From Streptacidiphilus albus JL83 (GTDB lineage: Bacteria > Actinomycetota > Actinomycetes > Streptomycetales > Streptomycetaceae): a stretch of 64,000 nucleotides of DNA. The stretch covers positions 620,001 through 684,000 of the forward strand of contig NZ_JQML01000001.1 in NCBI RefSeq assembly GCF_000744705.1, written 5' to 3'. The notes under the pieces were generated by a model, which was given only the letters and a program-made list of their open reading frames with translations, made no database searches and had not been told where the DNA came from. Numbering within the stretch: position 1 is the stretch's first letter; each line of letters starts with the position of its first letter. Shown here piece by piece: positions 1 to 64,000 of this stretch. Position numbers and translations under genes: made by a program.

Positions 1-134
1 ACGGGATCTGATGCTATGGCAGCCAAATCCAATATGCTATGTCACACCTCATTGCTCTTGTCATGGCGCGGTGAGACGGTGCCTCTCACGCCTCAGCACC
101 ACTCCGAGGCGCATCCGTCCATGAAGGAGTAGGG
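1..134 (+). promoter_or_regulatory. Upstream region of the collagenase gene
   Basis: Non-coding and visibly less GC-rich than the rest of the window over its first 60 bases. It holds an 8-bp direct repeat ATGCTATG at 11-18 and 34-41 and ends in a Shine-Dalgarno AAGGAG at 124-129. A promoter is likely here, but I cannot place a -35/-10 pair with confidence. Confidence 0.3.
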
Positions 135-2735
135 ATGCGTCAGCGCTCCCCCATGCCCAGAACCAGGTCCGGGTCCCTGCCCAGGTTCCTGTCCGCCGTT
201 GCCGCAGGCGCCGCACTCGCGGCCCTGGTCGCCACGCCCGCCATCGCGGCCCCCTCACCCCAGGCCCGCGCCGCCACCACCGTGGACGGCGTGCACACCT
301 CCGCCCCGACCCCCCTGCGCTCGCTGCCACCCACCGGCGCCGGATTCGGCGCCGGCACCCAGGCCGCGCTGCAGGCGCACCCGCTCCCCGCCGCCCAACT
401 CTCCCCGCACAGCCCACCCGCGCCGACCACCCCCGCACGGAACTACGGCGTCCACCCCGACTCCCCCGCACACCGGTCAAGCGGACACGCCATCAGCCCG
501 GCCGCTGCCTCCTGCACCCCGGCCGACTTCGGCAGCCGCAGCGGCTCCGCCCTCGTCTCCTTCGTCGAGGCGTCCACCACCGACTGCGTCAACACCCTCT
601 TCAGCCTGGACAACGCCGACGCCAACAGCGTCTTCCGCGAAGCCCAGATGGTCACCGTCGCCAACGCCTTCACCAGCATGTCCGCCGGCTACACCGGCGA
701 CGACTCCACCGGCATCTGGCAGTTGGTGCTGTTCCTGCGCGCCGGCTACTACATCCAGTACAACGACCCCACCGACGTCGGCAGTTACGACGCCACCCTG
801 ACCACCGCCGTCGAGAGCGGCATCGACGCCTTCACCGGGAGCCCGCACTTCACCGACGTCACCGACGCCAACGGCGAGATCGCAGGCGACGTGGTCATCC
901 TCACCGACAGCGCCAACCTGCAGGCCCGCTACCTCAACCTCTACCAGCAGATCCTGAACGGCTACCAGAGCTCCTACGACTCCTCCTACTACATGGTGAA
1001 CTTCGTCAACGACGTCTTCACCCCGCTCTTCCGCGGCCACCAGAACGACGACTTCGTCAACGCGGTCACCGCCGACCCGAGCATCATCACCACCCTGGAC
1101 GACTTCGCGCTGAACCACGTCGCCCTGCTGGGCACCGACAACTCGTTCCTGGACTCCAACGCCGGAACGGAGTTGGCCCGCTTCGTGGAGCACCCCGCCC
1201 TGCAGGCCATGGTGCGCCCGCTGATGCTGGGCCTGCTGCAGGCCTCCTCCATCACCGGCCCGACCGCCCCGCTGTGGGTGGGCGTGGCCAACCTGGCGGA
1301 CAGCGACGACCAGGCCGACTGCTCCTACTACGGCGTCTGCGACCTGGTCACCCAACTCACCAAGGCCGCCCTGCCGGTCAGCTACACCTGCGACGCCACC
1401 CACTCCATCCTCGCCGAGGCGCTCACCCCGGCCGACCTCAGCGCGGTCTGCGCCAGCCTGCAGGGCCAGGACCCGTACTTCCACAGCCTGGTGAAGGACA
1501 ACGGCCCGATACCCGGCCAGTACGAGTCCAGCGACCAGATGGTCGTGTTCGCCAGCTCAGCCGACTACGAGACCTACGCCGGAGCGATCTACGGCGTGGA
1601 CACCGACAACGGCGGCATCACCCTCACCGGTGACCCGACCGACCCCAGTAACCAGCCGATGTCGCTGACGTACCAGGAGCCCACGGACAACGGCTTCACC
1701 GCTCGGATCTGGAACCTCAACCACGAGTACACCCACGCCCTCGACGGCCGCTACGACATGCTGGGCGACTTCACCGCGGAGACCACCGTCCCCGACGTCT
1801 GGTGGATCGAGGGACTGGCAGAGTACGTCTCCTACAGCTATCGCAACGTCACCGACACCGAGGCGGTCACCGAGGCGGCGAACCACACCTACGCCCTGAG
1901 CACCATCTTCCAGAACACCTACGACAACAGCGACGAGACCCGCACCTACCCCTGGGGCTACCTCGCCGTGCGCTACATGTTCGAGAAGCACCCGTCGGTG
2001 ATCGCGGCCATGCTCGCCGACTTCCGGGTCGGCAACTACACCGGCGGCTACGCGGTCTACAACTCGATCGGCACCGCCTACGACGCCGACTTCAACACCT
2101 GGCTCGACGCCTGCGCCGCCGGCGCCTGCAACGCCACCGGCACGCCGACCGGGACGCCGACGGCCGCCTTCAGCGCGACCGTCTCCGGTCTGACGGTCCA
2201 ACTCACCGACCAGTCCACCGAATCCGGCAGCGGCAGCATCACCGCCCGGGCCTGGAACTTCGGCGACGGCACCACCTCCACCGCGGCCGACCCCAGCAAG
2301 ACCTACACCTCCCCCGGCACCTACACCGTCAGCCTGACCGTCACCGACAGTAATGGTCAGACCTCCAGCACCAGCCAGTCCGTCACCGTGACCGGCAGCA
2401 GCACCACACCGTGCACCGACCCCGACACCCAGGTGATGGGCCAGAACTGCTCCCGCACCGGCCAGTCCGAGACCGTCGGCAATCTCGACTACCTGTACCT
2501 CTACCTCCCGGCCGGCACCTCGACCCTGCGCATCACCACGACCGGCGGCACCGGCAACGCCTACCTCTACTACGACCCGACCGTCTGGGCCACCAGCACC
2601 ACCCACACGGCTGCCTCCACCAAGAGCGGCAACGTGCAGAGCATCACGGTCACCAACACCACGGCCGGCTACCGCTACATCAGCCTGTATGCCCACACCG
2701 CCTTCAGCGGAGTGACAGTGACCACGCAGTACTGA
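135..2735 (+). CDS. Secreted M9-family collagenase with PKD and PPC-like domains
   Basis: Extracellular zinc metalloprotease that should cleave collagen or gelatin-like substrates. ATG 135 follows AAGGAG at 124-129. Residues 1-39 are an Arg-containing start plus an Ala-rich hydrophobic core ending AIAAP, a Sec signal peptide; a Pro/Ala-rich stretch follows to about residue 120. The zinc site HEYTH lies at residues 530-534, followed by ALDGR; the third ligand is probably Glu563 in GLAEYVSY, a gap typical of M9 gluzincins. After the catalytic part come a PKD domain (about 676-753, with FGDGT) and a C-terminal PPC-like beta domain (about 757-866), the usual ColA/ColH order. The 866-residue length is normal for the family. 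It is monocistronic and followed by a strong hairpin. Family assignment is firm; true substrate is inferred. Confidence 0.92.
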   Translation: MRQRSPMPRTRSGSLPRFLSAVAAGAALAALVATPAIAAPSPQARAATTVDGVHTSAPTPLRSLPPTGAGFGAGTQAALQAHPLPAAQLSPHSPPAPTTPARNYGVHPDSPAHRSSGHAISPAAASCTPADFGSRSGSALVSFVEASTTDCVNTLFSLDNADANSVFREAQMVTVANAFTSMSAGYTGDDSTGIWQLVLFLRAGYYIQYNDPTDVGSYDATLTTAVESGIDAFTGSPHFTDVTDANGEIAGDVVILTDSANLQARYLNLYQQILNGYQSSYDSSYYMVNFVNDVFTPLFRGHQNDDFVNAVTADPSIITTLDDFALNHVALLGTDNSFLDSNAGTELARFVEHPALQAMVRPLMLGLLQASSITGPTAPLWVGVANLADSDDQADCSYYGVCDLVTQLTKAALPVSYTCDATHSILAEALTPADLSAVCASLQGQDPYFHSLVKDNGPIPGQYESSDQMVVFASSADYETYAGAIYGVDTDNGGITLTGDPTDPSNQPMSLTYQEPTDNGFTARIWNLNHEYTHALDGRYDMLGDFTAETTVPDVWWIEGLAEYVSYSYRNVTDTEAVTEAANHTYALSTIFQNTYDNSDETRTYPWGYLAVRYMFEKHPSVIAAMLADFRVGNYTGGYAVYNSIGTAYDADFNTWLDACAAGACNATGTPTGTPTAAFSATVSGLTVQLTDQSTESGSGSITARAWNFGDGTTSTAADPSKTYTSPGTYTVSLTVTDSNGQTSSTSQSVTVTGSSTTPCTDPDTQVMGQNCSRTGQSETVGNLDYLYLYLPAGTSTLRITTTGGTGNAYLYYDPTVWATSTTHTAASTKSGNVQSITVTNTTAGYRYISLYAHTAFSGVTVTTQY

Positions 2736-2758
2736 CACTCCCGGCAGGGCGCGGAATC

Positions 2759-2803
2759 CCGGCCACGGTCCAGGTCACCACCCCAGACCCGGACCGTGGC
2801 CGG
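2759..2803. terminator. Rho-independent-type hairpin after the collagenase gene
   Basis: Perfect 13-bp inverted repeat CCGGCCACGGTCC (2759-2771) / GGACCGTGGCCGG (2791-2803) with a 19-nt loop, 24 nt past the collagenase stop. There is no T tract, as is common for actinomycete terminators. Confidence 0.65.
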
Positions 2804-2834
2804 AGCCGTGTCACACCCGCAGGGCGGACCTCGC

Positions 2835-2972
2835 CACGATCTGCAGGTGTTGCCCGTGAAGCTGCCCGGCCTGACCGCGATGAGCCCCGACGCCCCGAAG
2901 CTCCTCAGTGACCTGGACGCGATCCGGGCGGACTGGGAGACGGCGACCGGGCGGATCGCCGCCCAGTTGTGA
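2835..2972 (+). pseudogene. Possible 3' remnant of an unknown gene in a 487-bp gap
   Basis: The gap between the collagenase and the acyl-CoA dehydrogenase gene (2736-3222) holds the hairpin above and little else. In this frame 45 codons before the TGA at 2970 read like a natural protein tail (LPVKLPGLTAM, then LLSDLDAIRADW and TGRIAAQL), but no start with a Shine-Dalgarno site is visible upstream. It is either a decayed gene end or a very small protein starting at ATG 2880. I recognise no family. From 2973 to 3222 nothing convincing is seen on either strand. Confidence 0.25.
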
Positions 2973-3222
2973 GATCCGACCGGCCGATCCGTGACCTGCC
3001 TGGCGCGCTCATCGGGAACAGCGTGAAGCCGATCCCGAGATGCCCTCGGTCAGCCTCGTCCGTGGGGCAGGATGGGGTGCCCTGGGTCCGCTCTTCCTCA
3101 AGGTTGCCGATGCTGTCGTTGGCCACGAACGTCGACAGCAGCAAAAAGGGCCGTGGGTGACGCCCCTCGTGACCGGCTCAGACGCACGGGTCGTACACGG
3201 TGTGACCTGCAGGGCAGTTCCC

Positions 3223-4359
3223 CTACTTGAGGCCGCGTGAGATGACCAGGCGCTGTATCTGGTTGGTGCCCTCGAAGATCTGCATGATCTTCGCCTCGCG
3301 CATGTAGCGCTCCACCGGGAAGTCGGTGGTGTAGCCGTAGCCGCCGAGTACCTGGACGGCGTCGGTGGTGACCTTCATCGCGGCGTCCGTGGCCACCAGC
3401 TTGGCGATGCTGGCCTGCTGGCCGAAGGGCCGGCCCGCGTCCCGGCGGCGGGCCGCGTCGAGGTAGGTCGCGCGGGCGGAGCCCACCGCCGCGGCCATGT
3501 CGGCGAGCAGGAAGCCCAGGCCCTGGTGGTCGACGAGCTTGCGGCCGAAGGTCGTCCGCTCGTTGGCGTACTCGACGGCCGCGTCGAGAGCGGCCTGGGC
3601 GAGCCCGGTGGCGCAGGCGGCGATCCCGAGCCGGCCGCTGTCCAGGGCGCTGAAGGCGATCTGGAGTCCCTGGCCCTCCTCGCCGATCAGCCGGTCGGCG
3701 TCGAGCACCGCGCCGTCCCAGGCGGCGGAGGTGGTGGGCACGGCCCGCAGCCCCATCTTCCGCTCGGGCTTGCCGAAGGACAGGCCTTCGGTGGCGCCGG
3801 GAGCGTAGAAGCAGGAGACGCCGCGGCTGCCGGGCCCGGTCCGGGCGAAGAGGCTGTAGAAGTCGGCCTTGCCGCCGTGGGTGATCCACGCCTTGTTCCC
3901 GGTGATCCGGTAACCGGCGTCCACCCGCTCCGCCTTGCAGGACAGCGCGGCCGCGTCGGAGCCGGCCTGCGGTTCGGACAGGCTGTACCCGCCGACCATC
4001 CGGCCGGCCAGCATGTCCGGCAGCCAGCGCGACTGCTGCTCCTCCGTGCCGAAGGCGTACAGCGGGTAGCAGGCCATGGTGTGGACGCTGGTGGCCACGG
4101 CGACGGCTGCCCAGCGGGCCGCGATCTCCTCCAGCACCTGCAGGTAGACCTCGTACGGCTGGCCCCCGCCGCCGAACTCCTCCGGGTACGCCAGCCCCAG
4201 CAGGTCGGCCTTGCCGAGGATGGCGAACAGGCCCTCGGGGTACGACTCGGCCTCCTCGTGCTGCTCGACCCGGGAGCCGAGCTCCCGGTCGGCGAGGTCG
4301 CGGGTCAGCGCTATCAGGTCCTCTGCCTCCTGGGTGGGCAGCAGGCGGTCGACGGCCAT
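3223..4359 (-). CDS. Acyl-CoA dehydrogenase (FadE-type)
   Basis: FAD-dependent dehydrogenase that would introduce the trans-2 double bond of acyl-CoA in beta-oxidation or branched-chain acid breakdown. The 378-residue length fits the short/medium-chain family. Visible hallmarks are GGYSLSEPQAGSD (FAD and substrate contact), ITGNKAWITHGG, the helix YANERTTFGRKL, VLGGYGY, and the C-terminal IFEGTNQIQR with the catalytic-base Glu of short/medium-chain enzymes. ATG 4359 is chosen because longer in-frame reading runs through the divergent TetR gene and the operator between them. It is divergently transcribed from that TetR regulator, which most likely represses it in response to an acyl-CoA or fatty acid. 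Substrate chain length cannot be told from sequence. Confidence 0.92.
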   Translation of the reverse strand: MAVDRLLPTQEAEDLIALTRDLADRELGSRVEQHEEAESYPEGLFAILGKADLLGLAYPEEFGGGGQPYEVYLQVLEEIAARWAAVAVATSVHTMACYPLYAFGTEEQQSRWLPDMLAGRMVGGYSLSEPQAGSDAAALSCKAERVDAGYRITGNKAWITHGGKADFYSLFARTGPGSRGVSCFYAPGATEGLSFGKPERKMGLRAVPTTSAAWDGAVLDADRLIGEEGQGLQIAFSALDSGRLGIAACATGLAQAALDAAVEYANERTTFGRKLVDHQGLGFLLADMAAAVGSARATYLDAARRRDAGRPFGQQASIAKLVATDAAMKVTTDAVQVLGGYGYTTDFPVERYMREAKIMQIFEGTNQIQRLVISRGLK

Positions 4360-4371
4360 GACGGCTCCAAA

Positions 4372-4399
4372 CGGTACTAAGTCAGGTACTCCAGTACCG
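4372..4399. promoter_or_regulatory. Likely TetR operator in the fadE-tetR divergent promoter
   Basis: Nested symmetric elements: inner palindrome GGTACT-CC-AGTACC at 4385-4398, and outer arms CGGTACT (4372-4378) and AGTACCG (4393-4399), with a direct repeat of GGTACT at 4373 and 4385. It lies 13 nt upstream of the dehydrogenase ATG and 40 nt upstream of the TetR start, right for an autoregulated operator. Confidence 0.65.
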
Positions 4400-4438
4400 C
4401 ATAGGGTAGCGCAGAGAGGCAAGGGCAATAATGGGCGA

Positions 4439-5041
4439 GTGATCGCTACCCCAGCTCCCGACAGCCCGAAGATGACGGGGCGTGGCGCAGCCCGCCGGTC
4501 CGAACTGTTCGAGGAGCTGGTGGCCCTCCTGGTGGACGACGGCTTCGCCCAGCTGACCATGGACGATCTCGCCGCGCGGCTGCACTGCTCCAAGCGCACC
4601 CTGTACGGGCTCGCCGGCAGCAAGGAGCAGCTCGTCCGGGCAGCCGTGGTGCACTTCTTCCGGCGCGCGACCACCCGGGTCGAGGCCGCGCTGACGGCCG
4701 AGACCGAGCCGACCGCGCGGCTGGCCGCCTATCTCCGGGCGGTCGCCGCGGAGCTCGCACCGGTGTCACCGCAGTTCTTCGACGACGTGGCCGCCTTCGA
4801 ACCGGCGGCCGAGGTCTACGAACGGAACACCCGTGCGGCGGCGGACCGGGTGCAGCAGCTGATCAACGAGGGCGTGGCGGCGGGCGGCTTCCGCAAGGTG
4901 CACGTCGCCTTCGCGGCGGACGTCATCACCTCGGTGATGGTGCGGATCCAGCAGCGCCAGGTGGCGGCGACCACCGGCCTGGCCGACGCCGAGGCCTACG
5001 AGCACCTCGCCGAGCTGCTGCTGCACGGCCTGGCCCACTGA
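4439..5041 (+). CDS. TetR/AcrR family transcriptional regulator
   Basis: DNA-binding repressor of about 200 residues. The N-terminal TetR helix-turn-helix spans roughly residues 15-60 with the core MDDLAARLHCSKRTLYGLAGSKEQL; the rest is the all-helical ligand and dimerisation domain (HVAFAADVITSVMV near the end). GTG 4439 is used as the start; ATG 4472 eleven codons later is the alternative, and neither has a strong Shine-Dalgarno site. The gene is divergent from the acyl-CoA dehydrogenase with a palindromic operator in the 79-nt gap, the layout of FadR-like TetR proteins that sense acyl-CoA. Ligand and target are inferred from context only. Confidence 0.88.
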   Translation: MIATPAPDSPKMTGRGAARRSELFEELVALLVDDGFAQLTMDDLAARLHCSKRTLYGLAGSKEQLVRAAVVHFFRRATTRVEAALTAETEPTARLAAYLRAVAAELAPVSPQFFDDVAAFEPAAEVYERNTRAAADRVQQLINEGVAAGGFRKVHVAFAADVITSVMVRIQQRQVAATTGLADAEAYEHLAELLLHGLAH

Positions 5042-5102
5042 GACCGGGGCCGCGCGCCTCCCTGGTCCCGCGTCGGGGACCGGGGCCGCGCGCCGGGTCG
5101 GC
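5042..5102. terminator. Convergent-gene terminator region with a 17-bp direct repeat
   Basis: The whole 61-nt gap between the convergent TetR and LysR genes. It contains GACCGGGGCCGCGCGCC twice (5042-5058 and 5078-5094) and a short hairpin GGTCCC (5064-5069) / GGGACC (5076-5081) that could terminate both transcripts. Confidence 0.45.
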
Positions 5103-6041
5103 TCAGCGCGCCCAGTCGGGGACCCAGACGTCGTCGCCGGCCGTCGCCCGGTACCCGGCCCGGAGGAAGTCGAGGAAGTCGGCGAGGACGGGGTGCGGGT
5201 TGTCCGCCCGCCAGACCACGGAGAGCGGGTAGACCGGGGTCGGGTCGACGACGGGGATCCGGCGGAGGTCGTAGCGCTCCGGCCACAGGTAGCGCGAGCC
5301 CTCGCCGACGAAGGTGGCGAGCCGGGCCGAGCCGGCGATCTCCTCGAGCAGCGCCTCGGCGCCGAAGCTCGGCCCGATCGTGTCGATGGTGAGTCCGAAC
5401 GCCTCGGCCAGGTCGCGGTAGTAGCCGAGCGGCTCCGCGGGCATGCCGGGCATCCAGATGGGGTGGTCGGCGAGCTCGGCCGGCGACACGGACTTGGCGT
5501 TGGCCAACGGGTGCTGCGATCCGACCAGCACCTCGTGCCGGTCGTCGATGACCCGCGCCGCCCGAAGCCCGCTCGGGACCTCCCGGGCCGTGTCCCGGAG
5601 CGACCGAAAGGTGGCGTCGATGGTGCCGGCGGCGACCTCGGCCAGCGCCGACTCCGCCTCGGCGTAGGTCAGGGTGACGACGTCGAGCTCGATCTCCGGG
5701 CGTTGCTGGTAGAAGGCGTGGAGCAGGTTGGAGGGCGCGATCCTGCGGCTGACGACGTCGATCCGCAGGGCTCTGCGTCCCGGAGTCACGGCAGCCCTGG
5801 CGCGTTCGGCGGCGCGGAGGAGTTCGCGGGCGTGCGGCAGCAGCGCCTGCCCGTCGATGGTGAGCCGGACGCCCCTGGCGGTCCGGGTGAACAGGCGCAC
5901 GCCGAGCTCCCGCTCCAGGGTGGCCACCCGCTTCGAGACGGCCTGCTGGGTCACCCCCAGATCGTCGGCGGCGGCCTGGAACTGACCGCCCTCGGCAACG
6001 GCGACGAAGGTGCCCACGGCATCGAGATCCACGTCGCCCAT
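5103..6041 (-). CDS. LysR-type transcriptional regulator
   Basis: LTTR of 312 residues. The N-terminal winged helix (about 1-60) has the signature AADDLGVTQQAVSKRVATLERELGVRLFTR split over the recognition helix, and the remainder is a two-lobed periplasmic-binding-like effector domain (IDVVSRRIAPSNLLHAF begins the first lobe). ATG 6041 is preferred over GTG 6050, which would start inside the upstream palindrome; no clear Shine-Dalgarno site is seen, so the message may be leaderless. It is divergent from an MFS exporter gene with a perfect palindrome between them, so it probably regulates both itself and that transporter. The inducer is unknown. Confidence 0.9.
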   Translation of the reverse strand: MGDVDLDAVGTFVAVAEGGQFQAAADDLGVTQQAVSKRVATLERELGVRLFTRTARGVRLTIDGQALLPHARELLRAAERARAAVTPGRRALRIDVVSRRIAPSNLLHAFYQQRPEIELDVVTLTYAEAESALAEVAAGTIDATFRSLRDTAREVPSGLRAARVIDDRHEVLVGSQHPLANAKSVSPAELADHPIWMPGMPAEPLGYYRDLAEAFGLTIDTIGPSFGAEALLEEIAGSARLATFVGEGSRYLWPERYDLRRIPVVDPTPVYPLSVVWRADNPHPVLADFLDFLRAGYRATAGDDVWVPDWAR

Positions 6042-6050
6042 CCTAGTCAC

Positions 6051-6065
6051 ACAACCAGTGGTTGT
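6051..6065. promoter_or_regulatory. Perfect palindrome, probable LysR binding site
   Basis: ACAACCA-G-TGGTTGT, 7-bp arms around one base, nine bases upstream of the LysR ATG and about 100 nt upstream of the MFS start. It fits the T-N11-A rule for LTTR boxes when read across the centre. Confidence 0.65.
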
Positions 6066-6167
6066 ATTTTCTCGGCGCGGCGGTTGTTTGCTCCGCCGGT
6101 CAGGTCCTTGCTTTGCTGTCGTCGGTCGGCGTGCGGTGGTGCAGGGCGAGAGGGCGGGGCAGGCGAC

Positions 6168-7412
6168 ATGATGGGTCGACGGTCGTTGGGGCGGCAGTTC
6201 GGCTGGCTCTGGACGGCGTACGCGGTCAGCTCGTACGGCACCTGGCTCGCCTTCGACGCGTTCTCACTGGTCGCGATCCTGGTACTGCATGCCGGGGCGA
6301 TCGAGGTGTCGGTGCTGTCGGCCGCCGGGCTGGCGGTGGGCGCGGTGGTGGCGGTGCCGCTCGGGCCCTGGGTGGAGTTCCGCCGGAAGCGGCCGGTGAT
6401 GGTCGCCATGGACCTGGTCCGGTTCGTGGCACTGATGAGCGTCCCGGCGGCGTTCGTCCTCGGCCGGCTCAGCTTCGCCCAACTCCTGGTGGTATCGGTC
6501 CTCGTCGCCGCCGCCGACATCACCTTCACCGCAGCCAGTGGCGCGTGCCTCAAATCGCTGGTGCGCCCGGAGGACATGCTCGTCGCGAGCGGCCGGTTCG
6601 AGTCCACCACCTGGAGCGCCGCGATGGTCGGGCCGCCGCTCGGCGGCATCGCGGTCGGGGTCTTCGGCCCGGTGGTCACGGTGACGGCCGACGCGGTCAG
6701 CTACCTGTTCTCGGCGCTCGGCATCCGCGCGATCGGCGGCAGCGAGCCGCAGCCCGAGCGTTCCGACAGGCCACGGCTGCGGGCCGGCGACCTGTTCGAA
6801 GGGTGGCGGTACATCCTGTCCCACTCCTCGCTGCGCCCGCTGTTCTTCAACGTGATCCTGGTCAACGGCCTGATCATGGCGACCGCGCCCCTGCTCGCCG
6901 TCCTGATGCTCGGCCGCCTCGGCTTCGCCCCCTGGCAGTACGGCCTCGCCTTCGCGGTCCCCTGCGTCGGCGGTCTGATCGGCTCACGGCTGGCCCCTCG
7001 CCTCGTCACCCGGTACGGACGGCAGAAGGTGCTGTTCACCAGCGGAGGCCTGCGCGGCTGCTGGTCGCTCGGGCTGGCCTTCGTCGGCCCCGGCGCCGCC
7101 GGGCTGGTGCTGGTCATGGCCGTCGAGCTCGGGCTCATCGCCTGCTGCAGCGTGTTCAACCCGGTGCTCGCCGCCTACCGGCTCAACCAGCTCCCGGCCG
7201 ACCGGATCACCCGCGCCCTGTCCGCGTGGTCGGTCACCACCAAGGCCGGCACGGCGGCGATGACCGCCCTGTGGGGCCTGCTGGCCGGCCTCACCGGCCC
7301 CCGGACCGCGATCGCGATCGCCGGCCTGCTCATCCTGGCCACCCCGGTGCTGCTCCCCCGCCGCGACCGGGCAGCCGCGCCCGAGCCGGAACCGGCCCTG
7401 AACCGGGCGTGA
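6168..7412 (+). CDS. MFS transporter (MFS_3 / EntS-like exporter)
   Basis: Inner-membrane major facilitator of 414 residues with about 12 predicted membrane helices. It opens with LGRQFGWLWTAYAVSSYGTW, and the loop after helix 2 carries FRRKRPVMVAMDL, the MFS motif-A position in the group of small-molecule and siderophore exporters. Central hydrophilic loop (about residues 190-215) is followed by the second six-helix half; the C-terminus is a short Ala/Pro/Glu tail. ATG 6168 is used; ATG 6171 follows directly and the AG-rich stretch near 6148-6154 is the likely ribosome site. It is divergent from the LysR gene that probably controls it. Export of a toxic or secondary metabolite is the best guess; cargo is unknown. 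Confidence 0.88.
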   Translation: MMGRRSLGRQFGWLWTAYAVSSYGTWLAFDAFSLVAILVLHAGAIEVSVLSAAGLAVGAVVAVPLGPWVEFRRKRPVMVAMDLVRFVALMSVPAAFVLGRLSFAQLLVVSVLVAAADITFTAASGACLKSLVRPEDMLVASGRFESTTWSAAMVGPPLGGIAVGVFGPVVTVTADAVSYLFSALGIRAIGGSEPQPERSDRPRLRAGDLFEGWRYILSHSSLRPLFFNVILVNGLIMATAPLLAVLMLGRLGFAPWQYGLAFAVPCVGGLIGSRLAPRLVTRYGRQKVLFTSGGLRGCWSLGLAFVGPGAAGLVLVMAVELGLIACCSVFNPVLAAYRLNQLPADRITRALSAWSVTTKAGTAAMTALWGLLAGLTGPRTAIAIAGLLILATPVLLPRRDRAAAPEPEPALNRA

Positions 7413-7506
7413 GCCGCCAGGGCGGTCGCGGTCACCGTCGGTCCTCCGCCGATGGATGAGTCCGCCCTCCACCGGTAGACAAGTAGACAAATATCCAGGC
7501 GGGCGG

Positions 7507-7821
7507 TCAGCCGGTGGCGTGGTGGGCCCGGTGGGCGGCGACGCGGACGCGGGTGGCGCAGCGTGGGGTGCAGAAGCGCTGCGGGCTGCGGCGGCCGGTG
7601 TCGACGAAGAAGTGGTCGCAGTCCGCAGCGGCGCAGCGGCCCCAGGCGCAGAGCGGGCCGCCATGGCGCTGCAGCAGCGCCTGGAGGACGGCAGCACCGG
7701 CCTCCGGGTCGTCCTGGACGGTGTTCGCCAGTTCGACGTCCTGCGGCGGGTCCGCTCCGCCCAGCGTGGGCGGCCCGCCGATGCGTGATCGATGGGCCGC
7801 CCTCGGGGACTGCGGCGGGGA
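7507..7821 (-). pseudogene. Remnant of a CGNR/ABATE zinc-finger regulator
   Basis: Open frame of 104 codons ending at TGA 7507-7509 with no ATG, GTG or TTG start. Its last 60 residues are the C-terminal zinc finger of CGNR proteins: CAAADCDHFFVDTGRR, then RFCTPRCATRVRVAAHRA, giving the C-x4-C...C-x3-C ligands; the eponymous CGNR is changed to CATR. Just upstream is DVELANTV, which resembles the start of the ABATE domain (normally over 100 residues before the finger), so most of the middle seems deleted. Intact relatives are stress-linked regulators of about 190 residues. This one cannot be translated as a normal protein. Confidence 0.6.
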
Positions 7822-10182
7822 TCAGCCGGTGGCACCGCACTGGTAGAGCTGCTGCGCGCCTGCTGCCGCACCGGCCGTCGTGCCGGTGCCCGCGCTGTAG
7901 GCGGAGGCCGGAACGGCGGTGCAGGCGGAGCGGACCCAGTCGGTGACCTTGGCCGACGGGGCGGACGAGCCGCCCGCGCCGCCGAAGCCGGCGAAGCCGC
8001 CGAACCCGGAGGAGCCGGCGGTCCTGCCACCGGTGCTGCCGCTGAGCAGCACGTAGTGCAACTGGCCGGCGGCGACGTCCCGCTGGACCTGGGCCAGGGT
8101 GGGCGACGGCACCTCGCCGGTGAAGCCGCCCATCGGCAGCACGTCCGCGCCCTCCGCCATGATGTACGGCGAGGCCGTGCTCCAACTGGTGGTCGCGAAG
8201 ACGTACTTCGCGCCGTCACGGTGTGTCTCGGTGTAGCTGAGCAGGGCCTTCTGCTGAGCCGTCAGCGTCGATCCGCCGCCACCGAACATGGCGCCCATCC
8301 CGGCGCCCATCCCGGCGCCGCCCGCGCCGCCGAACCCGGCTGCGCCGCCCGCGCTCCCGCCGACTCGATGCGCGGCCCCCGCGACCGCAGTGGCACCCCG
8401 GCCGCCGCCGAGGCTGGAGGCCGGACCCACCGTGCCCATGGCGTTGTGCCCGTACTGCGACTCGAAGGCGGACGAGGCCCATGCGGCAGGTGCGATCAGC
8501 ATCGCCGCGAGCCCGGCGACCAGCCCCGCCAGCGCCACCCGACGTCCGGTGGCGCGTCCGCCCGGTCGGCTCAGCGCCAGCAGCACCAGGGCGACCACGC
8601 CGAGGCCCAGCACCACCGGGCCCAGCCAGGACAGGAAGGTCGGGTAGTCCCAGGCGATCACCGCGCCCCAGCCGGCCGTCGCGGCGACGGCTGCGGGCAG
8701 CGCCCAGGCACGGCGTCCGCCGGCGCGGAAGGCCCGCCAGAACTGGGTGACCCCGGCTCCCGTCAGCGCGGCGAGCGGGACCGCGACCACGCCCATGTAG
8801 TAGGTGTGACCGGCGACGCTGCCCGCGCTGAAGACCAGGAAGTACATGGCCAGCCAGACACTCCAGAGCAGGTAGCCGGCCCGCACCGGATCGGTGCGGG
8901 GTCGGCGCCGCCGCCAGATCAGGCCGAGGACGGCGGCGATGGCGGCGATCGGATAGAGCCAGCCGACCTGCGAGGCAAGGGTGGAGCCGAACATCTTGCC
9001 CCAGCCGTTCTGGCCGCTCATGCCGCCGCCGGCACCGCCCCTGGCGCCTGTGGCATGACCACCGGCCCAGCCACCGCCCCCACCGGAGCCGCGCCCGCCG
9101 AAGGCACCGCCCGCGCCCGCGCCCGCTCCGGTGCCGGTGCCGGTGCCGGTGCCGGTGCCGGTGCCGGTGCCGGTGCCGGTGCCGGTGCCGGAGGCTGCGC
9201 CGTAACCCCCGCTGTGGTCTCCGAAACCGCCGCTGTGGCCGCCGCTGTGGCCGCCGCCGTGCGCGGCGCCGCCCCCGGTGGTCGTCGTCACGCTGCCGGT
9301 GTCGGCCGCGCTGATCCCGAGCGAGGAGAAGCGGTTCAGGAAGTTGTAGCCCACGACCATGCTGAAGGCCGAGTTGTTGGTGGTGCCGTCGACGTACGGC
9401 CGGTCCTTGGCCGGGGTGAGGGTGACCACCAGCATCCAGGAGGCGGAGACCGCCACCGCGACCGCTCCGGCGACCGTGAGGTGGATCAGTCGGCGGCGCA
9501 GCGCGGTGGGCGCGGAGACCAGGTAGACCAGGCCCAGCGCGGGCAGCACCGCCCACGCCTCCAGCATCTTGGTCTGGAAGGCCAGCCCGACCCAGACACC
9601 GGCCATCACCAGCGGGCGCAGCCGCGCGTTCTGCGCGGCCCGCTGGGTCGCGTCCGCCGCCAGCAGGAGCAGCAGCGTGAACGCCGCGTCCTCGACCGCG
9701 CTGCGGAACAGCCCGGCCACGACCGGGGTGGCGGTGAAGGCCGCCGCCGCGATCAGTGCCGCATTGGCGCCGGCCCAGCGGCGCACCACCCGGTAGAGCA
9801 CCAGGACGCTGAGCACGCCCTCGATCACCTGCGGCAGCGTCAGCGCCCAGGCGTGGAAGCCGAAGAGTCTCGCGGAGAGCGCCTGCGGCCACAGGAAGCC
9901 GGGGATCTTGTCCAGGGTGATGCTGTTGGCGGGGTCGAAGGAGCCGAAGAGGAACGCCTTCCAGCTCATCGACATGCTGCGGACGGCGTCGGAGTAGAAG
10001 GAGTGGTACTGGCTCTGGCCGATCCCCCAGGTGAAGAGCGCTGCGGCGGCCGCCGCGATCACCAGCAGGACAGGCCGGGCGTATCCAGGTTGGTCCGCCG
10101 GAGAACGCCACGGTGCCCGGCGGGTCCCGGCAGGGGTGGCGGTCGGGGGTGCCGATGCCGCAGGAGGTGCTGTCGTAGCCAT
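7822..10182 (-). CDS. GT39/PMT_2-type membrane glycosyltransferase with Gly-rich loops
   Basis: Polytopic glycosyltransferase (786 residues) of the ArnT/protein O-mannosyltransferase superfold, expected to move a sugar from a polyprenyl-phosphate donor to an extracytoplasmic acceptor. After a Pro/Ala-rich cytoplasmic head comes the first membrane helix, then SFYSDAVRSMSMSWKAF and SITLDKIPGFLWPQAL, conserved in streptomycete family members. About a dozen hydrophobic segments follow. Two low-complexity loops interrupt it: a His/Gly-rich stretch running into a Gly-Thr repeat (DNA repeat at 9128-9187) and Gly/Ala-rich segments near 560-640. The C-terminal soluble part (about 650-786) has SPYIMAEGADVLPMGGFTGE. 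ATG 10182 follows AAGG. Donor and acceptor are unknown. Confidence 0.85.
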   Translation of the reverse strand: MATTAPPAASAPPTATPAGTRRAPWRSPADQPGYARPVLLVIAAAAAALFTWGIGQSQYHSFYSDAVRSMSMSWKAFLFGSFDPANSITLDKIPGFLWPQALSARLFGFHAWALTLPQVIEGVLSVLVLYRVVRRWAGANAALIAAAAFTATPVVAGLFRSAVEDAAFTLLLLLAADATQRAAQNARLRPLVMAGVWVGLAFQTKMLEAWAVLPALGLVYLVSAPTALRRRLIHLTVAGAVAVAVSASWMLVVTLTPAKDRPYVDGTTNNSAFSMVVGYNFLNRFSSLGISAADTGSVTTTTGGGAAHGGGHSGGHSGGFGDHSGGYGAASGTGTGTGTGTGTGTGTGTGTGAGAGAGGAFGGRGSGGGGGWAGGHATGARGGAGGGMSGQNGWGKMFGSTLASQVGWLYPIAAIAAVLGLIWRRRRPRTDPVRAGYLLWSVWLAMYFLVFSAGSVAGHTYYMGVVAVPLAALTGAGVTQFWRAFRAGGRRAWALPAAVAATAGWGAVIAWDYPTFLSWLGPVVLGLGVVALVLLALSRPGGRATGRRVALAGLVAGLAAMLIAPAAWASSAFESQYGHNAMGTVGPASSLGGGRGATAVAGAAHRVGGSAGGAAGFGGAGGAGMGAGMGAMFGGGGSTLTAQQKALLSYTETHRDGAKYVFATTSWSTASPYIMAEGADVLPMGGFTGEVPSPTLAQVQRDVAAGQLHYVLLSGSTGGRTAGSSGFGGFAGFGGAGGSSAPSAKVTDWVRSACTAVPASAYSAGTGTTAGAAAGAQQLYQCGATG
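9128..9187. repeat. 6-bp microsatellite, 10 exact CCGGTG units, inside the GT39 gene
   Basis: Ten uninterrupted copies of CCGGTG on the + strand, encoding a Gly-Thr repeat on the gene's strand, followed by a partial unit. Unit gain or loss keeps the frame, so loop length can vary without inactivating the enzyme. Confidence 0.95.
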
Positions 10183-10399
10183 GGGTACAAGCCTTAGCGA
10201 CCCGGGCGGCGCGACAGGCCCCAGATCGGCCGAATCCGCCTAATTCTCAGGGAACAACAGATACTTTCTCAGACAACTCGGACCTCCTGTTCTTCCAGGT
10301 TTTACATTGGCCACGGGCTCTCCACGGGACTGCCACAAGCACACACAGAACGATAAGTCACCTTTGTCCTGACATAAGGGATGTATCGTGATCAGCCGC

Positions 10400-11707
10400 T
10401 CACCCCCGACGCAGTGCGGCACGACCGGCATAGCGTGCCGAGTCGCCCAGCTCCTCTTCGATCCGGATGAGCTGGTTGTACTTTGCAGTGCGGTCGGAAC
10501 GGGAGAGCGAGCCGGTCTTGATCTGACCGCAGCCGGTCGCCACCGCCAGATCCGCGATGGTGGTGTCCTCCGTCTCGCCCGAGCGGTGCGACATGACGGC
10601 CGTCCATCCCGCCCGGTGGGCCGTGGCCACTGCGGCCAGCGCCTCGGTCAGGGTCCCGATCTGGTTAACCTTGACCAGGACCGAGTTGCCGACACCGGTG
10701 CGGATGCCCTCTCGCAGCAGCGTCTCGTTGGTGCAGAACACGTCGTCGCCGGTGAGCTGGCAGCGGTCGCCCACCCGGGCGGTCAGCTCGCGCCAGCCGT
10801 CCGGGTCGTTCTCCGCCATCGGGTCCTCGATGGAGACGATCGGGTAGGCGTCGATCAGCCCGGCGAGGTAGTCGACGTTCTCGGAGGGAGTACGGCGCAC
10901 CCCCTCGCCCGCGTAGTCGTACACCCCGTCGCGGAAGAACTCCGACGACGCCGGGTCCATGATCAGGCCGATGTCCGTGCCGGGGCGGTAGCCGGTGCGC
11001 TCGACGGCGTTCATCACGAAGTCGAGCGCCTCCTCCGCAGTACGCAGCGCGGGCGCGAAGCCGCCCTCGTCGCCGACGCCGGTGGAGTGCCCGGCGGCCA
11101 GCAGATCGCGGCGCAGGGTGTGGAAGACCTCGCTGCCCATGCGGACGGCGTCGGCGAAGCTGTCCGCGCCCACCGGCGCGATCATGAACTCCTGGAAGTC
11201 CAGCGGGTTGTCGGCGTGGGCGCCGCCGTTGATGATGTTCATCATCGGCAGCGGCAGGAGGCGGGCGTCGGCGCCGCCGAGGTAGCGGTAGAGGGGCTGA
11301 CGGTGGGCCGCCGCAGCGGCCTTGGCGGCGGCGAGGGAGACGCCGAGGATCGCGTTGGCACCGAGCCGGGACTTGGCGGCGGTGCCGTCGAGGGCGACCA
11401 GCACGGCGTCGAGGCCCGCCTGGTCCACCGCGTCCCGGCCGCGCACGGACGCCGCGATCTCCCCGTTGACGTGGGCCACCGCCCGGTCGACGCCCTTGCC
11501 GTGCCAGCGCGCGGGGTCCCCGTCGCGCAGTTCCACGGCCTCCCGGGCACCGGTGGAGGCGCCGGAGGGGACCGCCGCGCGCCCCAGGGACCCGTCTGCC
11601 AGGACCACGTCGACCTCGACTGTGGGGTTGCCCCGGCTGTCGATGATCCGGCGGGCGGTGACGGATTCGATGGCACTGATGACGGTTCCGGCTGCCTTGA
11701 CGGGCAT
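10400..11707 (-). CDS. eno: Enolase
   Basis: 2-phosphoglycerate dehydratase of glycolysis, 435 residues, cytoplasmic. Motifs in order: [22 protein letters not shown] (the mobile catalytic loop Ser), [21 protein letters not shown] (catalytic Glu), [45 protein letters not shown] (catalytic Lys region), [10 protein letters not shown] and [20 protein letters not shown]. All metal and catalytic motifs look intact. ATG 11707 has AAGGA seven bases upstream. It is divergent from a MarR gene across a tandem 13-bp repeat, not in the usual housekeeping setting, so it is probably a second, regulated enolase. The 217 bp downstream to the glycosyltransferase start are AT-richer and hold that gene's promoter. 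Confidence 0.95.
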
Positions 11708-11786
11708 GGGAGTTCCTTCCTGCTGTCGTATGCCGCGGCCCCGGCTGCGACGACGCTGGCGCTGGGCCCGACAACGCCAGACAATA

Positions 11787-11875
11787 CAGCAATGCTGCTC
11801 AGTTCTGCTGTGCAGTTCTGCTGTACAGTTCTGCTGCTCAGTTCTGCTGTGCAGGTCAAGTGCACAGCAATGCTG
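11787..11875. repeat. Five tandem 13-bp units flanked by CAGCAATGCTG palindromes
   Basis: Units 11792-11804, 11805-11817, 11818-11830, 11831-11843 and 11844-11856 follow the pattern CTGCTGNNCAGTT (last two bases differ in unit 5; unit 1 begins ATG). The 11-bp palindrome CAGCAATGCTG occurs on both sides (11787-11797 and 11865-11875). The block fills the space between the divergent enolase and MarR genes, ending 21 nt before the MarR ATG, so it is probably a multi-site operator. Confidence 0.85.
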
Positions 11876-11896
11876 GCCAACGGGGTAAAGTGCCCT

Positions 11897-12319
11897 ATGC
11901 CCACTCCGGAAGCCGCCGTCATCGCCGCCGAACTGCGCACCGCGATGGGCAGGCTCACCCGACGCGTCAAGGACGAGGACAGCATTCCGCTGGGCCAGGC
12001 CGCCGTACTCGGCGCGCTCGACCGCAGCGGCGCCATGACCACCAGCGACCTCGCGGCCGATCAGCGCGTGCGCCCCCAGTCGATGGCCCGGGCGGTGGGG
12101 CTGCTCATGGAGCAGAACCTGATCACCCGGCGGGCGCATCCCACCGACGGCCGCAAGTCGCTGGTCGAGTTGTCGGACGCGGGCCGGGACGCGCTCGAAG
12201 CGGAGCGCGGCCGCAGGGCCGGTTGGCTCGCGCAGGCCATCGAGGCCGAACTCACGGACGAGGAGCGGGCATTGCTGGCACGGACCGCAACCCTGCTGGA
12301 GCGGCTCGCCACCCGCTGA
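11897..12319 (+). CDS. MarR family transcriptional regulator
   Basis: Winged-helix dimeric repressor of 140 residues. The DNA-binding core is visible as [40 protein letters not shown] and the wing [22 protein letters not shown] with the conserved D-x-R of MarR proteins. Long N- and C-terminal helices form the dimer interface. ATG 11897 is chosen because it follows the repeat array; the upstream GGGGTAAAG is at best a weak ribosome site. It is divergent from the enolase gene and likely binds the intervening repeats. No ligand is evident; MarR proteins commonly sense phenolics or oxidants. Confidence 0.9.
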
Positions 12320-12320
12320 G

Positions 12321-12363
12321 ACAGCGGCGCCGCAGCCGTGTCGATCGGCTGCGGCGCCGCTGT
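12321..12363. terminator. Perfect 18-bp stem terminator between convergent genes
   Basis: ACAGCGGCGCCGCAGCCG (12321-12338), loop TGTCGAT, then its exact complement (12346-12363). It starts two bases after the MarR stop and precedes the convergent lectin/toxin gene end at 12403, so it can act in both directions. Confidence 0.85.
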
Positions 12364-12402
12364 CGGTCGTCGGATCTCAGGTGCTCCGAACGCGTACCGG
12401 GA

Positions 12403-13533
12403 TCAGCCGGTGCAGGACCCGAAGCTCAGGTTGGTCTCGGCGACGTAGATGCTGGTGCCGCCGGCGGTGTCGGTGGTGAGCGGCACGGTGACCGTGTCGG
12501 GAGCGGTCCACGGGAAGCCGCCGACGTCGAAGGTCCAGTTGCCGGTGACCTGGGTCGCCAGTTCCGACAGCGCGACCCATCCGTACTGGCCGACCGGGAT
12601 CGGCATGGTCACCGTGTTGCCCAGCGTCTGGCTGACGCTGTTGGTGAAAGAGCCGGAGACAGAGGTGGTGATCTTGCCTTCGAGGGTGAGGGTGTTCTGG
12701 AAGCTGGGCGCGGGAGCGGCGCCGCCGCTGACCCCGACCTGTGAGGCGTTGGTGTCGTCGAACTCCGTGCCCAGGGTGCCGCCGATGGTGTCCGACCAGC
12801 CGGTGGTGTTGTTGAGCTGGAAGGCGTAGGTCACCGGCGCCGAGGTGTTGTTGTACCAGACCGGCGAGACGCACTGCAGCGGCAGTGGAGCGGCCGGGCT
12901 CTGGCTTCCGGTGGTCCACGAGCAGGTCGACGCGGTGCTCACGCAGACGGAGGCGGCATGGTCGAGGGCCAGGCTCGTCGCCGCCTGGTCGGCACTGGCG
13001 GGAAGCGTCCACTGCTGGGCCGCGCTGCCGTTGCAGCCGTAGCTGTCGGTCCAGGCGTCGGGGTACCAGGCGCCCAGCAGCAGGTCCAGGCAGTTGTCCG
13101 TGCCCTCCTGGCGGATCATGAAGGCCGTCGACGATCCGCTGACCGGCTGGAAGTACCAGCTCTCGGTCGAGCGCCCGTCACAGGACTGCTGACGCAGCGG
13201 CAGGCCGGCGTCGATGCACAGCCCGGTGCCGTCGTTGACGAGGGGGAAGGATCCGTCGGTGGCCAGGGTGCCGACGGTCCACGACTCGTCGTAGCCGGGC
13301 GTCGGATTGGTGACGATGATGGAGCCGGCCGACGTGGTGCCGTTCTGGTCGTCCAGGCTGTAGCCGTTGCTGACCGAGGTGATGCCCACTCCGCTGAGGG
13401 CGGTGATGCCGCCGGACGGCGTGGCCGCGACGGCGGGACCGGCGGTGAACCCGACCGCGATGCAGCACGCGGCCACGATCGCGACCAGGATCCTCCTGAA
13501 GAACACCGCGGGACTCGCAGTGGTGGTTGCCAT
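12403..13533 (-). CDS. Secreted beta-trefoil lectin / aerolysin-like pore-forming protein
   Basis: Exported protein of 376 residues. Residues 1-36 are a signal peptide (VAIVAACCIAVGFTAG, then AVAATP). Residues about 40-180 read as one beta-trefoil, ricin-B-like module: GLCIDAG, ESWYFQPV, DNCLDLLLG and AAQQWTL are the repeated CxD/QxW-type elements. The C-terminal half (about 225-376) resembles aerolysin/ETX-MTX2 proteins: after FQNTLTLEGK comes an alternating Ser/Thr-hydrophobic stretch (about 285-311, SVSGSFTNSVSQTLGNTV), like a membrane-insertion hairpin, then IPVGQYGWVALSEL and TGNWTFDVGGFPWT. Eight Cys suggest disulfides. SD AAAGGA precedes ATG 13533. It follows the esterase gene by 45 nt on the same strand. 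Pore formation is inferred from pattern, not proven. Confidence 0.7.
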   Translation of the reverse strand: MATTTASPAVFFRRILVAIVAACCIAVGFTAGPAVAATPSGGITALSGVGITSVSNGYSLDDQNGTTSAGSIIVTNPTPGYDESWTVGTLATDGSFPLVNDGTGLCIDAGLPLRQQSCDGRSTESWYFQPVSGSSTAFMIRQEGTDNCLDLLLGAWYPDAWTDSYGCNGSAAQQWTLPASADQAATSLALDHAASVCVSTASTCSWTTGSQSPAAPLPLQCVSPVWYNNTSAPVTYAFQLNNTTGWSDTIGGTLGTEFDDTNASQVGVSGGAAPAPSFQNTLTLEGKITTSVSGSFTNSVSQTLGNTVTMPIPVGQYGWVALSELATQVTGNWTFDVGGFPWTAPDTVTVPLTTDTAGGTSIYVAETNLSFGSCTG

Positions 13534-13578
13534 GAGTGCGTTCCTTTCGGTACGGATGGTGCGAACTGCCGCTCTGCG

Positions 13579-14808
13579 TCAGGCCTTGGTGGCCTGTCCC
13601 GTGCCGTCGCTCTTGGCGAAGGCCTGCTGCAGCCGCGGCAGCAGGTTGGCCAGGTCCTGGTCCCAGCACCCGGCGTCATGACCGCCGTCGCAGCCCCAGG
13701 TGGAACCGTTGCCGTAGTCCTCGAAGTACGGCGTGTTGCCGGCCGCGACCAGGGCGGAGTCGAGGTGCTGGGCCGCGCTCTCCAGCCAGAACTCCGCACT
13801 GGTGGGATTGCCGCCGCCGTTGCCGGTGTAGATGGAGACGTTCGTTCCGGCGAGAGCGGCAGCGTTCTCGACCGGGTCGGCCGCGTTCCAGAGGGAGTCG
13901 TTGTACGGCGGGGTCCAGGAGATGGGGTACGGCGAGCCGAAGATCGCGTCGCTGGTGACCGCCGGTGTGTAGGCGTCGCCCGGCGCGCGACAGGCGCTCC
14001 AGTAGGTGCTGCCGGCGGGGTTCGAGCCGCTGGCGGCGCTCGCGTCGTCGATGACCCCGGTCGCGTCGGTGAGCGAGGCGACGACGGCCAGGCGCAGGTC
14101 CATGGCGTCCTCGCCCATGTCGACGTCGCCGGAGAGGCTCGCCACCTGGCTGAAGGTGCCCGGGTAGTCCTGGGCCAGGTGCAGGGCGCCGAAGCCGCCC
14201 ATGGAGATGCCGGCGATGGCGCGGTCGGCCTTGTCCGGGAGGGTGCGCAGGTTGGCGTCGATGAAGGGGACCACCTGGTCGACCTCGAAGCTCGCCCAGT
14301 CCTGGGCGCCGGCCGCGGTGGTCTGGTTCGCCCAGTTGGAGTACCAGCCGCGCGCGCCGCCGTCCGGCATGACGATGATCATCCCCGAGTCGTGCGCCAG
14401 CGCGTTGAGCTTCGGGAAGTAGGCGGGCGCGAAGTAGTCGCAGGGGTCGCCCGGGGAGCCGTTCAGCAGGTACAGGACCGGATAGTGCGCGGTCGGGTCG
14501 CTGTAGTAGCCGGAGGGCAGGACGATCCGGATGTGGTGTCCGACCGTGCCGGTGTCGTTGGCGACGTCGGGCGTCGTCACGGTGACGGTGAAGTCGGTGG
14601 CGGTGGCGGCCGGTATGTACGGATTGTTCTGCAGCGACGGGTCGTTGACCTGAGTCAGCCCGAAGCCGTTGGTCAGCGTCGGCGGGCCGGACGGGTCCGA
14701 CGCGTCCGCGTGGGCGGCCGGTGCGGCGATCGCCATCGCGGCGATCATTCCGACGGTGGCTACGACCGCTTTCGCTCGGGAGCGCCAGGCGGTCAGCGTT
14801 GGTTTCAT
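13579..14808 (-). CDS. Secreted esterase, antigen 85/FrmB-like alpha/beta hydrolase
   Basis: Exported serine esterase of 409 residues. Residues 1-35 are a signal peptide (VATVGMIAAMAIAAPAAHA). The fold is that of Esterase_D/antigen 85: YPVLYLLNGSPGD (oxyanion region), MIIVMPDGG, and GISMGGFGALHLA with the nucleophile Ser of GxSxG. The late HDAGCWDQDL region may supply the catalytic His. An N-terminal beta stretch (about 60-105) precedes the hydrolase domain. GAGGA lies about 10 bases upstream of ATG 14808. It heads an operon with the lectin/aerolysin-like gene, so the two are probably co-secreted. It could be a feruloyl or acyl esterase; the substrate is unknown. Confidence 0.88.
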   Translation of the reverse strand: MKPTLTAWRSRAKAVVATVGMIAAMAIAAPAAHADASDPSGPPTLTNGFGLTQVNDPSLQNNPYIPAATATDFTVTVTTPDVANDTGTVGHHIRIVLPSGYYSDPTAHYPVLYLLNGSPGDPCDYFAPAYFPKLNALAHDSGMIIVMPDGGARGWYSNWANQTTAAGAQDWASFEVDQVVPFIDANLRTLPDKADRAIAGISMGGFGALHLAQDYPGTFSQVASLSGDVDMGEDAMDLRLAVVASLTDATGVIDDASAASGSNPAGSTYWSACRAPGDAYTPAVTSDAIFGSPYPISWTPPYNDSLWNAADPVENAAALAGTNVSIYTGNGGGNPTSAEFWLESAAQHLDSALVAAGNTPYFEDYGNGSTWGCDGGHDAGCWDQDLANLLPRLQQAFAKSDGTGQATKA

Positions 14809-14845
14809 CGTGAGTCCTCAGTCCTTGGTCGGTGGGAGGTGTCCG

Positions 14846-15076
14846 CTAGTGGGACGCGGCGGCGATGAAGAGGAGCAGGAGCAGGGTCGCCATGATCAGC
14901 AGGCAACCGATGACCTCGCGGCGACGTGCTCGGCGGAACCCCGCGCCGCCGAGACCGGGAACGCCGGGATGACACGCGGCGTAGTGCTCGGCGAGCCGTT
15001 CGGCACCCTCGGCTGCTGACACACCACGCGGCCGATATGCGCACTCGCCGCACCGGTACCTACGGCTCGCCGCCAT
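14846..15076 (-). CDS. Small zinc-ribbon-like protein with one C-terminal membrane helix
   Basis: Predicted 76-residue protein, start ATG 15076 after AGGA. It begins MAASRRYRCGECAY, with a CxxC pair, followed by HYAACH giving further Cys/His ligands at about residues 34-38, then an Arg-rich linker (FRRARRREV) and a hydrophobic helix (IGCLLIMATLLLLLFIAAA) at the C-terminus. That is the shape of a tail-anchored, metal-binding mini-protein. It is divergent from the XRE-NACHT gene and separated from it by 163 nt with palindromes, so they may be co-regulated. I recognise no named family; function unknown. Confidence 0.6.
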   Translation of the reverse strand: MAASRRYRCGECAYRPRGVSAAEGAERLAEHYAACHPGVPGLGGAGFRRARRREVIGCLLIMATLLLLLFIAAASH

Positions 15077-15160
15077 GCATTCCTGCCTCTCGCGTTCGAC
15101 ATGTCCGTCATCGTGCCGTCCGCACCGGCCATCGGCCCAGGTCAGAAGGGTGCCGGGAAC

Positions 15161-15176
15161 CGGCCATATATGGCCG
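15161..15176. promoter_or_regulatory. 16-bp perfect palindrome upstream of the XRE-NACHT gene
   Basis: CGGCCATATATGGCCG, with further half-sites GGCC/TGGCCGA nearby (around 15125-15136 and 15193-15200). It sits 64 nt before the GTG start, a natural operator for the gene's own N-terminal helix-turn-helix. Confidence 0.55.
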
Positions 15177-15239
15177 ACCGAGCTTGGATACAGTGGCCGA
15201 GCATTTGATAATGAGCATGACCGAAGCGGAGGCATCGAC

Positions 15240-17708
15240 GTGGCGAGCCAGTTCGGCACGCTGCTGCGCGATCTGCGCGGCGAGGCCGGGATGACGCAGG
15301 AGCAGCTGGCCGAGGCGGCCGGGCTGGGCGTGCGCACCATCCACCGGCTGGAGACCGGGACACCGAACGACACCCGGACGGGCACGGTGAAGCTGGCCGC
15401 CCATGCGCTCGCCGACGCGTTGGGGCGCGACCGTGACGCCGTCTGGCAGGAGCTCCTCTCCGCACGCACCGGTGCCGCCGTCATCGCGGAGAGCGCCGGG
15501 GCCGTGGTCGAGCCGGGTGCCGCGCCCCTCGCGTCGGCTCCCGGGCCGGCGAAGCGCGTGGCGATGCCCTACCGGGGCGTGCTGACCGAGGTCGCGGAGA
15601 CCCTGGCCCACAACGAGCACGGCCGGTGGACCCTGGAGGAGGAGCGGCGCCGGGTCCACGATCCCCGCCCGCTACCGGTGAAGTGGGGCTCGGCGCGGGC
15701 GAACTGGGTCGACCATCCGGACAATGTCCACGGCGCCGGGTCGGCCTCGGCTCCGCCCTCCCTGTCGGGTGGTCTGTCGGAGATCGCGGACGCGTACCGG
15801 CGCATCGGCTCCGGGCGGCTGGTGGTGCTCGGCCGCGCCGGATCCGGCAAGACGGTGCTGACGCTGCGATTCGTCCTGGACTATCTGCGCACCCGCGTCG
15901 ACGGCGAGCCCGTGCCGGTGGTGTTCAGCCTGGGGTCGTGGGAACCGACCGCCGTCGGACTGCGCGAGTGGCTCGTCGGGCGCCTGCTGCGGGACAACCC
16001 GGACCTGGACGCCCGCGCGCCCGACGGCTCGACCCTGGCCGCGGCGCTGCTGGCGGCCGGCTGGATCCTGCCGGTCCTCGACGGCTTCGACGAGATAGCC
16101 GCCGGTCTGCACGGCGCCGCGCTGGACGCCCTCAACGCGAGCACGCTGCCGTTCCTGCTGACCAGCCGTACCGGGGAGTTCGCCGACGCGGTCACCGCGA
16201 CCGACGTGCTCACCAGGGCCGCCGGCGTCGAGCTGACCGACCTGACCACCGCCGACCTGGCCGAATACCTGCCGCTCACCGCCCGGCCGACCGCGTCGGC
16301 CGAACCGGGCGAACCGGCCGAACCGGGCGAGAGATCGCCGACGGTGTGGGACCCGGTCGTGGACCGGCTGGTCCGGCAGCCGGACAGCCCGGCCTGCCGG
16401 CATCTCACCGCCGTCCTCAGTACCCCGTTGATGGTCGTCCTGGCCAGGACCGTCTACAGCAACGTTCCCGGCCGTGATCCGGCCGTCCTGCTGGACACCG
16501 ACAGGTTTCCGACGCCCGAAGCTCTCGAAGAGCACTTGCTGGCCGGCTTCGTGCCGACCGTCTACCGGCCCCAGCCGCAGACCGCGCACGGGCCCGCCAC
16601 CCGCTCCCGGCGGCAGCGCACCTGGGACCCGGACCGGGCACTGCGGTACGCGGGCCACCTCGCCGCCCACCTCGACCGCGACCAGGAGCACGGTCATCAG
16701 GACCTGGCCTGGTGGCAGTTGGCGGGGGCGGTCCGCCCGTCCGTCCGGATCCTGGCCGTCACCATGGCTTCCGCGATGCTCACCGCGTTGGCGGACTGGC
16801 TCGTCTTCTGGCCCCTGGACCTGTTCGGCGTGGGCAGGACGCCGGTCGAACCGGAGGCGAGCGTGCTCGACGCCCTCCTGTACGGACCCGCGGTCGGCCT
16901 GACCTTCGGGCTGATCTACGGGTTGGTGACCGTGTTCGACAGGGCCACCTTCGAGCCCTCGCGCACGCAGTTGCGGCTGGTCGGCCTGCGGCACGGAGCC
17001 GAGGGGCCGCCGAGGTGGAGACGCTTCCTCTCCTGGTTCGGCATCGGATGCGTCGGCGGTATGGCGGTCGGAGTCGCGTACGGCCCCGCGCTCATCCTGG
17101 AAGCGCGGATCCTGTTCGGGCACACCGCCTACGGCGGTGATGCGGTCAAGTCGACGCTGATCAACATGCTGGGGTTCGGCATCGTCTTCGGGCTGGCCGC
17201 CGGGTGCGTCCTCGGCAGCGTGGTGGCCTTGGAGACGCCGGTCGACGTCGGCTCGGCCGCCACCCCGACCAGCCTGCTGCTGAGCAACCGCACCACGGTG
17301 CTCCGCCAGGTCGCGGTCGTCGCGCCGGCCCTCGCCGTGGCCATCGCCGTCATCGGGTGGACGACGGTGGAACTCCTGCGCGGGCACCTCGGAAACGTGA
17401 ACTGGCCGATCGCCAACGGATTCGTCATCGGGGCGATCGGCGGGATCGGCGGGGCCGCGTCCTACGCGCTGGCCTTCACCGCCTGGGGGCAATGGGTGCT
17501 GTTCACCCGCATCTGCCTGCCGCTGACCGGGCGGCTGCCGTGGCGGGTGGTCGCCTACCTGGACGACGCCCATCGGCGCGGGGTGCTGCGGCAGGCCGGT
17601 GCCGTCTACCAGTTCCGGCACGCACGGCTGCAGCAGCACCTGAGCCAGACCTATCTCGACGTGGGGGAAGCGGCTGCTGACGGAACCCCGGGTTCCGCCC
17701 CGCGCTGA
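15240..17708 (+). CDS. XRE-type HTH fused to a NACHT NTPase with C-terminal membrane helices
   Basis: STAND-like protein of 822 residues. Residues about 5-65 form an XRE helix-turn-helix (GMTQEQLAEAAGLGVRTIHRLE). After a linker, the NACHT NTPase begins: Walker A GRAGSGKT at 198-205 and Walker B LDGFDEIA near 280-287, then TSRTGEF, a sensor-like element. From about residue 500 to 800 come several long hydrophobic segments (MASAMLTALADWLVFW; GCVGGMAVGVAYGPAL; GFGIVFGLAAGCVLGSVV), so the C-terminal half is membrane-embedded. A short Phe/Arg-rich tail (YQFRHARLQQHLSQTYL) recalls the end of other streptomycete NACHT proteins. GTG 15240 follows GGAGG at 15228-15232. Bacterial NACHT proteins include antiphage sensors; here that is inference. 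Confidence 0.85.
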   Translation: MASQFGTLLRDLRGEAGMTQEQLAEAAGLGVRTIHRLETGTPNDTRTGTVKLAAHALADALGRDRDAVWQELLSARTGAAVIAESAGAVVEPGAAPLASAPGPAKRVAMPYRGVLTEVAETLAHNEHGRWTLEEERRRVHDPRPLPVKWGSARANWVDHPDNVHGAGSASAPPSLSGGLSEIADAYRRIGSGRLVVLGRAGSGKTVLTLRFVLDYLRTRVDGEPVPVVFSLGSWEPTAVGLREWLVGRLLRDNPDLDARAPDGSTLAAALLAAGWILPVLDGFDEIAAGLHGAALDALNASTLPFLLTSRTGEFADAVTATDVLTRAAGVELTDLTTADLAEYLPLTARPTASAEPGEPAEPGERSPTVWDPVVDRLVRQPDSPACRHLTAVLSTPLMVVLARTVYSNVPGRDPAVLLDTDRFPTPEALEEHLLAGFVPTVYRPQPQTAHGPATRSRRQRTWDPDRALRYAGHLAAHLDRDQEHGHQDLAWWQLAGAVRPSVRILAVTMASAMLTALADWLVFWPLDLFGVGRTPVEPEASVLDALLYGPAVGLTFGLIYGLVTVFDRATFEPSRTQLRLVGLRHGAEGPPRWRRFLSWFGIGCVGGMAVGVAYGPALILEARILFGHTAYGGDAVKSTLINMLGFGIVFGLAAGCVLGSVVALETPVDVGSAATPTSLLLSNRTTVLRQVAVVAPALAVAIAVIGWTTVELLRGHLGNVNWPIANGFVIGAIGGIGGAASYALAFTAWGQWVLFTRICLPLTGRLPWRVVAYLDDAHRRGVLRQAGAVYQFRHARLQQHLSQTYLDVGEAAADGTPGSAPR

Positions 17709-17721
17709 CGGCAGGCCCGAC

Positions 17722-17752
17722 TTGACTTCGAGCGCACTCGAAGAGGGAAGCT
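17722..17752 (+). promoter_or_regulatory. MerR/SoxR-type promoter with 19-bp spacer
   Basis: TTGACT -35 at 17722-17727 overlaps a perfect inverted repeat CTTCGAG-CGCA-CTCGAAG (17726-17743); a GAAGCT -10-like element (17747-17752) follows after 19 bp, the long spacing that MerR-family activators correct. It drives the aldo/keto reductase gene. No merR gene is nearby. Confidence 0.7.
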
Positions 17753-17797
17753 GGGGCACACAGACCGAGACGACGTCCCGCAGAGGAGTGCAACCAG

Positions 17798-18769
17798 ATG
17801 CGTACCACCAGCCTGGGCAACGAGGGTCCGCAGGTCGGCGTGATCGGACTGGGGTGCATGGGGATGACCCATGCCTACGACCCCAACGGGCGCGACGACG
17901 AGGCTTCGGTCGCGGTGCTCCGGCAGGCCGTCGACCTCGGGGTGACGCTGATCGACACGGCGAACGTCTACGGCCCCTACACCAATGAGTCGCTGGTCGG
18001 CCGGGCGCTCGGCGGCGGCCTGCGGGACCAGGTGGTGCTGGCGACCAAGGTGGGGCTGACCCAGGAGGGCGGTGACAGCCTGGCCCACGGCGCCCAACTG
18101 GTGCGCAACGGGCGGCCGGAGCACGTCCGGGCCTCGATCGACGACAGCCTCCGCCGCCTCGGGACCGACCACGTCGACCTCTACCAGCTGCACCGGGTCG
18201 ACCCCGAGGTCCCGATCGAGGAGACCTGGGGCGCCCTGGCCGAGGTGGTCGCGGCCGGAAAGGCACTGCGGATCGGCCTGTCCGAGGTCTCGGTGGAGGA
18301 GATCCGCCGGGCCCGGGCGGTCCACCCGGTCGCCTCCGTCCAGTCGGAGCTGTCGCTGTGGACCCGGGACGTGCTGGCGGAGGTGCTGCCTTACTGCGAG
18401 CGCGAGGGCATCGCGTTCCTGCCCTTCTCCCCGCTCGGGCGCGGCTTCCTGGCCGGACGCTTCAGCAGCGTCGCGGACCTCCCGGCCGAGGACTGGCGCA
18501 GCACCCTGCCGCGCTTCCAGGCGGAGGCGCTGGCCGCCAACCAGGCGCTGGTGGAGACGGTGCGGGCGGTCGCCGAGCGGCACGGGGCCACCCCCGCGCA
18601 GGTCGCCCTGGCCTGGGTGGTCGCCCAGGGCAACCGGGTGGTGCCGATCCCGGGCACCAAGACCCCGAAGTACCTGCTGGACAACGTCGCGGCGGCCGAC
18701 CTCGACCTGACCGCCGCCGACCTGGCGGAGCTGGACGCCCTCCCGGCGCCCACCGGCGACCGCTACTGA
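17798..18769 (+). CDS. Aldo/keto reductase
   Basis: NADPH-dependent carbonyl reductase of 323 residues with the (beta/alpha)8 fold. The catalytic tetrad can be read off: Asp in LIDTANVYG, Tyr four residues later, Lys in VLATKVGL, and His in YQLHRVD. NADPH-binding motifs appear as SVQSELSLW, FLPFSPLGRGFLAGRF and VVPIPGTKTPKYLLDN near the C-terminus. ATG 17798 follows GAGGAG. The MerR-type promoter upstream suggests induction by an oxidative, electrophile or drug signal, as for other actinomycete AKR genes in this setting. It is a single-gene unit, convergent with the sugar kinase gene. The physiological substrate is unknown. Confidence 0.93.
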   Translation: MRTTSLGNEGPQVGVIGLGCMGMTHAYDPNGRDDEASVAVLRQAVDLGVTLIDTANVYGPYTNESLVGRALGGGLRDQVVLATKVGLTQEGGDSLAHGAQLVRNGRPEHVRASIDDSLRRLGTDHVDLYQLHRVDPEVPIEETWGALAEVVAAGKALRIGLSEVSVEEIRRARAVHPVASVQSELSLWTRDVLAEVLPYCEREGIAFLPFSPLGRGFLAGRFSSVADLPAEDWRSTLPRFQAEALAANQALVETVRAVAERHGATPAQVALAWVVAQGNRVVPIPGTKTPKYLLDNVAAADLDLTAADLAELDALPAPTGDRY

Positions 18770-18811
18770 CTGCTCGTCCGGCTCACTGCCGGCCGAGGTG
18801 GGGCTCGCGCC

Positions 18812-19762
18812 TCAGCGGCGCAGCCGGGTGATCAGCGGTTCGTGCGGTCCCTCGGCCGGCAGGGCGAGCAGCCGGGCCCCGCCGAGCGGGTCGCCGAGCG
18901 GCGGCTGCGGCCGCAGCGCCGGAGCGAGCTCGGCCAGCGCGGCGTACAGCGGCGTCAGCAGCGGTGCGCCCAGGTTCACCAGGCCCCCGGTGAGCACGAC
19001 CGGGGCCGGATCCGGGCCGCAGCTGCGCCGGGCGGCAGCGGCCACCGCCCCGCTCAGCGCGGTGGCGGCCGAGTGGAGGATCCCGACCGCCGCGCGGTCC
19101 CCCTCGGCGGCGGCCCGCGCGACCGCGGGCGCGAACGAGGCGGCGCGGCGGGCCGGATTGCCGCCCTCGTCGAGCACCGTCGGCAGCCGGGACAGGGCGC
19201 CGAACTCCGCGACGGCGGCCTCCAGCAGAGCCGTGGGTTCGCCGCGCCCGTCGTGCGCGCGCAGGGCGGCCCGCAGCCCGGCCGTCCCGATCCAGGCGCC
19301 GCCGCCCTCGTCGCCGAGCCACGGGCCCCAGCCGTCGACCACCGCGAAGGTTCCGCCGGTGCCCACCCCGACGGCGACCGCCCCGGTCCCGGCGGCGAGC
19401 ACCACTCCGGTGGCCCGGCCCAGCGCACCGGCGTGGGCGGTCACCGCGTCGCTGGTGACTGCGGTCTCCTCGGCCGGAAGCCCCGCCAGCACGGCCCCGG
19501 CCAGCGCCCGGGCGGCCTCGGGCGCGGCCAGGGCGCCGGCCGCACCGACACAGACCGCGTCCACCCGCCGGATCCCAACCGCTCGGAGCAGCTCCCGCGC
19601 GACCGCGAGCACCACCGTTCCGGCCTCGGCGGCCCCGCCGGGGGCGGCGAGGCCGGGCGTCCCCGGGACCTCCCGGGTCGCCCGGGGCTCTTCACCGCGA
19701 CCCGTCCACACCCCGGCCCGGCAGCCGGTCCGGCCGAGATCCACCGCCAGCACCACCGCCAC
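18812..19762 (-). CDS. BadF/BcrA-type ATPase, probable N-acetylhexosamine kinase
   Basis: ASKHA-fold sugar kinase of 316 residues related to GlcNAc kinase (NagK). The phosphate-1 loop is VVLAVDLGRTGCRAGVW at the N-terminus; LAAGTGAVAVGVG is the phosphate-2/Gly-rich region; WGPWLGDEGGGAWIG is the substrate-side motif of BadF/BadG kinases; VVLTGGLVNLG is the adenosine motif. GTG 19762 is the only plausible start, with GGAG about 10 bases upstream. It is divergent from murQ and part of a peptidoglycan-recycling block, so it likely phosphorylates GlcNAc, MurNAc or anhydro-MurNAc released by the neighbouring NagZ-like enzyme. The exact sugar cannot be decided from sequence. Confidence 0.85.
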   Translation of the reverse strand: MAVVLAVDLGRTGCRAGVWTGRGEEPRATREVPGTPGLAAPGGAAEAGTVVLAVARELLRAVGIRRVDAVCVGAAGALAAPEAARALAGAVLAGLPAEETAVTSDAVTAHAGALGRATGVVLAAGTGAVAVGVGTGGTFAVVDGWGPWLGDEGGGAWIGTAGLRAALRAHDGRGEPTALLEAAVAEFGALSRLPTVLDEGGNPARRAASFAPAVARAAAEGDRAAVGILHSAATALSGAVAAAARRSCGPDPAPVVLTGGLVNLGAPLLTPLYAALAELAPALRPQPPLGDPLGGARLLALPAEGPHEPLITRLRR

Positions 19763-19790
19763 TGCATCCGCTCCGTCCGAGTCGGTGTTG

Positions 19791-19822
19791 GTCCGGGTCC
19801 GTGTTCGTCCGGGTCCGTGTTC
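19791..19822. repeat. 16-bp tandem direct repeat (2 units)
   Basis: GTCCGGGTCCGTGTTC at 19791-19806 is repeated exactly at 19807-19822, within the kinase-murQ divergent intergenic region. It may be regulatory or a simple slippage product. Confidence 0.8.
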
Positions 19823-19958
19823 GACCGCCTCGCCACGGTAGCTGACCTGCCGTTCGCCCCGTCGCCGACGTACCGGGCGGTGCTGCCGGGACGATTGGTG
19901 CCGAATCCACCGCTGCGGCTACGCCGTGATCGTGATCGTGACCGAGAGGACCTCCGCG

Positions 19959-20873
19959 ATGACTCCGCACCACTCCGTCCGCGTCGAATCGCCCACCGAG
20001 CGACGCAATCCCCGCACGCTCGACATCGACCGGCTCCCCACCGTCGAGGTGCTCCGCCTGCTCAACGCGGAGGACCGGACCGCCGCCGACGCGGTCGCCG
20101 CCGTCCTGCCCGGGCTGGCCCTGGTGGTCGACCGGACGGTCCGTCAACTCGGCTCGGGGGGACGGCTTCACTACTTCGGGGCCGGCAGCTCGGGCCGGCT
20201 GGCGGTGATGGACGCGGCCGAGCTCATCCCCACCTTCGGCGTCCGCCCAGGGCTGGTCGTGGCGCACCACGCGGGCGGGTCGGCCGCGCTCACCCTGCCC
20301 ACCGAGGGCGCCGAGGACCGGGCCGAGGACGGGGCCGCGGACGCCGCCGACGTGGGGCCGCTGGACGTGGCCGTGGGCATCACCGCCAGCGGGCGCACCC
20401 CCTACGTCGGCGGAGCGCTGCAGGCGGCCCGCGCCGCCGGGGCCTTCACGGTACTGGTCAGCGCCAACCCGCAGGCCGAGCTGGCCCCGCTGGCCGAGGT
20501 CCACCTGGGCGTCGACACCGGTCCCGAGGCGATCACCGGCTCGACCCGGCTGAAGGCCGCCACCGCGCACAAGCTGCTGCTGAACAGCCTGTCCACGGCG
20601 ACGATGGTGGCGATGGGCCACACCTACTCGAACCTGATGGTCGACGTGGCGGCCGGCAACGACAAGCTGCGCGGTCGGCTGTCGGCCATCCTGGAGGAGG
20701 CCACCGGACGCTCCCCCGCCGCCTGCGCCGAGGCGCTGGCGGCGGCCGGCGGGGAGCTCAAGACCGCGCTGGTCGGCCTGCTGGCCGACTGCGGTCCCGA
20801 GCGCGCCCGCAGCGCCCTGGCCGCCAACGGCGGACGGGTGCGCCCGGCGCTGGCGACCGCAGCGGAAGGCTGA
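19959..20873 (+). CDS. murQ: N-acetylmuramic acid 6-phosphate etherase
   Basis: Lyase that splits the lactyl ether of MurNAc-6-phosphate to GlcNAc-6-phosphate and lactate in cell-wall recycling; 304 residues, cytoplasmic. The SIS-domain signature is clear: SPTERRNPRTLDIDRLPT at the start, RLHYFGAGSSGRLAVMDAAE (sugar-phosphate loop and catalytic Glu), AVGITASGRTPYVGGAL, STRLKAATAHKLLLN and MGHTYSNLMVDV. A C-terminal helical part completes it. ATG 19959 is chosen over an upstream GTG because GAGAGGA (19944-19950) lies eight bases before it. The divergent sugar kinase and downstream hydrolase and NagZ-like genes fit the same pathway. Confidence 0.95.
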   Translation: MTPHHSVRVESPTERRNPRTLDIDRLPTVEVLRLLNAEDRTAADAVAAVLPGLALVVDRTVRQLGSGGRLHYFGAGSSGRLAVMDAAELIPTFGVRPGLVVAHHAGGSAALTLPTEGAEDRAEDGAADAADVGPLDVAVGITASGRTPYVGGALQAARAAGAFTVLVSANPQAELAPLAEVHLGVDTGPEAITGSTRLKAATAHKLLLNSLSTATMVAMGHTYSNLMVDVAAGNDKLRGRLSAILEEATGRSPAACAEALAAAGGELKTALVGLLADCGPERARSALAANGGRVRPALATAAEG

Positions 20874-20930
20874 GCGCGAGGCGGGGCGGGGCTGAGCGCG
20901 GCGGGGCTGAGCGCGGTGGGGTTCAGCGCG
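20869..20930. repeat. Short GGCTGAGCGCG direct repeats between murQ and the hydrolase gene
   Basis: GGCTGAGCGCG at 20869-20879, 20890-20900 and 20905-20915, with a degenerate fourth copy (GGTTCAGCGCG) at 20920-20930; the last three are 15 bp apart. The first copy contains the murQ stop and the last the stop of the convergent hydrolase gene. Confidence 0.75.
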
Positions 20931-21978
20931 CGGTGGCCAGTGCGGCGTGCACCGTCCGGCGCAGCGCCACGGCGCGGCGATCGCGCCCGAAGTGGACCGC
21001 ATTGGTGAGCAGCACCGCCCAGAGACCGCCGACCGGGTCGAGGGCGAGGCTGGTTCCGGTGAATCCGGTGTGCCCCGCGCCGGTCTCCGGCCAGGCCTCC
21101 GACATGTGGTCCCAGCGGTCACCGCGCAGCGTCCAGCCCAGTCCGCGCACCCCTCCCAGTCCGGCGGTCTGGTTGCGCAGCGCCTCGGCGCGCAGGGCCG
21201 GGGCGAGCAGCGGGCCCTGCTCCGCCAGCCAGCCGGTCCGCAGACAGCGGGCCAGGTCGGGGGCGGTGCCGAAGAGCCCCGCGTGCCCGGCGACGCCGCC
21301 GAGCGCCTCGGCGTTCTCGTCGTGGACCACGCCGACCTTGGGCGGGCGGCCGGGGGGCGCCTCGGTGGCGGCGGTCCGCCCGCGCCAGTCGGCCGGCGGC
21401 AGGTAGCGCGTCGAGGTCAGGCCGAGCGGCTCCAGCACCAGGGCGTCGACCGCGCGGTCCAGCGGCTGGGCCGCCACCGCCGCCACCAGCTCGCCCAGCA
21501 CGATGAACCCGAGGTCGGAGTAGCGCACCTCGGTGCCGGGCGCGGTCTCCAGCGGCTCCGCGAGTACGGCGGCCAGCCGGTCGGCGGAGCTCACCGGCAG
21601 CGTCCAGAAGTGCCGGTGGGCCGACAGGCCCGAGCTGTGGGTCAGCAGTTGGCGTACCGTCACCCGTTCGTGCCCACCGCCGGAGAAGCGCGGCAGCCAG
21701 TGCGCGACCGGTCGGTCGAGGCTCAGCCCGCCCTGCTCGACCAGGCGCAGCACCGCGGGCATGGTGGCCACCACCTTGGTCAGCGAGGCGAGGTCGAAGA
21801 CGGTGTCCACGGTCACCGGGCGGGCGTCGGGGCCGGAGTCGGTGCGGCCGAAGGCGTGGGCGGCGACCGGGCCCTCCGCGCCGCGCCCGGCGAGCAGCAC
21901 GGCCCCGGGGACGACGCCGTCCGCCACGGCCGTCCGGACCAGGGACGCGGCGGCGTCGGCCGCCTCGGGGAAACCCAT
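20923..21978 (-). CDS. Serine beta-lactamase-fold hydrolase (class C/esterase-like)
   Basis: Penicillin-binding-protein-fold hydrolase of 351 residues without a signal peptide. The nucleophile motif is SLTK (Ser65-Lys68 in FDLASLTKVVAT), the second motif is YSD at 153-155, and HTGFTG near the C-terminus occupies the KTG position, as in class C enzymes and DD-peptidase-like esterases. ATG 21978 is chosen because GGAGGA lies just upstream; an earlier ATG at 22056 would place coding sequence across the divergent promoter. It lies between murQ and the divergent NagZ-like gene, so a cytoplasmic muropeptide amidase, esterase or peptidase role in cell-wall recycling is likely. It is unlikely to be a resistance beta-lactamase. 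Confidence 0.85.
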   Translation of the reverse strand: MGFPEAADAAASLVRTAVADGVVPGAVLLAGRGAEGPVAAHAFGRTDSGPDARPVTVDTVFDLASLTKVVATMPAVLRLVEQGGLSLDRPVAHWLPRFSGGGHERVTVRQLLTHSSGLSAHRHFWTLPVSSADRLAAVLAEPLETAPGTEVRYSDLGFIVLGELVAAVAAQPLDRAVDALVLEPLGLTSTRYLPPADWRGRTAATEAPPGRPPKVGVVHDENAEALGGVAGHAGLFGTAPDLARCLRTGWLAEQGPLLAPALRAEALRNQTAGLGGVRGLGWTLRGDRWDHMSEAWPETGAGHTGFTGTSLALDPVGGLWAVLLTNAVHFGRDRRAVALRRTVHAALATAR

Positions 21979-22019
21979 CCGTTCCTCCGGTCGCAGGGCC
22001 GCTGACAGCTCGGCACCCT

Positions 22020-22065
22020 GGTAAATTTCCACCGTCGCACGGCTGAAATGTGTCATCAGTTTACC
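22020..22065. promoter_or_regulatory. Divergent promoter/operator with GGTAAA...TTTACC arms
   Basis: GGTAAA (22020-22025) and TTTACC (22060-22065) are inverted around an AT-rich core (GTAAATTTCC and TGTCATCAG). The site lies between the serine hydrolase and GH3 starts. Muropeptide genes are often controlled by RpiR/MurR or GntR regulators binding such AT-rich symmetric sites; no regulator gene is adjacent. Confidence 0.4.
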
Positions 22066-22071
22066 GATGGG

Positions 22072-23592
22072 GTGACCGAAATACCGCCCTCCCTTCCCGA
22101 ACTGCTGTCCCTGGCGGACCGCGTGCTCCAGCCCGGCTTCGTCGGCGCCACCCCGCCCGACTGGATCCGCCGCCGGCTGTCGGAGGGCCTCGCCTCGGTC
22201 CTGCTGTTCGCCCCCAACGTCCGCGACCGGCAACAGACTGCCGCCCTGACCGCGGCCCTGCGGGCCGAGAACCCGGAGGTGATCGTCGCCGTCGACGAGG
22301 AGAGCGGCGACATCACCCGGCTGGAGGCGGCCACCGGCTCCTCCTACCCCGGCGCCCTGGCCCTCGGCGCCGTCGACGACGAGCGGCTGAGCGAGGCGGT
22401 GGCCCGCTCGGTCGGCGCGGAGCTGCGCGCGCTCTCCGTCGACCTCGACTTCGCGCCGGACGCCGACGTCAACAGCAATCCCGACAACCCGGTCATCGGC
22501 ACCCGCTCCTTCGGTGCGGACCCGGAGCTGGTGGCCCGTCATGTCGCGGCCTGGGTGCGCGGCCTGCACTCGGCCGGGGTCGGCGCCTGCGTCAAGCACT
22601 TCCCCGGGCACGGCGAGACCGCCGTCGACTCGCACCTCGACCTGCCCGTGGTCCCCTTCGACCGCGAGCAGCTGGCTGCGGTGGCGCTGCCCCCGTTCCG
22701 GGCCGCGATCGGCGCCGGGGTCCGCGCGGTGATGACCGGTCACCTGCTGCTGCCCACGCTCGACCCGGACCGCCCGGCCACCGTCAGCCCGCGTCTGGTC
22801 ACCGAACTCCTGCGGGAGGAGCTGGGATTCGAGGGCATGGTGGTGAGCGACGCGGTCGAGATGCAGGCGGTCCGGGCCCGCTACGGCCTCGCCGGGGCGA
22901 CGGTCCGGGCGCTGGCCGCCGGCGTGGACCTGGTCTGCCTCGGCAACCGCTCGGGCGAGCGCGAGGTGCTGGCGCTGCGCGAGGCGGTCGCCGATGCGGT
23001 CACCCAGGGCGTGCTCGGCCAGGAACGGCTGGAGCAGGCCGCCGCGCGGGTCGCCGAGTTCGGCGCCTGGCGCCGCGCCCTCGCCGCCGCACACCCTGCC
23101 GTGCCCGCCTCCCCCGGCCTGGGGCTGGCGGCGGCGCGCCGGGCCGTCCGGGTCCGACTGACCGGCGAGGCGGTGCTGCCGCTGGCGGCGGCCCCGCACC
23201 TGGTCGAGTTCGGCGTCCCGGGCACCGTGGTCAGCGGCGAGGGCGTGCCCTGGGGGTTGCGCCCCGCGCTGGCCGCGCTGCTGCCCGGCACCACCCACAC
23301 CACCCTCGCGGCCGGCGCGCCGCTCGACCGGGAGACCCTCGCCGCCGTCCTCGCCGCGGCCGCCTCCCGGCCGCTGGTACTCGCGGTCCGCGACGCCCAC
23401 CGCCGTCCCACGGTGCGACAGTGGATCGCCGCGCTGCTGGCGCAGCGCCCGGACGCCGTCGTCGTCGAGCTCGGCGTCCCGCACGGCGACCCCGGCGGCT
23501 CCGTGTTCGTCGCCACCCACGGCGCCGCCCGCGTCTGCGGCCAGGCCGCCGCCGAGACCCTGGCCGGCCGCCGACTGGCGGTCACACCGTGA
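22072..23592 (+). CDS. Glycoside hydrolase family 3, NagZ-like beta-N-acetylglucosaminidase
   Basis: Predicted to remove GlcNAc from GlcNAc-anhydroMurNAc muropeptides. Residues about 1-330 are the GH3 barrel: VAVDEESGDITRLE, VDLDFAPDADVNSNP, KHFPGHGETAVDSH (residues 175-188, with the flexible-loop His180 special to NagZ enzymes) and GMVVSDAVEM with nucleophile Asp260. A C-terminal alpha/beta domain (about 345-506) follows, longer than in E. coli NagZ but common in Gram-positive enzymes. No signal peptide is seen, so it is probably cytoplasmic. GTG 22072 is preferred; ATG 22048 eight codons upstream overlaps the operator and lacks a ribosome site. It overlaps the convergent phosphotriesterase-like gene by 11 bp. 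Confidence 0.92.
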   Translation: MTEIPPSLPELLSLADRVLQPGFVGATPPDWIRRRLSEGLASVLLFAPNVRDRQQTAALTAALRAENPEVIVAVDEESGDITRLEAATGSSYPGALALGAVDDERLSEAVARSVGAELRALSVDLDFAPDADVNSNPDNPVIGTRSFGADPELVARHVAAWVRGLHSAGVGACVKHFPGHGETAVDSHLDLPVVPFDREQLAAVALPPFRAAIGAGVRAVMTGHLLLPTLDPDRPATVSPRLVTELLREELGFEGMVVSDAVEMQAVRARYGLAGATVRALAAGVDLVCLGNRSGEREVLALREAVADAVTQGVLGQERLEQAAARVAEFGAWRRALAAAHPAVPASPGLGLAAARRAVRVRLTGEAVLPLAAAPHLVEFGVPGTVVSGEGVPWGLRPALAALLPGTTHTTLAAGAPLDRETLAAVLAAAASRPLVLAVRDAHRRPTVRQWIAALLAQRPDAVVVELGVPHGDPGGSVFVATHGAARVCGQAAAETLAGRRLAVTP

Positions 23593-24655
23593 GCAGCCGG
23601 ACCGGGTTGCTGTGCATCATCGTCTCGACCTGCTCCTCGTTGACACCGCGTTCGAGGAGCATCGGGAGGAAGACCGCGCTCAGGTAGGCGTAGCCCCACT
23701 GACCGTGGGTGGCCGGGTTCTGCTGCACCTGGGGGCCGGTGAGGTCCTGCGACAGCAGAATGCGCTCGGCGTGGCCCTCGGCGACCAGCAGCGCCAGCCG
23801 GTCCGCGCGGGTGACGTCGGACTGCCGCAGGGACTGCCGAGTGTGGGGCCCGTCGGGCTGCGGGTCGGTCGCCGGCGGCAGCCGCAGGTCCCAGTTCTGC
23901 TTCCCGACCGAGTCGAAGGCGATGTTCACCCCCCGGTCCAGCACCCGGCGGAGATAGTCGAGTTCGGGGTGGTTGTCCAGGTGACCGATGACCACCCGGC
24001 CGGGGTCGACCTGTTCCTCCTCCAGCAGGTCGATCTGCTCCAGCGCCATGGTCCCGTGGGTGGTGTGGGTACTGATGGCGAGTCCGGTGAGGTGGTGCGC
24101 ACGGGCGGCCGCGCGCAGCCCCTTGCGCTCGTGCCCCGTGACCTCCCCCAGCCCCGTGGGCACCTCGCCCAGGATGCCCGCGCGCACCCCGCTCCCGCCG
24201 ATCCCCACCTGCGCGTCCTCGACGAACCGCCGGGTGATCTCCTCGACGCCGGCCGCCCGCACCCAGGCCGGGCTGAACGCCTCGCGGTAGGTGGCCGTCC
24301 CGGCGACGATCCACACCCCGCTGCGCCGGGAGATCTCCCGTAGCAGCGCGGTGTTCCTGCCCCACGCGTCACGCCCCGCATCGCCGTACGGGCTGAGGTC
24401 GACGACGGTGTCCACCCCGTGGGCCGCCAGCCCGCCGAGGGCCGCGACGGCGAGCTCGACCTGCTCGCGGTCGAACGCCGCCGCCGACTCCTCCGCCCCG
24501 TCGGCTCCGCCCCGCCGGCCGCCGGAGAGCCAGGGGCCCGGCGTCAGCGCCAGCAGGTGCTCGTGCGAGAGCACCCGGCCCAGCTCGGCGGGATCGACGG
24601 GTCCGGTCACCGTCTGCACCCGGGGCACCGGGGCGTTCTCGTTCTGCTGTTCCAT
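23582..24655 (-). CDS. Phosphotriesterase-family metal-dependent hydrolase (PHP type)
   Basis: Amidohydrolase-superfamily barrel of about 357 residues. Metal ligands in order: LSHEHL (HxH at about 31-33), a Glu in ILGEV where true phosphotriesterases carry a carboxylated Lys (the Glu form is seen in PHP proteins such as E. coli Php), STHTTHG, VIGHLDNH and LSQDLTG with the catalytic Asp. The Glu bridge makes lactonase or esterase activity more likely than phosphotriesterase activity. ATG 24655 is used (GTG 24658 is adjacent). It lies 51 nt after the Lrp-type gene on the same strand, so the two may be one transcript. Its end overlaps the convergent GH3 gene by 11 bp. Confidence 0.88.
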   Translation of the reverse strand: MEQQNENAPVPRVQTVTGPVDPAELGRVLSHEHLLALTPGPWLSGGRRGGADGAEESAAAFDREQVELAVAALGGLAAHGVDTVVDLSPYGDAGRDAWGRNTALLREISRRSGVWIVAGTATYREAFSPAWVRAAGVEEITRRFVEDAQVGIGGSGVRAGILGEVPTGLGEVTGHERKGLRAAARAHHLTGLAISTHTTHGTMALEQIDLLEEEQVDPGRVVIGHLDNHPELDYLRRVLDRGVNIAFDSVGKQNWDLRLPPATDPQPDGPHTRQSLRQSDVTRADRLALLVAEGHAERILLSQDLTGPQVQQNPATHGQWGYAYLSAVFLPMLLERGVNEEQVETMMHSNPVRLLTV

Positions 24656-24706
24656 CACCCGAGCCTAGGTCGACGACACTTCGGCCCCGCCCGAACTGTC
24701 GGCGCC

Positions 24707-25675
24707 CTAGCGCCGGGCGCGGCCGACCGTGCCGACGCGTTTGAGGGTGCGGACGATCGGGGCGGTCTCGACCGCGTCCACCCCCGGGAGGGCGCCGAGG
24801 CGGTCGGTGAGGTAGCCGAAGAGGTACTCGTCGTCGGGGCAGAGGACGCTGGCGAGCAGGTTGGTCGTTCCGGTGGTGGCGCCGGCGTAGGCGACCTCGT
24901 GGTGTTCCGCCAGCGCCGCGCCGACGGCGGCGAGGTGCGCGGGCCGCACCGACATCCGGATGGCGGTGGCCCCCGGACTGCCCAACAGCCGCTCGTCGAT
25001 GTCCAGGGCGAAGAACAGCGCTCCGGCGGTCCGCAGTTGGGCGATCCGGCGGCGCACCGTCGACTCGTGGCAGCGGGCCTCGGCGGCCAGCGCGGCATAG
25101 GTCGCCCGGCCGTCGCGGGTCAGCGCGGCCAGCAGGACGTGGTCGAGGTCGGTGAGTTCCAGCGGCGCCGACCAGGCGTCCGGGGGCGGGAAGTCAGGGG
25201 CCAGGGCCGCCTGCTGCTCCCGGTCCAGGGCGGAGGTGAGCGCGCCCCAGGTGGTCGGGCCGCCCTTGAACAGCCGCAGCACCCGCTGCGCGGTGACCGA
25301 GGTGGCCCCGGGCAGCCGGTCGAGCAGCCGCACCGGCGCGTCCTGGGCGCTGTCCCGCTGCGCCACCAGATGGCAGATGATCTCGGTGCCGCCGGAGGCG
25401 AGCTGGACCCAGCGGGTGTCCTCCCGCGCGGCCAGGCTCCGGGCCAGGCCGAGCGCGGCGCTGGGGACGGACTGCAGCCGCAGCGCCCACACCGTCTGCC
25501 CGACCGGCCGGGGGTTGAGTCGGCCGACCACGCGCAGTCCGGCCGTCTCGCACAGCATGGCGTAGCGGCGGGCGACCGCCTGCTCGGAGACGCCCAGCAC
25601 CGAGGCGATCCGGCGCAGCGGGACGCGCCCGTCGATCTGCAGGGCGTGGACCAGCTGGAGATTGAGGGTTTCCAC
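24707..25675 (-). CDS. Lrp/AsnC-family regulator with two HTH domains
   Basis: Transcription factor of 322 residues, about twice the usual AsnC length. The first AsnC-type HTH is at residues 1-50 (LVHALQIDGRVPLRRIASVLGVSEQAVARR). A ligand-binding RAM-like segment follows, then a second HTH at about 165-225 (DHVLLAALTRDGRATYAALAAEARCHESTVRRRI) and a second RAM-like domain to the end. GTG 25675 is used: the coding signal starts there and it leaves a 118-nt divergent promoter to the UbiD operon, which it probably regulates. The phosphotriesterase-like gene lies downstream on the same strand. The effector is probably an aromatic acid or amino acid, by inference. Confidence 0.87.
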   Translation of the reverse strand: METLNLQLVHALQIDGRVPLRRIASVLGVSEQAVARRYAMLCETAGLRVVGRLNPRPVGQTVWALRLQSVPSAALGLARSLAAREDTRWVQLASGGTEIICHLVAQRDSAQDAPVRLLDRLPGATSVTAQRVLRLFKGGPTTWGALTSALDREQQAALAPDFPPPDAWSAPLELTDLDHVLLAALTRDGRATYAALAAEARCHESTVRRRIAQLRTAGALFFALDIDERLLGSPGATAIRMSVRPAHLAAVGAALAEHHEVAYAGATTGTTNLLASVLCPDDEYLFGYLTDRLGALPGVDAVETAPIVRTLKRVGTVGRARR

Positions 25676-25793
25676 GCATCCCGACTCTATCCCGGGCGGT
25701 ATCCGGCGCGCGCGTCCGGACTCGTTGCCGCCGTTCGCGGCCGATTCGCATGATCGCTGTCGAGAAGAGGACAACGGGGAAGAGGAGCAGCAG

Positions 25794-27233
25794 ATGAGCA
25801 ATTTCCGTGACCTTCGGGACTACATCGACCGGATGACCGCAGCGCTCGGCGCGGACGAGGTCCTCCGTATCGACGGCGCCGACCGGGACCGGGACATCGG
25901 CGGGATCACCGAGCTGCTGGCCGAGCAGGAGGGCCCGGCGCTGCTGTTCGACAACATTCCGGGGTTCCCGGCGGGGTACCGGGTGTTCACCAACTTCATG
26001 GGCACCGCCGCCCGCACCGCGGTGGCGCTCGGGCTGCCGCCCGACACCGACAAGCTCGACATCGTCCGGGCCTGGAAGGACCTGAGCAAGCGGATCGAGC
26101 CGATCCCCCCGGTCGAGGTCAGCACCGGCCCGATCCTGGAGAACGTCCTGACCGGCGCGGACGTCGACCTGGAGATCTTCCCCGCGCCTCGCTGGCACGA
26201 CGGGGACGGCGGCCGCTACATCGGCACCGCCTGCATGGTGATCACCCGTGACCCCGACAGCGGCTGGGTCAACGTCGGCACCTACCGGGCCTGCGTCCAG
26301 GGCCGGGACCGGCTGTCGCTGTGGATGCTCGGCAACCGGCACGCCAAGGCGATCGCCGAGAAGTACTGGGCGCGCGGCGAGAACTGCCCGATCGCGGTGG
26401 TGGTGGGCCAGGACCCGATCCTGTCCACCGCCGCCGCCATCGCCGCCCCGTCCGGGATGTCGGAGTACGACCTGGCGGGCGGGCTCCGCGGGGAGGGCGT
26501 CGAGGTCCTCCACGCTCCCGGCAGCGAGCTGCCGATACCGGCGTACGCGGAGATCGTGATCGAGGGCGAGCTGCCGCCGGTCGAGGAGGAGTCCGTGCTG
26601 GAGGGGCCCTTCGGCGAGTGGACCGGCTACTACACCCACTCGGGCCAGGAGACCGTGGTCCGGGTCACCCGGATCCTGCACCGCGACGACCCGATCATCC
26701 TCGGCGCCCCGCCGATGCTGCCGACCATCCCGGCGGGCGACCAGGCCGTGCCGCTGTACTCGGCGTCGGTGACCTGGGACCACCTGGAGGCCTCCGGCGT
26801 GCAGAACGTCAGGGGCGTGTGGGCCTACGCCCGGCAGCTGCTGATGGTGGTCTCGATCGAGCAGAGCGGCGCCGGGGACGCCATGCACGCGCTGCTGGCA
26901 GCGGCCGGACGCAAGCGCACCGGCGGCATGGAGCGGTACTTCGTCGTGGTCGACGAGGACATCGACATCACCGACATCAACCATGTCCTGTGGGCGATGT
27001 TCACCCGGGTCGACCCGTCCCAGTCGATCCAGGTGGTGCGCGCGCCCACCACCGCCATCGACCCCCGGCTGGCACCCGACCGGCGCGCCGCCGGCGACCT
27101 GTCGATGGGCATCGTGCTGATCGACGCCTGCAAGCCGTTCGCGTGGAAGGACCGGTATCCGGCCGCCAACCGGGTCGACCGGGCGACCCGCGCGGAGCTG
27201 CGCGAGCGCTGGGCGGGCGTCCTGCCGCTGTAG
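25794..27233 (+). CDS. UbiD-family prenylated-FMN (de)carboxylase
   Basis: Reversible decarboxylase of aromatic or alpha,beta-unsaturated acids that uses prFMN made by UbiX; 479 residues. Visible family features: FRDLRDYIDRM, GPALLFDNIPGF, CMVITRDPDSGWVNVGTYR (cofactor-binding strand with Arg), LGNRHAKAI, PIAVVVGQDP, GSELPIPAYAEIVIEGE, EGPFGEWTGYYT (Glu of the ExR/E catalytic network) and WDHLEASGVQNVRGVW. ATG 25794 follows GAGGAG. It heads an operon with a UbiX-type gene and an amidohydrolase, much like vanillate or hydroxybenzoate decarboxylase clusters of actinomycetes, though the small VdcD-like third subunit is absent. The substrate is unknown. Confidence 0.92.
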   Translation: MSNFRDLRDYIDRMTAALGADEVLRIDGADRDRDIGGITELLAEQEGPALLFDNIPGFPAGYRVFTNFMGTAARTAVALGLPPDTDKLDIVRAWKDLSKRIEPIPPVEVSTGPILENVLTGADVDLEIFPAPRWHDGDGGRYIGTACMVITRDPDSGWVNVGTYRACVQGRDRLSLWMLGNRHAKAIAEKYWARGENCPIAVVVGQDPILSTAAAIAAPSGMSEYDLAGGLRGEGVEVLHAPGSELPIPAYAEIVIEGELPPVEEESVLEGPFGEWTGYYTHSGQETVVRVTRILHRDDPIILGAPPMLPTIPAGDQAVPLYSASVTWDHLEASGVQNVRGVWAYARQLLMVVSIEQSGAGDAMHALLAAAGRKRTGGMERYFVVVDEDIDITDINHVLWAMFTRVDPSQSIQVVRAPTTAIDPRLAPDRRAAGDLSMGIVLIDACKPFAWKDRYPAANRVDRATRAELRERWAGVLPL

Positions 27234-27253
27234 CCGCTGTAGCCGCCGGGGCA

Positions 27254-27280
27254 GGGGGAGCACGGTACGCCCGCTCCCCC
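27254..27280 (+). other. Hairpin in the UbiD-UbiX intercistronic gap
   Basis: GGGGGAGC (27254-27261) pairs with GCTCCCCC (27273-27280) around an 11-nt loop, in the 77-nt gap. It could be a partial terminator or an mRNA stabiliser that sets the UbiD:UbiX ratio. Confidence 0.45.
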
Positions 27281-27310
27281 GCCCTCCCCCTTCCGCACCA
27301 GGAGCACACC

Positions 27311-27958
27311 GTGACCGACGCACCCCCCATCCGCCTCGTCGTCGGCGTCACCGGCGCCACCGGGGCCCCGATCGCCGTCCGCCTGCTGCAGGTCCTGCGC
27401 ACGGTGCCGGAGGTGGAGACCCATCTGGTGCTGAGCACCTGGGCCCGCTCCACCATCGAGACGGAGACCCCGTACAGCGCCCGGGACTTCGCCGAACTCG
27501 CCGATGTGACTCACAAGTTCGGCGACCTGGGCGCCACCGTCTCCTCCGGTTCCTATCCGGTCGCGGGCATGGCCGTCGTACCGTGCAGCATGAAGACGCT
27601 CGCGGCGATACGACACGGCCTGGCCGACAACCTCATCGCCCGCGCCGCCGACGTCACCCTCAAGGAGCGGCGCCCGCTGGTCCTGGTGCCCCGGGAGACC
27701 CCGCTCAACGAGATCCACCTCGCCAACATGCTCGCCCTCTCCCGGATGGGCGTGCGCATCGTTCCGCCGATGCCGGCCTTCTACGACATCCCGAACGGCA
27801 TCGGCGACCTGGTGGACCACATCGTCATGCGGATCCTCGACCAGTTCGACCTCCCCCTCGGCACCGCGGACATCGCGGAGCGCTGGCAGGGGCTGGCCGG
27901 GACCCGCCGCCGACGCACCCGCTCCTCCCGTCCCTTCGAGACCTCTGAAACGAGCTGA
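27311..27958 (+). CDS. UbiX-type flavin prenyltransferase
   Basis: Makes prenylated FMN from FMN and dimethylallyl phosphate, the cofactor of the UbiD enzyme just upstream; 215 residues. Hallmarks: LVVGVTGATGAPIAVRLLQVL (FMN phosphate loop), GSYPVAGMAVVPCSMKTLAAI (conserved SMKTLA), LVPRETPLNEIHLANML and PPMPAFYDIP. A basic C-terminal tail (RRRRTRSSRP) extends beyond the family core. GTG 27311 follows AGGAG. It lies 77 nt after ubiD and four bases before the amidohydrolase ATG, so co-transcription is clear. Resembles the VdcB/Pad1 type of UbiX associated with aromatic-acid decarboxylation. Confidence 0.93.
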   Translation: MTDAPPIRLVVGVTGATGAPIAVRLLQVLRTVPEVETHLVLSTWARSTIETETPYSARDFAELADVTHKFGDLGATVSSGSYPVAGMAVVPCSMKTLAAIRHGLADNLIARAADVTLKERRPLVLVPRETPLNEIHLANMLALSRMGVRIVPPMPAFYDIPNGIGDLVDHIVMRILDQFDLPLGTADIAERWQGLAGTRRRRTRSSRPFETSETS

Positions 27959-27961
27959 ACC

Positions 27962-28909
27962 ATGCGACTGATCGCTGTCGAAGAGCACTTCCTGCCGTCC
28001 GAGCACGCGCCGGAGGTGATGGGCGGCCACGGGTTGCCGCCCGGGGTGGCGGGCCCGTTGGCGGACCTCGGCGCCGGACGGATCGCGGTGATGGACGCGG
28101 CCGGCATCGACGTCCAGGTGCTGTCCGTGGTCGCCCCGGCCGCCCAGGAGGTGCCGCCCGCCCGCGCGGTCGACCTGGCGCGGGCTCTCAACGACCAGGC
28201 GGCCGAAGCGGTCCGGCAGCACCCGACCCGGTTCCGGGCGCTGGCGAGCCTGCCCATGCCCGACCCCGAGTCCGCCGCGGCCGAGGCCGTCCGGGCCGTG
28301 CGCGAGCTGGGCTTCAGCGGGCTGATCATCAACGGTCACACGGCCGGCCGGTTCCTCGACGACGCCGAGTTCGACCCGGTACTGGCGGCGGCGGAGGAGC
28401 TCGGCGTCCCGGTGTACCTGCACCCCACCTATCCGCCGGCCGCCGTCGCCGAGGCCTACGGCTCGGGTCTCGACCCGGCGGCCGGGGCGCTGCTGATGAC
28501 GGCGGGGTGGGGCTGGCACGTGGAGACCGGCATGCACATCCTGCGGATGGTGCTGGGCGGGGTGTTCGACCGGCACCCGGGGCTGCAGGTCGTCGTCGGG
28601 CACATGGGTGAGAACCTGCCGTTCTCCCTGCTGCGCGCCGATGCGGTGCTCAGCCGGTTCCGGCCGGGGCAGGAGTCCGTCGCCGACACCGTGCGCTCCC
28701 ACGTCCACCTGACCATCAGCGGCTACACCACCGTCGCTCCGCTGCAGTGCGCGCTGACGGTGTTCGGCGCCGACCGGCTGATGTTCGCCACGGACTACCC
28801 GTTCGGCAGCCCGGCCGAGCACGCCGCCTTCCTGGAGACCGCGCCGCTCGCCCCCGAGGACCGCGAGAAGATCGCACATGGCAACGCCGAACGGCTGTTC
28901 GCCGTCTGA
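27962..28909 (+). CDS. Amidohydrolase family 2 protein (ACMSD/gamma-resorcylate decarboxylase-like)
   Basis: Metal-dependent barrel enzyme of 315 residues. It opens MRLIAVEEHFLPSE, so the usual HxH ligand pair is ExH (Glu7, His9), as in several decarboxylases and hydratases of this family; VYLHPTYPP, VVVGHMGENLPF and LMFATDYPFG provide the remaining His/His/Asp ligands. Members decarboxylate or hydrolyse aromatic and ring-cleavage acids. It begins three bases after the UbiX stop, so it belongs to the UbiD-UbiX operon and probably acts on the acid or its product. Two unrelated decarboxylase types in one operon is notable. No substrate can be assigned. Confidence 0.9.
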   Translation: MRLIAVEEHFLPSEHAPEVMGGHGLPPGVAGPLADLGAGRIAVMDAAGIDVQVLSVVAPAAQEVPPARAVDLARALNDQAAEAVRQHPTRFRALASLPMPDPESAAAEAVRAVRELGFSGLIINGHTAGRFLDDAEFDPVLAAAEELGVPVYLHPTYPPAAVAEAYGSGLDPAAGALLMTAGWGWHVETGMHILRMVLGGVFDRHPGLQVVVGHMGENLPFSLLRADAVLSRFRPGQESVADTVRSHVHLTISGYTTVAPLQCALTVFGADRLMFATDYPFGSPAEHAAFLETAPLAPEDREKIAHGNAERLFAV

Positions 28910-28986
28910 GCCGGCGCGGCATTCGCGCGCGTGTGTGTCCGCTGTCTGTTCAGCAGCCGTGAGTCCGGGGTTCGGATGCGTACGGG

Positions 28987-29526
28987 TTACCGTGCGCCGG
29001 CCTGGATGGCGAGGACGCGGGTTCCGAGGGCCGCCAGCTGCGTGGTTCCGGCCAATATGTCGGCGATGCCCTTGCCGGCCTCAGTAGCGTTCATCTTCGC
29101 GACGCCGTCGTAGCACAGTGAGGTACCGGTGGTGTAGTCGGCGAGGGTCTTCGCCCAGTGCAACTGTGCCTGCGGGTCGGGAATAGGGCCGTAGTCCACA
29201 GCACTGGTCGTGGCGCTGGCGAGGATGGCGCAGTCGCCGCCCACGGCCGAGACGTTCTCGGCGCTGGCGTCCGAGCGGAGCCGAGTGAAGTCGGTTCCCA
29301 GAGTGCTGATGTCGGCCTTGCCGCCACCGTTGAACCAGGCGGCGACCTTCTGCGCCATGGAGTCGCCGGTGCTGCTGTCGGGCGTGGCCGACGCCGCGGT
29401 GACTGCAGGCCCGGTGGCGGTTGCCGTGGCGATCGGCTTGGCGGTACCACTGCTGCAGGCGCCCACTCCCAATGTCACGACGCTGAGCAGTACTGCCGCA
29501 CCCAGTGCCCTGGACGTGGTATTCAT
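28987..29526 (-). CDS. Secreted lipoprotein of unknown function
   Basis: Predicted 179-residue lipoprotein. The signal peptide MNTTSRALGAAVLLSVVTLG ends in the lipobox VGA-Cys24, followed by SSGTAKPIAT and a Thr/Ala-rich linker. The mature part (about 55-179) is mainly helical (MAQKVAAWFNGGGKAD, then DCAILASATTSA and GIADILAGTTQLAALG) and resembles small hypothetical lipoproteins of streptomycetes. A GGGGGAA stretch lies upstream of ATG 29526. The frame is open upstream and runs on into the zeta-toxin remnant, so a 338-residue read-through product is possible in principle; independent translation is more likely. Role unknown. Confidence 0.75.
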   Translation of the reverse strand: MNTTSRALGAAVLLSVVTLGVGACSSGTAKPIATATATGPAVTAASATPDSSTGDSMAQKVAAWFNGGGKADISTLGTDFTRLRSDASAENVSAVGGDCAILASATTSAVDYGPIPDPQAQLHWAKTLADYTTGTSLCYDGVAKMNATEAGKGIADILAGTTQLAALGTRVLAIQAGAR

Positions 29527-30117
29527 GTTGCCGTTCCCCCAGTGATCTGCGAGGGCGGCGCAGGCGTCGTGGTTGCCCCAGGAGACGTAGCGGGCCCGGC
29601 CCTCCTGCGCCAGGCGCACGTAGCGCTCCAGGATGCCGAGCTGGCTGAGCGCCTCGTGCACGGCCAGGGCCACGATCTCGATGCCGTAGCCCGACCGCCG
29701 GTACGCGGCCACCTCCGCCAGGAACTCCCGCAGGTCGGCCAGCGCCGCCTCGGCCAACGCGTCGTACCGGCCCGCCCGCACCCGGGACTCCACCTCGGCC
29801 TGCCACCGGTAGGTGTCCGCCCGCACCCGCACGCCGGCCGTGCGCACATCCTCGCCCAGGTAGCCGGGGTAGCCGGGGTGGACGTCCTTGTAGGCGTCGC
29901 GGTCCACGCGCACTGCACCGCCCCTGGCGGCGAGCGCCACGTGCACCAGGTCCACAACCAGGGTCTTGCCGCTGCCCGCCTGCCCGAGAACGAACACCGT
30001 CACCGGCCGTTACTGCGCCACCGCACCGCCCAGCACCACAGGCAGGATCCGGCCCGCGACAATCCGCTCGCCCTGGTCGGGGCCCCGTCCGCCGGGCCCG
30101 GCTATGCCCGAGGTCAC
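29527..30117 (-). pseudogene. Zeta-toxin (UDP-GlcNAc kinase-like) pseudogene
   Basis: The frame starts at GTG 30117, overlapping the upstream gene by GTGA, and reads an N-terminus typical of streptomycete zeta proteins (ERIVAGRILPVVLGGAVAQ). A TAA at 30010-30012 then interrupts it, and the same frame continues RPVTVFVLGQAGSGKT (P-loop), VDRDAYKDVHPGYPGYL, RYVRLAQEGRARYVSWGNHDACAAL. It then stops resembling zeta and runs directly into the lipoprotein start. So it has one nonsense codon at a position that is normally Glu, and the C-terminal third is lost. GTG 30003 could restart after the stop, but the kinase would remain truncated. Intact relatives are toxins of TA-like pairs. Confidence 0.8.
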
Positions 30118-30368
30118 GGCAGCTCCCGGGGCTCGTGCACGGCCCCGGTCGCCTTGGGCGGCCGACCGATCCGGTTCGGCGGCGGCCAGTGCTCCTCCAG
30201 GCCGGCGAGGAACCCGGGCGGGTCGGCGACCAGCGCGGCACAGCAGGCGAGCACGAAGCCGCGCAGCTCCCGGTCGCCCAGGGCCTGCTGGGTCGCAGTC
30301 TTCAGCGCGCCCGGGACACGGACGCCCAACGATGGATCACGGTGCTGGCTACTCACGGAGGAGATCAT
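30114..30368 (-). CDS. Small protein upstream of the zeta-toxin remnant, possible antitoxin
   Basis: 84 residues, ATG 30368, stop overlapping the zeta GTG by four bases (GTGA), the spacing expected of a toxin-antitoxin partner. The N-terminal half reads SLGVRVPGALKTATQQALGDRELRG, which looks like a short ribbon-helix-helix or helical DNA-binding element; the rest is helical then Pro/Arg-rich. The start codon lies inside a perfect 32-bp palindrome, consistent with autorepression. I do not recognise a named family, and no Shine-Dalgarno site is seen. Its zeta partner is broken, so it may be an orphan. Confidence 0.6.
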   Translation of the reverse strand: MISSVSSQHRDPSLGVRVPGALKTATQQALGDRELRGFVLACCAALVADPPGFLAGLEEHWPPPNRIGRPPKATGAVHEPRELP

Positions 30369-30397
30369 GTCATAAGTGGCCAGCCACTTATGACATG
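30366..30397. promoter_or_regulatory. Perfect 14-bp-arm palindrome over the start of the small gene
   Basis: Arms CATGTCATAAGTGG (30366-30379) and CCACTTATGACATG (30384-30397) around CCAG. It is much richer in A/T than its surroundings and overlaps the ATG at 30366-30368. Most likely an operator for the adjacent small protein or for a plasmid/ICE-type repressor. Confidence 0.85.
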
Positions 30398-30517
30398 GGA
30401 GGACAAGTCCTTTCGTCGCCCGCCGGACCGGCGGCGGGACCGCTTCGGCCCGGTGGCTGCCGGGGTGGGCGGGGCGACGGTAGGGTGGGTGTGCCCGAGC
30501 AGCAGACGAGGTGCCCG

Positions 30518-30823
30518 ATGTCCGTGCAGCCGATCCACAGCGCCCACCACGCGCCGATCGCGCGCACCCGGAACGCGGTCGCCTCCGCCCTACCAGCCGG
30601 ACAGAGGATGGACTTCTACCTCGAAATGGGCGAGGCCTCCCCCGAACAGATCGGCCAGGTACTGACCCGCTGGCGGCTCCTGCTCCAGGTCGCGGCCGAC
30701 CCAGCCACCGCCGCCACCGCGGTCACTGTGAAGGCCGGCACCGCATCCGGCCGCGGTGCCACCGCCGTCCTGCGCGAGCTGCACCACAGCGGCACCAGCC
30801 AGGCCCCTGGGAGGACACTGTGA
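30518..30823 (+). CDS. First gene of a three-gene accessory operon, unknown
   Basis: 101-residue protein, ATG 30518 after GAGG. It is mostly helical, with QRMDFYLEMGEASPEQIGQVLTRWRLLLQ as its central part (shown over two helices) and a Ser/Gly-rich tail. Its stop overlaps the GTG of the next gene by four bases. Similar short proteins sit before DUF6247-type genes in streptomycete accessory DNA. No motif gives a function; an extra regulator or antitoxin-like component is possible. Confidence 0.6.
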   Translation: MSVQPIHSAHHAPIARTRNAVASALPAGQRMDFYLEMGEASPEQIGQVLTRWRLLLQVAADPATAATAVTVKAGTASGRGATAVLRELHHSGTSQAPGRTL

Positions 30824-31179
30824 GCACCCACCCCGAGCGCCCCGAGGACGCGGAACTGATCCCGGCCCCCGCGCACTCCCCGGAGGCGCTGCGCGCCGCC
30901 TTGGCCAAGGTCGCGCCGCACCGCCTGCCCGAGATGGAGCAGCAGAAGAACGAGGTGTTCGCGCTCGCCGTCGAGTCCGGCTCGATCGCCCCGCTGCGCA
31001 CCTTCATCCTGACGTGGGCCGCCCACATCGAGATCGCCCGGAACCTGGAGTCCGCCGCCCGGCTGAGGGCGGCGGAGCACCTCATGCAGGTCCTGGACCC
31101 CGGCACCGGGCAGTGGCGGGAAGCGGCCCGCGAGTGCACCGCCCTCTTCGACCACGCCTACGCGAAGGTCAGCGCGTGA
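30820..31179 (+). CDS. DUF6247-like protein, candidate antitoxin
   Basis: 119 residues, GTG 30820 with GGGAGGA upstream, overlapping both neighbours by four bases (GTGA on each side). Typical phrases are HSPEALRAALAKVAPHRLPEME and APLRTFILTWAAHIEIARN; the remainder is helical (ARLRAAEHLMQVLD). I assign it to the DUF6247-type family by memory of these patterns, not by search. Its position directly before a RelE-like small protein with translational coupling is what one expects of an antitoxin. Confidence 0.65.
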   Translation: MSTHPERPEDAELIPAPAHSPEALRAALAKVAPHRLPEMEQQKNEVFALAVESGSIAPLRTFILTWAAHIEIARNLESAARLRAAEHLMQVLDPGTGQWREAARECTALFDHAYAKVSA

Positions 31180-31427
31180 CCTGGTCCTGGGAGTACGACC
31201 CCAGCGAGGAGTACCTGACCGAGGGCGCGCCCGAAGCGTTCATCGCCGAAGTCGAGACCAAGGCCGACGAACTGGTCCGTGCTGCCCATGCCCTCTACCT
31301 CGACGGCGCCACGTACCAGGGCGCCGGTGAGCCCATGAAGACCGCGATCGTCCCGAGCGGCTTCTTCCTCTACACCGTGGTGCCGCGCAGCGAGTGCGTC
31401 TACATCCTGCGCCTGCACGCCCTCTGA
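31176..31427 (+). CDS. RelE/ParE-like small protein, candidate toxin
   Basis: 83 residues, GTG 31176, overlapping the DUF6247-like gene by four bases. The layout is strand (WSWEYDP), helix (PEAFIAEVETKADELVRAAHALY), then antiparallel strands ending FFLYTVVPRSECVYILRLHAL, the order of the RelE/ParE fold, whose last strand usually reads VYILRV followed by His/Arg. Classical RelE catalytic residues are not obvious. Together with its two upstream partners it makes a compact, translationally coupled module. The toxin role is inference from fold order and context. Confidence 0.6.
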   Translation: MTWSWEYDPSEEYLTEGAPEAFIAEVETKADELVRAAHALYLDGATYQGAGEPMKTAIVPSGFFLYTVVPRSECVYILRLHAL

Positions 31428-31502
31428 CCGCCGCAACCCGGCCCGCTCGGCCACTGCCGAGTCCGGCTGGCCCGGTGAGGGCGTGGCGGCCGTAGTTGGT
31501 GA

Positions 31503-32108
31503 GTGCCCCTCGAAGACCTGGCTGCGGTAGACCGCCAAAGGGCACGAACCGCCCATGACATGCGGGGACACGATCATCTCGCGGTCGAGTCGCCACTCGC
31601 CGCACTGCGGGGCGTGACCGCCCTGGAGCGCGCCGCGGCAGCCACCGGAATGACCGCCACCTACGCCGTCCACTCGGACGTCGATGCGGAGGAGCTGACC
31701 TGGGACGCGACGGCAGTGTCCCTGGGCATCCCCGAGAAGGATGCCACGAGCCTGATGTACCGCTTCCTGCGGCGAAGGGCCCGCCGGCTTCGTGATGACG
31801 GACGCCCGGGCTTCACGGCCACTGTCTCCTATCGCTCGGGCGAGGCGGCCGCAACGTGGGAACTGAGTGTGGATCAGGCCTCTGGCCTGGTTCGTCACTT
31901 GAAAGGCTTCCCGACCGCGAACGGCACGGCCGAGGAGGCGAGGCTCGACTCGGTCGACTACACCCCCGCGTTCACCGACCGCGACTTCGAAGCCGTGGTC
32001 CAGCCCACGGCCAAGGTCTTCGACCCTGATCTACCGCACCTCCAGACACAATCGGGCGCCGGACACCCGCAAACACCGACGGTGCTCCTGCCGCAGGCAT
32101 CGCACTGA
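31503..32108 (+). CDS. Hypothetical protein, start uncertain
   Basis: Open frame of up to 201 residues (GTG 31503; ATG 31560 is an alternative). The segment from about residue 45 reads like natural protein: ERAAAATGMTATYAVHSD, WDATAVSLGIPEKDATSLMY, FLRRRARRL, then ATWELSVDQASGLVRHLKGF. The N-terminal 20 residues and Gln/Pro/Thr-rich C-terminus look weaker. No domain recognised. The opposite strand also has an open frame across 31500-31620, so strand choice is not certain. It lies in accessory DNA just after the TA-like module. Confidence 0.4.
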   Translation: MPLEDLAAVDRQRARTAHDMRGHDHLAVESPLAALRGVTALERAAAATGMTATYAVHSDVDAEELTWDATAVSLGIPEKDATSLMYRFLRRRARRLRDDGRPGFTATVSYRSGEAAATWELSVDQASGLVRHLKGFPTANGTAEEARLDSVDYTPAFTDRDFEAVVQPTAKVFDPDLPHLQTQSGAGHPQTPTVLLPQASH

Positions 32109-32313
32109 CCGCCTCCGTCCCTGGCCCGCAGACAGAGTCGTCGACCTGTCGGCCGACACTGCAGCCCGGTACACCACCAAGACGTGACTCGACCTTCCCT
32201 GCCTGCGCCTTCGGCTCGACAACCAGTCCCACGGGGCCACCGAGATGGGCGCCAGCGGCCAACAAGTCGGACCCAGTACTCTCAACCCAACGCCCCTGCC
32301 ACGGAGATCACCT

Positions 32314-34050
32314 ATGCCGCCCCTTCGCTCGACGAAGGCACTCGCCCCCCTCCTCGGGGCCTCGCTGCTCAGCTGCGCCGTCACCGCGTCCCCGGCCCTC
32401 GCCGACGCGCCCGCCCAGGCCGGCGTCTCGTTCGGGAACATCACCGCCGGCCAGACCCTGACCGGCGACACCCAGGTCACCCTGAACGTCCAGAACTCGG
32501 CCACCGACCCGATGACCTTCGTCCAGCTCACCGCTGCCCAGTTCATCGGGACGACGCCTCCCGTCCGGCTGCGCCGGCAGATACCGCTGCCCGCCGACTG
32601 CACCACCAGTTGCACCGTGACCGCCGACCTGGACACCACAGCCCTGACCCAGGGCGGCAGCGGCTCACCGGCACTCCCGGTACTGGACGACGGAGCCATC
32701 CGCCTCATCGCGCAGGCGTACAACGCAAATACCGAGACCGCCGAGGACATGGTCGACGCGCTGGTCGACAACCACCGCCCGAACAATGTCGTGCCCGGCT
32801 CCACCACGCGATCGAGCCCGACGGCCCCGGTGGGCCTGGCCGGTGACAGCTCCTTCACCGTGCAGGCGACCGCGACGCCCGGGGCCAGCGCACCCGCCGG
32901 CACCACCGTCACCACCGTGCAGCTCCTGGTCCCGGGCCAAGCCGCCTGGCCCACGCTGCAGCTGACTCCCTCTGCGGACGGCACGAGCTGGAGCACCACG
33001 CTCGACACCCGGGCCATCCCCTCCGGCGCCTACCCCGCCGAGGTCGTCGCCATCGACAGCAACGGCACCGTCGGCGACCCCACCCCGCTCACCCTGGTCG
33101 TCGACCACGCACCCACCCTGAGCCTGAACTCCGGCACCGTGGAACCGAACGCCCTGGAAGACACCGTCGTGTACTACAAGTACGGTGCCAGCACACTGGG
33201 CTGCGGAAGCGGCGCGCAGTACGTCGCGCCCCAGCAGATCTCCGTCTCCGTGGACGGCACCCTGTGGAACACCGCCCCGGCCTCCGCCATCGGCCTCCCG
33301 CCGGACTGCTTCCTCCACCTCGGCGGCACCGGCGAGATCACCCGCCCACTCCCTTACGGACACCACCAACTCACCGTCGCCATCACCGACAACCGAGGCC
33401 GCACCACCACAGCGACCTCGGCGATAACCGTCGCCCTGCCGCTGAACGTGCAGTGGACGGGAGTCGCCAGCACGCTGATCGTCGGACTTGACACCGACAT
33501 CAACCTGCGCACCACCATCACCGCCCCCGACGGCTACAGCAAACTCGCCAACTGGTCCATCATCGACCGCTCCGGCTCGGGCACCAGCTCCAGCAGCGGC
33601 ACCTACCCCAGCACACCCTCCTGGCCCGACTGGTACTCGATCGCCACCGGCACCGACGAAGTCGAACTGGCGGTCGGATCCGACAACGGCCTGACCACCG
33701 ACAGCGTCCTGAACATCGACGTCGTCCCCACCACGGCCACCGCCCTCCGCCTCTCCACCACCCGGGCCCGCCGCAACACCGTGGTCACCTTCTCCGGGCA
33801 CCTCGACCAGTGCACCAGCCTGAGCACCCTGGCCCGTCCCGCACTCCGCAACGCCTGGGCCCTGCTCCAGTTCCGCCCCGCCGGCAGCACCACCTGGACC
33901 ACCAAGGCCGAGGCCGTCACCAACGTCTACGGGAACGTCTTCTTCCAACAGAAGGCCACCGCCACCGGCGCCTGGCGGATCACCACCGCCACCACCACGG
34001 GCTGGACGGGATCCACCAGCACTACCAACACCCTGACGGTCACCGCGTAA
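32314..34050 (+). CDS. Large secreted beta-sandwich-rich protein, unknown
   Basis: Exported protein of 578 residues. ATG 32314 follows GGAGA; residues 1-31 are a signal peptide (LAPLLGASLLSCAVTASPALA). The mature chain is rich in Thr, Ser, Val and Gly with strand-like phrases typical of Ig-like or Ig-fold bacterial repeats: VSFGNITAGQTLTGD, TQVTLNVQNSAT, SSFTVQATATPGASAP, YPAEVVAIDSNGTVGD and RTTTATSAITVALP. The last domain (about 470-578) has ATALRLSTTRARRNTVVTFSG and AWALLQFRPAGSTTW, resembling streptomycete secreted Ig-like tails. I see no catalytic motif, membrane anchor or sortase signal. A surface, matrix or adhesive role is only a guess. Confidence 0.8.
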   Translation: MPPLRSTKALAPLLGASLLSCAVTASPALADAPAQAGVSFGNITAGQTLTGDTQVTLNVQNSATDPMTFVQLTAAQFIGTTPPVRLRRQIPLPADCTTSCTVTADLDTTALTQGGSGSPALPVLDDGAIRLIAQAYNANTETAEDMVDALVDNHRPNNVVPGSTTRSSPTAPVGLAGDSSFTVQATATPGASAPAGTTVTTVQLLVPGQAAWPTLQLTPSADGTSWSTTLDTRAIPSGAYPAEVVAIDSNGTVGDPTPLTLVVDHAPTLSLNSGTVEPNALEDTVVYYKYGASTLGCGSGAQYVAPQQISVSVDGTLWNTAPASAIGLPPDCFLHLGGTGEITRPLPYGHHQLTVAITDNRGRTTTATSAITVALPLNVQWTGVASTLIVGLDTDINLRTTITAPDGYSKLANWSIIDRSGSGTSSSSGTYPSTPSWPDWYSIATGTDEVELAVGSDNGLTTDSVLNIDVVPTTATALRLSTTRARRNTVVTFSGHLDQCTSLSTLARPALRNAWALLQFRPAGSTTWTTKAEAVTNVYGNVFFQQKATATGAWRITTATTTGWTGSTSTTNTLTVTA

Positions 34051-34085
34051 GCGCAGCCTCAGGCACCGGTCAACCACGGCGCACC

Positions 34086-34122
34086 CTGCGGCCCTGCCCC
34101 GAACCCCGGGGCAGGGCCGCAG
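34086..34122. terminator. Perfect 16-bp stem terminator between convergent genes
   Basis: CTGCGGCCCTGCCCCG (34086-34101), loop AACCC, and exact complement (34107-34122). It lies 36 nt after the secreted-protein stop and 83 nt before the end of the convergent PucR gene. Confidence 0.85.
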
Positions 34123-34204
34123 TCGACCCCGAGGACCGCCTGCGGATTCGGCTCTGACGCCGACTGGTCCGAGTCGGGGCACGCCCTGCCGCGCGCCAGC
34201 CGGC

Positions 34205-35422
34205 TCACGCGCTGCCGCGCCAGCGCAGCACCTCCAGCGCGGCGCCGACGTTGACGATGTTCTCCGCGAGCGGGCGGGGCAGCAGCTGGTCGGCGCGGGC
34301 CAGCCGGCGCAGCAGGGTGTTGCGGTGCGCCGGCAGCCGGGCCGCGGCGTGCGAGGCGTTGCATTCGGCGGCGATGAACACCCGCACCGCCTCGACCACC
34401 TCGGGACCGGCCGTCTCCAACTCCCCGAGGGTCCGCTTGACGAAGTGCTCGGCCCGTTCCGGGTCCGCGGTGAGCAGCGCGACCAGCTCCACCTCCTCGT
34501 GGGTGGCCAGCCGTTGCGGCGACGAGAGCCGCGCCAGCATCCGCTGCACGGTGAGCGCGTCGAGATGGCTGCGCCGGAAGCCGTCGACGCCCACGGCGGT
34601 GGAGCCGAGGGCGACCCGCACGTCGGGTCCGACGGTGTCGGCGTGCAGCCGGGCCGGGTCGGGGCGGCCGTGCATCCAGATCCACCGGGTGGTGGCGCCG
34701 GCGAGCACCGTGAGCGGGCGCTGCTCGGCGTCGGCGGCCGCGGCGACCCGGTCGGCGGTGCGGTCCAGCACGCCCAGATCGACGTCGGGGTCCTCGCTCC
34801 AGATGATCGCCGCGGTGTGCCGGCCGCTGAGCCGGTAGCCCAGCTGCTGTTCGGCGCGTGGCCGCGGGATCGGCGCGCCGTCCAGCAGCAGGCTGACCAC
34901 CTCCCGGCGCTCGGCGTGGGTGCCCCGGGTCAGTGCCTCGCGCTCGAGCGACATCTGCTCGGAGATGGCGGCGACCGTGTCGTCGACGAACGCCGAGATC
35001 GAGCGGCAGGAGACGTCGAGCAGCTGGCGCAGTTGCTCGGGGTCGGCGGTGAGGGTGCAGGCGATCTGCGTCCAGAAGCGCAGCGCGATGCCCTGCCCGA
35101 CCCGGTACGCGTCCAGCGCCGACTCGTTCAGCCCGCGCCGGACCAGGTCGCGGGCGACCGCCAGCGGCTCGTCGCCCACGTTGGCCGGCACCCGCCGACC
35201 GGGGGCGCGGACATTGGCGGCGGCCCAGAACAGCAGGTTGGACCGGTTGGTGCGGCGGGTCGCCGCCGCGAACACCGGGTCGTCCGCCAGCTTCTGCCGG
35301 TTCACCCCGGACAGCGTCGCCCGGTCCAGCTCCGCCAGCCAGTCGGCCGGCGGGTTCAGCGCCAGCTGCGCCCCGCTCCGGATCAGCTCACGTACCTGCG
35401 GCGACGGCAGCTCCCAGTCCAT
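34205..35422 (-). CDS. PucR/CdaR-type transcriptional regulator
   Basis: 405-residue regulator. The C-terminal 60 residues are the HTH_30 domain of PucR proteins (AAECNASHAAARLPAHRNTLLRRLARA, shown across its helices; here 'NASHAAARLPAHRNTLLRRL' is the recognition core). The middle part (about 180-330) resembles the GGDEF-like domain of this group (VSLLLDGAPIPRPRAEQQLGY, AAIIWSEDPD, VRVALGSTAVGVDGFRRSH). The N-terminal 170 residues are helical. ATG 35422 is used. It is divergent from the EthA-like monooxygenase gene with 136 nt between, so it probably controls the monooxygenase-esterase operon. Inducer unknown. Confidence 0.88.
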   Translation of the reverse strand: MDWELPSPQVRELIRSGAQLALNPPADWLAELDRATLSGVNRQKLADDPVFAAATRRTNRSNLLFWAAANVRAPGRRVPANVGDEPLAVARDLVRRGLNESALDAYRVGQGIALRFWTQIACTLTADPEQLRQLLDVSCRSISAFVDDTVAAISEQMSLEREALTRGTHAERREVVSLLLDGAPIPRPRAEQQLGYRLSGRHTAAIIWSEDPDVDLGVLDRTADRVAAAADAEQRPLTVLAGATTRWIWMHGRPDPARLHADTVGPDVRVALGSTAVGVDGFRRSHLDALTVQRMLARLSSPQRLATHEEVELVALLTADPERAEHFVKRTLGELETAGPEVVEAVRVFIAAECNASHAAARLPAHRNTLLRRLARADQLLPRPLAENIVNVGAALEVLRWRGSA

Positions 35423-35558
35423 GGGCCCAGCCTACGGCCAGTGGTGTGTTCTGCCTCACTCCGGGGCCTGATCGGTGCACTTTGTGCTGGTTCTGCGGCG
35501 CGGCGGCGGCCAGGATGGAGGCTGTTCGGTACCGGTGTCCGCTTCGGAAGTAGGCCGT

Positions 35559-37058
35559 ATGCCTCTGACTGCCCCTCAGCCGTCCTCGGTCGACGTCCTG
35601 ATCGTGGGTGCCGGGATCTCCGGCATCGGTGCCGCGTACTACCTGCAGCGCGAGCACCCGCAGCGCAGCTACGCCGTCCTGGAGGCGCGCGCGGCCTCCG
35701 GCGGCACCTGGGACCTGTTCCGCTACCCGGGCATCCGCTCGGACTCGGACCTGCACACCTTCGGCTACGAGTTCAAGCCGTGGCGCGACGAGCACTCGAT
35801 CGCCGACGGCGACCGGATCCTCGCCTATGTGCGCGAGGCGGCGGCCGAGCACGGCATCGACCGGAAGATCCGCTTCAACACGAAGGTGCTGAGCGCGTCC
35901 TGGTCCTCGTCCGACGCGCGCTGGAGCGTGGAGGTCGAGTCCGCCGAGACCGGCGAGCGCACGACGCTCAGCTGCAACTGGATCTTCTGCGCCGGCGGCT
36001 ACTACCGCTACGACGAGGGCTTCACCCCGCGCTTCGAGGGCCGGGAGGAGTTCCGCGGGCAGGTGGTGCACCCGCAGCACTGGCCGCAGGACCTGGACAG
36101 CACCGGCAAGCGGGTGCTGGTGATCGGCAGCGGGGCCACCGCGGTCACCCTGGTCCCGGCCCTGGCCGGGACCGCCGCACACGTCACCATGCTGCAGCGC
36201 ACCCCGAGTTACGTGATGCCGGTGCCCGCGAAGGACCGGCTCGCCAACCAGCTGCGCAGCCTGCTCGGCGAGGAGCGCGGGTACGCGGTCGCGCGCCGCA
36301 AGAACATCCTCCAGCAGCAGGCGGTCTGGCGGTTCTGCCAGAAGTACCCGAAGGCGGCCCGGCGGCTGATCCGGCGCTACAACCGGAAGCTGCTGCCCGC
36401 CGGCTACCCCGTCGACGAGCACTTCAACCCGCCCTACGACCCCTGGGACCAGCGGCTGTGCGCCGTGCCCAACGGCGACCTGTTCCGCGCCATCCGCGAG
36501 GGCCGGGCGTCGGTGGCCACCGACCGCATCGCGAGGTTCACCGCGACCGGCGTGCTGCTGGAGTCGGGCCGCACCCTGGAGGCGGACCTCATCGTCACCG
36601 CCACCGGCCTGAACGTACAGGCCATGGGCGGGATCGAGCTGACCGTCGACGGCGAGCCGGTCCGGCTGGCCGACACGGTCGCCTACAAGGGGATGATGCT
36701 CTCCGGGGTGCCGAACTTCGCCTACGCGATCGGCTACACCAACTCCTCCTGGACCCTGAAGGTCGGCCTGCTCTGCGAGCACTTCTGCCGACTGCTGACC
36801 CGGATGGACGCCCGGGGCGTCGACATCGCGCGCCCGGTGCTCGCCGATCCGGCCATGCCGACCCGGCCGTTCCTCGACTTCGGCGCCGGGTACATTCAAC
36901 GCGTGATCGACCTGCTCCCGCGCCAGGGCGACCGCGCGCCGTGGCGGACCTCGCTGAACTACAGCGGCGACGTCAAGCTCCTGCGCCACCTGCCCGTTGA
37001 CGACCCCGACCTGCACTTCGACCGCAGCACCCGCACCCCGGAGGCCGTCCATGGTTGA
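35559..37058 (+). CDS. EthA-like Baeyer-Villiger flavin monooxygenase
   Basis: FAD/NADPH enzyme of 499 residues that should insert oxygen next to a ketone to give an ester. Motifs in order: VDVLIVGAGISGIGAAYYLQ (FAD Rossmann GxGxxG), GGTWDLFRYPGIRSDSDLHT, the BVMO fingerprint FRGQVVHPQHW (FxGxxxHxxxW, about residues 165-175), VLVIGSGATAVTLVPAL (NADPH Rossmann), PPYDPWDQRLCAVPNGDLF and IVTATGLNVQ. The pattern is closest to mycobacterial EthA. ATG 35559 has GGAAG nine bases upstream. The last eight bases overlap the esterase gene, so coupling is tight. It is divergent from a PucR regulator. Natural ketone unknown. Confidence 0.93.
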   Translation: MPLTAPQPSSVDVLIVGAGISGIGAAYYLQREHPQRSYAVLEARAASGGTWDLFRYPGIRSDSDLHTFGYEFKPWRDEHSIADGDRILAYVREAAAEHGIDRKIRFNTKVLSASWSSSDARWSVEVESAETGERTTLSCNWIFCAGGYYRYDEGFTPRFEGREEFRGQVVHPQHWPQDLDSTGKRVLVIGSGATAVTLVPALAGTAAHVTMLQRTPSYVMPVPAKDRLANQLRSLLGEERGYAVARRKNILQQQAVWRFCQKYPKAARRLIRRYNRKLLPAGYPVDEHFNPPYDPWDQRLCAVPNGDLFRAIREGRASVATDRIARFTATGVLLESGRTLEADLIVTATGLNVQAMGGIELTVDGEPVRLADTVAYKGMMLSGVPNFAYAIGYTNSSWTLKVGLLCEHFCRLLTRMDARGVDIARPVLADPAMPTRPFLDFGAGYIQRVIDLLPRQGDRAPWRTSLNYSGDVKLLRHLPVDDPDLHFDRSTRTPEAVHG

Positions 37059-38055
37059 CCCCGACTGGCAGCCGGACCTCCTCGGCGAGGGCTACCACCG
37101 GCACGAGCTCGAACTCGGCGCCGACCCGGACGGCGAGGGCTCGATCGCCGCCGTGCTGGTCCGGCGCGAGCCCCGGCCGGACGAGGCCGTGCACGGCGCG
37201 GTGCTGTACGTGCACGGCTTCACCGACTACTTCTTCCAGACCGGGCTGGCCGATGCCTTCGCCCGGCACGGCCTGGCCTTCTACGGCCTCGACCTGCGCA
37301 AGTGCGGTCGGGGCCTGCGACCGGGGCAGACCGCGCACTACGTCTCGGACCTCGCCCGGTACGACGAGGAGCTCGAACGCTCGCTCGCGATCGTCACCGC
37401 CGCCCATCCCGGGCTGCCGGTGGTCGTCGCCGCGCACTCCACCGGCGGGCTGGTCACCTCGCTCTGGCTGGACCGCCGACGCGCGGCCGGGCGGGTCGCC
37501 CCGGTCACCGGTCTGGTGCTCAACAGTCCCTGGTTCGACCTGCAGGGCAGTGCGGTGCAGCGCGGCCCGGTCACCCAGGCCCTGCGCGTCCTGGCGAAGG
37601 TCCGTCCCTACCAGGTGCTGAAGCTGCCCACGAGCGTGTACGGGGACACCCTGCACATCAGCCGCACCGGGGAGTGGGACTTCGACCTCGCCATCAAGCC
37701 GCTGGCCGGGTTCCCGGTCACCCTGGGCTGGCTGAACGCGGTGCGGCGCGGGCACGCCCGGCTCCACCGCGGCCTGGACGTCGGTGTCCCCTCGCTGGTC
37801 CTGCGCTCCGACCGCACCCACTTCTCGTCCCGGTACTCGCCGCTGAGCGACCGGGCCGACACCGTGCTCGACGTCGCGCAGATCGCCCGGTGGGCCGGCT
37901 GCCTCGGCGGCGAGACGACGGTCGTTCCGATCCCGGGCGCCCGCCACGACGTGTTCCTGTCGCTGGCCGAGCCGCGCGAGCAGGCCTACGCGGCGCTGGA
38001 CGCCTGGCTCGACCGGCAGGGCGCCGGCCGACCGGCTGACGAGCCGACCGACTGA
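37051..38055 (+). CDS. Alpha/beta hydrolase, monoacylglycerol lipase-like esterase
   Basis: Serine hydrolase of 334 residues (Hydrolase_4/S33 group). Visible: GAVLYVHGFTDYFFQ (oxyanion region), FYGLDLRKCGRGLRPGQ, VVVAAHSTGGLVTSLWL with the nucleophile Ser in HSTGG, a helical lid, VPSLVLRSDRTHFS (acid region) and PIPGARHDVFLS with the catalytic His. ATG 37051 lies inside the end of the monooxygenase gene (8-bp overlap). The obvious role is to hydrolyse the ester made by that Baeyer-Villiger enzyme into acid and alcohol, the usual BVMO-esterase pairing for ketone breakdown. It is cytoplasmic (no signal peptide). Confidence 0.9.
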   Translation: MVDPDWQPDLLGEGYHRHELELGADPDGEGSIAAVLVRREPRPDEAVHGAVLYVHGFTDYFFQTGLADAFARHGLAFYGLDLRKCGRGLRPGQTAHYVSDLARYDEELERSLAIVTAAHPGLPVVVAAHSTGGLVTSLWLDRRRAAGRVAPVTGLVLNSPWFDLQGSAVQRGPVTQALRVLAKVRPYQVLKLPTSVYGDTLHISRTGEWDFDLAIKPLAGFPVTLGWLNAVRRGHARLHRGLDVGVPSLVLRSDRTHFSSRYSPLSDRADTVLDVAQIARWAGCLGGETTVVPIPGARHDVFLSLAEPREQAYAALDAWLDRQGAGRPADEPTD

Positions 38056-38212
38056 CGGGCCGACCGACTGACCGGCCCCGGCGGGGCGCTTTCCGGCCAG
38101 ACTGCGCCCCGCGGCGACGCCGCCCGTGCAGCAGGGCGACAGAGCGGGTAGAAGCCCGCAAACGGGGCGCGCGGATCCGCCGGCGCCCCGGCCGGATCTG
38201 GTGAGGTGGACC

Positions 38213-38431
38213 GTGTCCGAGCTCAACCCTGTTGCGGTAGCGACGTTCTGCGGCAACTGCAACTGCGGCTGCCCGCAGTTGTTCGTCGACCCCGACGCGC
38301 CCGAGGAGCGCCGGGTCCGGATCACCGACGACTTCGGCCAGCAGATCCAGATGAGCGCCGACCAGTTCCTCGACCTGGTCGAGCAGGCCAAGTCCGGCGC
38401 CCTGGACGGCAGCGCGCTCGCCCTGCACTGA
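38213..38431 (+). CDS. Small Cys-rich protein, unknown
   Basis: 72 residues; GTG 38213 after GAGGTGG. The N-terminus carries ATFCGNCNCGCPQLFVD, four Cys in nine residues, followed by an acidic and polar segment (PEERRVRITDDFGQQIQM) and an amphipathic helix (ADQFLDLVEQAKSGALDG). It looks like a conserved streptomycete protein; the cysteine cluster suggests bound zinc, copper or an Fe-S cluster, or a modified peptide precursor. No named family is recalled with confidence. It stands alone upstream of the Zur box and zinc transporter operon, which makes a metal link attractive but unproven. Confidence 0.75.
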   Translation: MSELNPVAVATFCGNCNCGCPQLFVDPDAPEERRVRITDDFGQQIQMSADQFLDLVEQAKSGALDGSALALH

Positions 38432-38550
38432 CCGCCCGCACCACCGCCTGCCCGTCGTACCGGATTCGCCGCTCGCGGCACCGGTGCGGCGGGCAGGCGG
38501 CTTTTCCGGTACCCCCGCGCACCGCCACGGCCTCCCCTCGACATCCTTAT

Positions 38551-38570
38551 TGAAAACGATTATCTTTTCA
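38551..38570. promoter_or_regulatory. Zur box upstream of the zinc ABC transporter
   Basis: TGAAAACGATTATCTTTTCA. Its first 15 bases match the streptomycete Zur consensus TGAAAATGATTTTCA at 12 positions. It lies 55 nt before the znuA ATG, in the expected promoter position for zinc-dependent repression. Confidence 0.8.
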
Positions 38571-38624
38571 CTGCGGCGGCGCGGATGCGCCCGCACCACC
38601 ATGTGATCGAGGGGAAGTCCCGTT

Positions 38625-39590
38625 ATGGGCATACGCGTTCTGTCCTACCGCCTCCGGGGAGCAACGGCGGCAGGGGTCACCGCGCTGGCGCTGCTGATGA
38701 CCGGCTGCTCCAGTGCGGCGAAGAGCGAGACCGCAGCCGCCGACGCGTCGCAGGGGTCGGTGAAGAAGATCGTCGCCGTGGGCGCGGAGAACGAGTACGC
38801 CGACGTGATCGGCCAGATCGGCGGCCGGTACGTCTCGGTGACCGGGATCATGAGCAATCCCAACACCGACCCCCACACCTTCGAGGCGGACCCCAAGGTC
38901 GCCCAGGTGGTGAGCGCGGCGCAGCTGGTCGTGCAGAACGGGGTCGGCTACGACGACTTCATGACCAAGATCGAGCAGGCGTCCGGCGGTTCCGGCCGCC
39001 AGGTGATCGATGTGCAGAAGCTGCTCGGGCTGCCGGACTCCACGGCCAACCCGCACCTCTGGTACCAGCCGTCGACCATGCCCGCGGTCGCCCGGGCCAT
39101 CGCCGCCGACCTGTCCACGCTCGACCCCGCGCACAAGGCCTACTACACGGCCAACCTCGCCACCTTCGACACGTCGGTGCAGGCGTACACCTCGGCGGTG
39201 GCCGCGCTGAAGGCGCGGTACGCCGGGACGGCGGTGGCCACCACCGAGCCGGTGGCGGACTACCTGCTGGACGCCGCCGGGATCGACAACCTGACGCCCT
39301 GGTCCTTCCAGGCCGACGTGATGAACGGGGTCGACCCCTCGCCGCAGGACGTCTCGCTGGAGAAGAGCCTGTTCACCGAGCACAAGGTGAAGGCCTTCGT
39401 CTACAACCAGCAGGTCACCGACTCGCTGACGGACTCGCTGCTGCAACTGGCGCACCAGAACCACATCCCGGTGGTCGGGGTCTACGAGACCATGCCCACC
39501 CCCGGCTACAGCTACCAGACCTGGATGGTGGCCGAGGCCTCGGCGCTGACCGACGCGTTCGCGCACGGCGCCTCGGCCCCGGTGCTGTGA
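38625..39590 (+). CDS. znuA: Zinc ABC transporter substrate-binding lipoprotein
   Basis: Captures Zn(II) outside the membrane for the ABC importer encoded downstream; 321 residues of the TroA/ZnuA cluster A-I family. The lipobox is LMTG-Cys28 after a hydrophobic signal. Candidate metal ligands are His84 (TDPHTFEADP), His144 (ANPHLWYQP), a Glu in KSLFTEHKVKAFVYNQQ and a late Glu/Asp (VVGVYETMPTPG). No long His-rich loop is present, unlike many ZnuA. ATG 38625 follows GGGGAAG. It is the first gene of the operon behind the Zur box and its stop overlaps the ATPase start (TGATG). Manganese is a less likely cargo given the Zur context. Confidence 0.9.
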   Translation: MGIRVLSYRLRGATAAGVTALALLMTGCSSAAKSETAAADASQGSVKKIVAVGAENEYADVIGQIGGRYVSVTGIMSNPNTDPHTFEADPKVAQVVSAAQLVVQNGVGYDDFMTKIEQASGGSGRQVIDVQKLLGLPDSTANPHLWYQPSTMPAVARAIAADLSTLDPAHKAYYTANLATFDTSVQAYTSAVAALKARYAGTAVATTEPVADYLLDAAGIDNLTPWSFQADVMNGVDPSPQDVSLEKSLFTEHKVKAFVYNQQVTDSLTDSLLQLAHQNHIPVVGVYETMPTPGYSYQTWMVAEASALTDAFAHGASAPVL

Positions 39591-40453
39591 TGCCCGCCCC
39601 CGTGCTGGAACTGGAGGGGATCGGGGTGCGGCTGGGCGGCCGGGCGGTCCTGGACGGGGTCGGATTCACCGTCGCCCCGGGCGAGTTCACCGGGCTGATC
39701 GGCTCCAACGGGGCCGGCAAGACCACCGTCCTGCGGATCGTGATGGGCCTGCAGGCGCCCGACACGGGCCGGGTGCTGGTCGACGGCCTGCCGCTGGGAC
39801 GGCGGAAGCGGTCCCTCGGCTACGTCCCGCAGAAGGTCGTGGTCGACCCCGACGCCCCGCTGCGCGCCCGCGACCTGGTCGCGCTCGGCCTGGACGGCGA
39901 GCGCATCGGCCCGCGCCTGCCGTCCCGGCGCGACCGGCAGCGGGTCGAGGAGATGCTCGACGCCGTGGACGCCGGCCGCTTCGCCGACGCCCGGGTGGGC
40001 ACCCTCTCCGGCGGCGAGCAGCAACGGGTGCTGATCGCCCATGCGCTGATCAGCCGTCCTCGGCTACTGCTGATGGACGAGCCGCTGGCCAACCTGGACA
40101 TCCGCAGCGGGCAGGAGATCGTGGACCGGCTCGCCCGGATCGCCAGGGAGCAGGGCGTGGCGGTACTGATGTCGGCGCACGACATGAACCCGCTGCTGCC
40201 GGTGCTGGACCGGATCGTCTACGTGGCCGGGGGACGGGTGGCCGTGGGCACCACGGACGAGGTGGTCCGCACCGAGGTCCTCAGCCGGTTGTACGGGCAC
40301 CGGGTGAGCGTGCTGCGGGTGGACGGACGGATCCTGGTCGTCTCCGGCCAGGCGTCCCTGCCCGCGCCGGACGCCCCGGCCGCTGTGACCAGCGTGACCG
40401 TCGAGGCCGCCGTGACCACTGTGACCGCCGGCGCGACCGCAGAGAGGCTGTGA
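39590..40453 (+). CDS. znuC: Zinc ABC transporter ATP-binding protein
   Basis: ATPase subunit of 287 residues. Walker A is GSNGAGKTT (about residues 39-47), then the Q-loop YVPQK, signature LSGGEQQRVLIA, Walker B RLLLMDEPLANLD, and the H-loop SAHDMNPLL. The C-terminal 60 residues (AAVTSVTVEAAVTTVTAGAT) are a Val/Thr-rich extension beyond the usual end. ATG 39590 overlaps the znuA stop, and the stop overlaps the first permease ATG in the same TGATG way, so translation is coupled. Confidence 0.93.
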   Translation: MPAPVLELEGIGVRLGGRAVLDGVGFTVAPGEFTGLIGSNGAGKTTVLRIVMGLQAPDTGRVLVDGLPLGRRKRSLGYVPQKVVVDPDAPLRARDLVALGLDGERIGPRLPSRRDRQRVEEMLDAVDAGRFADARVGTLSGGEQQRVLIAHALISRPRLLLMDEPLANLDIRSGQEIVDRLARIAREQGVAVLMSAHDMNPLLPVLDRIVYVAGGRVAVGTTDEVVRTEVLSRLYGHRVSVLRVDGRILVVSGQASLPAPDAPAAVTSVTVEAAVTTVTAGATAERL

Positions 40454-41385
40454 TGGGGACCGTCGTCGACACCGTCTTCGGGCCGGGCTTCTTCGCCAGC
40501 GATCCGGTCCGGTCGGCACTGGTCACCGGGCTGGTGGTGGCACTGGTCTCCGGCGCGCTGGGCGTGTTCACCGTGCTGCGCGGGCAGTCCTTCGCCGGAC
40601 ACGCGCTCAGCGACCTCGGCACCCTGGGCGGCTCCAGCGCCGCCCTGGCCGGCGTCGGCCCGCTGTGGGGCTTCGTCGGCGTCGGGGTGGTGGTCGCCGG
40701 GGTGATGGAGCTGTTCGGCACCGGGCAGCGGCGCGGCCGCGACGTCGCCACCGGACTGGTCCTCAGCGCGGCGCTGGGCCTGTCGGCGCTGTTCCTCTAC
40801 CTCGACACCACCTATGACAGCACCACCGGAGTGACCATCACCATCCTCTTCGGTTCACTGTTCACGGTCGGCAGCGGCACCGTCCCGCTGCTGGTCCTGC
40901 TCGGGCTGGCCGTGCTCGCCGTGCTGACCCTGCTCCACCGGCCGCTGCTGCTCAGCTCGGTCCACGCGGACCTGGCCGCCGCCCGCGGCATCCCGGTCCG
41001 GCTGCTGGGCCTGGGCTTCCTGGTGCTGCTGGCGCTGGCCACCGCGCTGTCGTCGATGAGCGTGGGCACCATCCTCAGTCCCGCGCTGCTGGTCGGCCCG
41101 GCGGCCACGGCCCTGCGGCTGACCCGCCGTCCGGTCGCGGCGATGGCCCTGGCCGGACTCATCGGCACGGCCGCGACCTGGATCGGGATCGTCCTGGCCT
41201 ACGACAGCTACCGGTGGCCCCCCGGCGGACACGGCTGGCCGGTCAGCTTCTTCGTGGTCACGCTGGTCTTCACGCTGTACCTGCTCGCCGACCTCATCGC
41301 CCGGGCCACCACGACCCGCGCCCACCGGCGCGGCACCGGCCGGCGTCCCGCCGCCACCGCACCGGCCCCGGCGGAGGTGAGCTGA
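40453..41385 (+). CDS. znuB: Zinc ABC transporter permease, first copy
   Basis: ABC-3 family membrane subunit of 310 residues with about eight hydrophobic helices. Characteristic phrases are LRGQSFAGHALSDLGTLGGSSAAL, ARGIPVRLLGLGFLVLLALAT (coupling region) and GTILSPALLVGPAATALRL; a basic Ala/Pro tail ends it. ATG 40453 overlaps the znuC stop. A second, different permease gene follows three bases after, so the transporter is probably a ZnuB heterodimer, as in other actinomycetes with split permeases. Confidence 0.9.
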   Translation: MGTVVDTVFGPGFFASDPVRSALVTGLVVALVSGALGVFTVLRGQSFAGHALSDLGTLGGSSAALAGVGPLWGFVGVGVVVAGVMELFGTGQRRGRDVATGLVLSAALGLSALFLYLDTTYDSTTGVTITILFGSLFTVGSGTVPLLVLLGLAVLAVLTLLHRPLLLSSVHADLAAARGIPVRLLGLGFLVLLALATALSSMSVGTILSPALLVGPAATALRLTRRPVAAMALAGLIGTAATWIGIVLAYDSYRWPPGGHGWPVSFFVVTLVFTLYLLADLIARATTTRAHRRGTGRRPAATAPAPAEVS

Positions 41386-41387
41386 CC

Positions 41388-42206
41388 GTGTTCGCCTCCT
41401 TCATGCTCAACGCCTGGGTGGTGGCCAGTGTCGTCGCCGTGGTCGCCGCCGTCGTCGGCTTCTTCGTGGTGCTGCGCGGGTCGACCTTCGTCGCCCACGC
41501 GGTGCCGCAGTCGGCCTTCGCCGGGGCCGCCGGGGCCGCCCTGCTGGGCGTCAGCACCCTGCTGGGGCTCGGCGTGTTCTCGCTGGGCGCCGCGCTGGGC
41601 ATCGGCCGGCTCGGGCGGCGGGGCCGTCACGACGTGGTCACCGCGCTGGCGGTGGCCATGCTGCTCGGCACCGGTTCGCTGTTCCTCAGCTGGAGCACCG
41701 AGTACTCCCCCGAGATCTACGCCCTGCTGTTCGGCGAGGTCCTCGGGGTGAGCAGCGGCGAGATCGGCGTCACCGCGCTGCTCGGCGCGCTGTGCCTGCT
41801 GGCGGTGGCGGCGCTCTACCGGCCGCTGCTGCTGGCCTCGGTGCTGCCGGAGGTCGCGGCGGCGCGCGGGGTGCGGGTGCACCGGATGGAGACGGCCTTC
41901 CTGGTGGTGGTCGCCCTGGCCACCACCACCGCCGTGCCGGTGGTGGGCGCGCTGCTGATGTTCAGCCTGATGGTCGGCCCCTCGGCGGCCGCCCGCTGCC
42001 TGACCTCGCACCCGCTGCGGGCCATGGCCCTGGCCGTCGTCATCGCCCTGGGCTGCGTCTGGGGCGCGATCGCCGCCGCCTACCGCACCGACTGGCCGAT
42101 CGGCTTCTACGTCACCGCCTTCGCCGGCGGCAGTTACCTCCTGGCCCAACTGCTGCGCTGGGCGCGGACGTCGCTCGCCCGGACCGGGGCCCCCGCGCTG
42201 CCATGA
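41388..42206 (+). CDS. Zinc ABC transporter permease, second copy
   Basis: ABC-3 permease of 272 residues, GTG 41388 with GGAGGTGA upstream. It has the same order of elements as the first copy: VVLRGSTFVAHAVPQSAFAG, YALLFGEVLGVSSGEIGV, AARGVRVHRMETAFLVVVALAT and GALLMFSLMVGPSAAARCL. The stop overlaps the start of the damaged zur-like gene (ATGA), showing that the regulator was once translationally coupled to the transporter. Confidence 0.9.
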   Translation: MFASFMLNAWVVASVVAVVAAVVGFFVVLRGSTFVAHAVPQSAFAGAAGAALLGVSTLLGLGVFSLGAALGIGRLGRRGRHDVVTALAVAMLLGTGSLFLSWSTEYSPEIYALLFGEVLGVSSGEIGVTALLGALCLLAVAALYRPLLLASVLPEVAAARGVRVHRMETAFLVVVALATTTAVPVVGALLMFSLMVGPSAAARCLTSHPLRAMALAVVIALGCVWGAIAAAYRTDWPIGFYVTAFAGGSYLLAQLLRWARTSLARTGAPALP

Positions 42207-42627
42207 CCGAGCCGAACGGGTCGGCCGACGCCGGCACGGCCAGGAACCGGTCACGCCCCGGCGGCATCGAGCTGCTGGGGCGTCCGACCGTGCAGCGCGC
42301 GGAGGTGCTGCAGGCCCTGATCGACCACGAGGGCTTCGTCGGCGCCCAGACCCTCCACGCGGCCCTGGTCGCGGCCGGCTCCGCGGTCGGTCTGAGCACC
42401 GCCACTTCCTGATCTGCCGGGGGTGCGGTCTCAGCCATCCGCTGGACGCCGCCGCGGTCGAGCTCTGGACCGAGCAGGTCGCCCGCGTCCACGGCTTCGC
42501 CGCCGTCCGGCACACCATCGAGCTCAGCGGCGTCTGCGCCGCCTGCGCCGGATCTGAGTGCACGTCAGAAAGTTCATCGGGCGGGAGTGTGACATTCGGG
42601 CAGGTCCATGGCGTCCAGGGAGTATGA
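42203..42627 (+). pseudogene. Zur/Fur-family regulator destroyed by an internal deletion
   Basis: ATG 42203 overlaps the permease stop. The first frame encodes the Fur N-terminus (GRPTVQRAEVLQALIDHEGF, then AQTLHAALVAAGSAVGLST) and stops at TGA after GLSTATS, exactly where the recognition helix (normally GLSTVYRAL) should continue. The C-terminal half resumes in another frame: RHFLICRGCGLSHPLDAAAV, VHGFAAVRHTIELSG, VCAACAG, keeping both structural CxxC pairs. About 35 codons, including most of the recognition helix and the hinge, are missing, so this is a real deletion and not one miscalled base. The shifted frame ends at 42627, touching the sigma-factor gene start. Confidence 0.85.
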
Positions 42628-43160
42628 CGGCAACGGAACATGATGAGGAGTCGCGCGGTGAACCCGTGGACTTCCTGGACTTCACTGCGGCGCGGGGGCC
42701 GCATCTGTACCGAACTGCCTTCCTGCTGACCGGTGGCGACACCCACCAGTCACAGGACCTGGTCCAGGAGACGCTGGCGCGGCTGTACGCGCGCTGGGGC
42801 AAGTACGCGCGGCTGGACCACCCCGGGGCCTATGCCCGGACGGTCCTCACCAGCGTGTTCCTGACCCAGCGGCGCAGGCGCATCAGCACCGAGCGCCCCG
42901 CCGGCATCATCCCCGAGTCCGCCGAGCGGGGGGAGACGGGCGATCCCGACCTTCGGGTGACCCTGCTCAACGCCCTGCGGACGCTGCCCGAACGTGACCG
43001 AGCAGTCCTGGTCCTGCGCTTCTGGGAGGACCGCAGCGTCGAGGAGACGAGCAGCATGCTCTCCATGTCATCGGGTGCGGTGCGTACGCGCACCGGACGC
43101 GCGCGGGAGCGTCTGCGCCATGTCCTGGGCGACAGCTTCGCCGAGAGCGCCGGGTTCTGA
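42624..43160 (+). CDS. SigE-family ECF RNA polymerase sigma factor
   Basis: ECF sigma factor of 178 residues. Region 2 is at about 20-85 (GPHLYRTAFLLTGGDTHQSQDLVQETLARLY, with AYARTVLTSVF), and region 4 at about 118-165 (LRTLPERDRAVLVLRFWED, SVEETSSMLSMSSGAVRTRTGRARERL). This is the SigE/SigM-like group common in actinomycetes. ATG 42624 has AGGGAG very close upstream; GTG 42666 is an alternative start. The next gene encodes a membrane protein of the kind found with these sigma factors and may be its anti-sigma factor. The signal is not evident. Confidence 0.88.
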   Translation: MTATEHDEESRGEPVDFLDFTAARGPHLYRTAFLLTGGDTHQSQDLVQETLARLYARWGKYARLDHPGAYARTVLTSVFLTQRRRRISTERPAGIIPESAERGETGDPDLRVTLLNALRTLPERDRAVLVLRFWEDRSVEETSSMLSMSSGAVRTRTGRARERLRHVLGDSFAESAGF

Positions 43161-43221
43161 CCGGCCACTGCCCCGTTCCACCCCTTCCTGTCTTTCCCAT
43201 CTCTCTGAAGGATCTCGTTCC

Positions 43222-44067
43222 ATGGACCCTGAGCTGAACGATGAGCAGTTCACCAACGAGCTCGGCGCAGCCGTCGAGCTGGCCGTGCCCCCGCCCGCGC
43301 TCGTCCTGCACGCCGCGGCCCTCCGCCGCGGCACCCAGTTGCGTCGCCGCCGGGTCGTCCGGAACGCCGTGGCCGGAACCGCGCTGACGGCCGTCGTGGC
43401 CGCAGCCGTCGTGTACGGCGCGTCCGCCGGCGGTCCGCGGACCGTGACCGTGAGCGCGGCCGCCGCCCCGGCAGCAGCCTCCGCCCACAGCTCCGCGCCG
43501 GCCTCCCCGAGCGCGGTGGCGACCCCCTCGCCCGCCGACGGCGGCACCCCGCAGCCGCTGGCCCAGAAGGCGGCCGACATCGCGGCCTCCCTGCTGCCGA
43601 CCGGCGACGCCGCGCATCTCGCCGGTGCCGCGACCGGCCTCCCGGCCCTGAGCACCGGCACCACCGGCGTGTCGGCGGCCTTCAAGGTCACCACCCCCCA
43701 GGGGCAGCGCCGCCTCCTGGTCAACGTCTCCCGCCTGGACACGCCCGCCAGCTGCACTGCGGACAACGTCGGTGGCCAGACCTGCCAGACCCGTCCGCTC
43801 GACGGCGGCACCCTGGTGGTCGTCTCCGACTCCGGGAACGCCCAGGCGGGCAAGGTCCCGGTGGTGAGCTACACCTGGAACGCGCCCGGCAATGTGCTGG
43901 TCTCCGCCCAGGAGTGGAGTGACACCGGTTCCGCCGCCAACTGGCTGACCGGCGCGCAGGTCGACGCGCTGCTCACCTCCTCGCAGTGGCAGCAGGTGGT
44001 CAGCAAGCTGGCCGCCCCCGCTGCCGGTTCCTCGAACTCCGGCAACTACTGCACCACCTCCTGCTGA
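43222..44067 (+). CDS. Single-pass membrane protein, probable anti-sigma partner
   Basis: 281 residues, ATG 43222 after GAAGGA. The cytoplasmic part (1-55) has short helices (LNDEQFTNELGAAVELAV, HAAALRRGTQLRRRRVV), then one membrane helix (NAVAGTALTAVVAAAVVYGA, about 53-72), an Ala/Ser/Pro linker, and an extracellular domain (about 105-281) with four Cys, including a final YCTTSC. Gene order sigma then membrane protein is typical of SigE-family loci. No ZAS zinc motif is present, so anti-sigma function is inferred from architecture and position only. Confidence 0.8.
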   Translation: MDPELNDEQFTNELGAAVELAVPPPALVLHAAALRRGTQLRRRRVVRNAVAGTALTAVVAAAVVYGASAGGPRTVTVSAAAAPAAASAHSSAPASPSAVATPSPADGGTPQPLAQKAADIAASLLPTGDAAHLAGAATGLPALSTGTTGVSAAFKVTTPQGQRRLLVNVSRLDTPASCTADNVGGQTCQTRPLDGGTLVVVSDSGNAQAGKVPVVSYTWNAPGNVLVSAQEWSDTGSAANWLTGAQVDALLTSSQWQQVVSKLAAPAAGSSNSGNYCTTSC

Positions 44068-44070
44068 GGG

Positions 44071-44170
44071 GGTTCCGCCGAGACTGAGGTTCCGCCGAGA
44101 CTGAGGTTCCGCCGAGACTGAGGTTCCGCCGAGACTGAGGTTTCACCGAGCTTGAGGGTCCCGCCGAGCC
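44071..44170. repeat. 17-bp tandem repeat (4 exact, then decayed copies)
   Basis: GGTTCCGCCGAGACTGA at 44071-44087, 44088-44104, 44105-44121 and 44122-44138, exactly repeated; a fifth copy (44139-44155) has four changes and a sixth partial copy follows to about 44170. It starts three bases after the membrane-protein stop and ends just before the rpmF remnant. Confidence 0.95.
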
Positions 44171-44183
44171 GCCCGGCCGGTCC

Positions 44184-44297
44184 TCACGGGGTGATCAGAC
44201 CCGCTCGTAGGCGCGCACCAGCCGCTGGGACACAGTCGCCTTCCGCTGGGCCCGGCGGTGGCGGGTGTTGCTGGGACGTCCTGCGCTTGACGGACGG
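44184..44297 (-). pseudogene. rpmF: Remnant of zinc-free ribosomal protein L32
   Basis: In pieces on two frames: KRRTS near 44273-44290, then SNTRHRRAQRKATVSQ (diagnostic of L32), and RLVRAYER that, with a one-base shift, runs into GLITP and a TGA at 44184-44186. The start codon region is damaged (the expected AVPKRRTS reads with bases missing) and the middle of the protein is deleted. It was probably the Cys-less L32 paralogue used under zinc starvation. Confidence 0.65.
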
Positions 44298-44323
44298 GGC
44301 GGGGCGACGGACGGGCGGGCGGT

Positions 44324-44522
44324 TCAGCGACCCGCCTTCCCGAAGCGATAGGGCAGCAGGGCCATCTCCCGAGCGTTCTTGATCGCACGGGCGACGGTGC
44401 ACTGCTGCTGGACGGTGAGCCGGGTGACCCGGCGGCTGCGGATCTTTCCCCGGTCCGAGATGAACGGGCGCAGCAGAGTGGCGCGGCCTGCGGGCCGCGC
44501 GGGGCGGGGCGGTCCTCGCCAT
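44324..44522 (-). pseudogene. rpsR: Remnant of ribosomal protein S18 paralogue
   Basis: The C-terminal 50 codons are unmistakable S18: [18 protein letters not shown], then [20 protein letters not shown] and PYRFGKAGR before TGA 44324-44326. No start exists in that frame. ATG 44522 opens a plausible basic S18 N-terminus ([13 protein letters not shown]) in another frame, and the central DYKD-type segment is missing, so one deletion plus frameshift broke it. It lies between the cobW and rpmF remnants on the same strand, as in Zur-controlled ribosomal-paralogue clusters. Confidence 0.8.
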
Positions 44523-44559
44523 GGATGGTGTCGCTTCCTCTCGGATGCTGGGTTCGATC

Positions 44560-45640
44560 GGCGATCGGTCGATCGGGTCGGGAGTCGAGCAGGTCGACGA
44601 ATCCGTCAACGTCCAACCCCACGGCGGTGAAGGTGAGTTGCTGCACCAGGTCGCCGTAGGGGCCGTCCCGCGTCCAGGGCGGCGGCACGGCGGACGGCGG
44701 GTGGAGCTCCCAGGCGGCGGCATCGGGGAGCGACGCCGGCCAGGGGCCGCACTCCTCGACGGCGCGGTTCGCGCCGGCCGCCTCCCGGCCGAGCATCAGC
44801 TCGGGGCGGTTGGCCGGCCAGAAGCGCTCCCGGCTGCGCCGGGCGGCCGGGACCAGCTGGTCCAGCGCCTCGTACAGCCTGGCCGGGTGCAGCGGGCGGC
44901 GGCGCTCCCGGAGCAGGGTGGCGACGCCGTCGTGGTCGCAGGTCTGCGGCAGCAGGGCCGGCGCCGGATCGACCCGGTCCCGGGCCGCTGTGACGTCGGA
45001 GCCCGCCAGGGCGGCGCGGCGCAGCGGCCCGGGACCCAGTCGTACGGTGCGGGCGGTGGGACGGAGCCCGCGCAGCATCGCCGGCCCGGCCCGCAGCCCC
45101 GGCGAGCCCGCCGCCTCGGGCAGTTGCGGGCCGCCGGCGTCCCGGCGTACTCGACCTGGCGGGCCAGGGCCTCGGCCACGGTGCGCTCGTCCTCGGCGCT
45201 GGCCTGCAGGCCGTGCTCGGTCAGCAGGTCGCTGTACGAGAGCTCGGGGACCAGCCGGAGCGGGGCGACGGCGGTGACCACGCCCACCAGGTCGACGAGC
45301 TCGTGGAGACAGCGCCCGTCGACCTCGCCGACGGCGAGCATCTCCACCCCCACGGCTCGACCACCGCCAGGCGGTGACGGCCGGCTTCGGCGATCCGCGC
45401 CAGTTCCGGCAGCAGGTCCTCGCGCAGTGCGCAGCAGGGGCAGTCGTTGGTCAGCGGCAGGAACGCCTCGCCCTGCGGACCGGTGCGGTCCCGGGCGCGG
45501 CGGTGGACCCTGCCCCGGGGCGGCGGACAGGTCGTGGTGCAGGGCGGCCGGTGAGCCGGCAGTGCGTGGACATGGGACTCCGATCCGGACCGGCCCGGCG
45601 GCAGCGCGGAATACCGCAGCCGTTGCGGGCGTTGGAGAGA
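44560..45640 (-). pseudogene. Remnant of a CobW/COG0523 GTPase (zinc metallochaperone)
   Basis: A whole CobW-like gene can be followed only by switching frames at least three times. Recognisable pieces in order: [28 protein letters not shown] with the CxCC metal motif, then [77 protein letters not shown]; then [53 protein letters not shown] and [14 protein letters not shown]. The N-terminal GTPase P-loop is not recovered. It starts at a Zur box shared with the intact rpmG gene. Such proteins supply zinc to client proteins in starvation; this copy is dead. Confidence 0.85.
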
Positions 45641-45649
45641 GCAGCACGC

Positions 45650-45673
45650 TAATGGCAATGAAAACCATTACAG
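45650..45673. promoter_or_regulatory. Zur box between the cobW remnant and rpmG
   Basis: TAATGGCAATGAAAACCATTA is symmetric at its ends (TAATGG/CCATTA), and the part TGAAAACCATTACAG (45659-45673) matches the znuA box TGAAAACGATTATCT at most positions. It sits 39 nt before the rpmG GTG and serves both directions. Confidence 0.75.
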
Positions 45674-45711
45674 TATGGTGGGACGTCAGCCCCCCATGGA
45701 GGAGGAACCCA

Positions 45712-45876
45712 GTGGCCCGCAACGAGCTGCGCCCGATCATCAAGCTCCGGTCGACCGCCGGAACCGGCTACACCTACGTCACCCGCAAGAACCGCCGCAA
45801 CGACCCCGACCGGCTGACCCTGCGCAAGTACGACCCGCGCGCCGGCCGCCACCTCGACTTCCGCGAAGAGCGCTGA
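45712..45876 (+). CDS. rpmG: 50S ribosomal protein L33, zinc-free paralogue
   Basis: 54-residue ribosomal protein. [20 protein letters not shown] and [20 protein letters not shown] are standard L33, but the CxxC pairs of the zinc-binding form are absent, so this is the C-minus version that replaces it when zinc is scarce. GTG 45712 follows a run of GGAGGAGGAA. It stands right behind a Zur box and is followed by the zinc-free L31 gene 76 nt later. Confidence 0.93.
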
Positions 45877-45952
45877 CCGCGCCGCAGCCCGCAGCAGCGC
45901 AGCCCGCCCCACCGCGACCGGCACCACCGCGACCCGCAGAAGGAGCCAGACC

Positions 45953-46213
45953 ATGAAGCCCGGAATCCACCCCGAGTACCGCCCCGTCGTCTTCCGCGAC
46001 AAGGTCGGCGAGCTCACCTTCCTGACCCGCTCGACCGCCACCAGCGCCCGGACGATCGAGTGGGAGGACGGCAACACCTATCCGCTGATCGACGTGGAGA
46101 TCTCCTCGGCCAGCCACCCCTTCTACACCGGCAACGCGCGCGTCATGGACACCGCCGGCCGGGTGGAGCGCTTCCAACGCCGCTACGGCCTCACCGCCGC
46201 GCGAGCCGAGTAG
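45953..46213 (+). CDS. rpmE2: 50S ribosomal protein L31 type B, zinc-free paralogue
   Basis: 86-residue type-B L31: [67 protein letters not shown]. The CxxC zinc motif of type A is missing, so it frees ribosomal zinc during starvation. ATG 45953 follows AAGGAG. Same operon as rpmG under the Zur box at 45650-45673. Length and sequence look intact, in contrast to the ribosomal paralogue remnants across the box. Confidence 0.95.
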
Positions 46214-46265
46214 ACCGGGGCGGCCGAGCAGACCAGGGCAGCCGGGCAGACCGGCGCGGCCGGCA

Positions 46266-46328
46266 GCAAGGCCCCGATGCGGACACCGTTCGCCGAGGTG
46301 CTGGCGGGGGTGGCCATCGGGGCCTTGC
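46266..46328. terminator. Long-loop inverted repeat between rpmE2 and the convergent gene
   Basis: GCAAGGCCCCGAT (46266-46278) and ATCGGGGCCTTGC (46316-46328), 13 bp, perfect, with a 37-nt loop. It lies between converging genes and could terminate both; the loop is long for a terminator. Confidence 0.5.
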
Positions 46329-46345
46329 CTGGAGGTCGATACTGC

Positions 46346-46738
46346 TCAGCAGTCGCGGAACTCGGGCGACTGGTTCAGCAGTTGGGAGCGGATCGAGGTG
46401 AACTTGCGGTAGGGCTCGTCCTGTTCGCTGCCCGGGCGGAAGACCGCGACCCGGTGGCAGTTCATGAACGCCAGCCGCACCCCGAAGTGCCGCTCCAGCG
46501 ACCCCCGGATGGCATCGCTGGACAGCGCGCGCAGCAGCTGGCCGCGCTCGGTCTCGGACGGCGGCGGGGTGGTGTTGTCGGCGAACGGGCGCGGCGTGGT
46601 GGCCAGTTCGGCGGCCAGGTCGGAGATCATCCGGTAGGCGTAGGGCAGGGAGGTGCGGACGGTGTCGACGAACTCGGCCTCGTCGACCTCGTCGCGCTCG
46701 GCCTTGGCGAGGAGCTGGGGGGAGACGTCAAGGGACAT
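46346..46738 (-). CDS. SCO5389-family protein
   Basis: 130 residues, ATG 46738 after AAGGA. It follows the pattern of the conserved streptomycete SCO5389 family along its length: MSLDVSPQLLAKAERDEVDE, FVDTVRTSLPYAYRMISDLA, FADNTTPPPSETERGQLLRA, HFGVRLAFMNCHRVAVF and SQLLNQSPEFRDC. No catalytic motif is evident and no function is known to me. A Zur-like box and a strong hairpin lie in its upstream region, suggesting control by zinc status. The family name is from memory of the sequence pattern. Confidence 0.8.
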   Translation of the reverse strand: MSLDVSPQLLAKAERDEVDEAEFVDTVRTSLPYAYRMISDLAAELATTPRPFADNTTPPPSETERGQLLRALSSDAIRGSLERHFGVRLAFMNCHRVAVFRPGSEQDEPYRKFTSIRSQLLNQSPEFRDC

Positions 46739-46767
46739 GGTGCGTCCTTACGGGGCATGAGGAAGTC

Positions 46768-46788
46768 GGGGGCGCCTGGGGCGCCCCC
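46768..46788. other. Perfect 9-bp hairpin in the leader of the SCO5389-family gene
   Basis: GGGGGCGCC (46768-46776), loop TGG, GGCGCCCCC (46780-46788), lying 30-50 nt upstream of the ATG on the gene's transcript and just downstream of the Zur-like box. It could be an attenuator or a roadblock/stability element. Confidence 0.6.
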
Positions 46789-46792
46789 TTGA

Positions 46793-46807
46793 TGAACATG
46801 AATGTCA
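46793..46807. promoter_or_regulatory. Zur-like box upstream of the SCO5389-family gene
   Basis: TGAACATGAATGTCA matches the Zur consensus TGAAAATGATTTTCA at 12 of 15 positions and keeps its symmetry. It lies 55 nt before the ATG at 46738. The rest of the 315-bp gap to 47053 shows no gene. Confidence 0.65.
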
Positions 46808-47053
46808 TTTCCTTCGCTACTCTGTCGCCGCTCCCCCACGCTGTCAAGCTCCCCCGCCGACGGGACACTTCGGCGAACGGGCGCTCGGCCGGGGCCCGGG
46901 CCGCCCGTCGGGTCGCGCCGTCAAACCCGCGTCAATCCGTCCGGTTCCGGCGTAGGCAGTACGTCAACGAACACTCCCGGGGTCGATGTCCGGGGATCCA
47001 ATCGGAACAGGAGCCGCGAAGCCGGTCCTGAACCCGTGAGGAAGCTGAGCACC

Positions 47054-47545
47054 ATGAACGAGAACGCGCGCGTCATTGTCGGTGTCGACGGATCGCCCAG
47101 CAGCCCCGCTGTCGTGCTGCGGGCGGCGCAGGAAGCGCGGAAGCGCGACGCCCTGCTGATCCCGGTGATCGCCTGGACCGCCTGGGACGGCGTCGGCCCG
47201 CGTCCGCTCCCGGGGCCCGAGCAGGCCGCGCGCAACAGGCTGGACACCGTCCTCGAACTGGCCTTCGACGGCTTCCCCGAGGGCATCCGGATCCGTCCGC
47301 TGGTGCTGCGGGCCGAGCCCGGCGGGGCGCTGGTGGCCACCGCCGACCTGCGCGGCGACCTGCTCGTGGTGGGCAGCGGCCGGCACACCGGGCAGCCGCT
47401 GAGCGTGCCCGGCTCGGTGACCGGCTACTGCTGGGCCCACGCGGTCTGCGAGGTGCTGATCGTGGCGCCGTCCGCCGGGCCGGGCCGACCGGAGCCGGTC
47501 GGCACCGGCGGGCACTGTCACGCCGGTCTCGGCTACCTCGACTGA
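47054..47545 (+). CDS. Universal stress protein (UspA family)
   Basis: Single-domain USP of 163 residues, ATP-binding type. It starts RVIVGVDGSPSSPAVVLRAA, the typical first strand and helix, and ends LLVVGSGRHTGQPLSVPGSV, matching the G-x2-G-x9-G-(S/T) nucleotide loop, then YCWAHAVCEVLIVAP. A Gly/His-rich tail (GTGGHCHAGLGYLD) is unusual. ATG 47054 is preferred over the in-frame GTG 47036. It is convergent with the SulP transporter gene, 52 bp apart. Target process unknown. Confidence 0.9.
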   Translation: MNENARVIVGVDGSPSSPAVVLRAAQEARKRDALLIPVIAWTAWDGVGPRPLPGPEQAARNRLDTVLELAFDGFPEGIRIRPLVLRAEPGGALVATADLRGDLLVVGSGRHTGQPLSVPGSVTGYCWAHAVCEVLIVAPSAGPGRPEPVGTGGHCHAGLGYLD

Positions 47546-47597
47546 CGGACGAGCCTCTCCGGGCGTCCGGCGGCCGGCCGCCGGACGTGGGCGGCGG

Positions 47598-49316
47598 TCA
47601 TCTCTCCGCTCCCGTACGTGCGGTGATCCAGGCCCGGGCGTCGTCGGCGGCACGGTCGAGCGGGGCGAGCAGGGCGGGTTCCGCGGGGACGACGCCGCCG
47701 TCGCCGAGCTGCGCGGTGATGCCGGTGCGGTCGAGCAGGGCCTCCAGGGACGGGTGGACCCCGGCCAGGATCAGGCGTCCGCCCTGGGCGTGCAGGGTGG
47801 TGGCGTAGCGGCGGATGAGTTTGAGGATCGCGGAGGACGGTACGTCGGGGGCGGTGCGCATGACCAGGACCAGGACCGCGTTGCGGGCGCCCTCGGTCCG
47901 GGGCAGGTGGGCCTCCAGCCGCGGCAGTTCGGCGAAGAGGCTGGTGCCCTCGTAGGTCAGGACGGTGATGCGGCCGGGGGGCAGGACCGCCGGTGGCGGC
48001 CGGTCGGTGGTCGTCCAGGTGCCGTCCGGGTCGCGTTGCAGCGGGACCAACTCGGACTGCCGGGCGGCCTGGACGCAGTACAGCAGCAGCGAGAGCACGG
48101 CGCCGATGACGATCGCCTGCTGGAGCGGGAGCTGGGTGGTGGCGGCGAAGGTGGCGAGCATGGCGGCGGTGGAGAGCTTGGAGGTGCGCCCGACCAGGGC
48201 GATGTCCGCGCGCTTGCCCCAGATCAGTTCGCCGCCGATGACCAGGATCAGACCGCCGATCACCGGCATCGGGATCCGCTCGGCGAGCTTGCCGGCCACC
48301 AGCACGACCAGGGCGAGGAAGACGCCGGAGACCACTCCGGCCCAGCGGGTCCCCGCTCCGGCGCTGACCGCGACTCCGGTGCGGGAGAGCGAGCCGCCCG
48401 AGGGCAGCGCCTGGAAGAGGCCCCCGCCCAGATTGGCCAGCCCCTGGGAGGCGAAGTCGCCGTTGACGCTGGACCGGCTGCCGTCCGGGTTCGGCATGGA
48501 CGGCGACACACCGGCCGCCTGGGCGAGCGCGACCAGCGCGACCGAGAACGCACCGCCGACCAGGTGCGGCATCGCACCGAACGACGGGGCGGAGAAGCCG
48601 GGCAGCGCCGCCGGGATGCGGGCGATGCCGCGCACCAGCTCCACATCGGTGCCCAGGACCGCCACCACGACACTGACCAGCACCATGGCGATCAGCAGCG
48701 CCACCGCCTCCAGCCTGCGGACGGCGTGGGCGAGCGCCCACACGGCGATGGTGGCGACCGCGACCAGGGTGGGGGCGAGTTGCCAGTGGCCGATCCCGAC
48801 CAGCCAGTTCCACAGCTGCAGCAGCTTGTTGTGGCCGGAGGGCGGGTAGCCGGTGGCGTCCTTGAGGACTCCGGTGATGATCTGCAGCGCGATGCCGGTG
48901 GAGAAGCCGGTCATCACCGCGTTGGAGACGAAGCTCAGCACCACCCCGAGCCGCAGCAGTCCCATGAGCAGCATCACCGCACCGACCATGACGGTCAGTG
49001 CGGCGACGTTCCCGGCCGCGTGCGGATCCAGACCCGCATCGGCCAGCACGCTCTGTCCGGTCAGTGCGATCGCGCTGGTCAGGGTGGTGACCATGAGTAC
49101 CGTGGGCGCAGTCAGCGAGCCCAGGACCGGCGGCAGCACCCCCGCGTACAGACCGGCCACCGGGTTGAAGCCGGCGATGGAGGCGTAGGCCATGCCCTCG
49201 GGGATGCTGAACAGCCCGGTCACCATCCCGGCCGTGACATCCGCGCCGGTGGGCCGGCCCAGCCGTGTCAGCAGCCGCGCCCGCAGCCCGGCCGGGTGGG
49301 TCGCCGCAGGCCTCAC
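47598..49316 (-). CDS. SulP-family anion transporter with STAS domain
   Basis: Membrane permease for sulfate, bicarbonate or a related anion; 572 residues. The N-terminal SulP core has DVTAGMVTGLFSIPEGMAYASIAG (first helices), LTGQSVLADAG, and GGSLSRTGVAVSAGAGTRW, the SLC26-type substrate region; about 10-14 helices run to residue 410. The C-terminal STAS domain (about 440-555) follows: RITVLTYEGTSLFAELPRLE, RNAVLVLVMRTAPDVPSSAI and LILAGVHPSLEALLDRTG. GTG 49316 is the best in-frame start, without a clear ribosome site. It lies 86 nt after the alkylsulfatase gene on the same strand, so it probably imports the sulfate that enzyme releases. Confidence 0.92.
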   Translation of the reverse strand: MRPAATHPAGLRARLLTRLGRPTGADVTAGMVTGLFSIPEGMAYASIAGFNPVAGLYAGVLPPVLGSLTAPTVLMVTTLTSAIALTGQSVLADAGLDPHAAGNVAALTVMVGAVMLLMGLLRLGVVLSFVSNAVMTGFSTGIALQIITGVLKDATGYPPSGHNKLLQLWNWLVGIGHWQLAPTLVAVATIAVWALAHAVRRLEAVALLIAMVLVSVVVAVLGTDVELVRGIARIPAALPGFSAPSFGAMPHLVGGAFSVALVALAQAAGVSPSMPNPDGSRSSVNGDFASQGLANLGGGLFQALPSGGSLSRTGVAVSAGAGTRWAGVVSGVFLALVVLVAGKLAERIPMPVIGGLILVIGGELIWGKRADIALVGRTSKLSTAAMLATFAATTQLPLQQAIVIGAVLSLLLYCVQAARQSELVPLQRDPDGTWTTTDRPPPAVLPPGRITVLTYEGTSLFAELPRLEAHLPRTEGARNAVLVLVMRTAPDVPSSAILKLIRRYATTLHAQGGRLILAGVHPSLEALLDRTGITAQLGDGGVVPAEPALLAPLDRAADDARAWITARTGAER

Positions 49317-49402
49317 CCGGGCCCGCCCGACGCCCTGGCATCGTCCGCCCCGGTCACCCGGACCGCTTCCGCTCCCGTCACCACCGCCATCCGCCGGCCG
49401 GA

Positions 49403-51229
49403 TCAGGGGGTGACGACGGAGAAGGACTTGTCGGGATCGGTGACGTAGGAGAACAGTCGGGCCAGCACGGCCGGATCCCCGTCGTGGTCGATCCCGTCCA
49501 GGCCCTTGCCGGCCAGGACACCGAGGAGTTGGGGCTTGGTGAGGGTGAGCGTGCACTGCGCCGGGGTCTTCGGTGCGGTGCCCAGCGGGACGGTGCGATG
49601 GGTCAGGGCGCCGTTCTGCAGGGTGAGCCGGTGGCGGTTGCCCTCGTCGGTGAGGGCCAGGTCGACGGTGAGGGAATCGTCCCAGGCCCGGGGGCCGTCG
49701 ACGCGCACCGCGATGGAGTCGATCAGCATCTCGGTCGTCAGCGCCATCACCATCCCCTGGTTGGCGGCGTCCAGCAGGATGGTCCCCGGTCCCTCTCGCA
49801 GCTCCACCGCGGCCATCAGGTAGAAGTTGCGCCAGGTGCCGTTCTCCGCGCCGTGGCCGAGCGTCTCGTACACCCCGGCCAGGGCCTCCTTGGCCGCCGT
49901 GTCGTCCGGGTCGGCGAAGACCAGGTGGTTCAGCACGGTGGCGGCGAAGCGCAGATCGCCGTCGGCGACGAAGCCGCGCGCCTTGGCCAGCGCGGCTTCC
50001 GGACCGCCCGCCAGTTCGACGTAGCGCTTGGCCAGTTCCACCGGCGGGTGCTCCCAGAGGTGCGCCGGGTTGCCGTCGAACCAGCCCAGGTACCGCTGGT
50101 AGATCGCCTTGGTGTTGTGGTTCAGCGAGCCGTAGTAGCCGCGCGCGTGCCAGGCCCGCTCCAGCGCGGGCGGCAGCTGCATCTCCTCCGCCAGCTCCGG
50201 ACCGGTCAGACCGGAGTTGAGCATCCGCAGCGTCTGGTCGTGCAGGTAGGCGTACAGGTCGCGCTGCTGCGACAGCAGCTCGACCACCTTGTCCTCGCCC
50301 CAGGTCGGCCAGTGGTGCGAGGCGAACGCCACGTCGTAGGCGCCGTCGAAGAACTCCATCGCCTCGTCCAGGTACCGCGACCAGATCCGCGCGTCGCGGA
50401 CGACCGCTCCGCGCAGGGTCAGGATGTTGTGCATGTTGTGCGTGGCGTTCTCCGCCAGGCACAGCGCGCGGCGCTGCGGGAAGAGGAAGTTCATCTCGGA
50501 CGGGGCCTCGGTGCCCGGGGTGAGCTGGAAGACGATCCGCACGCCGTCGACCGTCTCCTCCTGGCCCGTACGGGTGATGTCCACGGTCGGCGGGATCAGC
50601 GTGATGGTCCCGGTGGAGGTGGTCATCCCCAGCCCTGCGCCGACCTGCCCCTCGGGCGTCTTGGGCAGCCGGTCGCCGTACATGAACATGGCCCGCCGCG
50701 TCATCGCGTTGCCGGCGTAGACGTTCTCGCTGACCGCGTGCTCCAGGAAGCCGGACGGCGCGATCACCGGCACCCCCGCCTCGCTGCCCTCGGGCAGCAC
50801 GCCGCGGGCGCCGCCGAAGTGGTCGCCGTGGGAGTGGGTGTAGATCAGCCCGGTCGCCGGGCGCTCGCCCCGGTGCTGCCGGTACAGCGCCAGCGCGGCC
50901 GCGGCGCACTCGGTCGAGATCAGCGGGTCGATCACGATCACCCCGCGGTCGCCCTCGACCAGCGTCATGTTCGACAGGTCCAGCCCCCGCACCTGGTAGA
51001 TGCCCTCAGCGACCTCGAACAGGCCTTGCTTCGCGCACAGTTGCGCCTGTCGCCACAGGCTCGGGTTGACCGTGTCGGGGCACTCGCCCTTGAGGAAGTC
51101 GTAGGCGTCGTTGTCCCAGACCACCCGCCCGTCGGCGGCCCTGACGACCGCCGGCACCATGGCTCCGAGAAAACCCCGGTCGGCGTTGTCGAAGTCGGTG
51201 GTGTCCTCGAACGAGGGCAGGTGGTTCAC
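49403..51229 (-). CDS. Linear primary-alkylsulfatase (SdsA1-type metallo-beta-lactamase)
   Basis: 608-residue hydrolase releasing sulfate from alkyl sulfates such as SDS. The binuclear zinc site is THSHGDHFGG at residues 131-140, with further ligands expected in FPQRRALCLAENATHNMHN and DVAFASHHWPTW. The middle dimerisation region (about 380-480: RAWHARGYYGSLNHNTKAIY, RYLGWFDGNPAHLWEHPP) and a C-terminal SCP2-like lipid-binding domain (about 490-608) complete the SdsA1 order. There is no signal peptide. GTG 51229 has GGAG eight bases upstream. The SulP transporter gene follows it, giving a sulfate-scavenging unit. Confidence 0.93.
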   Translation of the reverse strand: MNHLPSFEDTTDFDNADRGFLGAMVPAVVRAADGRVVWDNDAYDFLKGECPDTVNPSLWRQAQLCAKQGLFEVAEGIYQVRGLDLSNMTLVEGDRGVIVIDPLISTECAAAALALYRQHRGERPATGLIYTHSHGDHFGGARGVLPEGSEAGVPVIAPSGFLEHAVSENVYAGNAMTRRAMFMYGDRLPKTPEGQVGAGLGMTTSTGTITLIPPTVDITRTGQEETVDGVRIVFQLTPGTEAPSEMNFLFPQRRALCLAENATHNMHNILTLRGAVVRDARIWSRYLDEAMEFFDGAYDVAFASHHWPTWGEDKVVELLSQQRDLYAYLHDQTLRMLNSGLTGPELAEEMQLPPALERAWHARGYYGSLNHNTKAIYQRYLGWFDGNPAHLWEHPPVELAKRYVELAGGPEAALAKARGFVADGDLRFAATVLNHLVFADPDDTAAKEALAGVYETLGHGAENGTWRNFYLMAAVELREGPGTILLDAANQGMVMALTTEMLIDSIAVRVDGPRAWDDSLTVDLALTDEGNRHRLTLQNGALTHRTVPLGTAPKTPAQCTLTLTKPQLLGVLAGKGLDGIDHDGDPAVLARLFSYVTDPDKSFSVVTP

Positions 51230-51507
51230 GCGATGCTCCGATCAGCAGCGGTCAGGAATCCCAGCAGTGGCTCGAACCGTCTCCGGCCAGTCTGGTACAG
51301 CTGTCTGTATTGCGCATATTGTTAGCTTCTGCGGTGCTGCGTCCCGGACGGGCCGTCCGAGTGGCCCGCGCCGACACGGTCGGCGAAGTCGCCCGGGATC
51401 CTCCGGAACTGGGGGTCGACCAGCTACAAAGGTGTCAGGTCGGGCATCGGGCCGTCCTGTCGCCGTCGCTGATCGCACCGGTCGAGGGAAGAGGCAGGGG
51501 CTCCTGG

Positions 51508-51921
51508 ATGCCGACGGACGACAGCCGCACCCCCTTCGGCGACCGCTCCCCCGTTGATGGGGACGACAGGCCCGGGCCGTGGTGGGAGCAGGGCGAGGAG
51601 CCCGACTACCGCGCCACCCTGGCCAACGAGCGGACCTTCCTGGCCTGGACCCGCACCGCGCTGGCCCTGCTGGTCTGCGCCCTCGGCGGCCTCCAGCTGA
51701 TCAGGGTCGCCCCCTACCCGCTGCGCCTGGCCCTGGCGTGCTACCTGATCGCCCTGTCCGTCGCCGTCACCGCCACCGGGTACTTCCAGTGGCGCGCCCG
51801 GCAGGAGCGGATGCGCCTCCGCCGACCGCTGGGCCACTCCGTCGCCCCGCAGCTCATCGCCCTGGCCTTCCTGGTACTCGCCGGCCTGGTGAGCGCCACC
51901 GCCGCCGTCAGCGTCCACTGA
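51508..51921 (+). CDS. DUF202 (YidH-like) small membrane protein
   Basis: 137 residues. The soluble N-terminus ends in YRATLANERTFLAWTRTALALL, the DUF202 signature, and three membrane helices follow (ALLVCALGGLQLI; ALACYLIALSVAVTATGYF; LIALAFLVLAGLVSATAAV). ATG 51508 has AGGGG upstream. Family function is unknown; members sit in bacterial inner membranes. It is 82 nt upstream of the kinase-MFS fusion on the same strand and may share its transcript. The 278-bp gap before it (51230-51507) contains AT-rich promoter-like sequence near 51300-51335 but no gene. Confidence 0.88.
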   Translation: MPTDDSRTPFGDRSPVDGDDRPGPWWEQGEEPDYRATLANERTFLAWTRTALALLVCALGGLQLIRVAPYPLRLALACYLIALSVAVTATGYFQWRARQERMRLRRPLGHSVAPQLIALAFLVLAGLVSATAAVSVH

Positions 51922-52003
51922 CCGGCTGCCGCCGCTCCTCGGCGGGCGACATGATTCGTCCGTAGGCCAGACCTCCGCTGGGCAGTTGGTCTATCTTTCT
52001 CCC

Positions 52004-54562
52004 GTGGAACAGCTGATCAACGAGGACCCGACGCATATAGGCCCCTACCGCCTGATCGCCCGACTGGGGGCCGGCGGCATGGGCCTGGTCTATCTGGGCC
52101 GTTCCGACCTCGGGCGCACCGTGGCCGTGAAGGTCGTCCAGCCCGAGTACGCCGAGCACCCCGAGTTCCGCAGGCGCTTCGCCCGCGAGGTGGCCGCGGC
52201 GCGGCTGGTGGGCGGGCACTGGACGGCGGCGGTGCTGGACGCCGACCCGGAGGCCGCCGTCCCCTGGGTGGCGACCCAGTACATCCCGGGGCCCGACCTG
52301 CAGACCGTGGTCGGCACGGACTTCGGGCCGCTGCCCGAGCACTCGGTCCACACCCTCGCCAACCGCCTGGCCGCCGCCCTGCAGGCCATCCACGGGGCGG
52401 GACTGATCCACCGTGACCTCAAGCCGTCCAATGTCCTGGTCACCGTCGACGGCCCGCGCGTCATCGACTTCGGCATCGCCCGGGCGATGGACAGCCTGGC
52501 CGGGGACAGCCTCCACACCCACACCGGCATGCTGATCGGCTCCCCCGGCTTCATGTCGCCGGAACAGGTCCGCGGCCTGGAGCTCACCCCCGCCAGCGAC
52601 GTCTTCTGCCTGGGCGCCGTCCTCGTCCACGCCGCCACCGGACGGTTCCTCTTCGGCGCCAGGGACACCGGGCTGAACGCCCATCTCTTCCGGATCGCGG
52701 AGGAGGAAGCCGACCTGACCGGCGTCCCGGAGAGCCTGGTCGACCTCGTCGCCGCCTGCCTCCACAAGGACCCGGCCCGGCGGCCCACCCCCGAGCAGGT
52801 GGCCGCCCGCACGGCCACCGACCGGACCACGGAGTGGCTGCCCGGCCCGGTGCTGGCACAGCTCGGCCGCCATGCGGCGGAGCTGCTGGACTTCGCGCCG
52901 GCGGTGGAGTCCGTCGCCCCGGTGGTGCTCACCGCAGCACCGGTGGCCGACGCCGTCGCGCCCGCGCTGCCCCCGATGCCCGCGTACGCCCCGTCGGCCC
53001 CTGTGTCTCCGGGGCAGTTCGGCCCGCCGCCGCCGGGCTTCGGACCGCCCCCGGCGGCCTTCACCGGCTACCGGCCCGGTCCCCTGCCGCCGACCACCGC
53101 CGAGGACCCCGCCTCCTTCGCCGACTACCAGGACCCGGCGCCCGCGCACCCCCGGCGCTGGTGGGGCCTGGCCGTGGTCGCCCTGGCGCAGCTGCTGGTG
53201 CTGCTGCAGGCGGGGTCGTTCACCATCGCGTTCCCGGCCATGGAGCGTGACCTGCACCTGACCTCCGACAGCCTGAGCGCGATGACCAACGCCTATCCGC
53301 TGGCCTTCCTCGGACTGCTGCTGCTCGGCGGACACCTCGCCGACCTCCTGGGGCGCAAGCAGCTGCTGATCGTCGGCCTGGTCGGCTTCGCGGCGGCCTC
53401 GGTGCTCGCCGGCACCGCCGGCGATGCCACCACGCTGGACTGGGCCCGCGCCCTGCAGGGGGTCTCCGCCGCGCTGCTGGCTCCGGCCGCGCTGTCGCTG
53501 GTGGCCGGCAACTTCACCGACCCGAGGGAACGGCGCCGGGCCCTCGGGGTCTACACCGCGATCGTCGGCGGCGGCTCGCTGCTCGGGCTGTACACCGGCG
53601 GCTGGCTGGTCGAGAACCTGGACTGGCAGTGGGCGCTGATGGCGGACGTCCCCGTCGCCGCCGTGGTCCTGGTCGGCGCGCTCACCCTGCTGCACGACCG
53701 TCCGGCCCGGACCGGCACCCACGTCGACGTGCTCGGCGTGCTGCTCGGCTGCGGCGGCCTGGCCGTCCTCGGCTACGGCCTCACCTACGGCGTGCCGCAC
53801 GGCTGGACCAGCCTCGCGGCGCTGCTCCCGCTCGCGGCGGGCGTCCTCCTGCTGGTCGCCTTCCTGTGGTGGCAGACCGTGACGTCGACGCCGCTCCTCG
53901 CGCGCTACGTCTTCATGGACCGGGGCCGGGCCGGCAGTCTGCTCGCCATGCTGCCGGCGGCCGTCGGCGTCATCGGCCCCTTCACCGCCCTGGTCTACGT
54001 CCTGCAGCTCGTCCTCGGCTACTCCCCGGCCGGGACCGGGCTGGCCCTCCTCCCCGTGGTCGCCGCGCTCTTCGTCGGCTCCACCCAGGTCTCGCCCCGG
54101 CTGCTGCACCGGGTCGGCGCCCGGGTGCTGGTCGCGGCCGGCCTGGGGACCGCTGCCGTCGGACTGCTGCTGCTCACCGGCCTGACCATCGACAGCGGGT
54201 ACGAGAGCGGGCTGCTGCCCGGCCTGGTCCTCGTCGGCCTCGGGACCGGCGTGGCCTTCATGCCCCTCTTCGCCACCGCGACCGGCGCCGCCAACCCCCG
54301 GTGCTCCGGCGCCGCCTCGGCCGCGGTCGTCGCGGCCCAGCAGCTGGGCGTGGCGCTCGGCGCGGCGCTGCTCACCCGCGTCTTCAACGCCCACTCGCAC
54401 CTGGCCGCCGACACAGCCGTGGCGGTCGAAACGACGGCGCTGCACGGCTGCAGCGCCACCCTCTGGTGGGCCTTCGGCGCCACCCTGCTCGCGGGGCTGG
54501 TCGGCGGGCTGGTGATCAGCGGCAGGGCGTCGAAGCAGGACCGCGTCCCGGCGGCCCGCTGA
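52004..54562 (+). CDS. Ser/Thr protein kinase fused to an EmrB/QacA-type MFS transporter
   Basis: 852-residue chimera. Residues about 14-280 are a Hanks-type kinase: Gly loop GAGGMG (22-27), VAVKVV with Lys43, LIHRDLKPSNVLV with Asp138, VIDFGIA with Asp155, GSPGFMSPEQ and DVFCLGAVLVHAATG; all catalytic residues are present. Residues about 300-380 are a Pro/Ala-rich linker (FGPPPPGFGPPPAAF). From about 384 to 840 a drug/H+ antiporter of the 14-helix type follows: FTIAFPAMERDLHLTSDSL, GGHLADLLGRKQ (motif A), LDWARALQGVSAALLAPAAL, and GGGSLLGLYTGGWLVE (motif C region). GTG 52004 lacks a ribosome site but has TATCTT 7-12 bases upstream, so it may be leaderless. Most STPKs have a single membrane helix; a transporter here is rare. 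Confidence 0.9.
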   Translation: MEQLINEDPTHIGPYRLIARLGAGGMGLVYLGRSDLGRTVAVKVVQPEYAEHPEFRRRFAREVAAARLVGGHWTAAVLDADPEAAVPWVATQYIPGPDLQTVVGTDFGPLPEHSVHTLANRLAAALQAIHGAGLIHRDLKPSNVLVTVDGPRVIDFGIARAMDSLAGDSLHTHTGMLIGSPGFMSPEQVRGLELTPASDVFCLGAVLVHAATGRFLFGARDTGLNAHLFRIAEEEADLTGVPESLVDLVAACLHKDPARRPTPEQVAARTATDRTTEWLPGPVLAQLGRHAAELLDFAPAVESVAPVVLTAAPVADAVAPALPPMPAYAPSAPVSPGQFGPPPPGFGPPPAAFTGYRPGPLPPTTAEDPASFADYQDPAPAHPRRWWGLAVVALAQLLVLLQAGSFTIAFPAMERDLHLTSDSLSAMTNAYPLAFLGLLLLGGHLADLLGRKQLLIVGLVGFAAASVLAGTAGDATTLDWARALQGVSAALLAPAALSLVAGNFTDPRERRRALGVYTAIVGGGSLLGLYTGGWLVENLDWQWALMADVPVAAVVLVGALTLLHDRPARTGTHVDVLGVLLGCGGLAVLGYGLTYGVPHGWTSLAALLPLAAGVLLLVAFLWWQTVTSTPLLARYVFMDRGRAGSLLAMLPAAVGVIGPFTALVYVLQLVLGYSPAGTGLALLPVVAALFVGSTQVSPRLLHRVGARVLVAAGLGTAAVGLLLLTGLTIDSGYESGLLPGLVLVGLGTGVAFMPLFATATGAANPRCSGAASAAVVAAQQLGVALGAALLTRVFNAHSHLAADTAVAVETTALHGCSATLWWAFGATLLAGLVGGLVISGRASKQDRVPAAR

Positions 54563-54569
54563 CGCGGGC

Positions 54570-55739
54570 TCAGGCCGGAGCACCGCCGCCGGGCCGGCCG
54601 CCCGTGCGGGGCGGCGGACCCAGCGGCGGGGCCTGTCCGACGACGGCCCCGGCCCGGTCGATGCACAGCACGTCGACCGTGACCGGCGCCCCGAGCAGCA
54701 CGCCGAGGGCCTGGTCGCGGGCCCTGGCCGCGACCAGGTCGCCCAGCAGCACCCCGGCGGCGCGGCACAGCTGGACGGCCTCCAGCCCGGTGTTGGCCCC
54801 GGCCACGGCGGCCGCCAGCTGCTCGTCGGCGCCGGCCTCCCGGGCCAGCCCGGCCAGGAAGCCCTTGTCCACGTGCGAGCGGGAGGAGTGCAGGTCGAGA
54901 TGGCCCGCCGCGAGCTTGGAGAGTTTGGCGAAGCCGCCGGCGACGGTAAGCCGGGGAACGGGGTGCCGCCGCAGGTACTTGAGCACCGCTCCGGCGAAGT
55001 CGCCCATGTCCAGCAGGGCGTCCTCGGGCAGGCCGTGGACCGCGACCGCGACCTTCTCCGAGGTCGAGCCGGTGCAGCCGGCGACATGGGTGCGCCCGGC
55101 GGCGCGCGCGACGTCGACCCCGCGCCGGATACTGTCGATCCATGCCGAGCAGGAGTAGGGGACGACGATGCCGGTGGTGCCCAGGATCGACAGACCGCCC
55201 AAGATGCCCAGCCGCGGGTTCCAGGTGCTGCGGGCGATCTCCTCGCCGTTGTCCACCGACAGCTCCACCACCACGTCCCCGGTCCCGCCGTACCGCTTCG
55301 CCACGTCGGCGACCGCCTCGCGCATCAGCTGCCGGGGCACGGGGTTGACCGCGGGCTCGCCGACCGGCACCGGCAGCCCGGCCTTGGTGACGGTGCCGAC
55401 GCCGGGGCCGGCCCGGAAGACCACGCCGCTGCCGGGCGGGCCCGGGGTGACCGTGGCCCTGACCAGCGCGCCGTGGGTGACGTCCGGGTCGTCCCCGGCG
55501 TCCTTGACCACGCCCGCCATGGCCCGCCCGGGAGCCAGCTCCTCGACGGCCAGCGCGAAGGCGGGCTGCTGGCCCTTGGGCAGCGTGATCGTGACCGGGT
55601 CGGGGAACCGCCCGGTGAGCAGCGCGGTGTAGGCGGCCCTGGTCGCCGCCGTCGCGCAGGCGCCGGTCGTCCAGCCCGACCGCAGCCCGCTGCTCCGCAA
55701 CTGCGCGGCCCGGCCGCCCTCGGCCCCTGGCTCAACCAT
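54570..55739 (-). CDS. cbiD: Cobalt-precorrin-5B C1-methyltransferase
   Basis: Methylates C-1 of cobalt-precorrin-5B in the anaerobic branch of cobalamin biosynthesis; 389 residues. CbiD hallmarks: LRSGWTTGACATAATRAAYTAL at the N-terminus, VVKDAGDDPDVTHGALV, GPGVGTVTKAGLPVPVGEPA VNPVPR (in sequence), NPRLGILGGLSILGTTGIV and HVAGCTGSTSEKVA. ATG 55739 has GTGGGA upstream. It is divergent from cobK, the next-step reductase, with only 36 bp between starts, so both share a promoter region. It converges with the kinase-MFS gene, 7 bp apart. Confidence 0.95.
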   Translation of the reverse strand: MVEPGAEGGRAAQLRSSGLRSGWTTGACATAATRAAYTALLTGRFPDPVTITLPKGQQPAFALAVEELAPGRAMAGVVKDAGDDPDVTHGALVRATVTPGPPGSGVVFRAGPGVGTVTKAGLPVPVGEPAVNPVPRQLMREAVADVAKRYGGTGDVVVELSVDNGEEIARSTWNPRLGILGGLSILGTTGIVVPYSCSAWIDSIRRGVDVARAAGRTHVAGCTGSTSEKVAVAVHGLPEDALLDMGDFAGAVLKYLRRHPVPRLTVAGGFAKLSKLAAGHLDLHSSRSHVDKGFLAGLAREAGADEQLAAAVAGANTGLEAVQLCRAAGVLLGDLVAARARDQALGVLLGAPVTVDVLCIDRAGAVVGQAPPLGPPPRTGGRPGGGAPA

Positions 55740-55775
55740 GTCGTCCCACTTCCACCCGCTTGCAAAGGATTCTCC

Positions 55776-56540
55776 ATGGCCGTGCGGCACGTCCTGATCC
55801 TGGGGGGTACCACCGAGGCCCGGCAACTGGCGGCCGACCTGGCCGGCGACCCGGCCCTGCGGGTGACCAGTTCCCTCGCGGGGCGGGTCGCCGAGCCCCG
55901 GCTGCCCGCAGGACCGGTTCGCATCGGCGGCTTCGGCGGGGCGCCGGGACTCGCCGGGTGGCTGCGCGAGCACCGGGCGGACGTCCTCGTCGACGCGACC
56001 CATCCCTACGCGGACACCATCAGCCGGCATGCGGCGCGGGCGGCGGCCGACACGGCCGTCCCGCTGCTGGTGCTGCGCCGGCCCGGGTGGACCGCCGTCC
56101 CGGGTGACCGCTGGGTCCCGGCCGACTCGCCGGAGCAGGCGGCCGCGCTGCTGCCCGGCCTCGGCCGCCGGGTCTTCCTGACCACCGGCCGCCAGGAGCT
56201 CACCGCCTTCGCCGACCCGGCGGGCCCGGCGGACCTCTTCTTCCTGCTCCGCTCGGTCGACGCGCCCGAGCCGCCGCTGCCCCGGCACACCGAGGTGCTG
56301 CTGGCGCGGGGCCCGTTCACCCTGGAGGGCGAGCGCGCGCTGCTGCGCGAGCACCGGATCGAGGTCCTGGTCACCAAGGACAGCGGGGGTGCGGCCACCG
56401 CCGCCAAGCTGACGGCCGCGCGGGAGCTGGGGCTGCCGGTGGTGATGGTCCGCCGCCCGCCGACGCCGACCGACGTGCCGGTGGCGCCGACCGTGCCCGA
56501 CGCGCTCGCCTGGATCCGTGCCGCCTGCGGGGACGGCTAG
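55776..56540 (+). CDS. cobK: Precorrin-6A (cobalt-precorrin-6A) reductase
   Basis: NADPH-dependent reductase of the corrin ring; 254 residues. Features: VLILGGTTEARQLAADLA (nucleotide loop), VTSSLAGRVAEPRLP, RIGGFGGAPGLAGWL, LVDATHPYADTISRHAA, VFLTTGRQEL and VLVTKDSGGAATAAKLTAA. ATG 55776 follows AAAGGA. Divergent from cbiD, which acts just before it in the pathway. No cobalamin riboswitch is recognisable in the 36-bp gap, and other cob genes are not in the window. It is convergent with sodF (61 bp apart). Confidence 0.95.
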   Translation: MAVRHVLILGGTTEARQLAADLAGDPALRVTSSLAGRVAEPRLPAGPVRIGGFGGAPGLAGWLREHRADVLVDATHPYADTISRHAARAAADTAVPLLVLRRPGWTAVPGDRWVPADSPEQAAALLPGLGRRVFLTTGRQELTAFADPAGPADLFFLLRSVDAPEPPLPRHTEVLLARGPFTLEGERALLREHRIEVLVTKDSGGAATAAKLTAARELGLPVVMVRRPPTPTDVPVAPTVPDALAWIRAACGDG

Positions 56541-56600
56541 TGCGCAGCGGGCGGCGGCCCGCAGCCGGTGACGCCTGCGGGCCGTCGGATCCGCTCGGGT

Positions 56601-57212
56601 TCAGGCCTGGGCCACGGCCTTGCTGTAGCGTGCCGCGACATCCGTCCAGTTGACGACGTCCCAGAGCTTGGTGACGTAGTCGGGGCGGACGTTCCGGTAC
56701 TGCAGGTAGTAGGCGTGCTCCCAGGCGTCGAAGGCCAGCAGCGGCGTCGTGCCCTGGCCGACGTTGCCGTGATGGTCGTAGACCTGCTCGACGAGCAGCC
56801 GGCGGCCCAGCGGCTCCCAGCAGAGGACCCCCCAACCGCTGCCCTGGACCGCCGTGGTGGCGGTGGTGAGCTGCTTCCTGAAGGCCTCGAAGGAGCCGAA
56901 GTTCTCGGTGATCGCGTCCGCGAGGACGCCGTCGGGGCGGTCACCGCCGTCCGGGGACAGGTTGTTCCAGAACAGCGAGTGGAGGACGTGGCCGGACAGG
57001 TTGAACGCCAGCGTCTTCTCCAGTCCGACCAGGCCGGCCGGGGTGAGCAGGTCCTTGTCCCGGGCCTCGGCAAGCTGCTCCAGGGTGTCGTTGGCCCCCT
57101 TCACGTAGGCGGCATGGTGCTTCGAGTGGTGCAGCTCCAGGATCTCGCCGGTCATGGCGCGCTCCAGGGCGGAGTAGTCGTAGGGCAGGTCGGGAAGCGT
57201 GTACTGGCCCAT
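56601..57212 (-). CDS. sodF: Iron superoxide dismutase
   Basis: Cytoplasmic Fe/Mn-type superoxide dismutase, 203 residues from ATG 57212 (an earlier GTG-type start at 57230 adds six residues). [17 protein letters not shown] opens the N-terminal hairpin; ligands are His in [12 protein letters not shown], His in [13 protein letters not shown], and Asp and His in [29 protein letters not shown] and [10 protein letters not shown] complete the family pattern. It resembles streptomycete SodF, the Fe enzyme repressed by nickel-bound Nur when the Ni enzyme SodN is available. A Nur-type box 76 bp upstream supports this identification over a manganese enzyme. Confidence 0.92.
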
Positions 57213-57287
57213 CGGGTGACACCCTTTCATCCAGTTCGATCGGGTTTCGTGCGGGCGGTCGGCACGGTCGCCCGCCCGGCAACACTA

Positions 57288-57304
57288 TTGCGAATAGGTT
57301 GCAA
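57288..57304 (-). promoter_or_regulatory. Nur box upstream of sodF
   Basis: TTGCGA-ATAGG-TTGCAA matches the streptomycete Nur consensus TTGCAA-N5-TTGCAA at all but one position of the half-sites. Related half-sites continue downstream (TTGCA at 57315-57319). It is in the expected place to let nickel repress the Fe-SOD gene. Confidence 0.7.
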
Positions 57305-57628
57305 CAACTTCAACCTTGCAGAAAGATATACCCGGGGCGGGGTCGGCCGCTCAGCCTCCCCACCGGCCCCGGCCCGGTAACGGACCGGGCTCCGTTGGCG
57401 TGCCTGCTGACCGTCTTCCCAACCGGCACCAGCCGGGACAGACGGCAGGCCCCGTCCCTCCGTCGGCCGGGTCCGACACCGTTGCGGCAGGTGCGGCGCC
57501 ACAGCCTCGGCCGGGCCTGTGCCCGGCGCGCCGGTGAGCTGACCGGCTTCGTCAATGTGGCCTGGGGCGGTACCTGCGGCGGCCGCCCACGTGGCCGCCC
57601 CCGGGGAGACCCAGGTCACACCCGCCCA

Positions 57629-57655
57629 TGTCACAACCGATGGAGCTGTCCCGTC
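57629..57655 (+). promoter_or_regulatory. ECF41-type promoter of the AhpD-like gene
   Basis: TGTCACA (57629-57635), exactly 16 bp, then CGTC (57652-57655): the published ECF41/SigJ consensus TGTCACA-N16-CGTC. It lies 43 bp before the GTG start. No ECF41 sigma gene is adjacent. The rest of the 485-bp gap 57213-57697 holds only this and the Nur box. Confidence 0.8.
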
Positions 57656-57697
57656 CAAGAGGGTGTACCCAGCGGAACGACGACACAGGAGTGCACC

Positions 57698-58171
57698 GTG
57701 GAAGCCCGTCTGAACATCATGGCCAGCCCGGTCGCCGCCAAGGCCATCAAGCACCTCATCGCCGCGAGCCAGGCGCTCGCGGAGTCGACGGTGCCGGCCG
57801 CGACGCGCGAGCTGGTCAACCTCCGCGCCAGCCAGATCAACGGCTGCGCCGGCTGCATCGACATGCACACCAAGGAGGCCACCGCGGCCGGGGAGACCGC
57901 GGTGCGGCTGCACCTGGTCGCGGCCTGGCGCGAGGCCAAGGTCTTCACCGAAGCCGAGCGCGCCGCGCTGGAGCTGGCCGAGGAGGGCACCCGGATCGCG
58001 GACGCGGCCGGCGGCGTCACCGACGAGGTCTGGGCCAACGCGGCCAAGTACTACGACGAGGACCAGCTCGCCGCCCTGGTGACCCAGATCGCCGTCATCA
58101 ACGCCTTCAACCGCGGCAACGTCATCACCCAGCAGCCCGCCGGCGACTACCAGGTCGGCCGGCACCACTGA
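57698..58171 (+). CDS. AhpD-like alkylhydroperoxidase (carboxymuconolactone decarboxylase fold)
   Basis: 157-residue all-helical protein. The active-site pattern is REVLN-type helix RELVNLRASQINGCAGCIDMH, that is E-x..-CxxC-x3-H (ELVNLRASQINGC then AGCIDMH), the AhpD peroxidase signature; the helix AERAALELAEEGTRIADA and VTQIAVINAFNRGNV follow. GTG 57698 is preceded by AGGAG. Its ECF41-type promoter matches the known link between ECF41 sigma factors and carboxymuconolactone-decarboxylase-like genes. It probably detoxifies organic peroxides or acts as a redox partner. It lies next to sodF, giving a small oxidative-stress block. Confidence 0.9.
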   Translation: MEARLNIMASPVAAKAIKHLIAASQALAESTVPAATRELVNLRASQINGCAGCIDMHTKEATAAGETAVRLHLVAAWREAKVFTEAERAALELAEEGTRIADAAGGVTDEVWANAAKYYDEDQLAALVTQIAVINAFNRGNVITQQPAGDYQVGRHH

Positions 58172-58178
58172 CGGTGGG

Positions 58179-58384
58179 TCAGTCCCGGTCGAAGACGAAG
58201 TGCGCGGCGGCCTCGGCCGGCGTGGTCGCCCGGCCGCGGCCGGGGACCTCGTGGACGGCGGTCGCGCCCTCGGCCCGCAGCCGGTCGGCGCCGCCCTGCC
58301 CGAGGCCGGCGGACCGACCAGGACGACGAGCCCGGTCGGCACCCGAATCGGGCCGGCTCCCGCTGCGGGCAGGCCGTCCGCCAT
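58179..58384 (-). pseudogene. Remnant of a P-loop kinase/AAA-type gene
   Basis: From ATG 58384 the frame reads a plausible start ending in a nucleotide-binding strand and loop, RVPTGLVVLVGPPASG (Walker A start), then is interrupted where Lys-Ser/Thr should follow. In a second frame the gene resumes as ADRLRAEGATAVHEVPGRG and AEAAAHFVFDRD before TGA 58179-58181. The middle, normally over 100 residues, is missing. Best read as a gene with a large internal deletion plus frameshift; exact family is uncertain. Confidence 0.5.
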
Positions 58385-58728
58385 GCCGACGACTCGAACA
58401 GGTGCACGTCCGCGTGGCCGCCAGGGATGCCGAGGCTTCCGGGTTCGGTGGTCACCACGAGCAGGCCCGGTTGGCGCGGGAGCCGTACGCCTCGTCCGCA
58501 CGGACCCTGTCCGGCTTGGTGCGCGGCCGACCCGGACCCGTGCGGGGCACCCGGATACCCTCCAGGGCCGGCTGGAACTGCGGCACGATCTTGATCGACC
58601 TTCACAACAGGCCCTACTGGCGCCTCTCCTGTCCGACTGCGGAAGCAGCAACGGTGGTACTGGTGCCACCGTGGATTTGGGTGCCAGGCTCATGGCCGAC
58701 CCCCGTCGAGGTGTCCTAGTGTCGGATC
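58385..58728. other. Non-coding stretch before the histidine kinase gene
   Basis: No coherent coding signal on either strand. The last 100 bases are somewhat AT-richer and presumably carry the promoter of the two-component operon. No inverted repeat of note. Confidence 0.3.
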
Positions 58729-59973
58729 ATGATGATTCCACCCGCGCTGAGGCGCTCGGCGCTTCGGGTGCGGCGGGACACCGGCTTCCTGGCCACCGGT
58801 GTCATGCCGCACCTGGCCCTGGTGCCCGTGTGGTCCTGGGGCGCGACGACCGCCGCCGAGACGGGGAACCGGGCTTTGGCGCTCACCGCGCCGGTCGTCC
58901 TGATCCTGCTCGGTGTCCCGGTGCTGACGGCCGTTCAGCGGTACCGCCACCGGGCACTCCTCGGAGTGGACATCCCTCGGCCGACGCCGACGCCGGAGCG
59001 GTGGTCGTGGGCGGCCGTCGCCCGACGGCTTTCCTCGACGCGGATCTGGCGCCAGCTCGGATACCACCTGCTCCTGGGCCCGCTGCTGGCCGCGTTGGAG
59101 CTGTCGGTGCTCGCGATGGCGGCTGCGGGCCTGGCGGGCGCCCTCGCCTACGGCTGGGTGTGGGTGCTGCCGGTGGGGGTCCGCCAGGACTGGTTCGGCT
59201 ACGCGACGTGGGCGCCGTGCTGCACGGCGGCCGGCATCGCCCTCCTGTGGGCCGTGCCCTGGACGGCGGGAGCGGTGGCCCGGACGGAGTCGCGCCTCGC
59301 GTTGGCGCTGCTCGGGCCCAGCCGGGCCCAGCGGCTCCAGGAGCGGGTCGAGTACCTGGCCGGGAGTCGCACCGACCTGATCGAGGCAGTCGACGCCGAG
59401 CGCCGCCGGATCGAGCGCGACCTGCACGACGGCACCCAGCAGCGGCTGGTCTCCCTCGCGGTCAACCTGGGCCTGGCCATGGCCACGCGCCCCGACCTGC
59501 TGGGTGAGGCCCGCGAGGTGATCGCGGAGGCGCACCTTGAGGCGAAGGAGGCGATCGCCGAACTCAACGATCTGGTACGCGGGTTGCACCCAGCCGTACT
59601 CGAAGACCGAGGGCTGGACGCGGCCCTGTCCGGGTTGGCCGCCCGGGCACCGTTGCCGGTGCGCCTGCGGGTCGATCTTGAGGAGCGGGTGGTGCCCGCC
59701 GTGGAGTCGGTCGCGTACTTCGTGATCTCCGAGGCGCTGGCCAACGTGACCAAGCACGCTCGCGCGACACGTGCCGAGGTGACCGTCAGGCGGGTCGGGA
59801 AGGTGTTGCGGGTGAATGTCACCGACGACGGACTGGGTGGTGCCGACGCCTCCGCCGGTACCGGGCTGAGCGGGCTGGCCAAGCGGATCGGCTCCGTCGA
59901 CGGGACCTTCCGCGTCAGCAGCCCCGTCGGGGGACCGACGACCGTCGCGGCGGAGCTGCCGTGCGAGCGGTGA
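58729..59973 (+). CDS. Two-component sensor histidine kinase (HisKA_3 / NarL-type)
   Basis: 414 residues. Several N-terminal membrane helices (LALTAPVVLILLGVPVLTA; LLLGPLLAALELSVLAMAA; GYATWAPCCTAAGIALLWAV) form a membrane sensor without a large extracellular domain. The HisKA_3 dimerisation domain follows with phospho-acceptor His in ERRRIERDLHDGTQQRLVSL (about residue 230), then ELNDLVRGLHPAVLEDRGL and the ATPase: ISEALANVTKHARAT (N box), VTDDGLGGAD (G1) and GTGLSGLAKRI. ATG 58729/58732 is used. It overlaps the response regulator gene by 13 bp. Its signal may be membrane or cell-envelope related. Confidence 0.92.
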   Translation: MMIPPALRRSALRVRRDTGFLATGVMPHLALVPVWSWGATTAAETGNRALALTAPVVLILLGVPVLTAVQRYRHRALLGVDIPRPTPTPERWSWAAVARRLSSTRIWRQLGYHLLLGPLLAALELSVLAMAAAGLAGALAYGWVWVLPVGVRQDWFGYATWAPCCTAAGIALLWAVPWTAGAVARTESRLALALLGPSRAQRLQERVEYLAGSRTDLIEAVDAERRRIERDLHDGTQQRLVSLAVNLGLAMATRPDLLGEAREVIAEAHLEAKEAIAELNDLVRGLHPAVLEDRGLDAALSGLAARAPLPVRLRVDLEERVVPAVESVAYFVISEALANVTKHARATRAEVTVRRVGKVLRVNVTDDGLGGADASAGTGLSGLAKRIGSVDGTFRVSSPVGGPTTVAAELPCER

Positions 59974-60611
59974 TCGCCGAGGACTCGGTGCTGTTGCGGA
60001 TCGGTCTGGTCAAGGTGCTGGAGATGGGTGGTTTCCAGGTCGCCGCGGCAGTCGGCGACGGGGAAGCGCTGCTGGCGGCAGTGGAGGAGCACCGGCCCGA
60101 ACTCGCCCTGGTGGACGTCCGGATGCCGCCCGGCTTCACCGACGAGGGCTTGCGCGCCGCGATGGTGATCCGTCGGCGGTGGCCGCGGACGGCGGTGGTG
60201 CTGCTCTCGCAGTACGTGGAGGAGCGGTACGTGGCCGACCTGCTGGCGACCAGCACCAGCGGCGTGGGCTACCTGCTCAAGCAACGCGTCGCCGATGTGG
60301 GGGAGTTCGTGGAGGCGGTGCAGCGGGTCGCGGGCGGGGGCACGGCGCTGGATCCGCAGGTCGTCGCCCAGCTGCTGCTGCGACGGGACAGCGACCCGCT
60401 GGACCGGCTGACCCCTCGTGAACGGGACGTACTGGGCCTCATGGCCGAGGGGCGCTCCAACGCCGGCATCGCCGAGGCGCTGACGGTCGGCGAGAGTGCG
60501 GTGGCCAAGCACATCAACAACATCTTCGCCAAGCTCGACCTGCCGGTGATCGACACGGACCACCGCCGCGTGCTCGCCGTTCTGCGCTTCCTCGGAGCGT
60601 CCCGGTCCTGA
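59961..60611 (+). CDS. NarL/LuxR-type response regulator
   Basis: 216 residues. Receiver domain 1-120: VIAEDSVLLRIGLVKVLEMG with the acidic pocket, phospho-acceptor Asp in ALVDVRMPPGFTDEG (about residue 52), LLSQYVEERYV and GYLLKQRV (conserved Lys). The LuxR HTH lies at about 150-210: LTPRERDVLGLMAEGRSNAG, IAEALTVGESAVAKHINNIF and AKLDLP. GTG 59961 overlaps the kinase gene. Together they form a standard NarL-family pair; targets are not evident from the neighbours. Confidence 0.93.
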   Translation: MRAVIAEDSVLLRIGLVKVLEMGGFQVAAAVGDGEALLAAVEEHRPELALVDVRMPPGFTDEGLRAAMVIRRRWPRTAVVLLSQYVEERYVADLLATSTSGVGYLLKQRVADVGEFVEAVQRVAGGGTALDPQVVAQLLLRRDSDPLDRLTPRERDVLGLMAEGRSNAGIAEALTVGESAVAKHINNIFAKLDLPVIDTDHRRVLAVLRFLGASRS

Positions 60612-60755
60612 CCGGCCGCTGGCGTCGGCACGGGCGGACAGGCACCCGAATACCCACCAGCCCCAGCAGTCTGCTTTCACATCTGCTGCAACATAACGCT
60701 CCTCCCAACGCGTTCATTTATCTGATAGTCGTTCACAACGTGTGGGGAGAAAGCT

Positions 60756-63059
60756 TTGCAGCAGACCACAGCGGGTAGCAGTGCCCGTCAGGGGCGCCTA
60801 CACCGACTCGGACGGGTACCCACCGTGCTGGTGGCGGCGCTGGGGCTGATCGGGGCCGCCGCGGCCCCGGCGACCGCGGCCCTGACCGCCGGCACGACGT
60901 CAGCGGCACCGGCAGCAGCGTCCAGCACGGGCAGCAGCGCCGGTGCGACCACCCGGACCGTCACCCTGGTGACCGGTGACCGAGTGATCGTCACCACCGT
61001 GGCGGGGCACACCCGGTACGCGATCGACGCGGCGGTCCCCGGCGACGGGGCCTTCCGGAGCTACACGGACGCGCAGGGCGACTACCACGTCGTCCCCGCC
61101 CTGGCCGAGCCCTTCCTCAGCACCGCGCTCGACCCCTCGCTCTTCGATGTCACGGCGCAACTGCGCGCCAACGCCACGACCGACGCCCGGACCGACGCCA
61201 CGACCGACGCCAAGGCCACGTCCGGCGTCGTCACCGAGGTCAGCCCGGCGACGTCCGCCCAGCTGGTGGCGGCGCTGCGCCAGGCCGTCGGCGCCGACGT
61301 CCGGGCCGGCCGGCAGCCCGGCACCACCGTGCCGCACCTGGCCGGCGTCCCGGCCGCGCCCCGCGCCACCACGGACCTGGCGAAGGCCGCGGCGGGATAT
61401 CCGCTGCGGATCCTGCAGGTGGACGTGACGGACCGCTCCGGCCACCCCGCCGCCGGCGAGGCGGATCTGATCGACACCGACGACAGCGGCAAGTTCCTCG
61501 GTGTGCTCCCGATCACCGGCGGAGTGGACCGGGTCGCCATCCCGGCCGGTCACTACAGCATCGACTTCGGCGACCAGACCTTCGACGACAACGGCAACCT
61601 CACCTCCGCCTACACGGTCACCAAGACCGACTTCACCGTCCCGGCCACCGGGACCGTGCCGGACGTGGTCCTCGACGGCCGCACCGCCGTGCCGGTCCGC
61701 GTCGCCACCCCGCTGCCCAGCACCACGCAGGCCGTCAATGTGGGCTGGTACCGCACCGACGCGGCCCCGCTGGTGAACGGGATCTCCCCGGACAACGCCA
61801 CCGGCTTCGACTACACGGTGACCGGGAGCATCCCCTTCGCCATGAACGCCCAGCCTGCCGCCAAGGTCGGCCACCTCACCACCGAGGTGCAGTGGATCGG
61901 CGGTGACGCCAAGGGCACCTACCGCTACGACACCGCCTTCTCCGGCACGTCCGTGCCCAACCCCTCGGGCTACAAGGTGGCCGCGGCGCAGCTGGCGACG
62001 GTGCACGACCACTACTACGCGGACCCGGCCGCCCCCAAGGTGGGCGGGGTGTTCGAGATGCCGATCGACTTCGCGGAGCCGGGGCCGATGGGCCCGTCCC
62101 CGATCCTCCCGCAGTCCATGCCGGCGGACGTCACCGAGTACCTCAACAGCGTCCCCAACACCTACTGGAACCAGCAGGTGTTCGAGGGATCCGGCGTGGA
62201 GTTCACGGCCGATCCGGCCGCGCTCAAGCCCGGGACCACGACCTCGGTCGACTGGGGCCGGGGGCCGCTGGCCCCCGGGGTCGGCCAGCACACCATCCAG
62301 CCCAACGCCGTGGGCGCCAACACCTGCCAGGCATGTGTCGCCGGAACCGACGTCTCGCTGGCCCTCAACGACTTCGACGACAGCACGCCCGGCCAGCAGG
62401 GCACCCCCGGCTACCTGGACGACGGGAATCCGCTGCAGGTGAGCTCGTCGCTGAGCGCCTACCAGAACGGTCAGCCGCTCACCACGACGCCGGGCAGTTC
62501 GCTGCTCTCGATCAGCGACGCGCCCGCCGCCGGGGCCCAGTACAAGCTGGTGTACACCACCAGCGCCGCCGGGCCGCAGATCAGCCAGTCCACCTCCTCC
62601 GACACCACCTGGGCCTTCTCCACCACGCCCGCCGCGGAGTCCGGAGCGGCGCTCACCCCGCAGGCCAACTGCGTCGGACAGAGCGCGACCACCCCGTGCT
62701 CGGTGCTGCCGCTGCTGAACATCAGCACCCAGCTCGCGGTGAGCGAGAGCAACACGGCCGCCCCGGGCGCCGAGACCATGGGGCTGACCCTCGGTCACGT
62801 GTCCTACAACGGCACCGGCTCGCACGCGGCCATCACCGCCGCCACCGTCCAGGTCTCCTTCGACGGCGGCAAGACCTGGCAGGCCGCGCAGCTCACCCGC
62901 ACCGGAGCGGCCTCGGCCGGGACCTACACCGCCAGTTGGACCAACCCCGCCGCGGACACCGGGACCTACCCGTCGATCCGGATCACCGCCACCGACGCCG
63001 CGGGCGGCTCGATCGACCAGACCGTGAACAACGCCTACGAGATCGTCAAGGGGGCCTGA
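60756..63059 (+). CDS. Secreted protein like a subtilisin precursor lacking the catalytic domain
   Basis: 767-residue exported protein, TTG 60756 with GGGGAGA upstream; residues about 1-42 are a signal peptide (VLVAALGLIGAAAAPATA). Residues about 65-145 (TRTVTLVTGDRVIVTTVAGH, DYHVVPALAEPFLST, LDPSLFDVTAQLRAN) match the N-terminal propeptide region of large streptomycete S8 proteases. The Asp, His and Ser motifs of a subtilisin domain are absent; instead the chain runs directly into beta-rich segments (YPLRILQVDVTDRSGHPA, SYTDAQ, VVLDGRTAVPVRVATPLPST) that resemble the regions after the protease domain in those enzymes. Function may be inhibitor, chaperone or surface protein. It is followed two bases later by a sedolisin gene. 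Confidence 0.8.
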   Translation: MQQTTAGSSARQGRLHRLGRVPTVLVAALGLIGAAAAPATAALTAGTTSAAPAAASSTGSSAGATTRTVTLVTGDRVIVTTVAGHTRYAIDAAVPGDGAFRSYTDAQGDYHVVPALAEPFLSTALDPSLFDVTAQLRANATTDARTDATTDAKATSGVVTEVSPATSAQLVAALRQAVGADVRAGRQPGTTVPHLAGVPAAPRATTDLAKAAAGYPLRILQVDVTDRSGHPAAGEADLIDTDDSGKFLGVLPITGGVDRVAIPAGHYSIDFGDQTFDDNGNLTSAYTVTKTDFTVPATGTVPDVVLDGRTAVPVRVATPLPSTTQAVNVGWYRTDAAPLVNGISPDNATGFDYTVTGSIPFAMNAQPAAKVGHLTTEVQWIGGDAKGTYRYDTAFSGTSVPNPSGYKVAAAQLATVHDHYYADPAAPKVGGVFEMPIDFAEPGPMGPSPILPQSMPADVTEYLNSVPNTYWNQQVFEGSGVEFTADPAALKPGTTTSVDWGRGPLAPGVGQHTIQPNAVGANTCQACVAGTDVSLALNDFDDSTPGQQGTPGYLDDGNPLQVSSSLSAYQNGQPLTTTPGSSLLSISDAPAAGAQYKLVYTTSAAGPQISQSTSSDTTWAFSTTPAAESGAALTPQANCVGQSATTPCSVLPLLNISTQLAVSESNTAAPGAETMGLTLGHVSYNGTGSHAAITAATVQVSFDGGKTWQAAQLTRTGAASAGTYTASWTNPAADTGTYPSIRITATDAAGGSIDQTVNNAYEIVKGA

Positions 63060-63061
63060 GC

Positions 63062-64000
63062 ATGCGGCTGTCACCCACTTCTTCCAAGGCTGTCCGGACC
63101 GCCGCCGGATTCGGCGCGCTGGTCGTCGCCCTGATGGTGCCCTTCAGCGGCACCGCGCAGGCCGGCCCGACGACCACTGCGGCCACCGCCGCGGCCACGA
63201 CGCACGACGCCTGCGGTGCCGTGTCGCCGGGCGAGGCGCGCTGCCTCGCGGTGGTCCGCGACAGCGGACACAGCGGCTTCGGCGTCCGCGGCCCCGCGGC
63301 CGCCGCCCAGGCCGGCCGGAACGCGGCCGCCGCGACCCTGCCGACCGGCTACGGACCGGCGGACCTGCAATCGGCCTACCGGCTGCCGGCCACCGGCGGC
63401 AAGGGCCAGACCATCGCCCTGATCGAGGCGTTCGGCGACCCGACGGCCGCCTCCGACCTGGCCGTCTACCGCACCACCTACGGGCTGCCGGCCTGCACCG
63501 TCGCCGGCGGCTGCCTCCGCGTGGTCAACCAGAAGGGCAAGTCCTCGCCGCTGCCGGCGGCCGGGACGACGAAGGTCACCGCCGGCTGGCAGACCGAGAC
63601 CTCGCTGGACCTGGACATGGCCTCGGCGATCTGTCCGGACTGCCACATCCTGCTGGTCCAGGCCGACGACCAGACCGACGCCGACCTGGGCGCCGCTGCG
63701 GCAGTCGCGCCCTCGCTCGGTGCGACCGAGGTGTCCAACAGCTACGGCATCCAGGAGTCCAACGGGGTCTCCGGCTATGCGAAGGACTACCAGCACGCCG
63801 GCGTGGCCTACGTGGCCTCCTCGGGTGACTACGGCTACACGGTGCCGTCGGAGCCCGCGGTCTTCCCCGGGGTGATCGCGGTCGGCGGCACCTCGCTGAC
63901 CAAGTCGACCGACGCCCGCGGCTGGACCGAGACCGCCTGGGACCTGGCCGGCAGCGGCTGCTCGGCGTGGGAGGCCAAGCCGGCCTGGCAGCACGACACC
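63062..64000 (+). CDS. S53 sedolisin-type secreted protease (truncated by window end)
   Basis: The first 313 codons of a secreted serine-carboxyl protease. Residues 1-35 are a signal peptide (TAAGFGALVVALMVPFSG, then AQAG). A short propeptide (RCLAVVRDSG, LPTGYGPADLQSAYRLPATG) leads to the catalytic domain: GWQTETSLDLDMASAI has Glu179 and Asp183 of the sedolisin E-x3-D pair, DCHILLVQADD follows, and YVASSGDYGY carries Asp256 for the oxyanion hole; VIAVGGTSLTK follows. The nucleophile Ser (in SGTS-type motif) lies beyond 64000. ATG 63062 is two bases after the previous stop, so the two genes form an operon. Sedolisins are acid-active secreted proteases. Confidence 0.9.
   Translation, partial: MRLSPTSSKAVRTAAGFGALVVALMVPFSGTAQAGPTTTAATAAATTHDACGAVSPGEARCLAVVRDSGHSGFGVRGPAAAAQAGRNAAAATLPTGYGPADLQSAYRLPATGGKGQTIALIEAFGDPTAASDLAVYRTTYGLPACTVAGGCLRVVNQKGKSSPLPAAGTTKVTAGWQTETSLDLDMASAICPDCHILLVQADDQTDADLGAAAAVAPSLGATEVSNSYGIQESNGVSGYAKDYQHAGVAYVASSGDYGYTVPSEPAVFPGVIAVGGTSLTKSTDARGWTETAWDLAGSGCSAWEAKPAWQHDT

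Follow-up and report, generated by a model that had tools for sequence, protein, structure and literature searches.

A single gene in the genome of Streptacidiphilus albus JL83 joins a Hanks-type Ser/Thr kinase to a membrane domain of the MFS class, and we lean, with some reservation, towards reading its product as a receptor-type kinase in which a domain derived from a DHA2 exporter fills the sensor slot, export itself being probably unneeded for signalling. The sequence features that point this way are the placement of the MFS half where related kinases carry their sensor, the unequal constraint on the two halves, losses of key residues in TM1 and motif B, a clade of truncated fusions, strains with two copies, and a -10-like box of the gene's own without shared neighbours. 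The kinase-MFS architecture is already catalogued (TCDB 2.A.1.34), with no functional study found in the literature searched; new here are the contrast in constraint between kinase and MFS, the loss of coupling-type residues, the truncated clade, and a sister kinase that has a substrate-binding domain where the fusions have their MFS half.

The gene lies at 52004..54562 (+) of the window, the 64,000-nucleotide stretch analysed here, which corresponds to positions 620001-684000 of a 9.9-Mb single-contig genome. It runs from a GTG at 52004 through a stop codon ending at 54562 with no internal stop and encodes 852 amino acids, and the start is supported by a GTG in all 37 aligned rows. The preliminary description had proposed a single frame with an intact kinase, a Pro-rich linker and an MFS transporter, and this layout is borne out: the Pkinase match (PF00069) spans residues 15-267 (52046..52804, +) with 122.9 bits against a cut-off of 31.7, the linker occupies residues 300-384 (52901..53155, +), and the MFS_1 match (PF07690) spans residues 393-787 with 131.8 bits against a cut-off of 33.4, covering profile positions 2-347 of 347. 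The catalytic residues expected of a Hanks kinase are all present (Lys43, Glu62, HRD at 136-138, Asn143, DFG at 155-157 and the APE-type Glu), and K43, E62, D138, N143, D155, T172, T174 and E187 are identical in 36/36 fusion rows, a count that excludes the 37th row (L031), whose kinase is interrupted by an in-frame stop. PknB and PknA are the nearest solved chains to the kinase half by sequence. The activation-loop residues Thr172 and Thr174 (52517..52525, +; 31/31 and 36/36 rows), which we take to match Thr171 and Thr173 of PknB, are by this analogy likely autophosphorylation sites. A kinase that requires ATP must be cytosolic, in agreement with the usual topology of MFS proteins.

The membrane half (residues 385-845; 53156..54538, +) derives from the DHA2/EmrB type. 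The 14-TM EmrB model TIGR00711 matches residues 391-816 with 164.1 bits, under its curated cut-off of 230.2, such that the domain falls outside the EmrB subfamily as that model defines it, and by sequence the nearest solved chains in the PDB are those of EfpA. A hydropathy scan, crude and with overlapping segments merged by eye, gives 13 segments after residue 385, and together with TM5, which the scan missed, this fits 14 helices. Of the earlier proposal of a full 14-helix exporter, the helix count and the match to the EmrB model thus stand, although function as an exporter is doubtful in view of Gln402 in TM1 and the weak constraint on this half, both described below.

A scan of genome contigs gave at least 583 stretches, at least 546 of them encoding a relative, and the best 80 of these were used, yielding 79 loci. 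Among these and some further loci, 39 open reading frames match both halves, and the fusion recurs as 35 single-frame genes in 33 genomes, 31 of them full length and 4 truncated. Outside the 35 are a duplicate (L089, of L012, Streptacidiphilus pinicola), the broken copies L031, L038 and L093, and two loci that were nevertheless placed in the kinase tree, namely L043, with a degenerate MFS part (34.2 bits, cut-off 33.4), and the split L091. The fusion is real and not an artefact. Its distribution is patchy, as for an accessory gene. Among the matches listed, both halves lie in one frame in 3/14 genomes of the genus, JL83 included, and two others (G009 and G005) carry the halves in different frames. 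In a family-wide draw a one-frame fusion is present in at least 1/41 genomes (that of JL83), with G009 split and G044 matching only 327-850, with a TGA; in Streptomyces, the genus of locus L014, at least 7/41 genomes are positive, G090 twice, or at least 6/40 others, as that draw was centred on a genome (G050) picked for having the fusion. In both draws 23 candidates were scored per genome and the counts are lower bounds; one genome (G055; kinase 82%, open frame of 928 aa) may hold one more fusion.

In a tree of 113 kinase domains, all 38 MFS-bearing rows require a single change of state, and 82% of 200 bootstrap trees agree with this. On this tree the fusion kinases form one clade of one origin, with a weakly supported base (86/37, or 97/86 without L024). 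Just outside this clade branch L041, L045 and the L044 pair. L041, the nearest, has a similar kinase (79%) and the same post-kinase segment, followed by a single TM helix with a substrate-binding domain (OpuAC) after it, and because the clade base is weakly supported it could fall inside the MFS clade; past the kinase, Pfam finds no domain in the L044 proteins, which have one TM. The MFS half occupies the sensor position of these sister kinases. The post-kinase segment of the S. albus protein, EWLPGPVLAQLGRHAAELLDFAP (residues 277-299; 52832..52900, +), has several invariant columns in a 31-row alignment (A1), and its WLPxxVLxQLGxHxAxLLD pattern is common to the fusions and to the sister kinases that lack an MFS part (L041, L045 and the L044 pair). 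Because the segment is shared with kinases that have other C-terminal parts, kinase and post-kinase segment form a constant module to which exchangeable C-terminal parts are attached.

The two halves of the fusion have changed at very different rates. Over 528 pairs of 33 fusions (L031, L038, L039 and L090 left out), the kinases are on average 86.9% identical (median dS 0.55), the linkers 53.3% (median dS 0.84) and the MFS halves 44.4% (median dS 0.53). Since median dS is nearly equal for kinase and MFS, these halves look equally old, and gene conversion or half-swapping as the source of the conservation gap was rejected on the same ground. NG86 was used throughout for dN/dS, and the control consisted of 21 stand-alone DHA2 relatives from the genus, compared in 210 pairs; this is a closer-knit set than the fusions, and its dN/dS likewise climbs with divergence. 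At dS 0.13-0.25, dN/dS of the fusion MFS halves is 0.58-1.13 (median 0.75, 9 pairs) against 0.12-0.51 in the control (median 0.28, 14 pairs), and at dS 0.25-0.35 it is 0.66-1.46 (median 0.98, 12 pairs) against 0.30-0.42 (median 0.37, 8 pairs), the latter ranges being separate. At dS 0.35-0.45 the medians are 1.12 (103 fusion pairs) and 0.51 (40 control pairs) with overlapping ranges, and at 0.45-0.6 the contrast is nearly gone (0.98 for 246 fusion pairs, 0.84 for 139 control pairs). In those fusion pairs the kinases themselves range over 0.06-0.29, with medians of 0.12-0.16. Because the pairs are non-independent and NG86 is a simple count, crude for GC-rich genes, only the low-dS contrast is relied on. 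The same imbalance is seen within single strains: ADI95-17 and sk2.1 have two fusions each, with kinases 86.1 and 88.0% identical and MFS halves 38.3 and 39.5% identical over residues 385-660, while ISL-43 has one truncated fusion and one with a stop in the kinase. The two-copy strains are in keeping with several detectors that share one output.

In DHA2 pumps an Asp in TM1 and the motif-B Arg have a role in proton coupling. These positions were compared in the MFS parts of 37 fusions and 22 stand-alone relatives. The TM1 Asp is present in 22/22 stand-alone proteins and in only 17/37 fusions (23/37 acidic if 6 Glu are included), and the S. albus protein has Gln402 (53207..53209, +) in its place, unlike a DHA2 drug:H+ antiporter. 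The motif-B Arg in TM4 is present in 22/22 stand-alone proteins and has been lost in 11/37 fusion rows; it is among the 26/37 kept in the S. albus protein, as Arg482 (53447..53449, +). On the kinase tree (36 rows) at least eight changes of state are required for the TM1 acid and at least four for the motif-B Arg. Loss of the TM1 Asp is seen outside the fusions as well, in a distant non-fused MFS frame (L023, 9558-10988). A wider DHA2 control added six frames, this L023 frame and two spurious ones among them; the one usable stand-alone row (L115, partial) has both Asp and Arg, and two frame-split pieces from G009 keep the Arg without a TM1 acid. The motif-C Pro was considered as a further sign of inactivity and rejected: it is absent in 36/37 fusion rows and in 22/22 stand-alone proteins, and its loss is uninformative because the stand-alone relatives share it.

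Four fusions from four species (L019, L023, L025 and L026) form one clade (support 99/91) and end after about TM9 at similar positions. By Pfam they contain the kinase and part of MFS_1 only, the match stopping within positions 188-260 of the 347-position profile, such that the kinase is intact and most of the carrier's C-terminal half is absent; a tblastn search with three fusion proteins found no MFS remainder adjoining these genes, the only other match being a separate MFS gene in L023. For the three pairs among L019, L023 and L025, kinase dN/dS is 0.11-0.20. A carrier without its C-terminal bundle should not transport in the normal MFS manner, and we regard this clade as the strongest sign from sequence of signalling without need for transport, which is probably dispensable in at least part of the family.

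The best-placed alternative, which we nonetheless consider unlikely, is a true transceptor, in which ligand export by the MFS half continues alongside its signalling through the kinase. In the S. albus protein the MFS half is full length and keeps motif A and the motif-B Arg, and 31/35 single-frame fusions among the matches listed are full length; a precedent is CbrA, which moves histidine through its SSS domain (as described in part of PMC7918813). Full length, the kept motifs and 51 conserved MFS positions likewise speak against a sensor-only reading. Gln402 in TM1, the truncated clade and the weak constraint on the MFS half count against continued export. Taken together, the sequence of the exporter half suggests a sensor from which transporter features are being lost, and the preliminary suggestion that the transporter part could act as the sensor is upheld as a possibility.

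The fast change of the MFS half could equally be plain decay, and one interpretation is that it is a decaying membrane anchor only, with the kinase receiving its input from elsewhere. NG86 dN/dS near 1, the loss of residues that stand-alone relatives retain and the half-length versions all fit this. Among the latter is a gene on a 439-kb linear Streptomyces plasmid (L118), annotated 'MFS transporter', which has about half an MFS (about six helices); the frame past its stop is MFS-like for a few residues, and because it may be a broken remnant it was kept out of the truncated-clade count. However, 51 MFS positions have one residue in at least 90% of 29 full-length fusions, those copies keep their frames open over more than 400 codons, and truncation is rare (4/35 single-frame fusions among the matches listed) with a shared end in one clade. 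We therefore judge mere anchoring to be improbable.

Of similarly low probability, and in our estimation slightly the more doubtful, is self-regulation, with the kinase controlling the exporter fused to it through phosphorylation of the linker or of MFS loops. Kinase and exporter do share one chain, and the linker has one conserved Ser/Thr position, 331, which lies within AYxPTAP, is Ser or Thr in 28/31 rows and is Ser in the S. albus protein. Past the Pfam kinase match this and position 270 at the kinase edge (30/31) are the only ones with Ser/Thr in at least 80% of the 31 rows when gaps are counted as misses, and no position of the MFS half reaches that level. With gaps set aside, three MFS positions emerge, 694 (20/23), 760 (24/27) and 817 (21/26), although they lie beyond the end of the truncated clade and so are absent there, from which it follows that the MFS half as a conserved substrate is not needed by the whole family. 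The kinase is also far more conserved than its supposed target, and the sister kinases are similar without any transporter. The transporter as substrate, which had been proposed alongside its role as sensor, is thus the less likely of the two roles. The further alternative that two genes were joined by a sequencing error, for which separate genes in relatives and a local artefact at the linker had been suggested as signs, is contradicted by the relatives and can be rejected with near certainty: in one genome (G009, L091/L102) the kinase and MFS frames do differ, the shift falling in a G/C-rich linker repeat, yet the 35 single-frame copies in 33 genomes have the same order, a Pro-rich linker and one clade, and the four broken copies break at differing places (L031 by its stop in the kinase, L038 by a frame change in the MFS half, G005, L093, by one in the kinase), only G009 breaking in the linker.

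The fusion appears to be expressed on its own. A -10-like box, TATCTT (51992..51997, +), ends 6 nt ahead of the GTG, and in 37 aligned upstream regions a TAnnnT-like pattern is seen at -12 to -7 (T at -12 in 26/37, A at -11 in 29/37, T at -7 in 30/37), while GGAG, GAGG and AGGA are absent from -16 to -4 in 37/37. The box near the start together with the absence of these motifs suggests a leaderless mRNA from the gene's own promoter. A DUF202 gene (Pfam; 51532-51921) lies 82 nt upstream, the spacing given in the preliminary description. An operon with it was rejected, as tblastn (E 1e-3) found no copy in 42 other loci, some with short flanks, and the fusion has its own -10-like box; the DUF202 gene looks unrelated to the fusion. 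No family of neighbouring genes recurs across most loci: groups of neighbours join 4 to 12 loci, the larger being partly noise frames or kinases (the largest resembles noise frames) and the rest close relatives.

Several known systems resemble parts of this protein. TCDB 2.A.1.34 is the Sensor Kinase-MFS Fusion (SK-MFS) family, for which passages of PMC3924187 give one member, from S. coelicolor by the table layout, with substrate and function listed as unknown; the likeness, kinase and MFS in one polypeptide, is given by the family name, the kinase type being unstated in those passages, and within the literature searched that name was found in PMC3924187 only. Among NCBIfam models the kinase half (residues 1-272) scores best with that of the AfsK-type Streptomyces kinases (NF053615), although the 290.5 bits compare with a curated cut-off of 1300 and cover only model positions 1-266 of 809. 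In place of the C-terminal half of AfsK, which we take to be a PQQ-type propeller, the fusion has its MFS half, and no propeller family is among its Pfam matches at E 0.001. Proteins known to us by their NCBI listing names, 'bifunctional serine/threonine-protein kinase/ABC transporter ...', have a related N-terminal kinase (53-54% identity). L041, as noted, shares the kinase and post-kinase segment and differs by a substrate-binding domain behind one TM in place of an MFS. The MFS half resembles EfpA, EmrB and QacA by sequence (QacA through the family model), and differs in its score (164 of 230 bits for EmrB), in bearing a kinase and in the Gln at the TM1 Asp position. By analogy the closest functional precedent found is CbrA, which like MxtR/CrbS has an SSS transporter domain and a histidine kinase in one chain; according to passages of PMC7918813, each half of CbrA works alone and the SSS half modulates the kinetics of the autokinase. 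Transporter fold and kinase class are unrelated to those of the fusion and the order is opposite, making this an analogy and not homology. Part of PMC1262709 lists a mycobacterial kinase with a MalT-like domain and kinases with solute-binding domains; 'MFS' and 'facilitator' have no occurrences in its main text as available, and likewise in that of PMC2877116.

Returning to the receptor reading, a plausible mechanism is that the cytosolic N-terminal kinase is joined through a flexible Pro-rich linker to the DHA2-exporter-derived membrane domain, which would replace the single helix and external sensor domain of the sister kinases. We infer that the membrane domain is altered either by a ligand, which may be drug-like or hydrophobic, or by the state of the membrane, and that the linker relays this change such that the kinase autophosphorylates on Thr172 and Thr174; the activated kinase would then phosphorylate conserved separate targets. 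Export would probably be superfluous to this signalling and might be lost. The natural truncated copies make such sensing without transport directly testable.

To our knowledge, few Streptomyces Ser/Thr kinases have a known signal. More tentatively, we raise the possibility that a multidrug-exporter fold now serves a Ser/Thr kinase as a sensor independent of transport. In this view streptomycetes would retain one such kinase or several, nearly identical in output but with diverging exporter-like ligand domains, half-transporters among them, as detectors of antibiotics or other small hydrophobic compounds. If the input domain is indeed exporter-derived, drug recognition would be tied directly to phosphorylation, perhaps controlling antibiotic production or stress.

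The kinase-MFS fusion gene is immediately preceded in the window by a DUF202 membrane protein gene (51532-51921), which is probably unrelated to the fusion because tblastn found no copy of it in 42 other loci. Upstream of the DUF202 gene lies an alkyl sulfatase-like gene with a metallo-beta-lactamase fold (49403-51229, minus strand), with Pfam matches to Alkyl_sulf_dimr and Alkyl_sulf_C.

Among the relatives at loci in other genomes, two fusions (L020:5983-8886 and L082:5983-8781) carry an additional C-terminal stretch of about 100 aa behind the MFS half; these stretches resemble each other, and a Pfam scan over the entire L082 protein identified no additional domain. The fusion at L118:6001-7689 is located on a plasmid and has only about six MFS helices, and its annotation as 'MFS transporter' is an automatic name that masks the kinase. 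The MFS part of L119 (G044:C143:9-1532) is 51% identical to the window protein over residues 327-850 of the latter; L119 is interrupted by one TGA and sits at a contig edge, and it may represent either a disrupted fusion or a relative that never carried the kinase half and stands alone.

Sister kinases, which lack the MFS half, include two in tandem at L044:5638-10028, each with one TM segment and an external part in which no Pfam domain was found. In a kinase from a neighbouring clade (L066:8663-10576), a hydropathy scan places several TM segments at the C-terminal end, and this protein may represent another membrane-sensor type.
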